35,897 nt of DNA from positions 1-35,897 of IMG/VR virus record IMGVR_UViG_3300020186_000055. One strand, 5' to 3'. The notes under the pieces were generated by a model. It made no database searches. It was not told the DNA's origin and saw nothing but the letters and a program-made list of their open reading frames with translations. This stretch comes from a virus. Every line of letters starts with the position of its first letter. Positions within the stretch are counted from its first letter, which is position 1. Of this stretch, positions 1-35,897 are shown piece after piece. A program made the position numbers and the translations under genes.

Positions 1-191
1 TCATCGGAAAACAACTTTTCAAAGTTGGCCAGAACCAACTCGGCGGAATAAATAGAGAGAGCGACAGAATCTTTTTTAGACCACCGATATGCCATGGGGC
101 CTCGCGGCTCGGATTTCGCGCCTTCTCGTAAAAATTTCCAGACGTACGTGTTCTTAGTGTTAATCATATTTTCATTCCTTTTGTTAAGCAT
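1..191 (-). CDS. Hypothetical early protein, N-terminal part, cut by the window start
   Basis: The frame begins at an ATG at 191 that overlaps the stop of the upstream gene as TAATG, with AGGAG nine bases ahead. A second in-frame ATG at 167 has its own AAGGA. Either could be used. It begins MLNKRNEN, continues through VWKFLREGAKSEPRG, and runs off the window while open. I recognise no family. If the sequence is circular, the frame continues without interruption into the minus strand at 35897. It is the second gene of a minus-strand operon driven by the promoter at 404-432. Confidence 0.6.
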   Translation of the reverse strand, partial: MLNKRNENMINTKNTYVWKFLREGAKSEPRGPMAYRWSKKDSVALSIYSAELVLANFEKLFSD

Positions 192-397
192 TAGGCAACT
201 CTCCTGACTAAAATTAAAGTATCCAACTCCACCACCCCTTGAGATAGGGTGACATAAACCCTGAGGGCGCATCGCAGAGTCATCAGCCTTCTGGAAACCC
301 ATTCGCCGCTCTCCAGCAGAACCAGCTCGGAATCGCCTAGGAGATTAGGAGTCTTGTCCGGGTCGAAGATTTGGGGGATTGTGGTTTCGTTCAGCAT
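191..397 (-). CDS. Small hypothetical early protein, 68 aa
   Basis: An unrecognised protein beginning MLNETTIPQIFDPDKTP, rich in Leu, Val and Arg in its second half. Its stop overlaps the next gene's ATG (TAATG), which indicates translational coupling. No Shine-Dalgarno sequence precedes its own ATG. Instead the ATG lies six bases beyond a strong -10 box, so the message would be almost or fully leaderless. I see no helix-turn-helix, so a repressor role cannot be claimed, though the position next to the divergent control region would fit a regulator or early host-takeover protein. Confidence 0.55.
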   Translation of the reverse strand: MLNETTIPQIFDPDKTPNLLGDSELVLLESGEWVSRRLMTLRCALRVYVTLSQGVVELDTLILVRRVA

Positions 398-403
398 GAG
401 AGA

Positions 404-432
404 AATATACAGACTTTCTCATGTCGTGTCAA
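404..432 (-). promoter_or_regulatory. Sigma70-type promoter of the minus-strand early operon
   Basis: On the minus strand TTGACA (432-427) and TATATT (409-404) are separated by exactly 17 bases, close to the sigma70 consensus. The expected transcription start falls at about 397-398, the first base of the ATG of the 68-residue protein. Confidence 0.75.
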
Positions 433-553
433 TAATATCTTGCAGCACCACTGACAATAATCGCATAATCATGCTAGATACACGGAATCATTAGTATAAA
501 GATGCGAGAAATTTTATTGCTTTAGCGGAAGTGGGGGGACCGCTAGGTGGTGA

Positions 554-763
554 TCAGGGCCTCAAAAGGCGTGACGCCAGGTTCAAAAACTCGACCGCCT
601 TACCAACCAGGCTAGCAACCTCGGCGTTTGCAACGGAACCCGCTACGGGCCTAGAGCGGAGAGGGCCAGCCCACGGCTGTCCTATTAGGTCTGGCTCGGC
701 ACTCTTCTCAAGTTTCGCAGATTTCCGACGCATAAACTCCAACATACCAATGATAGTTGCCAT
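554..763 (-). CDS. Possible small hypothetical protein, 69 aa
   Basis: The ATG frame encodes MATIIGMLEFMRRKSAKLEK followed by a Pro/Arg/Ala-rich middle and a hydrophobic C-terminal helix. It lies about 90 bases downstream of a good minus-strand promoter at 852-879, which is the main reason to prefer it over the opposing plus-strand frame. No convincing Shine-Dalgarno sequence precedes it and no family is recognised. A six-base hairpin (TAGCGG and CCGCTA) follows its stop, without a strong T run. It could be a regulator of the divergent region, but nothing in the sequence proves this. Confidence 0.35.
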   Translation of the reverse strand: MATIIGMLEFMRRKSAKLEKSAEPDLIGQPWAGPLRSRPVAGSVANAEVASLVGKAVEFLNLASRLLRP

Positions 764-851
764 TGTGCAACAAAGGTTTTATAGCCAGGTTACCCGACCG
801 GGCATTTCAATCTCTGCTCAAACTGTTGGGGAGTGCTGGGGATCCAAAAAA

Positions 852-879
852 ATTGTACCAAATCGCGTTTGCATGTCAA
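852..879 (-). promoter_or_regulatory. Sigma70-type promoter, leftward
   Basis: Minus-strand TTGACA (879-874) and TACAAT (857-852) are 16 bases apart. A CGCTGCCTA half-site (plus strand TAGGCAGCG, 884-892) abuts the -35 box. The same half-site recurs at the rightward promoter, suggesting that one protein controls both directions. Confidence 0.6.
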
Positions 880-968
880 CATTATAGGCAGCGCTAACAA
901 AAAATAGTTACATCCAACATAAAATAATTGCAAACGCTTGATCTCATTGCGTTGTTTGTCCGTGTACT

Positions 969-987
969 CTGCCTAATATTTAGGCAG
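969..987. promoter_or_regulatory. Palindromic operator candidate
   Basis: CTGCCTAA and TTAGGCAG form a perfect 8-base inverted repeat around TAT. It ends five bases before the -35 box of the rightward promoter. Its TAGGCAGCG half is repeated at 884-892 by the leftward promoter. This is the expected arrangement for a dimeric regulator of a divergent phage control region. Confidence 0.6.
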
Positions 988-991
988 CGAC

Positions 992-1021
992 TTGACGTGG
1001 GCCGTCAGCGTGTGCTAAACT
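992..1021 (+). promoter_or_regulatory. Sigma70-type promoter ahead of the small terminase gene
   Basis: TTGACG (992-997) and TAAACT (1016-1021) are 18 bases apart. The start of transcription is expected near 1028, only about ten bases before the GTG at 1038, which bears on the choice of start codon for the downstream gene. Confidence 0.6.
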
Positions 1022-1037
1022 AAAGCGTTGCACGTTC

Positions 1038-1481
1038 GTGCGATTACACTCAATTTTAAAGGATAATTTTATTCCCAAAGGCGACAAACCTACTCTTAAG
1101 CAACAGCGTTTTGCGAAAATTTACGCCGAAACTGGTAATGCGACGGAAGCTGCAATGCAGGTTTACAACCCAGTTAATCGTAATGTTGCTCAAGGTATGG
1201 GCAGCGAGAACCTCGCGAAGCCAATTGTGATGGCGGAGGTTCTGACGCATACGCAATTGTTGACAGAAACTGTCAACCTCGCGCTGCAACGCAGCGGATT
1301 GCTCGAAGTGGCGTTGCGCAGCGCGTTAAAGGACTGCGGCCATGACGACCCCAAAGTTAGAGATTGGGCGAGAAAAAGCGCTAGCGATCTGTACAAACTA
1401 GGTGAATTGTACAAGGACAATACTGGCGCAACCCATAATCATTTGCATCTGGCGGCACCGAAGCGTAACAAGGCTCAATGA
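1038..1481 (+). CDS. Terminase small subunit (TerS)
   Basis: The small terminase recognises the packaging site and regulates the large subunit. The region LKQQRFAKIYAETGNATEAA (about residues 20-39) is the classic opening of the Terminase_2 family, with a helix-turn-helix that binds DNA. The rest is helical, and 147 residues is a normal length. The GTG at 1038 lacks a Shine-Dalgarno sequence. Eleven codons later an in-frame ATT (1071) follows AAAGGA with seven bases of spacing, and starting there would give the more typical N-terminus PKGDKPTLKQQRF. The gene sits first in the rightward arm, separated from TerL by a long non-coding stretch that could hold the packaging site. Confidence 0.8.
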   Translation: MRLHSILKDNFIPKGDKPTLKQQRFAKIYAETGNATEAAMQVYNPVNRNVAQGMGSENLAKPIVMAEVLTHTQLLTETVNLALQRSGLLEVALRSALKDCGHDDPKVRDWARKSASDLYKLGELYKDNTGATHNHLHLAAPKRNKAQ

Positions 1482-2109
1482 TTACCTAGTGATATTAGGT
1501 ACATGCGTCTGTCGCTTGGGGGTTAGCAACCCGCCAGCGTCATTTGTTGCTCCCTAATGTAGGGGATCCCACCAATTAGCCTAGGTCTCGCTTGCGCGGG
1601 GTCTGGGCTTCTTGCGTTGGTGGACGTCCCTAACTAACACACCCCCCCAGGGGGCAACTTAAGAATTCCCTGCGGGTGCGGGTGCGCACCGAAACAGACA
1701 ATGAGACTCCCTTAAGTTATACACAGAGAGGGGACGCCAGGTACCCCACCCCCGGTCGCTGGGGCGGTAATCGCACCCGCCGACTACCCCCGGGTACCCC
1801 CATTTACAAGCACATAATTATGCATAACTATACGTCAAAGACCCCTTTGTTTTAGAACCCATTTCGTCCGTTTCAAAAATGACGTCTGAGATCCATAATA
1901 ATCTCATACACATAAGTGTTAAAAGACAAAATGACCATACATTCAAGTTGCTGTAATTACACCACTTAATATTTTATCCCTATCAAAATGAATCACCATT
2001 CATTTTATTTTTACCTGTTTTTGCCCTCTCAGCTGAATTATTTTTGCATTTTTATCTCCAACAATTCTAAGAGGTTACCCCATTGATGAAAAATAGTTCG
2101 TCCAAACAC
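1482..2109. other. Non-coding stretch after TerS with GC-rich hairpins and an AT-rich block
   Basis: I see no credible gene on either strand. The left half holds several inverted repeats: ACCTA/TAGGT around 1484-1500, GGGTT/AACCC around 1519-1535, CCCTA-ATG-TAGGG around 1552-1565, and GGTACCC/GGGTACC arms near 1740-1797 flanking a very G/C-rich core. CTTAAG occurs near 1658 and 1711. From about 1800 the sequence turns AT-rich. Lying between the terminase genes, it is a reasonable candidate for a packaging recognition site, but no known site is recognisable. Confidence 0.4.
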
Positions 2110-2138
2110 TTGACTTTTGACCTTTCGTGTGATATACT
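2110..2138 (+). promoter_or_regulatory. Strong sigma70-type promoter
   Basis: TTGACT (2110-2115) and TATACT (2133-2138) have a 17-base spacer, with an extended TGTGA stretch directly before the -10 box. Transcription would enter the repeat-rich structured element that follows. Confidence 0.75.
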
Positions 2139-2144
2139 GTATCT

Positions 2145-2345
2145 ATATTAAGTTAACTTAAGTGTAAGAGCTTAAGCGATCCGCTTCTCGATATCTTGAA
2201 ACAGCGAACGAGAGAAGCCCCCTGCTAACCTAACGACAGCTAGCAGGGGTGGTGAACTTAAGTTTTTGTTAACTTAAGCTTCGAGCTCTTAAGCGGTAGT
2301 TAACTTAAGCTTCGAGCTCTTAAGCGGATCGCTTAAGCGTAAGAA
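2145..2345 (+). ncRNA. Putative structured RNA or cis-acting element with nested hairpins
   Basis: Starting at the predicted transcription start, a 17-base perfect inverted repeat (GCTTAAGCGATCCGCTT, 2170-2186, and its complement at 2322-2338) encloses further hairpins. These are GCTTCTC/GAGAAGC (2183-2189 with 2212-2218), CCCCTGCTA/TAGCAGGGG (2219-2227 with 2241-2249), and a pair of direct repeats that are themselves palindrome-rich. No open frame runs through it. It could be a small RNA, a leader, an operator array or a replication or packaging site. The sequence alone does not decide. Confidence 0.45.
2268..2327 (+). repeat. Two exact 29-base direct repeats
   Basis: Copies at 2268-2296 and 2299-2327 are identical, separated by two bases. 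Each begins GTTAACTTAAG and ends GAGCTCTTAAGCGG, so each carries two CTTAAG hexamers, a GTTAAC palindrome and a GAGCTC palindrome. A partial related copy lies near 2250-2262. Confidence 0.9.
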
Positions 2346-2443
2346 TCCCCCTCTTCTTTTCTATCGCTTTATCTCTCCCCCTTTGAAGCAGCAGAAGAAT
2401 CAAGCAAGCCAAAATCAAACACAGAACTATTTTCAATCGGCCC

Positions 2444-2473
2444 TTGACGTAGACGTACCCCCCATGGTATAAT
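2444..2473 (+). promoter_or_regulatory. Sigma70-type promoter for the late (structural) operon
   Basis: TTGACG (2444-2449) and a perfect TATAAT (2468-2473) are 18 bases apart. It is the nearest promoter to the genes running from 2684 to 23517, giving a leader of about 200 bases. Confidence 0.7.
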
Positions 2474-2560
2474 CGGGTTACCTAAAGAATTTAAACAAAG
2501 GGCGCGACATAAATGGGCACTTAGCAAAAGTCCTCGCGTCCGCCCTCACCACCCCATTAA

Positions 2561-2655
2561 TAGTCCCCGGTAATAGCGCTCCTCTGGTCAATAGACTACT
2601 CGACCACTCCCACTATCCCCCTAGCAGAGCCGAGCCTTTACCGGGACTTTTCTTT
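2561..2655 (+). promoter_or_regulatory. Leader hairpin candidate (attenuator-like)
   Basis: In the 5' leader the arm AGTCCCCGGTAA (from about 2562) pairs with TTACCGGGACT (ending about 2649), with one bulged base. TTTTCTTTTC follows directly. The long intervening loop makes it imperfect as an intrinsic terminator, but a stem followed by a T-rich run just before the first gene could act as an attenuator or antitermination target. Confidence 0.3.
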
Positions 2656-2683
2656 TCAACGCCAACGATTCAAAGGATTATTT

Positions 2684-3055
2684 GTGACATACGCTCACAG
2701 CGCACAAACAGATCGCGAATATCGCAATGAATTCCGCAGCGTTTGCAAGGAATACAACCTTCGCACAGGCCTAAAGGAGGCCCGCGAGCTAATTGCCCCC
2801 TCTCTAAAGAGCCTAGAAGGCTGCCATATGTTTGATGGCTTCAATAATGGTGTAGGCCTTTGGATTACGGCAACCTCCCCTAAAAAGGCCACTTTAATCA
2901 CCAAGAAGGCTGTTAAACTAGGAGCGAGCATCAAACAACGTTCTGAGCTAGAAGTCTCGTTGTTTGTCAAAAATGAGGCCCTTTTTAGGGTAGCAAAAGC
3001 ATTTAAAATCGTTCTTGGCAACCGCCGAAACGACCAATTCCTAAAAGCAGCCTAA
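2684..3055 (+). CDS. Hypothetical protein between the terminase genes, 123 aa
   Basis: GTG start with AAGGA six bases upstream. The product begins MTYAHSAQTDREYRNEF, is mixed alpha/beta and basic, and has a repeated KKA(T/V) pattern near the middle. I do not recognise a family. It ends one base before the TTG start of the terminase large subunit, so the two are probably translated together. Position suggests a role in packaging, or a DNA-binding partner of terminase, but this is inference only. Confidence 0.65.
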   Translation: MTYAHSAQTDREYRNEFRSVCKEYNLRTGLKEARELIAPSLKSLEGCHMFDGFNNGVGLWITATSPKKATLITKKAVKLGASIKQRSELEVSLFVKNEALFRVAKAFKIVLGNRRNDQFLKAA

Positions 3056-3056
3056 C

Positions 3057-4085
3057 TTGTCCGAGTATACCCCAGCCTTTCAAACGCTTCTGGACGCTTG
3101 CGAAGCAAAGTCCAAAAAAAGCTCCATTGAAGACATCAGGGCTTTCTTTTACGTAGAGTGTCAAAGACTCGGACCTTGGGAGCGTTTGCAAAATATGTAT
3201 CGCATCCGCCCCAAGAGGGCGGTACCTGGTGAGAAGAGCCGCTTGGTGTTCTTTACACCGAACAAGATGCAGGCGGAGTTTTGGAAGAATCACACCAATC
3301 GAGATTTGGTGCTGAAGATGAGACAAGGCGGTGTAACGACTTTCTCCTGTCTTATCGCACTGGACCTATGTCTCTGGACTCCAGGCGTCCACACCGCCAT
3401 CATGGCGCACGTTAAGGAACTCGTTAAGAAGTATTTTAGGATTACGACGACAGCGTTTAAAGCATTCCAGGAAGATTGGGGAATGTTCTATCCGGTGTCG
3501 AAAAAAGTCGACAACGTTAACGAGTTACAGATTAAAGAGAATAATTCTAGCCTTACTGTTTGCACTGAATGCAAAGGCCTTACCCTTGATTTTCTTCACA
3601 TTGCCGAAGCAGCCTTCGTTCCAGACGATAGAATTAGTGAATCGCTAGAGGCCGTCCCCCTTTCTGGCTGGGCAATCATGGAGACGACGCCCGATACTGC
3701 AACGGGTCTCTTCTACGAGCTTTGGGATATTTGGGAGCGCGGAGACATGTGCACCTTCAAGGGCCACTTCTTTGAATGGTGGTATCAGTACCCCGAGCCC
3801 CAAGACATTCCGTTTCTCAAGACCACTAAAGAGTTTGTATATTCCGACAAGGAGCAAATCCTTGCAAGCTCTCACGATCTTTCGAGAGAACACGTTATTT
3901 GGCGTCGGCTCAAGATAGCCGAGTCTGGCGGAGATGAGGGAGAGTTTTCCAGGAAGTACCCTGAGGACCCTAGAAATTGTTGGCTCTCTGGTGCCTCCTC
4001 AGTTTTTCCAGCGGCGGTTCTTGCCGCGCTGTGGCGTAATGAACGCCCCCCTGCATTTGTAGGCAGGCTTGAATCTGTGACTTAG
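3057..4085 (+). CDS. Terminase large subunit, N-terminal ATPase part
   Basis: The packaging motor ATPase. The P-loop-like stretch is KMRQGGVTT (residues 87-95), of the lysine-displaced type common in terminases. The Walker B region is FLHIAEAAF with Glu184 as the acidic residue. The coupling motif is METTPD (208-213). Translation starts at a TTG one base after the previous stop. The frame ends at an in-frame TAG (4083-4085) before the nuclease domain. Beyond the TAG the same frame stays open and protein-like (PADRPLILVEVKDEVTQRRA) until about 4180, and the nuclease then continues in another frame. The gene is therefore either broken or expressed as separate pieces. Confidence 0.8.
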   Translation: MSEYTPAFQTLLDACEAKSKKSSIEDIRAFFYVECQRLGPWERLQNMYRIRPKRAVPGEKSRLVFFTPNKMQAEFWKNHTNRDLVLKMRQGGVTTFSCLIALDLCLWTPGVHTAIMAHVKELVKKYFRITTTAFKAFQEDWGMFYPVSKKVDNVNELQIKENNSSLTVCTECKGLTLDFLHIAEAAFVPDDRISESLEAVPLSGWAIMETTPDTATGLFYELWDIWERGDMCTFKGHFFEWWYQYPEPQDIPFLKTTKEFVYSDKEQILASSHDLSREHVIWRRLKIAESGGDEGEFSRKYPEDPRNCWLSGASSVFPAAVLAALWRNERPPAFVGRLESVT

Positions 4086-4183
4086 CGGCCCGCTGCTCCG
4101 ACCAACCCACCCGTGCCAGCGGATAGACCCCTAATACTAGTTGAGGTCAAGGATGAGGTAACTCAGCGCCGCGCAAGGTTAAA

Positions 4184-4885
4184 ATGCGAAAAATCAAATT
4201 TCAATCAGAAGAGGTTAAAAACCTTAAGGATTGGTGCGGTCTTCGCATTTACGAAATGCCTAAGCAAATGGCAACCTACGTGATCGGAGCGGACGTAGCC
4301 GAGGGAGTAGGGCGGGATGCGTCTGTTGCCCAGGTGGTGAATATCAAGACGGGTCTGCTTGCCGCAAGCTACTGGTCGAACTTCATCGACACCGATAATT
4401 ACGCGGCTGAGCTTTACAAGCTCGGAATGTTTTACAACAAAGCCCACCTGATTCCAGAGTTTAACAACAACGGACAGGGGGTCATTGCACTTCTGGGAGG
4501 TGCTGTCGGCGGCCTCGCCTATCCCAACCTCTACAAGAGGATTGTCTTCGACGAATATACCCAAAAACGAACGAAGAAAATAGGATTCAAAACGACCGTC
4601 AGCACCAAGCCCAGGTTAATTGAAAATTTGAAAGCAGCCCTAAGAGACGGAGAGATCATCATCTACGACAAAGCAACGATCCAAGAGCTTAGCACCTTCG
4701 TCCGAGACGAAAAGTCGGGCAGGGTTGCGGCCAAAGGTTCGGCTAAAGATGATCGAGTCATGGCCCTAGCACTCGCTTGGGAGCAAGCCCGGCAGCTCCG
4801 GGAATCAATTTCACAAACTGAAGAAACCCATCGCCCGCGTGTTGAGTACGACTCCATGACGGGCTTTCCGTGTTCCCCCTTCTAA
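4184..4885 (+). CDS. Terminase large subunit, C-terminal nuclease part
   Basis: The RNase H-like headful or cohesive-end nuclease of terminase. The three acidic motifs are visible: YVIGADVAEG (Asp37), IPEFNNNGQG (Glu92) and KDDRVMALA (Asp189/190). Its ATG has AAGG five bases upstream, so it could be translated as its own chain. It lies in the frame -1 relative to the ATPase part. At 233 residues it is the length of the missing half, and the two parts together match a normal terminase. Its stop overlaps the portal start as TAATG. Confidence 0.8.
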   Translation: MRKIKFQSEEVKNLKDWCGLRIYEMPKQMATYVIGADVAEGVGRDASVAQVVNIKTGLLAASYWSNFIDTDNYAAELYKLGMFYNKAHLIPEFNNNGQGVIALLGGAVGGLAYPNLYKRIVFDEYTQKRTKKIGFKTTVSTKPRLIENLKAALRDGEIIIYDKATIQELSTFVRDEKSGRVAAKGSAKDDRVMALALAWEQARQLRESISQTEETHRPRVEYDSMTGFPCSPF

Positions 4886-6843
4886 TGACGCCCCCTAACT
4901 ACGAAGACAAAACCGAGTCTGGTCCCGCTAAGGGCGAGCGCTCCACCGAAGACCAGACGTCGAAGGAGGAGCGAGCCTGTTGTCTGGTTGAGCGCTGTCG
5001 CAAAGAATCTTTAGATTATTACGAAGAGAAGTTTCGGCAATTCAATTACTTTGATCGTCTTTACATCAAAGGCGCAGCCAAGTCGAACGTCCCCTACGGG
5101 AGAGCTAACCTAGAGCTTCCGTTGGCGTTCCAACAGATCGAGCCCTTTGTTTCGCAGCTTACCGAAACTATGATCGGCGAAGCCCCCTACATAAGTTACG
5201 AGGGCCGCAGCCAGGGCGACTCCGCCGTAGCCGAGCAAATCTCAAACTTCACCCAATACCAGCTGGATACTGGCGGTTTTGCACCAGCCTATATTCAGTA
5301 TTTAAGAAACCTAGGCAAGTACGGGACCTCGGTCATGAAGGCCCCCTGGGAAACGGAAGTCATCGAGATTGAGAACGAGACAGAAGTGGTTGAGCCCGTT
5401 CTGGGGGCCGATGGCCAGCCAGTTATTGATTTAATGACCGGCGAGATACAGACGAGCACCAGGGTGGATACCCAGATCGAGGATTTGGTTAAGCACGACG
5501 GCCCCCGCTTTTACAACCTCCCGATCTTCGATTTCTTAGTCCCCAGATCCGCCGTGAGCAGTGACGTCCAAAGAATGGATTGGGTTATTCATAGGCTGTA
5601 CCGCACCCCGGAAGAAATACTTAATAATCCTAACTATGAGCTTAACCGAGATAAGATTGAAGAGCTTTTGGATAGCGATTACGAGGACGAGAAGGAAGAG
5701 ACACAGAACGCCGGGCAAGTACGGGAGCAGGCCTATCAAGATTATTTAGAGCAGAAGAACTCCAAGGGAGCCTCTAAGTTTGGTGGGAAAATTGAGGTTT
5801 TAGAATGGTGGGGGAACTTTCGTTTAGCCAAGGGTGAATTCTCGAAACCCTGCCTCATTGTCATCGCACTATTGGAAGACGGTCCAACAGTTCTGCGGAT
5901 GGGGAAGAACCCCCTAAAGTTTAAGTTCAAGCCCTTCGTCATGTCGAATGATTACCCCATTGAGGGGGAGCCTTATGGCTATGGGGAATTGCACCACATT
6001 AAAGGATTGGTTGAAGAATCCACTGCGCTAAGAAATGCCCGCCTAGATGTTGCCAACATTAGCCTTAACTCTCCTTGGCTTGTTGAGCGCCAAGCTGGTG
6101 TTAATCTTCGAGAGCTCTACACCGCACCCAACCATGTTGTACTTACTAATGACAACGCAGGCATTAAACGCCTGGATATGGGGGGCGTTACTCCTTCGAG
6201 TGTCCAAGAATTAGCACGGATTGATTTTGACATTCAAAACACCACCGAGATTATTAATCCTCGGCAAGATGTATCGAGCGTAGGCGCTGCCTTTGGCAGT
6301 ACAGCGACTGGGGTTAACTTCCTCGGGGCTAAAGCCAATCTTCGGCTGCTCACTAAAGCTAGATTGCAAGAAGAGACTTTTTTCAAGCCCCTGGCCATGA
6401 TGCTAAATTGGTACAACAAGGATCTTCTTACCGAAGAAACCTTCTACCGTACCTATGACGAAGAGAGCCCCTACTCCCACATTGGCCCCGACGCTTTTCT
6501 GACTGAAGTTGACTTCAAGCCCACCAGCAATCCCCAAAAGTTGTCCGTTGGTGAACGGCGCGACAACATGAGTTACCTTCTCCAGACCGTTGCACAAATT
6601 GAAAAAGTGAAGCCCGGGACTAGCCGGCTCACTAAACTCCTCAAGGAAGTCTACAAGATTTCCGGGTTTTCGCATCCCGAAGAGTATGTCAACGAAGAGC
6701 AGAAAACGGTTTTGCAACTACCTACTGGGCAAATGATTGACGAGCAGGGCCAGCCCATTCAGGTCATCCCCGTTGACGAGGGCGGTAACCCCGTTGAGCA
6801 ACAGCCCCCCACCCAAGAACCTGGAATGCTGCCGGAGGGTTAA
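4885..6843 (+). CDS. Portal protein (head-tail connector), 652 aa
   Basis: Forms the dodecameric ring through which DNA enters and leaves the head. Position directly after terminase, the length, and the region YGRANLELPLAFQQIEPFVS (near residue 67) with the following TETMIGEAP fit podovirus portals. The N-terminal 40 residues are charged and probably disordered, and the tail is Pro/Gln/Gly-rich. I chose the ATG at 4885, which overlaps the terminase stop, over the GTG at 4870 because of the coupling. The stop overlaps the next ATG as TAATG. Confidence 0.85.
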   Translation: MTPPNYEDKTESGPAKGERSTEDQTSKEERACCLVERCRKESLDYYEEKFRQFNYFDRLYIKGAAKSNVPYGRANLELPLAFQQIEPFVSQLTETMIGEAPYISYEGRSQGDSAVAEQISNFTQYQLDTGGFAPAYIQYLRNLGKYGTSVMKAPWETEVIEIENETEVVEPVLGADGQPVIDLMTGEIQTSTRVDTQIEDLVKHDGPRFYNLPIFDFLVPRSAVSSDVQRMDWVIHRLYRTPEEILNNPNYELNRDKIEELLDSDYEDEKEETQNAGQVREQAYQDYLEQKNSKGASKFGGKIEVLEWWGNFRLAKGEFSKPCLIVIALLEDGPTVLRMGKNPLKFKFKPFVMSNDYPIEGEPYGYGELHHIKGLVEESTALRNARLDVANISLNSPWLVERQAGVNLRELYTAPNHVVLTNDNAGIKRLDMGGVTPSSVQELARIDFDIQNTTEIINPRQDVSSVGAAFGSTATGVNFLGAKANLRLLTKARLQEETFFKPLAMMLNWYNKDLLTEETFYRTYDEESPYSHIGPDAFLTEVDFKPTSNPQKLSVGERRDNMSYLLQTVAQIEKVKPGTSRLTKLLKEVYKISGFSHPEEYVNEEQKTVLQLPTGQMIDEQGQPIQVIPVDEGGNPVEQQPPTQEPGMLPEG

Positions 6844-7142
6844 TGGACAGAACGCAGTTACAAGAAACATTGGAAAAACTTCGCGAAGTGGAAACCATGC
6901 GTAAAAGCCCCGGGTTTCAAACCGTCTCCGAGCATTTTAACGCCGTCCTCGCAACAATTCAGGCAGCCCTAATGCTTGAAACGGATTCGGGACAGGTGGT
7001 GAGGCTCCAAGAACGCCACAGAGCATTTAAGTCTATGCTGGATTTTGTCGATCAAAAATGTGCTGAGGCTGGTCTGGTAGAAAAACAAATTTACGAAATC
7101 GATAACGATGACAACGAAAGAAAATCCTACGGGCTAGAGTAA
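6843..7142 (+). CDS. Small coiled-coil hypothetical protein, 99 aa
   Basis: Starts within the portal stop (TAATG). The product is almost entirely helical, with heptad-like LREVETMR and VVRLQERHRAFKSMLDFVD segments and an acidic end. No family is recognised. Genes of this size between portal and scaffold in podoviruses are often assembly cofactors, but nothing here identifies this one. Confidence 0.75.
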   Translation: MDRTQLQETLEKLREVETMRKSPGFQTVSEHFNAVLATIQAALMLETDSGQVVRLQERHRAFKSMLDFVDQKCAEAGLVEKQIYEIDNDDNERKSYGLE

Positions 7143-7188
7143 CGAGCCTAGTCTCGCTCTACCCGAGGGCTAGTATAAGGAAGATAAA

Positions 7189-7929
7189 ATGGAAGACCAA
7201 ACTGAATTCGAGGCCTCTCCTGCGGAAGAGGGAACCTCTGAAGATGTTCAGGAGTCAGAGAACACCGAAGCGTCGGACGAAAACGACGGAACTTCTGAAG
7301 CGTCCGCTGGTGCGGACGAAGAATCCACTGATGGTCAGTGGTACGTCCCAGGCAGGTTTAAAACTGTCGAGGATATGCGGCAAAGTTACTCTCATCTTGA
7401 GTCAGCATATGGCAAAAGCCAGAGTGAGCTAAGCAGGCTGCGCAGAGATCGGACAACTCACAAAGAGCCCGAACAACCCAGCTTGGAGCAATTTGCCGCG
7501 AGTCTCCAACGTGACCCTATTAAAGCAATTCAGGACGTTGTTCGTCCTGAGGTGCAAAAGGCGCACAACGAGGCCCGGCGTGTCCGGTTTGAATCTGAGT
7601 ATGAACGACTAAAAACCAACAAGGAGTTTTTGGAGCTTGAGCCAATCATGGCAAACATAGCCGAGAACTTCGAAGAGGTTATTGAAAACACCGAGCTTAA
7701 AAACGACCCAAGAACCCTGCACCTGCTCTTTTACGCAGCTCAGGGAGTCAAGGCACAACAGAGAATGTCTGAAGCCGAGAATCGTGGGAAAGCTAAGGGA
7801 AAGTCTGCTGCTCTGAAGAAGACCAAAGCACAAGTCGAAGGCCAGTCTGCGTCGAAGGGTCATCAAACACGCAACTTCGATGAACTCAGTTTAGAGGACA
7901 TGAGAAAAGAACTTTTGAAGAAAAAATAA
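7189..7929 (+). CDS. Scaffolding protein
   Basis: Capsid assembly chaperone, expelled or degraded before maturation. The first 45 residues are almost all Glu, Asp, Ser, Thr and Ala. A predicted coiled coil (about 60-95, with SYSHLESAYGKSQSELSRLR) and a long helical middle follow, and the C-terminus is basic (GKAKGKSAALKKTKAQ), ending in a short helix that would bind the coat. This composition and its position immediately before the major capsid gene are typical of scaffolds. AAGGAAG precedes the ATG. Confidence 0.75.
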   Translation: MEDQTEFEASPAEEGTSEDVQESENTEASDENDGTSEASAGADEESTDGQWYVPGRFKTVEDMRQSYSHLESAYGKSQSELSRLRRDRTTHKEPEQPSLEQFAASLQRDPIKAIQDVVRPEVQKAHNEARRVRFESEYERLKTNKEFLELEPIMANIAENFEEVIENTELKNDPRTLHLLFYAAQGVKAQQRMSEAENRGKAKGKSAALKKTKAQVEGQSASKGHQTRNFDELSLEDMRKELLKKK

Positions 7930-7962
7930 TCAAGAGGCTTTTCCCACTCTCTGACTTAATAA

Positions 7963-8931
7963 ATGGAAACTACACTAACTCTCCCCGCAAATCAATACAG
8001 CTATTACCACAAGCTGATGCTTGCCAACGCCCGTAAGAAGCTCCGCTTCTGGGATCTTGGCAAAAAGAAAACCCACCCCAAGGGCTTCGGAACCGATAGT
8101 TACGTTCTGAAGTTTGGCCATGTGTCGTCTAGCGTGAACGAACTTACGCAAGGCGTGGCCCCCGGCGCTAGCACGATTGATACTAACAAGTATACCGTGG
8201 TGCTGAAGCAATACGGCCAACATATCCCGCTCTCCGATTGGGTTATCACCACCTCGATTGACCCCGTTTTGGAAGACGTCTCGGAAGAACTCGGCTACAC
8301 CGCCGGTGTCTCAACCGACGAAGTCATTCGAAACGAACTACTCGCTTCAGCGACTACCAACATTCAATATGTTGGCGCTGGTAACACCGCGGACAACGAT
8401 ATCGCCGCAACCGAAGTCTTTAGCGCTACCGATGCCCTTAAAGCCGTTCGTGTGCTGAAGGGTGGCGACGCCCCAATGTTCGATGATGATATGTATGTCT
8501 GGGTGGTTCACCCATACAACACTATCGACATTATGTCGGACACCTCGGCTGGCGGCTTCATTGAGTTGAACAAGTATGTTGCTGGTTTAGCGGACGGTCC
8601 TCTGAAAGGCGAAGTTGGAAAGGCCTACGGCGCTCGCGTCATGGAAACTACCAGCATTAGCGCCGTCGCAAACGCTACTCCGGTTAACGTCTATCGCTCC
8701 TTTATGCTCGCTAAGGATGCTTTCGTTGTGACCACGCTCGACAAAAACCACATGAAGCTGATCGTTAAGCAAGTCGGTTCGTCCGGCGTTGCTGATCCGC
8801 TCGATCAAGTTGGTTCGGCTGGCTACAAGCTCCAATTTGGCGTTAAGTATGTTGGAGGTTCCTTTACCGGCCACAATGGTGCAAGTCCAGACCTGGCCGT
8901 GCAAATAAGGGGCGGGGCGACAGGGGGTTGA
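7963..8931 (+). CDS. Major capsid protein, N4-gp56 family
   Basis: The HK97-fold coat protein. Length (322 aa) and segments such as VNELTQGVAPGASTI and KQYGQHIPLSDWV, which lead into the long spine helix, match the N4-gp56 family. The codon choice is more biased than in neighbouring genes (CGC, AAG, GGC), as expected for the most abundant product. A strong intrinsic terminator begins ten bases after the stop. No strong ribosome binding site is seen ahead of the ATG. Confidence 0.85.
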   Translation: METTLTLPANQYSYYHKLMLANARKKLRFWDLGKKKTHPKGFGTDSYVLKFGHVSSSVNELTQGVAPGASTIDTNKYTVVLKQYGQHIPLSDWVITTSIDPVLEDVSEELGYTAGVSTDEVIRNELLASATTNIQYVGAGNTADNDIAATEVFSATDALKAVRVLKGGDAPMFDDDMYVWVVHPYNTIDIMSDTSAGGFIELNKYVAGLADGPLKGEVGKAYGARVMETTSISAVANATPVNVYRSFMLAKDAFVVTTLDKNHMKLIVKQVGSSGVADPLDQVGSAGYKLQFGVKYVGGSFTGHNGASPDLAVQIRGGATGG

Positions 8932-8941
8932 TTAATTATAC

Positions 8942-8975
8942 GGGACGGGGAGAAATCCCCGTCCCCTTTCTTGTT
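8942..8975 (+). terminator. Intrinsic terminator after the capsid gene
   Basis: GGGACGGGGA (8942-8951) pairs perfectly with TCCCCGTCCC (8956-8965) over a GAAA tetraloop, followed by CTTTCTTGTTT. It is probably leaky, so that capsid is made in excess over the tail genes downstream. Confidence 0.85.
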
Positions 8976-8976
8976 T

Positions 8977-9432
8977 ATGCTCTTCTGCGACTTCCACCAC
9001 AAACTTAAACGCTTGAACCCAAGACTTTGGGTTGATTGCAACCATGAGATTGCCCCCTACCACAAGGATTTCCCAATGGCTGGGTTGTACCTGGGGGCAA
9101 AGTATATTTTCGGCGTCCCGCATCGCGAAGTCCATGAGCACTCGACCTTCGGGGTGGACACTAAGACTTTAAGACAACACGGATACCGTGGATTGCCGGA
9201 CAACGACAAAGGCAAATTCTTAGATTTTGATTTTGTCTCCAAAGTTCGAAAAGAAAATCCCAAGGCGATCGAGGATCGAATCCTCTCGCGGGGCTACAGA
9301 TTTATTTTATCGAAACTGGTCAAGTTTGGCCACATTTCCAAAACCAAAGCCGAAAAAATATTCGGGGTTACATTAGAGCCCGACAAACCAGACAACGCCT
9401 GGATTCGCCGCTACTTAGCCATAGGAATTTAA
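8977..9432 (+). CDS. Hypothetical protein downstream of capsid, 151 aa
   Basis: A basic, His-rich protein beginning MLFCDFHHKLKRLNPRLW, with FPMAGLYLGAKYIFGVPHRE in the middle and a helical C-terminus. No family is recognised. A TTG at 8971 is an alternative start. Both candidates lie in or just after the T-rich tail of the capsid terminator and have no Shine-Dalgarno sequence outside the hairpin, so translation may depend on the stem being open or on coupling. Its stop is one base from the next ATG. Confidence 0.7.
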   Translation: MLFCDFHHKLKRLNPRLWVDCNHEIAPYHKDFPMAGLYLGAKYIFGVPHREVHEHSTFGVDTKTLRQHGYRGLPDNDKGKFLDFDFVSKVRKENPKAIEDRILSRGYRFILSKLVKFGHISKTKAEKIFGVTLEPDKPDNAWIRRYLAIGI

Positions 9433-9433
9433 C

Positions 9434-9730
9434 ATGAGTCGACAGAGTGTACTTCCGAGAGAACAATTTGATTACGCCCGCATTGCAACAAACGCTAGTA
9501 CCGCCGTTAAGGTGGGGCAGGGGGCATTACACACGATTTCCGTTAACAAGGTTGGAGCATCGGCAAATGTTTGTACCGTTTACGACGGCCTCTCTGCTGC
9601 TGGAACCGTGATTGCGGCTGTAGACACGACCGCCAGGGCATCGATTCTCTACGATGTTGTTTTTAACATTGGACTTTTTATTGTCACCGCCACGGGAACC
9701 GCCGGGGATATTACGGTTAGCTATCGATAA
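9434..9730 (+). CDS. Small beta-rich virion protein candidate, 98 aa
   Basis: After a short polar start the sequence is a run of beta-strand-like segments (ALHTISVNKVGA, ANVCTVYDGL, ILYDVVFNIGLFIVTATG). Size and composition resemble capsid decoration or fibre-associated proteins, and it resembles in style the two small proteins at 22885 and 23230. The stop overlaps the next gene's ATG (TAATG). Function is inferred from composition and position only. Confidence 0.7.
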   Translation: MSRQSVLPREQFDYARIATNASTAVKVGQGALHTISVNKVGASANVCTVYDGLSAAGTVIAAVDTTARASILYDVVFNIGLFIVTATGTAGDITVSYR

Positions 9731-10443
9731 TGGCAATGACTCGCGGACAACTTTTAGATCGATGCGCCAAGATTATCGGCGATGACAGCTCGGACTTTCG
9801 CACCACTGTCGCTGGTGGGTTAGACCATATGTTGTTTTCGTTATGGGATCGCCACGATTGGGCGTTCAAACACAAGACCGGCACCTTTACCACAGTTCTC
9901 GGAACGGAATCCTACAATTTAAGTTCTGGAACCCCCGACCTTCGGTCCACCGAGGACCTTGATGTCGTTTATGATAAAACTAACGGCCTCAGGCTCCGCA
10001 AAGTTGATCTTCGCGCAGTGCGAAAAGTTTACCCCAAAGAGGATAGCACCGGCAAACCGGCCCAGTACGCATCCTGGGGGGCAAAGACAATATTTCTTAC
10101 CCCTAACCCTGACGGTGCCTACGTCATTAAGTTTTTGTATTTAAGCAAACCCACACTGCCGACGGCGGATGCTAACGACTTAGAAACTCAGTGTGGCCTT
10201 CCGGACTATGTCCAATTTTTGTTTGAGAAGATGGTGCTAGCCGAGGCCATGCTTTACTCAGACGATTCCCGCCGCCCGACGATTCTCCAGGAACTAGAGA
10301 GCATCCTTTTGCCAAAGGCAATCGAGGCCGATATGCGGCACCTAGAATCCGGTGCACGCTTCAAGTTTTGGGAAGAAGAGTTATCCCCAACGAGCCTTAC
10401 CTACGACGATTATCTTAGAAACGTTTACTTTTCCGAAAACTAA
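9730..10443 (+). CDS. Head-tail adaptor / tail tube protein A-like
   Basis: The first ring below the portal in short-tailed phages. The helical start (MTRGQLLDRCAKIIGDD, then LDHMLFSLWDRHDWAFKH), a beta-rich centre with GTESYNLSSGTPDLRS, and a helical C-terminus ending WEEELSPTSLTYDDYLRN are the layout of podovirus adaptor proteins (gp4/gp11-like). Length 237 fits. It precedes the large tail hub, as in other podoviruses. Confidence 0.65.
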   Translation: MAMTRGQLLDRCAKIIGDDSSDFRTTVAGGLDHMLFSLWDRHDWAFKHKTGTFTTVLGTESYNLSSGTPDLRSTEDLDVVYDKTNGLRLRKVDLRAVRKVYPKEDSTGKPAQYASWGAKTIFLTPNPDGAYVIKFLYLSKPTLPTADANDLETQCGLPDYVQFLFEKMVLAEAMLYSDDSRRPTILQELESILLPKAIEADMRHLESGARFKFWEEELSPTSLTYDDYLRNVYFSEN

Positions 10444-10449
10444 ATCCCC

Positions 10450-12378
10450 ATGCCGATTCGCGGTGAGTTTACCAAAAAGTTTCCAACGTTCGCAAACGGG
10501 GTGGATGATACATCCCCAGTGGGTTCGCGCAATACCGAGAATACACTTTCGGTTGGCTTAAACGCCGACTTCACCACCGGCGCCCTGGTTAAAACAAGGG
10601 CCGGGTATACCAAGATTAATACTTCCGCTTGGTCAACTCGCAGAGTACGCCATGGTTTTGAATACACGGTTAGCTCTGGCGTTTTTGAAAGTTTAGTTTA
10701 CGGAGAGGCGTCCACCCCAACGGGGACCTCGGGGATACTGGCGAAAATGGCTGGCGTTGGCGTGCCTACCACGATCAAGTCAAGCTTGGCTGATAGCGTG
10801 AAGCCGTCGATAGTTCAGTTCAGGACTTTGGCTTTTGTTTTCAACGGGACCGACGATTTTATCTACGACGGCACCACAACTAGGCAGATAGGCATTACCA
10901 CCCCAGCCAGCGCCCCGACGCTAAACACCACAATCAACGGTAATTTGGTAATTATTGGTTCTTACATTTATGCCTATAGTTACTACAACTCGGTAACTGG
11001 CGCCGAGTCCAGCCTATCTGCCTCTTCGGCTACGTTGACCGCCGGAGCCACATCAATCCTTGATGGCATAAGGATTAACATCGCCGCCGGATCTGCGACC
11101 ACCGCAAACACAATCAGAGTTTACAGATCGGTTAACGGCGGATCAGCATTGTTTTTGGACGGCACGACAGCCATTTCTTCTACCACTTACGACTCTACGG
11201 TTGCCGACTCTGCCCTAGTAACCGCCGCCGAACCCGACAACAGCCGATTGCCGGGCACAGCAAAATACGTTGTTTCGCAAGATAACCGCCTTTTTGTGGC
11301 GGGATTTACGGCGAACCCGAACCGGGTTCAGTACTCTAAAATTGGTCAGTTCGGGCCGAGTCCGGAGAGCTTTCAAGCCGCTGATTTTGCTGATTGCAAC
11401 CTAAATGATGGCGATAAAATTATTGGGTTGGGGACGGTTAACGGAATAGTCTTAGTTCTAAAGCAGCGATCGGTCGGAAAGCTAATCCCTATTGGGATCA
11501 CCACCGGCTCAGCCGAAGCCACAGGCTCACAAAAATATGTCTACGTAGAAATATCCCCTGACATTACGTCGCTCTCGCACCACACGCTTATTAGTTTGGA
11601 TACATTTGCCGTTTGGATGGGGACTGACGATCTTTACGGGACAGACGGAAGCCAGATTTACCGTTTTGGCAAACGCGTTCTCGGGACCTACACAACCATA
11701 AACTTCGCGCAAAAGTGGAAGTTTAGCGCCATCAACAAAATCAGCGCCCAGCAGCTTGTGTTTTCTGTTTGCCGAGCGGGGCAAGCAGAGCCAGATTTTC
11801 AGCTTGTTGCTCATTACCGCAACTTCCCCAACCTAGCCTTTTCTTATTATTCCCCCGGGCTAAACACGACGACGCACCCAGGGATTCAGGCCGGGACAAT
11901 ATTTTCGGCTACCTCTAACGGTTTAAGGATTTATTGCTTTGGGTCCAGCGCCGCTGTTGGAACCGTATATTTGCTTGACAGCGGCACTAACGACGATGGT
12001 TTGGCGATTTATTATGATTGCCGCCTGCCATGGGATGATGTTGGCGATCCCTCAACCAAAAGCCTGTACCACAGCTATTTTATCTTTGTCTCTGGGCCGA
12101 GCACAACCTCCACCATTACTCATATTTTCGAGAGAGACAGGGTTGCAATAATTGTTAAGACAGCAACCTCAACGCTTCAGCCCCTAGGCGCGCAACAATG
12201 GTCCGTACCCGACTGGGTAGGCTTTAGCTGGCCAGCCCAGCAAATTAAGCCAGTCGGATTTTTCCCCCATCTCAAGGCCTACTACGCCCGGTACGGGTGG
12301 CAAAACACAAACTTAAACGAACCCTATTCAATTTACAACATCATACGCGTTGCTCAGGAAACCCCCCTCCACCGATAA
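10450..12378 (+). CDS. Tail hub/nozzle protein
   Basis: A 642-residue beta-rich protein that begins with GEFTKKFPTFANGVDDTSP and includes internal motifs such as QDNRLFVAGFTANPNRVQYS and FAVWMGTDDLYGTDG, resembling propeller-like tail tubular protein B and P22-type hub proteins. Placement directly after the adaptor supports this. The stop overlaps the fibre gene's ATG. The exact homologue cannot be named without a search. Confidence 0.65.
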   Translation: MPIRGEFTKKFPTFANGVDDTSPVGSRNTENTLSVGLNADFTTGALVKTRAGYTKINTSAWSTRRVRHGFEYTVSSGVFESLVYGEASTPTGTSGILAKMAGVGVPTTIKSSLADSVKPSIVQFRTLAFVFNGTDDFIYDGTTTRQIGITTPASAPTLNTTINGNLVIIGSYIYAYSYYNSVTGAESSLSASSATLTAGATSILDGIRINIAAGSATTANTIRVYRSVNGGSALFLDGTTAISSTTYDSTVADSALVTAAEPDNSRLPGTAKYVVSQDNRLFVAGFTANPNRVQYSKIGQFGPSPESFQAADFADCNLNDGDKIIGLGTVNGIVLVLKQRSVGKLIPIGITTGSAEATGSQKYVYVEISPDITSLSHHTLISLDTFAVWMGTDDLYGTDGSQIYRFGKRVLGTYTTINFAQKWKFSAINKISAQQLVFSVCRAGQAEPDFQLVAHYRNFPNLAFSYYSPGLNTTTHPGIQAGTIFSATSNGLRIYCFGSSAAVGTVYLLDSGTNDDGLAIYYDCRLPWDDVGDPSTKSLYHSYFIFVSGPSTTSTITHIFERDRVAIIVKTATSTLQPLGAQQWSVPDWVGFSWPAQQIKPVGFFPHLKAYYARYGWQNTNLNEPYSIYNIIRVAQETPLHR

Positions 12379-14084
12379 TGAGAATTGCCCTAGATACACC
12401 ACTCCGAGATCCTTTGATGGAAAAGAACATCATTGGGTTACGGTACTTTCTTAACGGAAACTTTGGCCCAGACCCACTTCCTGGCCAGGTTCTAATTGGA
12501 GTCACGGGGGGCAAGTATGTTCCGGCGTTTCTTACCGCCGGGGCCAACATTACAATTACAGAGAGCAGCGGAAGCGTGTCCATCGCCTCTTCCGGGGGTA
12601 GTGGGGGTAGTGGGTATTCCACGGTTCAAGACGAGGGAACGCCGCTAACTCAACGCAGCACGTTAAACTTTACAGGCGCTGGAGTTACCGCTTCGGACAG
12701 CGGCGCGGTGACAACGGTCAATATCCCATCAGGGGGTGGAGCACCTTCAACGGCAACCTATATAACGAAAACGCCGGATGCGGGATTGAGCGCAGAGCAA
12801 GCTCTTTCGTTGCTTACCTCGGGGCTAATGGTTGCTACTACGGCAACCGGGGTTGTACTTAGTCGAGTCTTGACGGCGGGCTCAACAAAGATTTCAATTA
12901 CCAACGGAGACGGGATTTCTGGAAACCCGACCTTTGACGTAACCCAAGCAAATTTAGATCACGGGTCGATTGGCGGTTTGGCTGACGATGATCACACGCA
13001 ATATGCGCTTCTCACCGGGAGAGCTGGTGGGCAGACTTTAAACGGCGGTGCGGCTTCGGGAGAGAATCTAAATCTTAGTTCCACAGCTCATGCCACTAAG
13101 AACCTCATTAGGTTAGGCACACTCTCTGCTTACGATGAGTTAAACGACCGAATCGGAGCTGGGACTCTAGTCCCGCTAAATAAATTTCATTCTAAAAGTG
13201 TTAATAACGCGGATGGCTTTACGGCGGAAGTTGTCGCGACTAGTGCAAACAATCCCAACATAATTTTTCAAAAGGCCCGAGGCACCATTGGTGCTGAATC
13301 CGTAATTTCAAATCTAGACCCACTGGGGTTCTTGCTCTTTCGTGGGTATAATTCTTCTTATCAAGATGCCGCTTGGATCGCGGTAAGAGCGAGCGAGGCC
13401 TGGGGTGTTGGGGCTCAAGGCACGGAAATGCGCTTTGCCGTTACCCCGATAGGAACGACAGCAGCATCGGAAAGCATGCGGCTCAGGTCTACTGGTCTAT
13501 CCGTTAAGGGCAATGGCACTCTCGCCGCGCCGACGGTTTCCCTTGAGTCACAAGGAACCGACGCAGTCTTGATTTCCAAAGGCACGACTGCCCAAGCTCC
13601 GGCTGCTGTTGATGGCTATCTTCGCTATGACACGACAACTGGAAAGCTCCGTGCTGTTCAAGGCGGTGTATGGGTTGACGTGATTGGCGGTGGGAGTTTC
13701 TCCGCCACCACGATAGAAGCTAACCTGGGGTCCACCCCTGTCTTTCAAGGCAAGTTTACAATCACCGACGCAGCGATCTCAAGCACCAGCAAGGTTCTTT
13801 GCTGGCAAGCACCCGGTCCCTACACAGGCAAGGGTACGCGCGCAGACGAAGCTTCTATGCAACCCGTTCAAGTAATTGCTGTAGAACCAGCAGCCGGTAC
13901 CGCAACGGTTTACTGGCAGACCCCTCCAATGATTGGGGAACGACTTAAAAACAACGAGACCAAAATCAATGCAGGAGCAACCTTTGATAGGTTAGCTAAC
14001 CTACGATGGCCATCAGAATATTCGCAAGTTCGAATTGGCAAAGTCCGAGGCAACGTTAAATTTTCCTATTCAGTAGCAGCATAA
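12378..14084 (+). CDS. Tail fibre protein, 568 aa
   Basis: Starts MRIALDTPLRDPLMEKNI inside the previous stop (TAATG). The N-terminal part has a Gly/Ser linker (SSGGSGGSG) and the common fibre segment LDHGSIGGLADDDHTQYALL near residues 190-210. Further repetitive beta-structure follows, with an Ala/Thr-rich distal part. The protein likely attaches to the tail hub by its N-terminus and contacts the host surface. A longer reading from a GTG at 12297 is unlikely because it would lie inside the preceding gene. Confidence 0.75.
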   Translation: MRIALDTPLRDPLMEKNIIGLRYFLNGNFGPDPLPGQVLIGVTGGKYVPAFLTAGANITITESSGSVSIASSGGSGGSGYSTVQDEGTPLTQRSTLNFTGAGVTASDSGAVTTVNIPSGGGAPSTATYITKTPDAGLSAEQALSLLTSGLMVATTATGVVLSRVLTAGSTKISITNGDGISGNPTFDVTQANLDHGSIGGLADDDHTQYALLTGRAGGQTLNGGAASGENLNLSSTAHATKNLIRLGTLSAYDELNDRIGAGTLVPLNKFHSKSVNNADGFTAEVVATSANNPNIIFQKARGTIGAESVISNLDPLGFLLFRGYNSSYQDAAWIAVRASEAWGVGAQGTEMRFAVTPIGTTAASESMRLRSTGLSVKGNGTLAAPTVSLESQGTDAVLISKGTTAQAPAAVDGYLRYDTTTGKLRAVQGGVWVDVIGGGSFSATTIEANLGSTPVFQGKFTITDAAISSTSKVLCWQAPGPYTGKGTRADEASMQPVQVIAVEPAAGTATVYWQTPPMIGERLKNNETKINAGATFDRLANLRWPSEYSQVRIGKVRGNVKFSYSVAA

Positions 14085-14094
14085 CGGGGTTTTT

Positions 14095-14781
14095 ATGGCA
14101 GTAATTGAAAGCACAGGCGGAACAATCGCGGGAGTCGGGCAAGAGGCTTTTGCGGGGATGCACGTACGTCCCACACCCATTGGCCCCTCGACGGCTAATG
14201 GTAGTTATCGAATTGCGGCCACCACAGGTACGATCGCCGCCGCTCTCGCCGCCTCCGGACAATTGTTTTATGTAAGATGGACGGATGCTACACGCTTTTT
14301 TGTTTTACACAAATTCACCGCGCAGTTCCAACCGCTTACCCTCTTTACAGCGGGAACACTGACTGATTTCGGGTTTGATCTACTCAAGGTAACGGCTGTT
14401 TCTGCCGGCGGTGGCGGCACGGATCTTGGCGCTTTGGTGAAAACAAAAATGCGGACAACTATGGGTACTAGTCTTTTAGACACGGCTGGGTTGATGCGGA
14501 TTGCCACTACCGGGGTGCTAACATCAATAACCTCAGTTGATTCTACTTCCATCGCACAAAGTCTTGGTGACACGCAGCGGGTAAATCCAGCGGCTGCGAC
14601 AGAAGAGCAGAATGTTAACTCCCCTAATTTAGAATACAAAGCAGATCTTGCCAACGGGGAATACCCATTAGTTCTTGCTCAAAACGAGGGGTTAGTATTT
14701 CGCAATCGTACTGTTTGGCCTGCCGCAGGCACCGGCGTCATAACGATAAACATGGTCTGGTCAGAGGTTGGGGCTTTTTAG
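14095..14781 (+). CDS. Virion structural protein of unknown function
   Basis: 228 residues, Ala/Thr/Gly-rich and low in Cys and His, with alternating strands (YRIAATTGTIAAALAASG, LVLAQNEGLVFRNRTVWP). It starts ten bases after the fibre gene. It is most likely a baseplate or fibre-associated component. The C-terminal LVFRNRTVW segment is common in small virion proteins, but I cannot assign a family. Confidence 0.65.
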   Translation: MAVIESTGGTIAGVGQEAFAGMHVRPTPIGPSTANGSYRIAATTGTIAAALAASGQLFYVRWTDATRFFVLHKFTAQFQPLTLFTAGTLTDFGFDLLKVTAVSAGGGGTDLGALVKTKMRTTMGTSLLDTAGLMRIATTGVLTSITSVDSTSIAQSLGDTQRVNPAAATEEQNVNSPNLEYKADLANGEYPLVLAQNEGLVFRNRTVWPAAGTGVITINMVWSEVGAF

Positions 14782-14867
14782 GGAAATTTCGGCGGATCAA
14801 TATGTGATTTTGGAGTTTTTTTAAGTCACCTACACTTACGAGGCCTATCAACCTTAAGGATTTGTGA

Positions 14868-16028
14868 ATGGCAACATTAGTTTTACCAAAAGATATGGAG
14901 TTTAACGACGGGGAAATAGCTCGCGGTACGGACGTTCGCGCCAATGACCAGGCTATTCGCGACTGGCTGAACACCACCTCGATTGACCAAGCCAACATCA
15001 ACATGACTGGGGCCTTTGACTTCCTAGGGGTGGTTAGCTTTGTTGGTGGTAGTTTCCGAGTAAAGGGCGCTGGTTCCGGGTCCGCCGCCTTCCAGAATGC
15101 CAACACCAGCACAAGCCGCACTGCAACAGTCCCGGACCCAGGATCGGACTTCACCCTAGCCGCCATTGAGCTTGAGGCGTTGGGTTTTTATAACATTGGC
15201 TTCGCGCAAGGCGCGGATTCGAGCATTTTAAAAATTACTAGCGCCAACGGAGCGGCTCTAAGCACAACAAACAATAAAGGTTATGTGCGCATTCAGTCGT
15301 CGACGGCTGGGACTTTCAGGACCTTTACTGTCACCGCCGACGTCACTATTGATCTTACCGGAGCGCATTGGGGGTTAAATGCCAAGGGCAGCACAACTGC
15401 CTCACTGTTAAGAATCTACGCCATCGACGATGGGGGCACCCTAAAATGGGGCGTCGGGTATTGCGGCGGGTTTGAGTATATCCGCAACACACAAGACAGC
15501 ACAACCGCCACCACCATTGACCTCCCGGAAGAAATTTTAGTTAATTCCGACGTCTCCACCGACAATTCCCCAGTGATGGATGTCGGGCACGTTGAGGCCA
15601 GCTTCATGGATGCCACAAATGAATGGGCGATTACTGCCTATCGCCCCGGCTTGAAGTCAGCTGATGGAAAGTGGCAACCATGGTCTATAGCTTTCACCGG
15701 CTTCTCGTCCGATCCAGCAACACCGGATGCAAGGTGGGCGCAGGTGGGGAAAATGGTTACTATAAAAATGCACCCGACTAACGGAACCTCAAATGCCACG
15801 ACGCTGACAGTAACTGCCCCAATCAGGGCTTTTGTGGGTACAGAATATGCAGCACCCGGGTCAGCAGTCGTGAATAACGGGGTAAATCTAGGGGCTCCAG
15901 GACTGATGCTAACCACCTCCGGCTCCGCAACGATAGCTTGTTATAGAGACGTTGCCTTTAGTGCCTGGACTAACGTCAACGCTAAAACACTAAAAGGCAT
16001 GCTTAGCTATGAGATGTTTCAACCGTAG
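14868..16028 (+). CDS. Second tail fibre / receptor-binding protein
   Basis: The ATG follows AAGGATTTGTGA. The N-terminus (LPKDMEFNDGEIARGTDVRA, then NDQAIRDWLN) is of the type that anchors short fibres. The body is beta-rich with Thr/Ser/Gly, and the C-terminus ends in a compact hydrophobic domain (TLKGMLSYEMFQP). The modest N-terminal helix and variable-looking body suggest receptor binding. It is followed by a micro-frame and a GNAT acetyltransferase, a combination seen where fibre assembly or modification genes cluster. Confidence 0.65.
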   Translation: MATLVLPKDMEFNDGEIARGTDVRANDQAIRDWLNTTSIDQANINMTGAFDFLGVVSFVGGSFRVKGAGSGSAAFQNANTSTSRTATVPDPGSDFTLAAIELEALGFYNIGFAQGADSSILKITSANGAALSTTNNKGYVRIQSSTAGTFRTFTVTADVTIDLTGAHWGLNAKGSTTASLLRIYAIDDGGTLKWGVGYCGGFEYIRNTQDSTTATTIDLPEEILVNSDVSTDNSPVMDVGHVEASFMDATNEWAITAYRPGLKSADGKWQPWSIAFTGFSSDPATPDARWAQVGKMVTIKMHPTNGTSNATTLTVTAPIRAFVGTEYAAPGSAVVNNGVNLGAPGLMLTTSGSATIACYRDVAFSAWTNVNAKTLKGMLSYEMFQP

Positions 16029-16035
16029 GAACTTT

Positions 16036-16101
16036 ATGGGTTACCTTATTAAAACCGTTTTCCACAAAGACAATGAGTGTATTTACTCGCTGGCGAAATA
16101 G
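16036..16101 (+). CDS. Possible 21-aa micro-protein
   Basis: AGGA five bases ahead of an ATG opens the frame MGYLIKTVFHKDNECIYSLA-K, which ends at TAG six bases before the acetyltransferase start. The acetyltransferase has no clear ribosome binding site of its own, so this short frame may serve to couple its translation. It may equally be chance. Confidence 0.35.
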   Translation: MGYLIKTVFHKDNECIYSLAK

Positions 16102-16107
16102 CTTCGG

Positions 16108-16644
16108 ATGTTAAAATCGAAAACCCTACAACTAATCCCTTACGGACCCGAGCACTGGGAAATCATGGCCCGCTGGTACTACGACGATGCTTACCGGGAT
16201 ATGTTTCGTCACCATACCAAGCTTCTTCGCAAACACGAACTAGAGAACTACACGGCCCTAATAGGTGGTGAGGCCTTTATTGTTTTAGATGCCGCCGGCA
16301 AAGAACCCATGGGCTACGTTCAAGTAATCCCCAGCCATAAGCACAACAGGTCCTTTGAAGTCGGGATGCTCATAGACAAGAAGTTTCAAAAAAATAGAAA
16401 CCCTTGTGAAGTTCTCGTTGTCCTCTTTGAGTACATGTTCCACAAGCTAGGCTTTCACAAAGCTGTCATTGAAATCTTAGAGAGCAACACCAGCCTTAAG
16501 AAAACGTTGGTGGCTGCGGGTTTCATGAGCGAAGGCCGACTGGTTGACGAGTCCTATATGGACGGCAAATACGTTAACGAACTTCGTTTCGCGATGTTCG
16601 ACTCCTATTACAACAAACACTACAAACAGAAATTAGCGGCTTAA
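16108..16644 (+). CDS. GNAT-family acetyltransferase
   Basis: A 178-residue N-acetyltransferase that would transfer acetyl from acetyl-CoA. The layout is typical: strand-helix start (LQLIPYGPEHWEIMARWY), central strands FIVLDAAGKEPMGYVQVI and FEVGMLID, an acetyl-CoA site region KFQKNRNPCEVLVVLFEYMF, and the terminal AVIEILESNTSLKKTLVAAG motif of RimJ-like enzymes. The usual Q/RxxGxG/A loop is degenerate (QKNRNPCE). The substrate is unknown. Sitting among fibre and ejection genes, it may modify a virion protein or a host target. Confidence 0.75.
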   Translation: MLKSKTLQLIPYGPEHWEIMARWYYDDAYRDMFRHHTKLLRKHELENYTALIGGEAFIVLDAAGKEPMGYVQVIPSHKHNRSFEVGMLIDKKFQKNRNPCEVLVVLFEYMFHKLGFHKAVIEILESNTSLKKTLVAAGFMSEGRLVDESYMDGKYVNELRFAMFDSYYNKHYKQKLAA

Positions 16645-17211
16645 ATGACGGGCGTAATAAAAAAAGCAGTTCAAATTGGAGCCCCTATTGCGGGCGGTGT
16701 TTTTGGCGGACCTCTTGGGGGAGCTTTGGCTGGAGCGGCTTCTTCGGCCATAACCGGTGGCGGTCTAAAGGGCAGCCTGCTTGCCGCTGGCACGGGAGCC
16801 CTTGGGGGGATTGGCGGTGGCGCAGCTGCCGGCGGCGGCCTTAGCGCGACATCGGCGGCTCCTAATCTTGGAAACTTTGCGGGCAAGCTTGGTGCAGACA
16901 TTGCCGGCGGCGCTGCACAGGCTATTGGTTCAGCCGCCCCGACGCTTGGAAGTTTCGCTGGGCATTTAGGCAGCAATATTGCTGGGGACATTGGTAGCCA
17001 GGCCCTTTCTAGCGCCACTCGGCAGGCGGGTAAGTTGTCAAACGTTCTAAGCGGGCTCAAGGGCGGCTTAGGCTTGGATAGCCCCCAAGGCATTGCAAAC
17101 ATGGGATCCAACGTTCTGTCGGCCCTGAATCCCCCGGACCAACCAGGGTACAACCCGCAAATGGGCCTTAACCCTTTTGATTTTTTCAACTCTTTAAGTA
17201 GAAAAAGATAA
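16645..17211 (+). CDS. Gly/Ala-rich internal virion (ejection) protein candidate
   Basis: A 188-residue protein dominated by Gly, Ala, Leu and Ser, with long weakly hydrophobic helices able to enter membranes. It has an internal repeat 26 residues apart, APNLGNFAGKLGADIAGG near 72 and APTLGSFAGHLGSNIAGD near 98. It begins directly after the acetyltransferase stop. Together with the next three genes it forms the block where podoviruses encode the proteins ejected before DNA. Pore formation in the cell envelope is inferred from composition. Confidence 0.6.
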   Translation: MTGVIKKAVQIGAPIAGGVFGGPLGGALAGAASSAITGGGLKGSLLAAGTGALGGIGGGAAAGGGLSATSAAPNLGNFAGKLGADIAGGAAQAIGSAAPTLGSFAGHLGSNIAGDIGSQALSSATRQAGKLSNVLSGLKGGLGLDSPQGIANMGSNVLSALNPPDQPGYNPQMGLNPFDFFNSLSRKR

Positions 17212-17231
17212 TTTTATCGGAGCGGCACGCA

Positions 17232-17858
17232 ATGAGCGGAAATAAAAGTAGCAATCAAAACACTAACGCAACCTTTGATCGCAACACCACAGAGAAGGTT
17301 ACTGGGTTACCCGAAACCCAGGGGCAGTTTTTTGGCGCTCTTAACAAATATAATACTACGTTCAATAAGACTGCTCCGCGAAGCGCTGGGCTAAAGTTCG
17401 AGCAACCTTTCTCCAATACTCTGGACCCAATTGTCGAGGGGATGAAATCAGCGGGATTCCAAGACATTAATAACCGTACTGGCGCCCTTAACAGAAGCCT
17501 CTCCGACGTACTTTCAATAAAGGGGACTGGCGACAACACAGCGCTCTTAGCCTCCCTACAAGGCGGTAATAATAGGGCGTCAATTGGCGCATCCAACGCG
17601 CTAATTCCCGAAATTGCAAAAACTCAGCGAGACTTCGACGTAGCACGCAGCGGAATTCTCCAAGGGCAAAACGAGTTACGCCTGAACCAGGCCAACGCTA
17701 TGAATCAGGCGAATTCCAACCGGCTTAATTCAACGGCGCAGTTCGCAGGAATTTTAGCGGACTTGCAAAAGGCTGGCGCTGGGAAGACTTCATTGGAGTC
17801 TGGAAGCGGTATAACGAACGTTGATTCGAAGGATAGGAAAGGCGTTTTGGCTAAGTAA
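17232..17858 (+). CDS. Ejection protein candidate, 208 aa
   Basis: Rich in Asn, Gln and Ser, with a disordered start (NKSSNQNTNATFDRNTTE) and a long amphipathic helical region after residue 95 (AKTQRDFDVARSGILQGQNE, then LRLNQANAMNQANSNRLNS). Its stop overlaps the next ATG. No named domain is visible. Assignment as an internal virion protein rests on the neighbours. Confidence 0.6.
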   Translation: MSGNKSSNQNTNATFDRNTTEKVTGLPETQGQFFGALNKYNTTFNKTAPRSAGLKFEQPFSNTLDPIVEGMKSAGFQDINNRTGALNRSLSDVLSIKGTGDNTALLASLQGGNNRASIGASNALIPEIAKTQRDFDVARSGILQGQNELRLNQANAMNQANSNRLNSTAQFAGILADLQKAGAGKTSLESGSGITNVDSKDRKGVLAK

Positions 17859-19084
17859 TGGCTAAGAATCTTGAGAATGTTCTGAATATTTTAGGCTCTG
17901 GCCTCAACCTTGGCGGCAAGCTCTTGTTTGGTTTAGACGGGGACACCAACTTGGGTGAGCCCCTTCAAATGCTAGGTGGCCACCTAGCTAAGAAGCGCCA
18001 AGACAAGTCCCTTATGGACATCCTTAATGGGGTGGGGACCGAGATCCCGGAAGCGGCTCCACTTATTCAAGGAGCCATGAGTCTCGCCCAGAACGGAGGA
18101 ATTTTGGGGCGTGGTTCCGGGGCTATGGGCGAAACCCCGAGCGGGGAGCCCGTTACACAGGCCATAGGCCAGCAACCACCCCAGCCCTCCGGGGCAGCAC
18201 CAACCGCGCAAGAATCCATTGCCTCCATGATGAGCGGTCCAATCACAGCCAACTCAGATTTTTCGAGCCCTGATTTTATTCGGAGACTGGCCACGGGAGG
18301 CCGTGAAGATTTAGCCGAGTACGCGCTTAAGCAAAAGCTCCAGGGCAACTCTGCAATGGAAGACCTTAGAACCATGATGCTGGGCCAGCAGCTAACCACC
18401 ATGGAAACTCCCCAGCAGAAAACCGCCAGGGACATAGCCGCCAGTAACGAAAAGGCACAATTTGCGGATGAGTTAGCGGGCAACCGCCAATCGGCGCAGA
18501 AAGCGGAAATGGCGTCTCATCTTAAGCCAGGAGAGATTGACGACTTAGGGAAGCAGGAATCCGTCCTGGGTTTGTTACAGACCATCTCCGACATAGTGCC
18601 AAAGAACGCCCAAGCCCTTGCGCTCCTCGACAAAGTACCAGTTATAGGTCCGGCGGTTATTTCCAAGGTCGATCCGGGATTTGCAGCGGCTAAGAAACAG
18701 CTTTTGGACATCAAGGGGCAGATTGCCACTAGCCGGGGCGGTAAAGCGCTTACCCAGCTTGAGGCTTCGCTGACGCTGGGCACAATGCCGGAGTACCTTG
18801 AAGACCCAAAATTTTTTCCCGTATTAAAAAGAAACGTTATAGCCCGCACTCAGTTTGCCAATTACGCCAGCATGGACTCACTGCAAAAGGGCGGCCGTGA
18901 CGTTAGCAGTTACATCCCCCCCGAAAAATTAGCTAAGTTTAGAGACTTCCGCGGCGCGCTTCAGAAGCACGGCCAAAAAATATTTGAGGTTCCTGAAGTT
19001 CAAGCGGCTATGGCCGAGCTAGGCCTAGACGGATTCATCCTACCGAAAAAACCAAATGGCAACTCTCCAAGACCTTCTAGATAA
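17858..19084 (+). CDS. Internal virion / ejection protein, 408 aa
   Basis: The N-terminal 80 residues are hydrophobic and glycine-rich (VLNILGSGLNLGGKLLFGLD). A Pro/Gln-rich linker follows, then long helices (AEYALKQKLQGNSAMEDLRT; TISDIVPKNAQALALLDKVP). The 3' end overlaps the transglycosylase gene by 29 bases. The organisation resembles large helical ejection proteins that line the trans-envelope channel. Confidence 0.6.
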   Translation: MAKNLENVLNILGSGLNLGGKLLFGLDGDTNLGEPLQMLGGHLAKKRQDKSLMDILNGVGTEIPEAAPLIQGAMSLAQNGGILGRGSGAMGETPSGEPVTQAIGQQPPQPSGAAPTAQESIASMMSGPITANSDFSSPDFIRRLATGGREDLAEYALKQKLQGNSAMEDLRTMMLGQQLTTMETPQQKTARDIAASNEKAQFADELAGNRQSAQKAEMASHLKPGEIDDLGKQESVLGLLQTISDIVPKNAQALALLDKVPVIGPAVISKVDPGFAAAKKQLLDIKGQIATSRGGKALTQLEASLTLGTMPEYLEDPKFFPVLKRNVIARTQFANYASMDSLQKGGRDVSSYIPPEKLAKFRDFRGALQKHGQKIFEVPEVQAAMAELGLDGFILPKKPNGNSPRPSR

Positions 19085-20957
19085 AAAATACGGTACGGCT
19101 TCACCCACCCCCCAAGAGGCTCCAGCTAAGGCAGCTCCGCAAGCCCCCGCCAGCACCATCGGCAACAAGGGTCTTCCCACGACTCTCCCGGAGGCCTACT
19201 CGGCACCGGAGCTGAAGCCTGTTTTCACCACCGACCCGGATCGCCAGCTTGAAGAGTTTCGAGTACGCACCGCCGCGTTAGCTGGTGGTGTTGACCCCCA
19301 TTTAGCCGCAGCGGTTGCACAGCAAGAGTCGGGATTTAATCGTAACGCCGTATCCCGAACTAACGTTAAGGGGACCATGCAGGTAACGCAGAACACGGGC
19401 CGGGGTCTGGGCTACAATCGAGATGACCCCGACGAGAACGTGCTTGCAGGGGTGGCTCTCCTCAAAAAGGGTCTGGATGCTAACGGGGGGGATCTTAACA
19501 AAGCGCTCTCCATTTACCCAGATCCTACCGACGCGCCCAAGTGGATTCCCGCCGTTTTAGCCAACCACGAAAAGAGCAAGGGCTCCACACCGTCGGGCCT
19601 AGATCAAGCAATTACAAACCACTTTACTCAGCCGACAGGCCCAGAGCCTACGCCGGAAACCGCCGTTGAGCCAACTGTTGGGGCTAACCCCGCACCTCCG
19701 CCGCTTGATTTACCAACAGCCGCCGTTGGTTACGGGCAAACCGGCACCTATGGCCAGGGCGTAAAGGGTGTCGCGGCCGTAAATGCAATTTTACAAAAGC
19801 TGGGGCTTCAGAAGACGGTCAATTCCGTTGTTGCACCCGATCAAGGCCTCTCTGGAGCCTATGACGCCAATCTAAAACGTCTCCAAGAAAAGCAAGCGCG
19901 GGCTTACGCCGACAACCCGGGCTCCGCACAGATAGGCTCCGTTCTTGCCACGCTCTTTGCCCCGGGAAAGTTTGGTAAGGGGACAAGCTGGGCGGGTAAA
20001 ACGGGAATGGGGATTTTAGAGGGCGGAAGGCAGTCGGCAGCGATGACCGCTGGGCTTAACCCAGATGCTACTAAAGAGGAGTTAATTAAAAATACCCTCA
20101 TGGGCGGCGCCATGGGTGGCGTGGTTTCCGGCGCTCTCGGCGGTGTTGAGAAGTATTCCAACAGCCTAGTGTCCACGAATTTAGCAACTAAGGACGCTGG
20201 CGAATACATCAGCAATAAGTTTGGGTTTACTAAGTCAATTGAGTCTCTCAAAAAGAAAGTTCTGGAACGACTCCCCCAAACGAAAATCGAGCTTGATGTC
20301 GTGTTGAAGAAAGCAGCTCGCGGTAGGGTGGATCTTCCCAAGAACATGAACCCGGGTGATATAAGAGAATATGCGGATGCAATTCTTAACCACCCCGACA
20401 ACCTAGATGACGCATCACGGCTGTACGACATTAGCAACTTTGCTAAGAGGAACGGCTTCATGACCCCGGACGACGCGCACTTTCTCAAAAGATCCTACCA
20501 ACAAGCGGCGGATTACGGGCTCGACCCGAACAACTTTTCAGCCGGGGTGGGTAATCGCAACTTCGCGGCTGAGTTAAAGGGAAACATCTCCAACGCCGTT
20601 GGGCCAAAGGTGGCGGGCCAGTTAGACACCGTAAACGAAGAGCGACATATGTTGGGCAGCATTAAAAAGGGAATTGAGAAGGTAAACACGCGTGTGCCTC
20701 GCCCCCCGCGCCAAATGGGCGTCGCTCTTGCTGCAAATACTTACGGACTTAGCCTGATCCCAAAAGCCTTAGAGACTCTCCCCGGAGGGACCGGCGTTAC
20801 CGCCCTAGCTAAGAGCCTCCCGCGCCCGCTCATGTCGGTTTTAAACTCACTCCTCTCGGGCCTCTCTGAAGTGGAACAAGAAAAGATTCTTAACGATCAG
20901 GATTCTCGGAAGGCTATCAGTCAAATTTTCCAACAAAAGTTAGGTGCTAAGAAATGA
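19056..20957 (+). CDS. Virion-associated lytic transglycosylase (ejection protein)
   Basis: A 633-residue protein with an SLT-type peptidoglycan transglycosylase domain at about residues 65-160. The catalytic Glu lies in AVAQQESGFN (Glu91), followed by KGTMQVTQNTGRGLGY and the helix around ENVLAGVALLKKGL. A Pro-rich linker (about 185-225) leads to a helical C-terminal part with glycine-rich amphipathic stretches. The enzyme would open the cell wall locally as DNA enters. It overlaps the genes on both sides. Confidence 0.75.
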   Translation: MATLQDLLDKKYGTASPTPQEAPAKAAPQAPASTIGNKGLPTTLPEAYSAPELKPVFTTDPDRQLEEFRVRTAALAGGVDPHLAAAVAQQESGFNRNAVSRTNVKGTMQVTQNTGRGLGYNRDDPDENVLAGVALLKKGLDANGGDLNKALSIYPDPTDAPKWIPAVLANHEKSKGSTPSGLDQAITNHFTQPTGPEPTPETAVEPTVGANPAPPPLDLPTAAVGYGQTGTYGQGVKGVAAVNAILQKLGLQKTVNSVVAPDQGLSGAYDANLKRLQEKQARAYADNPGSAQIGSVLATLFAPGKFGKGTSWAGKTGMGILEGGRQSAAMTAGLNPDATKEELIKNTLMGGAMGGVVSGALGGVEKYSNSLVSTNLATKDAGEYISNKFGFTKSIESLKKKVLERLPQTKIELDVVLKKAARGRVDLPKNMNPGDIREYADAILNHPDNLDDASRLYDISNFAKRNGFMTPDDAHFLKRSYQQAADYGLDPNNFSAGVGNRNFAAELKGNISNAVGPKVAGQLDTVNEERHMLGSIKKGIEKVNTRVPRPPRQMGVALAANTYGLSLIPKALETLPGGTGVTALAKSLPRPLMSVLNSLLSGLSEVEQEKILNDQDSRKAISQIFQQKLGAKK

Positions 20958-21382
20958 AGATAAACAGTGAGGGCCTAGCCCTTCTTAAGAAATTTGAGGG
21001 TTGCAAGCTCAAGGCCTACAAAGACGGCGGTGGAGTTCTCACGATTGGTTACGGCCACACTAAGGCCGTAAAGTCCAGCGATACCCTTACACAAGCGGAA
21101 GCCGATAAGCTTCTGTCGCAGGATTTGAAATGGGCTGAGGATGCAATTAAGAATCTCGTCGCAGCCCCCCTCAATGACAACCAATTTTCGGCTCTTGTCT
21201 CTCTGGTATTTAACATTGGTGAAACCGCCTTTACCAAATCCACCATTCGCAAGCTTCTGAACGCCGAGCTTTATCACGAATCCGCCAGGCAATTCCTTAA
21301 GTTTGTCTATGATAATCGGGTGTTTGTGCAGGGACTTTATAATCGGCGAGTCGCAGAAAAAGCCTTATTCGAGAAGGCGTAA
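20954..21382 (+). CDS. Endolysin, T4-type lysozyme (GH24)
   Basis: Muramidase that degrades peptidoglycan at the end of infection. The family triad is spaced exactly as expected: Glu15 in KKFEGCKLK, Asp24 in YKDGGG and Thr30 in VLTIGYGHT. The conserved helical lobe LNDNQFSALVSLVFNIG follows. At 142 residues it is normal for a P22/T4-type enzyme. There is no signal or anchor sequence, so it needs a holin for release. It overlaps the previous stop (ATGA). Confidence 0.9.
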   Translation: MKINSEGLALLKKFEGCKLKAYKDGGGVLTIGYGHTKAVKSSDTLTQAEADKLLSQDLKWAEDAIKNLVAAPLNDNQFSALVSLVFNIGETAFTKSTIRKLLNAELYHESARQFLKFVYDNRVFVQGLYNRRVAEKALFEKA

Positions 21383-21739
21383 ATGGACAGCCCAACTTTC
21401 ATTATATCAATTTTAGGCTCAAGCGTTGTTACGAGCGGCATCACCGCTATCATTACAAAGTGGCAAACTACGCGCACAGACACAGCTTCTGCAAAGAAAA
21501 CCGAGGCGGAGGCCGAGAAGATCCAGGCAGACTCGGACACGGACCTAGCCCAACAAATTCTTTCCTACGCTAAGCAGCTCCGCGATGAAATCAACATACT
21601 AAACGCAAGGGTGGACGTTCTCACCGCCCAAAACACGGAGTTCGTTCGCATGGTCGCTAAACTAGAGGCGGAAAAAATGATCCAGCAGAGCGAGATTAAC
21701 GAGCTTCGGGCGGAACTGTCCGGGCGGGGGGTGGTGTAA
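21383..21739 (+). CDS. Putative holin with coiled-coil tail
   Basis: Begins at the base after the lysozyme stop. One hydrophobic segment (FIISILGSSVVTSGITAII, about residues 6-24) precedes a long charged coiled coil (about 45-113, with QLRDEINILNARVDVLTAQN). The position between endolysin and spanin fits a holin or a holin regulator. A single membrane span with a long cytoplasmic coiled coil is less common, so a different lysis-control role is possible. Confidence 0.55.
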   Translation: MDSPTFIISILGSSVVTSGITAIITKWQTTRTDTASAKKTEAEAEKIQADSDTDLAQQILSYAKQLRDEINILNARVDVLTAQNTEFVRMVAKLEAEKMIQQSEINELRAELSGRGVV

Positions 21740-21741
21740 CA

Positions 21742-22056
21742 ATGTTCGGTTTAGGGTGGATTACTGTTTTGGGCGTTCTTAAGAAGCTTTGGAAGCCACT
21801 TCTTCTCATCACACTAGCTGTGAGCCTCTTTGGCGTTGGCTATTTCAAGGGCAAAAGAAACTGCGCCAACATCGTTGAGCGTAAAGTTTTCGTTGAGGTC
21901 GAGAAGCGCCGAGAAGAGGTTCAAAAAGAACAGGTCAAAACCAAAAAGCGCCAGGACGAGATTCGCAAATCACGTGACAAGAATCCGGCAAACGATAAGC
22001 GCGACTCTTGCTTGCTGTCGAACGACCCTTACGGGGTTGATTGTTTACACCCATGA
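21742..22056 (+). CDS. Inner-membrane spanin (Rz-like)
   Basis: A membrane span near residues 17-36 (PLLLITLAVSLFGVGYF) is followed by a Lys/Glu-rich coiled coil (VEKRREEVQKEQVKTKKRQD) and a short Cys-containing end. This is the i-spanin plan: inner-membrane anchor with a periplasmic coiled coil that binds the o-spanin to fuse inner and outer membranes. Its stop overlaps the o-spanin start as ATGA. Confidence 0.75.
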   Translation: MFGLGWITVLGVLKKLWKPLLLITLAVSLFGVGYFKGKRNCANIVERKVFVEVEKRREEVQKEQVKTKKRQDEIRKSRDKNPANDKRDSCLLSNDPYGVDCLHP

Positions 22057-22280
22057 AAAAGTATCAATTATTGCTCCTTTTACCCCTGTTTGTTTTGGAG
22101 GCATGCGCTACGAGAATGGTTCCCGTTAGGATCGCATGTCCACCCCGACCCGTTATGCTCCCCGTTACCGTCATTGATGGTACGGTTAGCGGAGAGGCTC
22201 TCGATAATGCGATCTTTAACACCCTCAAGCTCTGGGAACATGTGCACGTTGTGGAAAAGTTGGGTTGCACCAGAGCCTAG
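22053..22280 (+). CDS. Outer-membrane lipoprotein spanin (Rz1-like)
   Basis: A 75-residue lipoprotein. Lys2 and Lys3 and a Leu-rich core lead to the lipobox LEAC with Cys18 as the lipidated residue. The mature part is short and includes a Pro-rich PPRPVMLP stretch typical of o-spanins. I chose the ATG at 22053, which overlaps the i-spanin stop and puts the signal sequence at the N-terminus, over an ATG four codons earlier. The 3' end overlaps the rhomboid gene in another frame. Confidence 0.8.
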   Translation: MKKYQLLLLLPLFVLEACATRMVPVRIACPPRPVMLPVTVIDGTVSGEALDNAIFNTLKLWEHVHVVEKLGCTRA

Positions 22281-22812
22281 CCAGTTCTACCCATACGTTA
22301 CTTTCTTAATTACTGGGGTTTGTTTTCTCGTTTACTTCCTCGGATGGAACACCGCTTTTGTTTGGGACGAGGGTTTCTCTAAATCGTGGCACCTAGCGAC
22401 TTCCCTGTTCAGCCACGGAAGTATCCAGCATCTAATGGGAAACATGTTGCTTCTGCTCTTGGTCGGCCCAGCCTGTGAGAAGCATCTTGGGCGGTTGAAA
22501 TATCTAGCGCTTTATCTCCTCTCTGGCGCAGGTGCAGCACTCTTCTTTGGGAGCTTTGCAACAGAGACTGGAATACTCGGGGCTTCAGGAGCGCTCTCAG
22601 GGCTCTTGGCGGTTTACCCGTTTTTGCGACGAAACTTAGTCGGCTTCCTCTTCGGAGTGATTCTAGTCGGCTTTAGCTTTCTCGGGGATTTTACAAGCTT
22701 TTTGCAACAAGTCTTAGGCGTATCTGGATCACACACAGCCCACTTAGCGCATGTCGCTGGCGGGGTGGTTGGGGTTCTTGCTCTCGCCTTCTTCCGGCGC
22801 AATCCGCGCTAA
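22240..22812 (+). CDS. Rhomboid-family intramembrane serine protease
   Basis: A 190-residue polytopic membrane protein with about six spans. All rhomboid hallmarks are present, numbered from this start: His64-x3-Asn68 (HLMGN) on the first core helix, Glu80 in GPACEKHLG, the catalytic Ser116 in GILGASGALSG, and His171 in AHLAHVAGG on the last helix. It should cleave single-pass membrane proteins within or near the bilayer. The ATG at 22240 lies within the o-spanin gene with only a weak GGGA, and upstream reading of the frame is not protein-like. A position directly after the spanin pair suggests a role in lysis timing, spanin or holin processing, or altering the host envelope. Confidence 0.8.
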   Translation: MCTLWKSWVAPEPSQFYPYVTFLITGVCFLVYFLGWNTAFVWDEGFSKSWHLATSLFSHGSIQHLMGNMLLLLLVGPACEKHLGRLKYLALYLLSGAGAALFFGSFATETGILGASGALSGLLAVYPFLRRNLVGFLFGVILVGFSFLGDFTSFLQQVLGVSGSHTAHLAHVAGGVVGVLALAFFRRNPR

Positions 22813-22884
22813 TCAACAACAAAAACCTTTGCGAGTTCAAACAGGGCTTCGGTCTTGTGGATTGCTTAGGAGAAAGGACAAACC

Positions 22885-23196
22885 ATGCCTCGGAGAATTA
22901 CAGCAAGCTCCGCTTCTGATTCCGTAACTGGCACTGGTGCCCTGCTTACCTGTCTGACGGGTTTCAAGCCGATGGAAGTAACCATCTATAATCGCACCGG
23001 TCTCGGTGTCGGTTATTGGTGTGCTGGTATGTTGGACGATGAAGCTCTCATCTTCGACGATACCGGCGCAGGTACCGCGGATGCTTCATTCGCAACCTCG
23101 GGTGGAATCACCCCAACGTTCAATGGGTTTACCATTGGCACCAACGCAGCACTAAACACCACATCAGACGCACTCTACTGGGTCGCTTACAAGTAA
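22885..23196 (+). CDS. Small beta-rich virion protein, probable decoration protein, 103 aa
   Basis: A strong AGGAGAAAGGAC precedes the ATG, and codon use is biased like that of the capsid gene, so it should be made in large amounts. The sequence is beta-rich with Gly/Thr/Ala turns (TGTGALLTCLTGFKPMEVTI, end DALYWVAYK). It shares a layout with the next gene: a TGxG turn, a hydrophobic strand, GF-x-P, then alternating strands. A head decoration role is inferred from abundance signals and composition. Confidence 0.65.
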   Translation: MPRRITASSASDSVTGTGALLTCLTGFKPMEVTIYNRTGLGVGYWCAGMLDDEALIFDDTGAGTADASFATSGGITPTFNGFTIGTNAALNTTSDALYWVAYK

Positions 23197-23229
23197 GCGC
23201 CAAAACACAAACATCTAAGGAGAATAACC

Positions 23230-23517
23230 ATGCCTAAAGTGTACGAGGCAGAAACCGGTACTTACACCGGAGACGGGATTGCTAAGGCTCTTGTTCTTGG
23301 CTTCAACCCCCGTTATTTCAAACTCATCAATATCACCGACCGAATCGTGGACGAGAAAACCGATTCAATGTTGACCAACGTCAACTTGAATATCGCCGCT
23401 GCGGGTACTCAAACCTCGGCGACTAACCTCACCTTCTCGGCAACCGGCGTCTCCATTGCCGCGGGTGCCAACGTAAACGCTAAGGTCTATCACTACTTAG
23501 CTCTGGGCGGACTCTAG
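23230..23517 (+). CDS. Small beta-rich virion protein, paralogue-like, 95 aa
   Basis: AAGGAG seven bases ahead of the ATG and clean codon bias again predict high expression. The start (ETGTYTGDGIAKALVLGFNP) parallels the TGTGALLTCLTGFKP segment of the upstream protein, and both end in an aromatic beta-strand. It is the last gene of the rightward arm, immediately before the terminator. Confidence 0.65.
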   Translation: MPKVYEAETGTYTGDGIAKALVLGFNPRYFKLINITDRIVDEKTDSMLTNVNLNIAAAGTQTSATNLTFSATGVSIAAGANVNAKVYHYLALGGL

Positions 23518-23580
23518 GCCTGGTGGCCTAGGTACCCGCGCTCCACGTAGCTATCTAGCTAACAATACAATTAAATAAAG

Positions 23581-23619
23581 AAAGCCCCCTTGAGCGATTA
23601 AACTCTTGGGGGCTTTTTT
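23581..23619. terminator. Bidirectional intrinsic terminator between convergent operons
   Basis: AAAGCCCCC (23581-23589) pairs with GGGGGCTTT (23608-23616), with an inner GAG/CTC pair and a T run on the plus strand. The minus strand carries TTTCTTTATTT after the stem. It separates the rightward structural arm from the leftward early arm. Confidence 0.9.
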
Positions 23620-23714
23620 ATTGTCTGGTTCTATTGACTATACGGGTAATAGAATATGTATATACCTTGTGTATACGTAGTATTAGACAAACCTACTGAC
23701 AACTTGTCTATTTG

Positions 23715-23894
23715 CTAGTCTTCTATCTCCTTCAACCAAGCCAAATAGTGCTTGGCGGAACGCTCAACCTCTTTCTGTCTATCCGTGTCCCACCCCCGGA
23801 CAAGGGCTTCCAGACTGAGCTTCTCCGAGTCGCGAACGTACTGCTCGGCCTGGGCTAGGGTTTCTTCGTAGTGAGTGAAATCACATTTTCTCAT
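23715..23894 (-). CDS. Small hypothetical protein, 59 aa, last gene of the leftward arm
   Basis: An acidic helical protein beginning MRKCDFTHYEETLAQAEQYV and ending LAWLKEIED. A GGGTGG-type ribosome binding site lies six bases ahead of the ATG, and the preceding gene ends eleven bases upstream. No family is recognised. It is the promoter-distal end of the accessory cluster beyond the integrase. Confidence 0.6.
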   Translation of the reverse strand: MRKCDFTHYEETLAQAEQYVRDSEKLSLEALVRGWDTDRQKEVERSAKHYLAWLKEIED

Positions 23895-23904
23895 CTAAGC
23901 CACC

Positions 23905-24015
23905 CTAATGTTTCGGTCGAAAGATACCCGTGACAATTGCAATTACAAGAACCCCAAAGAAGATTCCCCAAACTAGGCACGTAAATATATTGATGGCCTG
24001 TACTGCGTATTCCAT
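23905..24015 (-). CDS. Single-span membrane micro-protein, 36 aa
   Basis: An excellent AAGGAGG precedes the ATG directly after the HAD gene's stop. The product is one hydrophobic helix (TCLVWGIFFGVLVIAIVTG) with a short polar N-terminus and a basic end (FRPKH). It is probably inserted in the inner membrane. Function unknown. Confidence 0.6.
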   Translation of the reverse strand: MEYAVQAINIFTCLVWGIFFGVLVIAIVTGIFRPKH

Positions 24016-24024
24016 GAGGCCTCC

Positions 24025-24516
24025 TTAGCGTAAACTATTGATGAATTTAGCGTCTGCTTCGGCGCTGTAAACAAAGGGTGGGTCCGGGAGATCAACTGTA
24101 GAACCACCAACATCCTCGGGACCGTCTTCCTCTTTGGAGTCAACACAAAACCCAACGGCATCGGTGTCAAGCGGCTCGGTCCAATTCGCTGTGTTTTTTC
24201 TAAAGATGTTGTCTTTAAGACCCTCCCAGAATTTGTAATCCCATACTTTAACTATGTTGTAAGAACCTATGATGCGATCAGGGCTATCGTCGATGACTAT
24301 ATCCGGCTTGTCGAGGATGGCGTCGAAGTAGCCGGTTAGCGCGTGCATTTTGAGTATTCGCCGGGCGTACTCCTCTCCGCCAGCGCTCCAGCAAACTAGC
24401 TTGTACCCCTTGCTGTTTTTCAACCACTCAAGGCCCTTACGGGCTCCGGGGAGAAGCTCGTTGTCTGCGTTGATTAGGGTGAGATCGACATCAATGAAGA
24501 TGGTGCGTACCGACAT
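24025..24516 (-). CDS. HAD-superfamily phosphatase
   Basis: A 163-residue haloacid dehalogenase-like hydrolase. Motif I is FIDVDLTLI (nucleophile Asp9, Asp11), motif II LVCWSAGG (Ser44), Lys70 is a candidate for motif III, and motif IV is IVIDDSPD (Asp76/Asp77). A Pro/Asp-rich C-terminal tail lies beyond the core. Likely substrates are nucleotides or a nucleic acid end such as a 3'/5' phosphate. It lies in the coupled accessory cluster with an exonuclease and a nucleotide diphosphohydrolase. Confidence 0.75.
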   Translation of the reverse strand: MSVRTIFIDVDLTLINADNELLPGARKGLEWLKNSKGYKLVCWSAGGEEYARRILKMHALTGYFDAILDKPDIVIDDSPDRIIGSYNIVKVWDYKFWEGLKDNIFRKNTANWTEPLDTDAVGFCVDSKEEDGPEDVGGSTVDLPDPPFVYSAEADAKFINSLR

Positions 24517-24519
24517 TAG

Positions 24520-24699
24520 TCACGCAGCCTTTCTTGGACCCTTGAGGGGGTTAGGCCCGCCAGTGTCCGATCCGCCGACGCGCTTCAGAAGCATTTGATA
24601 CAGCTTGTTAGCCCCGTCATAAAACCGGGAGAAAATATCCACACTCTTATGCTCTTCCCAGAAGTCCTTCCATACTGCTTTAAGTTCTTCCTCGGTCAT
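24520..24699 (-). CDS. Small hypothetical protein, 59 aa
   Basis: GGAGG five bases ahead of an ATG that overlaps the stop of the metalloprotease gene (ATGA) makes this frame convincing. It begins MTEEELKAVWKDFWEEHK and ends in a basic, Gly/Pro-rich tail (GPNPLKGPRKAA). Helical, acidic at the start and basic at the end. No family recognised. Confidence 0.65.
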   Translation of the reverse strand: MTEEELKAVWKDFWEEHKSVDIFSRFYDGANKLYQMLLKRVGGSDTGGPNPLKGPRKAA

Positions 24700-25031
24700 A
24701 GATACCTCCGAACCGCGTATTGTTTTAGTTTGTCGTACATTGATCGCCAGGCGTCACCGTGATATTTAACGTCAGGGACTAGGTGAGCCACCTCATGGCA
24801 AACCAACAGGACTAGCTCTCTCATGGTGACTAGGCGTCCTAGCTTGGGGGTTTTGAGGCGGATGCGAATATTTCCCAGATCGTCGCACCACCCCCAATAA
24901 TAGTCGTGGCACTTGTCGCCCCTGTGCATCACCTTAAAGGAACGAAGGGGCTTCTTGATCCGCCCGTAACTCACCAGTTCCCGGGCAACGGTTTCCGCGA
25001 AGCCGAGCAGATATTTTTCTGCCAGCTTCAT
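24696..25031 (-). CDS. SprT-like zinc metallopeptidase
   Basis: 111 residues with HEVAH (His79, Glu80, His83) in VLLVCHEVAHLVPDVKYHG and a third ligand candidate His91, followed by AWRSMYDKL as in SprT/WLM-type proteins. The N-terminal part binds basic or nucleic acid surfaces (GRIKKPLRSFKVMHRG). Related proteins cut DNA-bound or DNA-crosslinked proteins. Here it could process a host DNA-binding protein or a phage target. It ends inside the next gene's start and begins beside the exonuclease stop. Confidence 0.7.
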   Translation of the reverse strand: MKLAEKYLLGFAETVARELVSYGRIKKPLRSFKVMHRGDKCHDYYWGWCDDLGNIRIRLKTPKLGRLVTMRELVLLVCHEVAHLVPDVKYHGDAWRSMYDKLKQYAVRRYL

Positions 25032-25811
25032 TTATGCCGCCTTCTTGACCTTTTCGGGTTTAGGGACCTTAAGCTCCGTACTCACCCAAGCGCCGCAACG
25101 ACGGCACTTCCATTGCTGCATAATCTTAGTTTTGAGCGGTCGTGGTCCTTGAGCTGAGAAGCTTCCTACTTCACCACAACATTGGCAGAGCTTAGGGCGC
25201 TCGGCTACGCCTAGCTCTTCAAGGGTTGAGATTGAGTGAATAGGGGGGTGGTCTGTCACTAGAGGTCGCAAACGTAGGTAAATCTCTTCGGTTATCCGAA
25301 CGTCGGATTCGCAACGCCTGGCGATCCTTCGGATGGCAAGCTCGTTCCCCGCGTTAGCCAAAAGCCAAGTATCCGCCGGGAGATGCATCTTGCTTTCATC
25401 GAGATTAAAGAACGTGGCGAGCGCCGCGAGGCTGTTGGACTTAAGGCCCAGGTAACGCCTGGCGTACTCACAAGTATCGAAGGCGGTGTATTTGTTGCTA
25501 AGGAGAGGGAAGCCGTGTTTCAGGAGCTTGGTTTGGATGAATTTAAAATCGCATCGTTTGCCAAACTGAAAGACGTGCAGGTCGACATCCTGGAGGATCT
25601 TTCCAATCTCGCGAACAAGGTTAGAATCGTCGATACTGGTACGCCCAGGATAGTCCAATATGCTGATAGTTTTAGCCCTGGGGGACCCCAGTTCTTTATA
25701 GCCAAAACAGAAAATAAAGCCTGGGTCAATGCGGAGGTCCCCCTTAAAGGTTTGGGTGGCGCAGAATTCTAGATCGTAGATGAGGATTTTTGGTTTTCTA
25801 GGCTGCTTCAT
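25032..25811 (-). CDS. DEDD-type 3'-5' exonuclease with C-terminal zinc ribbon
   Basis: 259 residues. The RNase H-like exonuclease core has motif I ILIYDLEF (Asp13, Glu15), motif II FQFGKRCDF (Asp88) and motif III RRCESDVR (Asp170). The aromatic residue usual before the third motif's CxxD is Arg here, so the active site is slightly unusual. A zinc ribbon follows: CQCC at 209-212 and CRRC at 236-239. The ribbon should bind nucleic acid. It is distinct from the polymerase's own proofreading domain. It may degrade host DNA or RNA or trim ends during recombination. Confidence 0.7.
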   Translation of the reverse strand: MKQPRKPKILIYDLEFCATQTFKGDLRIDPGFIFCFGYKELGSPRAKTISILDYPGRTSIDDSNLVREIGKILQDVDLHVFQFGKRCDFKFIQTKLLKHGFPLLSNKYTAFDTCEYARRYLGLKSNSLAALATFFNLDESKMHLPADTWLLANAGNELAIRRIARRCESDVRITEEIYLRLRPLVTDHPPIHSISTLEELGVAERPKLCQCCGEVGSFSAQGPRPLKTKIMQQWKCRRCGAWVSTELKVPKPEKVKKAA

Positions 25812-26170
25812 TGATGATTTCCTTTTTTGTAACGGTCGTCGAGTTCCGGATGAGTTTCGGCGTACTCCATGAGCATCATTAGGTTGCAGAGGGCGTGTGC
25901 CAGGTGCGGGAGGTTGGAATCGCTGGCGTTGTCTTCCCGAGAGTTCCAGGACAACAAATGCCGCAGCGTGGCAGCGTAGAGGTCAGACCAGGGAACACCT
26001 TTTCGCCAGTTGTGGGGGGCGTAGGTGGGAATCTTTTCCGTTATCCCCCAGCCCATGACTTTTGCCATTTCAAGGAGGGCGTGGCTGGACAGCAGGTCTA
26101 GGGGTGGTTTGCCTACCTTGTGCTTGGTCCCACCAGTTCCGGCAAGGGTTAGGCCGGGGGAATCAATCAT
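25808..26170 (-). CDS. dATP/dGTP diphosphohydrolase-like (DUF5664-type) protein
   Basis: 120 residues. The pattern KHKVGKPPLDLLSSHALLEM, then PHNWRKGVPWSDLYAATLRH and LPHLAHALCNLMMLMEY, ending PELDDR, is the signature of the small family annotated as dATP/dGTP diphosphohydrolase N-terminal domain. Such proteins probably adjust the purine deoxynucleotide pool. The ATG at 26170 follows GGAGG and lies inside the end of the membrane protein gene. The longer reading from upstream has no ribosome binding site. The family assignment is from pattern memory. Confidence 0.6.
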   Translation of the reverse strand: MIDSPGLTLAGTGGTKHKVGKPPLDLLSSHALLEMAKVMGWGITEKIPTYAPHNWRKGVPWSDLYAATLRHLLSWNSREDNASDSNLPHLAHALCNLMMLMEYAETHPELDDRYKKGNHQ

Positions 26171-26348
26171 GATAATCCCTCCCAACGAAAAGAATGATCG
26201 CGGCGATAACAAGGACGCCGGCGGTTGCTAGCAACGTCGGGAAAAGGAGCCAGAACGTAGGCCACTCAATGACGCGGATTAGGCGAAGAAAAACTAAGGG
26301 GAAGACAGAGAGGTAGCAGGCGCCCAAAAGAAAGTTACATACCCGCAT
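26163..26348 (-). CDS. Two-span small membrane protein, 61 aa
   Basis: AGGAGG six bases ahead of the ATG. Two hydrophobic helices (FLLGACYLSVFPLVFL and WLLFPTLLATAGVLVIAAII) are joined by a short RLIRVIEWP loop. The start lies inside the integrase 3' end and its stop inside the next gene's start, so the integrase and the accessory cluster are one transcription and translation unit. Superinfection exclusion or envelope effects are possible, but unproven. Confidence 0.65.
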   Translation of the reverse strand: MRVCNFLLGACYLSVFPLVFLRLIRVIEWPTFWLLFPTLLATAGVLVIAAIILFVGRDYHD

Positions 26349-27609
26349 GAGTCACCTCCTCTTCGAGTGAGCGAAGAAAGGCTTCCTCGGGTGGCGTCAC
26401 TAAAACGTGACCACTAGAAAAAATACTGTGCGCTTCTGCTAGTGTCGGAGAGTTGCGCGAGGGTTCGAATCCCCCCCGCGGCACTTTATTCTTAGCATGA
26501 TTTTCTTCGTTTCTTTGAAAACTAACGAGATTTGATAACCCATCCTGTACGGTATCATTCGCATCATCCTGTTTCATATCGTTTTCATGGCACTGAAACG
26601 TGACAGCGTTTCGGACGGCAGCTAGCCGATTTTTCTCGGTGTGGCTGTAGAGCAAGGTCGTTTTCATGTCTTTATGCCCCATGATCTTCATTGTGGTTTT
26701 GGGGTCAACTCCCGAGTTTTGAAGCTCGGTGCAATACGTATGTCGAAGTTCGTGAATGGTCATATCCACCCCTGCGCGCTTACACGCATGTTTGAAGTGC
26801 CAGTAGAGGGTGTAGTAAACTCCGCCGAAGGCTGGCCCGGGTTGCAAACGCCTAGCGTACCTCTCAACCCAATCGTTCATGGGAATTAGGCGGTCCGCTT
26901 TGCCCTTGATTTCAACGCCTTCTTGCCAACGGAAATCGATGACGTGGTTTTCGAAGTCGAAATGATCGGGGTAACAGAGCTGTTCCATTTCCCCTTTTCT
27001 AAGCCCGGTGTTTGCGATGAGCAGAATTTCGTCTTTGTGACAGGGACAGAGTTCTTGGATAACTGCCTGTATTTGGTCTGGCGAGCGTGCTTTACGAATT
27101 CGCCTCGGCCGAGGGTGACTAATGAGGAGACCTTTGGTTGGGTTGCTTTCCGCCATTTTGTTTTTAATCGCCCAATCAAAAAGCGACCCCAAGATTGCAA
27201 GATCGTTGTTAACCGTCTTTTCGCTAGCGGGGTGGGCTGAGGCTTGAGGTCCTTTAAATCCCGCAAGTCGCTTAGAGCGGAATTCAATAATGTCCCCCGG
27301 AGTAATGTCGCATAATAAACGGCCCGCAAAGCCGAAAGAGACGAGGTGTTTGAGTCTTCGGGGCTCTTTGTTTGCGTAGTTTTTTGATTTACCCTGGAGG
27401 TACGTTTGGGAGAAGAGGTCGCAAGCCTCTTCAAAAGTTCGGCGAGAAATATAATTAGGAGTTTCTTTCCTGCAAAGCTGTTCCCGTTTAAAATCGATAG
27501 CGGGATTTTCAAATCTAAAAAACTTTCGTTTGCGGATACCTTGCGTGTAATAATCGACATAAAACCTCTTCCGTTTTTTATCGTAGGGAACCTTAACTTT
27601 GATCGCCAT
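26335..27609 (-). CDS. int: Tyrosine-family site-specific integrase
   Basis: Catalyses integration and excision. The catalytic set is complete in 424 residues: Arg204 in ANTGLRKGE, His287-x-x-Arg290 in HELRHTYC, His312 in MGHKDMKTT and the nucleophile Tyr321 in LYSHTEKNR. An arm-binding basic N-terminus (KVPYDKKRKRFYVDYYT) precedes a core-binding domain (about 65-170). The C-terminal PRGGFEPS (377-384) arises because the attachment core, a tRNA 3' end, lies inside the coding sequence. Its 3' end overlaps the membrane protein gene. An excisionase-like gene lies five bases upstream. Confidence 0.95.
   Translation of the reverse strand: MAIKVKVPYDKKRKRFYVDYYTQGIRKRKFFRFENPAIDFKREQLCRKETPNYISRRTFEEACDLFSQTYLQGKSKNYANKEPRRLKHLVSFGFAGRLLCDITPGDIIEFRSKRLAGFKGPQASAHPASEKTVNNDLAILGSLFDWAIKNKMAESNPTKGLLISHPRPRRIRKARSPDQIQAVIQELCPCHKDEILLIANTGLRKGEMEQLCYPDHFDFENHVIDFRWQEGVEIKGKADRLIPMNDWVERYARRLQPGPAFGGVYYTLYWHFKHACKRAGVDMTIHELRHTYCTELQNSGVDPKTTMKIMGHKDMKTTLLYSHTEKNRLAAVRNAVTFQCHENDMKQDDANDTVQDGLSNLVSFQRNEENHAKNKVPRGGFEPSRNSPTLAEAHSIFSSGHVLVTPPEEAFLRSLEEEVTHAGM
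26438..26484 (+). other. attP: attP core: 3' part of a tRNA-Leu-like sequence inside int
   Basis: Read on the plus strand, this looks like the anticodon stem's 3' side (GCTAGTG), a long class II variable arm (TCGGAGAGTTGCGCGA), a T-arm with the invariant loop GGGTTCGAATCCC, and an acceptor end CCGCGGCAC. A long variable arm with a CGGCA end points to tRNA-Leu. No 5' half exists, so it is not a gene. The T stem has one A-C mismatch. Integration into the host tRNA would rebuild the tRNA's 3' end. Confidence 0.7.
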
Positions 27610-27613
27610 TTCG

Positions 27614-27817
27614 CTAGCTCCTCTTGGCTTCCATGAAGCCCACGGTTTTCAAATCCTGGTAAAGCTCAGATGCAACAACGAGCTTCTTGCGCCCTAACCA
27701 ATAACGACGAATCTGCGTGGGGGGAAACTTATTTATCAACTCATGCAAGAAAGTTGGCTTGATTTTTACCAATTTTAATTCACAAAAATCCTTGACCGAA
27801 ATTAGAGGTTCTTTCAT
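27614..27817 (-). CDS. Probable excisionase / small winged-helix protein, 67 aa
   Basis: The reading from the ATG at 27817 begins MKEPLISVKDFCELKLVKIK, then PTFLHELINKFPPTQIRRYW and LGRKKLVVASELYQDLKTV. This is the pattern of a small MerR/Xis-like winged helix, in which the last segment is the wing and a residue-binding strand. Position directly upstream of int is the usual place for xis. A longer reading from 27883 overlaps the preceding gene and is less likely. The start lies inside the cysteine-rich gene. Confidence 0.6.
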   Translation of the reverse strand: MKEPLISVKDFCELKLVKIKPTFLHELINKFPPTQIRRYWLGRKKLVVASELYQDLKTVGFMEAKRS

Positions 27818-27974
27818 TTGGCACGCTTGGAAGGGGCATTTGGAAGGCACAATTCCCATCCTCGGCGGGCTCGAATCGAGCATAGGATTGCCACTCGCTT
27901 GTGGACACAGCCTTAAATCTGAAGCAGTCCTCGCGCTTGGGGCACTTCTTATTTGTGCAAAGTGTAATATCCAT
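27780..27974 (-). CDS. Small cysteine-rich protein, probable zinc binder, 64 aa
   Basis: Begins MDITLCTNKKCPKREDCFRF, with Cys6, Cys11, Cys17 and a later Cys near residue 42 (DGNCAFQMP). The spacing suggests a small metal-binding fold. Similar short proteins with this opening occur in many phages without known function. Its ATG overlaps the stop of the disrupted gene upstream (TAATG). Confidence 0.65.
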   Translation of the reverse strand: MDITLCTNKKCPKREDCFRFKAVSTSEWQSYARFEPAEDGNCAFQMPLPSVPNERTSNFGQGFL

Positions 27975-28408
27975 TAGGGATTAGCCGCCGTGAATCCAAA
28001 ACAAAGCCAGTCTACAGAAAAGTCCCAGCCCGTAATCTTATTATCCCACTTGTATTTTTCGACTGTGACTTTGGGTATCCATTGCCACCGCGAGCCTCAC
28101 CGAAGCTGTTCTCGCCGAGCTCGGCATCCCCTGCGAGCGCGTGAAGCTCGACATCCAAGCGGGCGATACCCATAAGTCGGAATTCCTCAAGCTCAACCCC
28201 AACGGAGTAGTCCCCGTGATCGTGCATGATGGGACGCCGATCTGGGAGTCGGCTCCTTCGTACTGCATCTGGCACAATTTGTTTTGTGGAGTAGGATTCC
28301 TAACAGGTATGATTTTGGGGAGTACCTCGTGCTGTAGGTAAGGAAGTAAAGTTCCAGGGAGTGTTGAATGTTGGCAATCCAGGTTGCTAGTCGCGAGAAG
28401 AATTTCAT
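27974..28408 (-). pseudogene. 79-aa phage gene interrupted by a 195 bp foreign insert
   Basis: The start at 28408 has GGGAGGAAGA directly ahead and opens MKFFSRLATWIANIQHSLEL, continuing to LLGILLHKTN. The other end, in frame to a stop at 27974-27976, reads WIPKVTVEKYKWDNKITGWD and ends LCFGFTAANP. Between them lie 195 bases (28081-28275) encoding part of a glutathione S-transferase on the opposite strand. Removing those bases joins the two parts without loss as HKTNWIPKV. As it stands the first part reads into the insert and stops at 28193. The N-terminal half looks amphipathic. Function unknown. Confidence 0.75.
28081..28275 (+). pseudogene. Glutathione S-transferase N-terminal domain fragment (host-derived)
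   Basis: One continuous frame encodes the thioredoxin-fold part of a GST, missing the first strand and the whole C-terminal domain: ASLTEAVLAELGIPCERVKL, then EFLKLNPNGVVPVIVHDGTP and IWES. The NPNG-x-VP turn with the cis-proline and the ES that binds glutathione are present. There is no start codon, no ribosome binding site and no catalytic N-terminus, so it is not a working enzyme. It is clearly richer in G and C than its surroundings, as expected for captured bacterial DNA. Confidence 0.85.
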
Positions 28409-28481
28409 TCTTCCTCCCTATTCTTTTGAATATTTAAAGTTTTCTGAAGAGTTGGATTTATCATGGACTTGGGTTGGGTCA

Positions 28482-28709
28482 TTATTCTTCCCCCTCGTCA
28501 TCTTCTCGTCCCACCTCGTCGTGCAATTTCTCGCAAAGTAGACACTCGTCCCCGTCGTGATCGACTGTACCCCTGCACCAAATGTTGTGGCACTTAAACT
28601 CCATCACGCCATCCTCGCAGTCGTAATTAGGGTCCCCAGCAAGAAACGTAGCTTCGGGAATAAACTCAGTTAAAATATCCAACTCTTTACTAGTCATTTT
28701 TATTTTCAT
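28482..28709 (-). CDS. Small acidic zinc-ribbon-like protein, 75 aa
   Basis: From the ATG at 28709, with AGGA seven bases ahead: MKIKMTSKELDILTEFIPEA, then CHNIWCRGTVDHDGDECLLC and a very acidic end (EVGREDDEGEE). Pairs CHNIWC and CLLC suggest a zinc site. A longer reading from a TTG at 28778 adds a hydrophobic stretch without a ribosome binding site. Function unknown. Confidence 0.65.
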   Translation of the reverse strand: MKIKMTSKELDILTEFIPEATFLAGDPNYDCEDGVMEFKCHNIWCRGTVDHDGDECLLCEKLHDEVGREDDEGEE

Positions 28710-28835
28710 AATAGTCCTACTTAAATATAAAAACCCAAGTGCCCCATTACTGGGTCCTTCCCTTATGGTCGCTAGCAACCAGAACCCAAACTCCCCGATA
28801 ATTTAAAAGATCAAAAGGTATTTGTGAGTCATGAT

Positions 28836-28973
28836 TCACCTTACAAAATAGGCCACCAGATTACCAATCGACCAAAAGAGCGTTGCCCACGCTATACCCA
28901 TTCGACCACCCATGAAGGCAAAGATAACCACCGTTATTTGCACCGCCACATACCCAAGAGCCACTCCCGACAT
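28836..28973 (-). CDS. Two-span membrane micro-protein, 45 aa
   Basis: Starts two bases after the polymerase stop (TAATATG), so translation is probably coupled. The product is strongly hydrophobic: ALGYVAVQITVVIFAFMGG, then MGIAWATLFWSIGNLVAYF, ending VR. It resembles small phage inner-membrane proteins of unknown role. Confidence 0.55.
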   Translation of the reverse strand: MSGVALGYVAVQITVVIFAFMGGRMGIAWATLFWSIGNLVAYFVR

Positions 28974-28974
28974 A

Positions 28975-30909
28975 TTAAGCCGCCATTTGTGCCACTTCAT
29001 TTTTAACAACCGTTTGAAACGAAGATTTAATCTTAAAATCCGCCTTGAGAGGAACGCTTAGTTTGTAAATATTCTCCATGGTTTGTTTAATCACGGGAAG
29101 TCGCGTGGCTAATTCAGAGTCTTTGATTTCGAAAATCAAACTATCGTGGACTTGATTAACGATGCTAAAACCTAGGTGGTGAAACTCCCGCATAACCCTC
29201 TTAATTAGACTGATGCCAAAACTTTGGATCGGCAGGTTGCCAGCGGCCTTTCGAGCGTGGCTATAGTGTTTGCCGGAACCTAGGCGCAGATCGGGGAATC
29301 GCCGCATGAAACCAAACTCCGACAGGCTCATGAGATATTTGTGTTGTTGGCTTTCGGTTTCGTCGATGTAAGTTTTTAGGCCCCCGTATTTAGAAAACAG
29401 CTTATCAACAACCTTGTCGCCACGGCGAGCTTGAACATTCAGGGCGTTCTTATCGTCGTCGGATATCCCGGCCATGTAACCAAGAATGGAAGCAACTCTC
29501 CACCCCCGGGCTCCATACATTATTGCGAAGTTTATTGTCTTGCCCTCGTCTCGGGTGATATTAAGGGCGTCGGCGGTGATTTGATGGAGGTCTAATCCCT
29601 CTTGAAAGACGCGAAGGAGTAACGAATCCTGAGATAGGTGGGCGGCAATTCGTAACTCCAACTGTGAATAATCAGCCTCCACGAAGACACACCCAGCTCT
29701 TGGGACAAATAGGTCCTTAATACCTCCGTGCTTGGGCAGGTTTTGAAGGTTTGGATTGTTGCTTGAAAAACGCCCGGTGCGGGTTCCGGTAATGTTAAAA
29801 TTGGCATGCACGACACCGCCTTCTTGAATGGCGAACATGCTTTTCAAATAGGTGCTCGTCAGTTTTGACAGCTCCCGAATTTCCAAAAGCATATTCAGCC
29901 AGGGATACTTCTTAGCGAAGCTAAGCAAGACCTCAGCATCAACCGAGCTATTGCCCTTCTTTGTAGTCTTCTGTTTTTTCTCGCCCAATACTTGAAAGAA
30001 GAGCACCCGCAAATGGTCTGAAGAGGCCCAGTTAAACACAATTGGGGGTGGGGGCTTCTTTAATTTCCCGGTCTTGCTCTTCGCAAGCTTATTCTCGACC
30101 TTTTGCTTGTAGAGAATGGCGGTTGTCTGCTCCACCTGCTCGCGGCTAGTTTGCCGCAACCCCTCGGTTAGAACCCTAATTCGAGCCGTTAACTCCGCTT
30201 CCTTAATAGCCGTCTTTTCAAGATCGATCTTAACCCCCAGTCGTTGCATCTCAACGACAACCGGAATAATGGGGGCGTCTTCCTCAAAATAATAATCGTA
30301 TGGTGATTTCTTGTAGCCACGCTTAGCAAGCCAGGCACGGAGAGCTAAATGTTTTTGCGTATACAGGTTAGCTAAATCAACGGCGTTAAGCGTGTCCTCA
30401 CAGGAATAAGGAATCAAAATACTAGTGGGGGCTTGGGCAATTCCCTCTCTGGGGAGGTTACTATCCGCCAACCAGGCAGCCATTTTTTTAGCTTGCTTGA
30501 CCGCATCAGGGCCGAAATTCTCCTCGGCTAACGCTTTAAGCCCGAGGCTAGGAAGGTCGGGATTATAGCGGTGGGCTAAAATCATTGTGCAAATAATCAC
30601 ACCGTGTGTTTTAAAACCGGCGGCTTCTAACATACTTACGTCATAAACCGCGTTGTGAAATACTTTTCTAAGATTTTTATTGCCCAACAAGGATCTAATG
30701 AAATCTTGGTTTTTCGGAATGTCGCTCACATAATAAGCGCGGGAGCGGTCAAAAGCGAAAGAGAGGCCCACGATCCGATCCCGGCGAGGGTTTAACCCCG
30801 TCGCCTCGACATCAACCGCAACTGACTTTGCCCCCTTGGGTATTTCAAAATCAGAACAATCTTCTAGATGGGTGTATTCTCTATTCAGGAACACTGTCGG
30901 ATTCCTCAA
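28975..30909 (-). CDS. Family A DNA polymerase with 3'-5' exonuclease
   Basis: The phage replicative polymerase, 644 residues. The proofreading domain has VDVEATGLN (Asp33, Glu35), FHNAVYDVSML (Asp90) and YSCEDTLNA (Asp172). The polymerase domain has motif A ADYSQLELR (Asp413), motif B DEGKTINFAIMYG (Lys457, Tyr465) and motif C NQVHDSLIFE (His588, Asp589). There is no 5' nuclease domain, so it resembles T7-like rather than full PolA enzymes. It overlaps the helicase gene by 29 bases, the natural partner in a compact replisome. Confidence 0.92.
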   Translation of the reverse strand: MRNPTVFLNREYTHLEDCSDFEIPKGAKSVAVDVEATGLNPRRDRIVGLSFAFDRSRAYYVSDIPKNQDFIRSLLGNKNLRKVFHNAVYDVSMLEAAGFKTHGVIICTMILAHRYNPDLPSLGLKALAEENFGPDAVKQAKKMAAWLADSNLPREGIAQAPTSILIPYSCEDTLNAVDLANLYTQKHLALRAWLAKRGYKKSPYDYYFEEDAPIIPVVVEMQRLGVKIDLEKTAIKEAELTARIRVLTEGLRQTSREQVEQTTAILYKQKVENKLAKSKTGKLKKPPPPIVFNWASSDHLRVLFFQVLGEKKQKTTKKGNSSVDAEVLLSFAKKYPWLNMLLEIRELSKLTSTYLKSMFAIQEGGVVHANFNITGTRTGRFSSNNPNLQNLPKHGGIKDLFVPRAGCVFVEADYSQLELRIAAHLSQDSLLLRVFQEGLDLHQITADALNITRDEGKTINFAIMYGARGWRVASILGYMAGISDDDKNALNVQARRGDKVVDKLFSKYGGLKTYIDETESQQHKYLMSLSEFGFMRRFPDLRLGSGKHYSHARKAAGNLPIQSFGISLIKRVMREFHHLGFSIVNQVHDSLIFEIKDSELATRLPVIKQTMENIYKLSVPLKADFKIKSSFQTVVKNEVAQMAA

Positions 30910-31699
30910 GTCGGTACGTGTAAGGATGGGAAACTCTAAGGGAGGTTAAGACCCCCGTGTCTCCGTCCCGGTTGTAAACACACTCAACAATAACTGCGTT
31001 TCCCTCTTTGTTTGGGTACAGGTCGAAAACCATTTCAGATTTGTATTCGATACCGCCCGATTCTTTTCCGCCGGCCCTTGAACCCATCCCGTAAACCTGC
31101 CTATTTTTTTCGCTAATGCAAACTAGGGTGAGCCAGCCCTCGTATTTCTTCTTCAAATCATTGAAAGCAAACACCCAGTAGTCGACGGAAGCTCGTCGAT
31201 CTTTAAAATCAGTAACCAAACTCTGCAAGGAATCCACAACGAGAAGAACATGCTTTTTGTAAAGATGACCCGCTTCTTTGATTATACTTTCTAGGTCTTC
31301 TAGTTCCTGATGATCCTCGATGATGTAAATTGGCAGCTTGGTAAACACGCGCTCAGCCTCTTTATATTTCTCTTCTTCGTCTCCACGGAAATTCTGCGAT
31401 TTCACCACCCCGTCACTTAGTTCCGCCAGGTAGCAAATCATTCTTTTACGAATCCGCTGCCTCCCGTTTTCTCTATCAATAAGGATAACTGGGTGGCCCG
31501 CTAGAGCCTTCTCCATCATGGTTCGCATCACGAAGGTGCTTTTGAAACACTTGGGCTCGCCCATAACCGTGACATACCCGGGCAAACCTATGATAGCTCG
31601 GTCAATCTCCCCATAGCCGGTGGTGAGCCCACGGGATTCATTCTTGAGATATTTGACAAACTTGTCCCAATCTTTTCCAACGTGATATTGTTCAAGCAC
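30881..31699 (-). CDS. DnaB/RecA-type replicative helicase, short form
   Basis: A RecA-fold motor domain with Walker A GEPKCFKST (Lys53, Ser54), a following strand HPVILIDRENG as in DnaB-type helicases, Walker B HVLLVVDSLQSL (Asp156), and later VCISEKNRQVYG. At 272 residues it lacks the N-terminal primase-binding domain, and no primase is visible elsewhere. It starts at a GTG just after the preceding stop. It is likely the unwinding partner of the polymerase. Confidence 0.8.
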   Translation of the reverse strand: MLEQYHVGKDWDKFVKYLKNESRGLTTGYGEIDRAIIGLPGYVTVMGEPKCFKSTFVMRTMMEKALAGHPVILIDRENGRQRIRKRMICYLAELSDGVVKSQNFRGDEEEKYKEAERVFTKLPIYIIEDHQELEDLESIIKEAGHLYKKHVLLVVDSLQSLVTDFKDRRASVDYWVFAFNDLKKKYEGWLTLVCISEKNRQVYGMGSRAGGKESGGIEYKSEMVFDLYPNKEGNAVIVECVYNRDGDTGVLTSLRVSHPYTYRLEESDSVPE

Positions 31700-31701
31700 A
31701 T

Positions 31702-31983
31702 TTATTGAAACCTATCGGCATCCGGGTTGATTAACTTCTTTCGGGGCTTGTGTGCTGCGACCAGCTGCCGCAAATCATTAATCATGTTGCGAAAAAAAAC
31801 GGGGGAGAAGCGCTTCTCTGGCATGGTGAAATAGTGGTCGATAAGCGCTTTAATCTCGGTAATTGGGAGGCTCTTTTGAAGCTCCGAGAATATCTTAACG
31901 TCTCGACCCCATGAGACAATGTAAGACTCCCCCATCTTTTCGGAATATGCTTTCGCAAAATGGCTAACGATCTCTTTGGACAT
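31702..31983 (-). CDS. Hypothetical replication-associated protein, 93 aa
   Basis: AAAGG five bases ahead of the ATG. Helical and basic: AYSEKMGESYIVSWGRDVKI, LIDHYFTMPEKRFSPVFFRN and a Lys-rich end. The W-G-x-D-x-K-I pattern recurs at the start of phage replication-initiation and helicase-loader proteins. It sits directly upstream of the helicase, so a loader role is plausible but not proven. Confidence 0.65.
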   Translation of the reverse strand: MSKEIVSHFAKAYSEKMGESYIVSWGRDVKIFSELQKSLPITEIKALIDHYFTMPEKRFSPVFFRNMINDLRQLVAAHKPRKKLINPDADRFQ

Positions 31984-32004
31984 AAAAACCTTTAGGAGTT
32001 ACTG

Positions 32005-32496
32005 CTAGAACGGTAGACCGTCATCGTCTTCCTCGTCCTCAACTTCTTCGCTGTCCTTGTCGTCCTCGGGGTCTTTTGTCTTGCCCACAACCTTTTGGCG
32101 CTTCGCTGGCTTTTCATCATCTTCTTCGCTGTCCTTGTCGTCCTCGGGGTCTTTTGTCTTGCCCGCAACCTTTTGGCGCTTCGCTGGCTTTTCATCATCT
32201 TCCTCCCTATCGCTGCCTCTTTTGGCGTAATCAGACGACACTGGGTAAACCACGATATCAGGAGATTTCTCGTCTTTTCTAAACCCGTTCATAAATCCGG
32301 TCAGCTTGTAATAACCGCCATTATTGACGGCGCACTCGTCAATGCGTTCCTGGCTAATCGTTATAGAAAACCGGACACCCGCGTCTTTCATCCAATCGAA
32401 ACAGGCGCGAAGCTTCTTCTTCTCGGAACCCTTGGAGCCTTCTTTTATATTTAAATACCCGGAGCCAATGCTTTTAGGTTTGTTATTGAATCCCAT
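32005..32496 (-). CDS. Single-strand DNA-binding-like protein with acidic repeat tail
   Basis: The N-terminal about 95 residues form a small beta-rich domain (GSGYLNIKEGSKGSEKKKLR, then GVRFSITISQERIDECAVNN and GGYYKLTGFMNGF) consistent with an OB-like fold. The C-terminus is a charged tail made of two near-identical 26-residue repeats (98-123 and 124-149), then a run of Glu and Asp ending DDDGLPF, which mimics the DDDIPF end by which bacterial SSB recruits partners. Position among replication genes fits. The N-terminal fold assignment is inferred. Confidence 0.65.
   Translation of the reverse strand: MGFNNKPKSIGSGYLNIKEGSKGSEKKKLRACFDWMKDAGVRFSITISQERIDECAVNNGGYYKLTGFMNGFRKDEKSPDIVVYPVSSDYAKRGSDREEDDEKPAKRQKVAGKTKDPEDDKDSEEDDEKPAKRQKVVGKTKDPEDDKDSEEVEDEEDDDGLPF
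32050..32205 (-). repeat. Tandem 78-base coding repeat in the SSB-like gene
   Basis: Two adjoining 78-base units (32128-32205 and 32050-32127) differ by one base, changing an Ala to a Val. Each encodes EEDDEKPAKRQKV plus GKTKDPEDDKDS. The near-identity points to recent duplication. Confidence 0.9.
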
Positions 32497-32508
32497 CGTC
32501 TGTCCCTT

Positions 32509-32757
32509 TCAGTTTAGTTGCTGGCGGTTGTCCGCTATTGATTTTTCGTAAAACTCTTCGGCCTGCCTGTAGGTCTCAGCCGTGACCTCCTTAAGCGTGC
32601 GCTTAATACTCTCGAACACTGACGAGAGGGTTTGGTTCTCGGGATAATGAAAATAGTAATCACCAATAAATAGCGTCCAAGAGCGGTCATCGCGTAGCTC
32701 CAACTCTAATTTTAGAGTTTCGCTAACTAGCTTTTGTATGGAAACGATTTCACTCAT
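32509..32757 (-). CDS. Hypothetical protein, 82 aa
   Basis: The ATG at 32757 overlaps the nuclease stop (ATGA), fixing the start at MSEIVSIQKLVSETLKLELE. A strand-rich centre (SWTLFIGDYYFHYPENQT) is followed by a long helix (VTAETYRQAEEFYEKSIADN). No family recognised. Its neighbours are a nuclease and an SSB-like protein, so a recombination or replication accessory is possible. Confidence 0.7.
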   Translation of the reverse strand: MSEIVSIQKLVSETLKLELELRDDRSWTLFIGDYYFHYPENQTLSSVFESIKRTLKEVTAETYRQAEEFYEKSIADNRQQLN

Positions 32758-33761
32758 AAGTTTTTCAAAACCTTCTTTAGAGCGATTATTTCTTCGTTGG
32801 TATACTGGGGGGGAATCCCTAAATCCTCGGCGCACTTGTTCTTGTAAGCGCAGTATTTACATTTTATATCCCCAATTAAGAGCTGGTTCTTAACTGCAAG
32901 CCCCAGGTCCTTCTTAGTTGCATCCTCTATTCGTGGATCATCGACGGCGTATTTTCTCTCGTAGTCTGGCGGAGCCAGCTCTTTCTTAGCTAAATACCGG
33001 TCTTGGGAATTCCACCGATCGGCAATATCTTTGAGTTTAATTTTGAGGTTAATATTTGCGTCAACTTCCGGATACTCCGCGCAATGCACGCGGTAACACG
33101 TTGCCGTGTCTTCTTCTGGGTCGTACTCGAAGAAATACTCAACCAAGCACGCAAGCCCATCAGCGTAGAGAAATTGCAGTAGAATTCCGTCGGTGATCGG
33201 GTTTGTGAAATTAGGATTGTCTTTTGTTTTTAGATAAGCGTCTCGCAGGTACAACGCTAGCTGTTGCGAGTAACCCCACTCGGTATCCGGGGTGGGAGTT
33301 TTGTAATTTTTACTCCAAGCAGTTTCCTTGATAGTAACCTGTGCGCCGTAGCCGACCTTAGTCTTTAATTCAACAATAACAGGCTTGATCTTCCCTTCGA
33401 GCTGCTTGAAGCCAAGGTCGAAATCTCGATAACCATGCCAAGAGGTCCCGTAGAAAGTTCCGTGTTCTCCGGCGTCGCCTTGAGTAGAAAGAGAAAAGCA
33501 TCCAAAAACTCCGATCCTTGAAAAAACGTCGTGCTTAAGGCCCTGCTCAATCCAAGAGCCAAAGCGCATCCGAACCATCCCCAAAAAGTCTGTGGGATTC
33601 GATTCTTTTGTCTTGAGGGCTTTGTAGGTTAGCTGCCTTCCGCATTTCGTTGCGTCGCTAGCGTTGTGAGTTGTGGCGTCTTTATCCCGAAACCGGAAAG
33701 AGGGCAGGGAGGTAAACGCTTGCCGGGTTAGCTTTCCCAGGCTTAAGTAGTCAGGCAGCAT
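32754..33761 (-). CDS. Cas4/RecB-like PD-(D/E)XK nuclease with iron-sulphur cysteines
   Basis: 335 residues from the ATG at 33761, which has GGAGG six bases ahead. Key residues: Asp113 in HGYRDFDLGF, Glu131-x-Lys133 in VIVELKTKVGYGA, and the QxxxY motif in SQQLALYL. A first cysteine (Cys40, KCGRQ) and a C-terminal Cys301-x2-Cys304-x5-Cys310 (CKYCAYKNKC) match the four-cysteine iron-sulphur pattern of Cas4 and AddB. It is likely an exonuclease for recombination or end processing. The longer reading to 33815 overlaps the preceding gene and lacks a ribosome binding site. Confidence 0.8.
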   Translation of the reverse strand: MLPDYLSLGKLTRQAFTSLPSFRFRDKDATTHNASDATKCGRQLTYKALKTKESNPTDFLGMVRMRFGSWIEQGLKHDVFSRIGVFGCFSLSTQGDAGEHGTFYGTSWHGYRDFDLGFKQLEGKIKPVIVELKTKVGYGAQVTIKETAWSKNYKTPTPDTEWGYSQQLALYLRDAYLKTKDNPNFTNPITDGILLQFLYADGLACLVEYFFEYDPEEDTATCYRVHCAEYPEVDANINLKIKLKDIADRWNSQDRYLAKKELAPPDYERKYAVDDPRIEDATKKDLGLAVKNQLLIGDIKCKYCAYKNKCAEDLGIPPQYTNEEIIALKKVLKNL

Positions 33762-34134
33762 CCAAAACCTCCGGACCGTCCTGCTCGACGCTGTCGTCCA
33801 GACGGTAATCCTCAATATGTTTCTTGGCGGTCATATAGAGAGCCTTTAGGCCCGGTATGCCGAGAGTAGAGAAAGTGGTTTTAATGGCCTGGGCATTAAG
33901 CCCGCTGGCGTCACAGATGTCGGCTAGCGCATCATCTTTTCCCGATAAAAAGTTAATAGCTTCTTGGCGCAGCTCGACGTCCGTACTATCCAAGTCATCG
34001 ATTGCTTGGAAAATAACGCTCATCCATAGCCGACGATCCGAGTTAGAAAGACGAACATGCTCCGCATTCACCGCCGCAATAAGACCCTCACGAGAATCCC
34101 GATCCCGGCATCTGTCGTTTTTGAGTGCAAACAC
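33751..34134 (-). CDS. Conserved-looking hypothetical protein, 127 aa
   Basis: GTG start after AAAGGCGGA. Helical, with RRLWMSVIFQAIDDLDSTDV followed by LRQEAINFLSGKDDALADIC and a helix-turn-helix-like DASGLNAQAIKTTF. Similar genes with an LW-x-x-VI-x-QAI-x-D pattern and a downstream possible DNA-binding segment occur in many phage replication regions, without known function. Its end overlaps the nuclease start. Confidence 0.65.
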   Translation of the reverse strand: MFALKNDRCRDRDSREGLIAAVNAEHVRLSNSDRRLWMSVIFQAIDDLDSTDVELRQEAINFLSGKDDALADICDASGLNAQAIKTTFSTLGIPGLKALYMTAKKHIEDYRLDDSVEQDGPEVLDAA

Positions 34135-34154
34135 AATTCCGCCTTTCTTGTGAG

Positions 34155-34168
34155 ACGTGATTTCACGT
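34155..34168. repeat. Short perfect inverted repeat between genes
   Basis: ACGTGA and TCACGT around TT lie in the 38-base gap between the resolvase stop and the next start. It could be an operator or a weak RNA hairpin. No T run follows, so it is not a terminator. Confidence 0.4.
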
Positions 34169-34172
34169 CACA

Positions 34173-34550
34173 TCAAGCAATAGTTATTTCGACTCTAGGA
34201 TTCGCTTTGTCTAAACCGCAATTCTTATACACAATTGATCGCTCAAAACCGCCTAAGTGTGCGTCATCGGACACAACTCCGCACTTCTCCAAAAGGTGCC
34301 ATAGAGCATCAATGATTCCTGGTGCGTCTCTTCGGCGACGATCACCTGTCCAATAATTTATTTCTACGTCCACTGGTAATGCAAAAGAATTAGAGAAACT
34401 CTGTTTTTGCAACTGCGGCCGTATTTCGGCCATCGCCAACTCTCGCCAGGTGGTGAACCTCTTTTGAGGAAACCTCCGCCCAGTTCGAGTAATCATCACA
34501 GCGTTTTTCCCGCTGGGGCATTGCCCGTGGATCGTAAGTTGTACTGCCAT
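34173..34550 (-). CDS. RusA-family Holliday junction resolvase
   Basis: A 125-residue endonuclease resolving four-way junctions during replication and packaging. The defining region is WTGDRRRRDAPGIIDALWHL, followed by LEKCGVVSDDAHLGGFE, containing the acidic residues that bind metal (Asp in RRRRDA, Asp in IIDA, Asp-Asp in VSDDA). The N-terminal strand (QLTIHGQCPSGKN) is also typical. It lies among recombination and replication genes. Confidence 0.88.
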   Translation of the reverse strand: MAVQLTIHGQCPSGKNAVMITRTGRRFPQKRFTTWRELAMAEIRPQLQKQSFSNSFALPVDVEINYWTGDRRRRDAPGIIDALWHLLEKCGVVSDDAHLGGFERSIVYKNCGLDKANPRVEITIA

Positions 34551-34606
34551 TTATTATTAAAATAATTCCCTCGACCGAGCGTCCCCACGCTCTCACCCGT
34601 TCAGGC

Positions 34607-35071
34607 CTAGGCGGCCTTCAATCCCGTGCTACCAAAACCACCTTCCCGAGCGGTTTCGCTTAAAACATTGGCAACTTTTAATTCGGGAAAAGAAACTCGT
34701 GCAAATACTATTTGTGCAATGCGATCGCCCACAAAAACATTAAAGGGCGCAATCCCGTGATTAATCATTACCACCCCGACTTCGCCTCTGTAGTCGGCGT
34801 CAATCGTTCCGGGTGAATTCAAAACCCCCATGGAGTTTTGGAGGGCCAACCCTGATCGGGGCCTAATTTGCCCCTCGTAACCTATTGGAATCTCGATGGA
34901 AAACCCACAAGGGACGAGCTTTACCTCGCCGCTTAAAATGCAAATACGATGTTGCGAGGCTGAGAAAAGATCAAACCCGACCGAACCCTCGGTCATTCTC
35001 ACGGGGAGCTTGAACGTAGAGCCTCGAATCGGGCTAATTTTAAATTCTAATTTTGAGCTTGACTTATTCAC
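34607..35071 (-). CDS. dut: dUTPase (dUTP diphosphatase), trimeric type
   Basis: Hydrolyses dUTP to dUMP, keeping uracil out of phage DNA and feeding thymidylate synthesis. All five motifs are visible: GSVGFDLFS, RPRSGLAL, GTIDADYRGEVGV, GDRIAQIVF and REGGFGSTG. At 154 residues it is standard. The start is a GTG (35071) preceded by a G-rich GGGGG stretch. It is the first gene after the promoter at 35093-35122. Confidence 0.95.
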   Translation of the reverse strand: MNKSSSKLEFKISPIRGSTFKLPVRMTEGSVGFDLFSASQHRICILSGEVKLVPCGFSIEIPIGYEGQIRPRSGLALQNSMGVLNSPGTIDADYRGEVGVVMINHGIAPFNVFVGDRIAQIVFARVSFPELKVANVLSETAREGGFGSTGLKAA

Positions 35072-35092
35072 TTTTACCCCCAGTAGTTTTTA

Positions 35093-35122
35093 ACTCTACA
35101 ACCCACTACCTAGCCACGTCAA
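35093..35122 (-). promoter_or_regulatory. Promoter of the leftward replication operon
   Basis: Minus-strand TTGACG (35122-35117) and TAGAGT (35098-35093) are 18 bases apart. A- and T-runs just upstream could act as UP elements. Its TTGACGTGG start is identical to that of the rightward promoter at 992. It is placed to drive dUTPase and the genes beyond it. Confidence 0.5.
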
Positions 35123-35220
35123 GTTTTTCAAAAAAAAGGCTTGCAATATTTGTAAAAAAACAAAACCAATTTTGCGTAATTCGTTATCTAACCGTAACGA
35201 GTTTTAAGATGTGCGATGCA

Positions 35221-35449
35221 AAGAGGGAGAGGCAATAGAGGCTGCCGTCCGTAGTCCTCCATTTTTTTTAGCACGTCGACCACCATCGTCAGCTCGCCAA
35301 CCTTCGCCTTCAGTTTTTCGTTCTCGGCACGCAGCACAATCTCAACACTCGAAGGCTTCTCGTTCAAAGAACCATCGCGTGCTTTCATCAACTTCTTCCA
35401 CCACCTGTTGCTTGAATCCTACCGTGAACCTCCTTCGGACTTTTCCCAT
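35221..35449 (-). pseudogene. Degenerate IS3-family transposase OrfA relic
   Basis: From an ATG at 35449, with AAGGAG seven bases ahead, the frame reads MGKVRRRFTVGFKQQVVEEV, the opening of an IS3-type OrfA helix-turn-helix. It then shifts, with apparent loss of about 30 residues, to another frame: DGSLNEKPSSVEIVLRAENE followed by KLKAKVGELTMVVDVLKKME, the leucine-zipper end. An A8 run at the end of OrfA (35262-35269) matches the usual frameshift site to OrfB, but OrfB is absent. It cannot make transposase. No clear terminal inverted repeats were found. Confidence 0.7.
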
Positions 35450-35616
35450 TTGAAACTCCTTAAAGCCCTTTACTATAGGGCCTCAGAAGACTGCAACTGC
35501 ACCCACCTCAATTTACCATCCAGTTCCTCCAGCCTTAGGGGCGCATATCATCCTCAACTTCTTAGTTGTAGTGGTTTCGACTTGACCTAACTGTTATCGC
35601 TGATCTGCGCTTATGT

Positions 35617-35868
35617 TTATCTGTACCATTTTAATCTAAAAACTTTTGAATTGCAGCCAGTGCGTCCCGCGAACAGTTTGGTTACCCGGAACAATCTCAC
35701 CTCCAATTCGCTAATCATGGTGGATCTAATTTGTACCGCCGTTGCGGCCCCACACATAGAACAATCTGTTGTACTTTTATAATAATCTAGTTGCCCCGAA
35801 AGGGCGTCTCGGTAGTTTCTGCATTCTGCCAACAGCTCGTTTTTCGATTTTACTAAGAATTTTTTCAA
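35617..35868 (-). CDS. Hypothetical protein or C-terminal part of a frameshifted gene
   Basis: The open frame reads KKFLVKSKNELLAECRNYRD, then ALSGQLDYYKSTTDCSMCGA, and ends SKVFRLKWYR. It has a CSMCG cysteine pair and helical heptads. Its only start choices are TTG or CTG codons without a ribosome binding site, and it overlaps the reading frame that enters from the other window end. A one-base change in the A6 run near 35860 would join the two into one protein, so it may be the tail of that gene rather than a gene in its own right. Confidence 0.45.
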   Translation of the reverse strand: MKKFLVKSKNELLAECRNYRDALSGQLDYYKSTTDCSMCGAATAVQIRSTMISELEVRLFRVTKLFAGRTGCNSKVFRLKWYR

Positions 35869-35897
35869 ACTCAGCGGACCAGGCGGCGGACTTGGCG
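35777..35897 (-). CDS. C-terminal part of a small hypothetical gene, entering from the window edge
   Basis: Reading from the window end, the frame AKSAAWSAEFEKILSKIEKR runs to a stop at 35777. If position 35897 is joined to position 1, the codon split across the junction becomes GAC and the frame continues that of the gene at 1-191, giving one protein of about 95-105 residues. The last 30 residues overlap the neighbouring frame at 35617-35868, and only one of the two is probably real there. Confidence 0.45.
   Translation of the reverse strand, partial: AKSAAWSAEFEKILSKIEKRAVGRMQKLPRRPFGATRLL

Follow-up and report, generated by a model that had tools for sequence, protein, structure and literature searches.

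We know of no part played by intramembrane proteolysis in phage lysis. Bacterial rhomboids such as GlpG (PF01694, MEROPS S54) are six-helix intramembrane serine proteases with an HxxxN motif, a GxSG serine motif and a catalytic histidine; GlpG removes orphan membrane proteins of the host. The general form of the serine motif is stated to be GxSx (PMC12615303). Rhomboids favour single-span substrates with a periplasmic N-terminus, a cytosolic C-terminus and helix-destabilising residues in the span (PMC7232013), and one named subfamily, rhombosortase (TIGR03902), processes host GlyGly-CTERM surface proteins (PMC3237569, PMC6219818). Rhomboids have also been annotated in phage genomes (PMC5834331, PMC7326821), and that of phage DLP5 was termed a moron (PMC5834331). 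Given these earlier annotations, the suggestion of an undescribed system, made in the first-pass annotation of the DNA studied here, was too strong. In the literature searched, which leaves out most subscription papers and preprints, no link was found between a rhomboid and a phage lysis cassette or spanin; rhomboid, phage and spanin were mentioned together only through a reference title.

The window analysed here is the complete 35,897-nucleotide stretch of the IMG/VR record IMGVR_UViG_3300020186_000055. Outside the locus of interest it carries podovirus-like head and tail genes and genes for a family-A-like DNA polymerase, a DnaB-like helicase and an integrase (26335-27609). The large terminase is split into two genes within positions 3057-4885 (3057/3195-4085 and 4184-4885), and the split was seen in all relatives checked. 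A GNAT acetyltransferase gene (16108-16644) lies among the structural genes; its place is kept in all relatives checked, at about 40-43% identity.

The gene at 22207..22812 on the + strand is annotated here as encoding a rhomboid intramembrane serine protease of 201 aa. The product of its 22240-22812 part, a 190-aa reading, matches the Pfam Rhomboid family (PF01694) with an E-value of 8e-22 and 78.4 bits against a cut-off of 22.6, and PHROG 16931, a family with no assigned function, with an E-value of 1.6e-11. In the numbering of this reading the active-site set comprises H64xxxN68, G114-A-S116-G117 and H171, plus H59; Ser116 and His171 are assigned as the catalytic residues and His64/Asn68 as the oxyanion site. 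H59, H64, N68, G114, S116 and H171 are invariant in an alignment of 20 phage and cellular rhomboids. The AlphaFold2 model built with this alignment has a mean pLDDT of 89.3 and six long helices, and its top structural matches are GlpG entries (Foldseek probability 1.00, TM 0.56-0.68 for those with E-values up to 0.001). A sequence search gives Haemophilus GlpG (E 6e-4) as the closest protein of solved structure. Thus a profile score above the cut-off, the catalytic serine in GxSx, the catalytic histidine, HxxxN and the six-helix fold are all present, and the protein shares fold, helix number and GxSG form with GlpG and other bacterial rhomboids. It differs from GlpG in being encoded by a phage, within a lysis cassette, and in being compact, with no cytoplasmic domain and about 20-25% identity in structural alignments. 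The family score, fold and conservation rule out a chance reading frame, and the presence of every catalytic residue rules out a pseudo-rhomboid. The first-pass identification of a six-span rhomboid with a full active site at 22240-22812 is therefore confirmed by the Pfam match, the invariant residues and the six-helix model. As judged from sequence and model, the rhomboid has a complete catalytic apparatus and is predicted to be proteolytically active.

The start of the gene was reconsidered. The in-frame candidates are TTG 22090, TTG 22174, ATG 22177, ATG 22207, ATG 22240 and TTG 22249. The initial reading placed the start at 22240, inside the upstream o-spanin gene; the overlap stands, and the start is better set at 22207. 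ATG 22207 is preceded at about 9 nt by ggagagg, and ATG 22240 only by a poorly spaced GGGA. Starting at 22207, the gene overlaps the o-spanin gene by 74 bp, identical to the overlap in the nearest relative, G020 (IMG/VR 3300036760_000083, 41,210 bp; capsid protein 66% identical to that of the window), and the rhomboid ATGs of the two phages sit in the same o-spanin codons (DNAI in one, SNAI in the other). The true start is probably 22207 rather than 22240; the evidence is strong and stops short of conclusive because Asn-Ala codons by themselves can create an ATG. In the resulting 201-aa reading Ser116 becomes Ser127.

The rhomboid gene belongs to a run of genes on the + strand. It opens with a gene for an SLT-domain internal virion-type protein (19056-20957, assigned by profile matches) and a T4-lysozyme/GH24-type endolysin gene (20954..21382; Pfam Phage_lysozyme, E 2.6e-42), whose product shows no signal sequence. 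The next gene (21383..21739) encodes a one-span coiled-coil membrane protein of predicted N-out/C-in topology. It had been called holin-like: the single span is there, together with a coiled coil, and no holin family is matched, one relative's copy touching Holin_LLH at E 0.065. It is possible that this protein is the holin. The two genes that follow have the architecture of Rz/Rz1 two-component spanins, an inner-membrane protein with an N-terminal span followed by an overlapping gene for a short lipoprotein. The i-spanin (21742..22056, 104 aa) has one N-terminal span and a basic, coiled periplasmic part; the o-spanin (22053..22280) is a 75-aa lipoprotein with the lipobox LEAC. The o-spanin gene overlaps the i-spanin stop by 4 bp in addition to its overlap with the rhomboid gene. 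Family matches are weak (PHROG Rz-like spanin, E 0.001 for the i-spanin and 0.044 for the o-spanin; none in Pfam above the cut-off). The proposal of a spanin pair upstream of the rhomboid is instead supported by this architecture and by homologues of like architecture: in G020 and two further relatives, G012 and G017, each i-spanin homologue has an o-spanin gene next to it, and Cys18, W61 and a GC near the C-terminus are invariant in the alignment of the four o-spanins. Downstream of the rhomboid lie two genes for small proteins, also on the + strand. According to blastp, the first (22885..23196) matches a segment of a homologous protein of 209-441 aa found at the same place in relatives, and the second (23230..23517) occurs in relatives in one or two copies that close the same gene run. 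A terminator-like hairpin was spotted by eye 3' of these genes, near 23585-23620; consensus scans for promoters and terminators gave no clear excess over shuffled sequences.

A second contig of the same phage (L002, IMG/VR 3300020203) matches window positions 18981-28809 at 99.8% identity, with 22 differences. The same arrangement in this contig, over 9.8 kb, rules out an assembly artefact. None of the differences falls in the 606 bp of the rhomboid gene, where about 1.4 were expected, numbers too small to be informative on selection. Eight of the 22 lie within about 820 bp (21383-22206) covering the coiled-coil protein and the spanins, and five of these eight change an amino acid; this observation is post hoc and the numbers are small.

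G020 has the gene order M15-type endolysin, a 135-aa protein, one-span coiled-coil protein, i-spanin, o-spanin, rhomboid, and homologues of the 22885 and 23230 proteins. The unit of coiled-coil protein, i-spanin, o-spanin and rhomboid is thus common to both phages despite different endolysin families (GH24 and M15-type). The G020 rhomboid is 37% identical to that of the window over the alignment and keeps the serine, the histidine and HxxxN, with GASV in place of GASG. It may be active, since cellular rhomboids with GASA are present in the 20-rhomboid comparison set and the general motif is GxSx (PMC12615303); its predicted activity is less sure than that of the window enzyme.

Further relatives were gathered by portal and capsid alignments. 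Six records with one rhomboid each form a second clade (G005, G006, G018, G021, G011 and G012) and represent three distinct phages, as G005, G006, G018 and G021 carry the same rhomboid as far as their sequence was read. Second-clade rhomboids have a complete active site and lie among structural genes, at a distance of about 10 kb from the endolysin gene, flanked on one side by a small three-span protein and on the other by a homologue of window gene 9730-10443. The small, probably three-span protein precedes the rhomboid in every member of this clade (L035:10171-10545, L037:14581-14877, L042:3995-4270); it has no family match, and no counterpart of it was seen in the window. The endolysin is of GH108 type (shown for G006), and a one-span coiled-coil protein lies downstream of it, not always directly. 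Three unrelated endolysin families, GH24, M15 and GH108, are thus seen in the group (window 20954-21382, L110:8851-9222 and L037:3053-3499), with the coiled-coil protein still downstream. The spanin pairs of G012 and G017 are located on the other, replication-side arm, behind a RecA-like gene and away from the endolysin, with no rhomboid adjoining (L036:7171-7791, L045:1389-2162). G009 and G017 end short of the rhomboid site, and the other records with no match are short fragments, so a missing rhomboid is uninformative in these cases. No rhomboid was found in more distant capsid relatives (27-31%), including four records of 31, 34, 36 and 39 kb.

A rhomboid is present in all of the longer close relatives whose sequence includes the region, always in line with late-type genes. 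A place in the lysis cassette is common to the window and G020, and the second clade has its rhomboid elsewhere. The co-occurrence of rhomboids with spanins in relatives, proposed as a check in the first-pass annotation, therefore holds for G020, with the same order and the 74-bp overlap, and fails for the second clade, where the spanins, when found, lie apart from the rhomboid. By gene content and order, the rhomboid is conserved in the phage group within late-type gene runs, but its association with spanins does not extend to the whole group.

The window and G020 proteins come out as sisters (100/90) in a tree of 48 rhomboids, which also unites the three proteins of the second clade in one group (100/100). 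A single clade of all five phage rhomboids is neither supported nor rejected (p-AU 0.27), the branches being long; on this result two acquisitions of rhomboids are possible, as is the movement of one old rhomboid gene. Two sets of genomes were searched for cellular rhomboids, 192 from the phylum to which a Bacteriovoracaceae genome belongs and 289 from that of an Akkermansiaceae genome; the closest scored no more than about 57 bits, so no recent host donor was found in these two sets. With the window rhomboid as query, a protein search of 50,697 phage records gave no match even at E 10. Other rhomboid queries found in these records only Delepquintavirus (Stenotrophomonas phages DLP5, DLP3 and Summit), two huge phages, and unverified or bacterial-looking records. 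One such record, the contig 'Acinetobacter phage MD-2021a', was rejected as a source of a phage rhomboid, as it looks bacterial (ppk, tesA, oxyR and other ordinary bacterial genes). A search of a structure library of viral proteins gave about six rhomboids. Phage rhomboids are thus rare but known, in DLP5, in huge phages and as PHROG 16931. The window resembles DLP5, DLP3, Summit and the two huge uncultured phages in having a rhomboid in a phage genome (PMC5834331, PMC7326821), although the DLP5 and huge-phage proteins do not group with it in the tree.

Candidate substrates were screened among the window gene products with a simple hydropathy and charge rule. The coiled-coil protein at 21383-21739 is the clear topology fit, with flank charges of −1 on the N-terminal and +3 on the C-terminal side and small residues at 9 of the 19 span positions. 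Its family is predicted to be N-out in four of five members, with a tie in the fifth, and half of the span is G/A/S/T. Moreover, among single-span membrane proteins it alone was seen in all five lineages, in each downstream of the endolysin. Since this topology and span composition agree with those of reported rhomboid substrates (PMC7232013), we consider it most likely the best candidate substrate, with the predicted N-out/C-in orientation that rhomboids prefer.

The explanation we favour, tentatively and at somewhat less than even probability, is that of a complete rhomboid made late that cleaves this protein around lysis. Judged by its position, the rhomboid would be made late, from the same gene run as the endolysin, the coiled-coil protein and the spanins, and its translation would probably be coupled to that of the o-spanin through the overlap. 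By analogy with GlpG it would reside in the inner membrane with the Ser-His dyad near the periplasmic face. There it would cleave a single-span membrane protein with a periplasmic N-terminus, and the phage's own 21383-21739 protein could thereby be adjusted or removed around lysis. The conserved cassette and the identical overlap in G020, despite the differing endolysin, count for this explanation, as do the sister position of the two rhomboids in the tree and the presence of a rhomboid, in line with late-type genes, in the longer close relatives. The second-clade rhomboid counts against it, lying beside an unrelated three-span protein at such a distance from the lysis genes that their proximity is evidently not required. 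Further points against are GASV in G020 and the fact that one-span coiled-coil proteins like 21383 match PHROGs of unknown function, so that such proteins probably occur in phages with no rhomboid as well. Action of the protease late in infection is likely, a view supported by the conservation of its active site and by its place among late-type genes. A role in lysis is plausible only, because the relatives keep the rhomboid and only the nearest keeps it in the lysis cluster; timing of lysis is possible.

A host target is nearly as likely as the phage's own protein. Late in infection the rhomboid could cleave membrane or surface proteins of the host, for example shedding a receptor or surface protein, so that progeny escape trapping or competitors are kept out, or removing orphan membrane proteins as GlpG does. 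This standing comes from the retention of the gene away from lysis genes, independently of the cassette, and from the closest named subfamily: rhombosortase is the best NCBIfam match of both the window (34.5 bits) and G020 (41.4 bits) proteins, yet both scores are far below the curated equivalog cut-off of 84, which tempers the argument. Among the called proteins of the window and its relatives, all of them phage genes, no GlyGly-CTERM-like C-terminus was found; this led us to drop a phage-encoded rhombosortase/GlyGly-CTERM pair and is consistent with a target in the host. The DLP5 rhomboid, unlike that of the window, lies among surface-polysaccharide genes, and more than 30 kb separate it from the annotated lysozyme. 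A host target does not account for why two divergent phages keep the gene precisely within the spanin block.

We consider it rather unlikely that the gene is a moron, a housekeeping rhomboid taken from hosts on more than one occasion, which would benefit the host (lysogen) or be neutral and would have no particular connection with the phage cycle. The integrase, the differing rhomboid positions in the two groups and the possible double acquisition agree with such an origin. The active site is complete in all close members whose sequence covers the gene, although the group is divergent (capsid proteins 55-66% identical to that of the window); this argues against a moron, as do the location in long late-type gene runs rather than beside the integrase and the overlap with the o-spanin gene.

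Slightly more doubtful still is a stronger form of the explanation we favour, in which lysis would be the dedicated role of the rhomboid: translated together with the spanins, it would cut the holin-like, N-out coiled-coil protein and in this way determine or license the time of lysis. The i-spanins as a family are N-in/C-out, although the hydropathy and charge rule left the orientation of the window protein ambiguous. This orientation is seldom cut by rhomboids (PMC7232013), and the i-spanin, one of the two substrates named in the first-pass annotation beside the 21383 protein, was dropped as a substrate. Cleavage of either spanin, or service as a spanin-control factor, suggested by the o-spanin overlap in the window and G020, is very improbable given the i-spanin orientation, the outer-membrane location of the o-spanin lipoprotein and the distance between spanin pair and rhomboid in G012.

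By sequence and context, the rhomboid is real, conserved and unusual, and its link to the lysis cassette is seen in two divergent phages but not in the sister clade. A phage group with a rhomboid complete in its active site, overlapping the o-spanin gene in two divergent members, offers a compact test case, in which the protease and a one-span candidate substrate from the same cassette are both defined and lysis time is a simple read-out. If the rhomboid is indeed a lysis component, it would add a fourth kind to the lysis proteins, after holins, endolysins and spanins; if its target is a host protein, it would represent a new phage route to remodelling of the host envelope.
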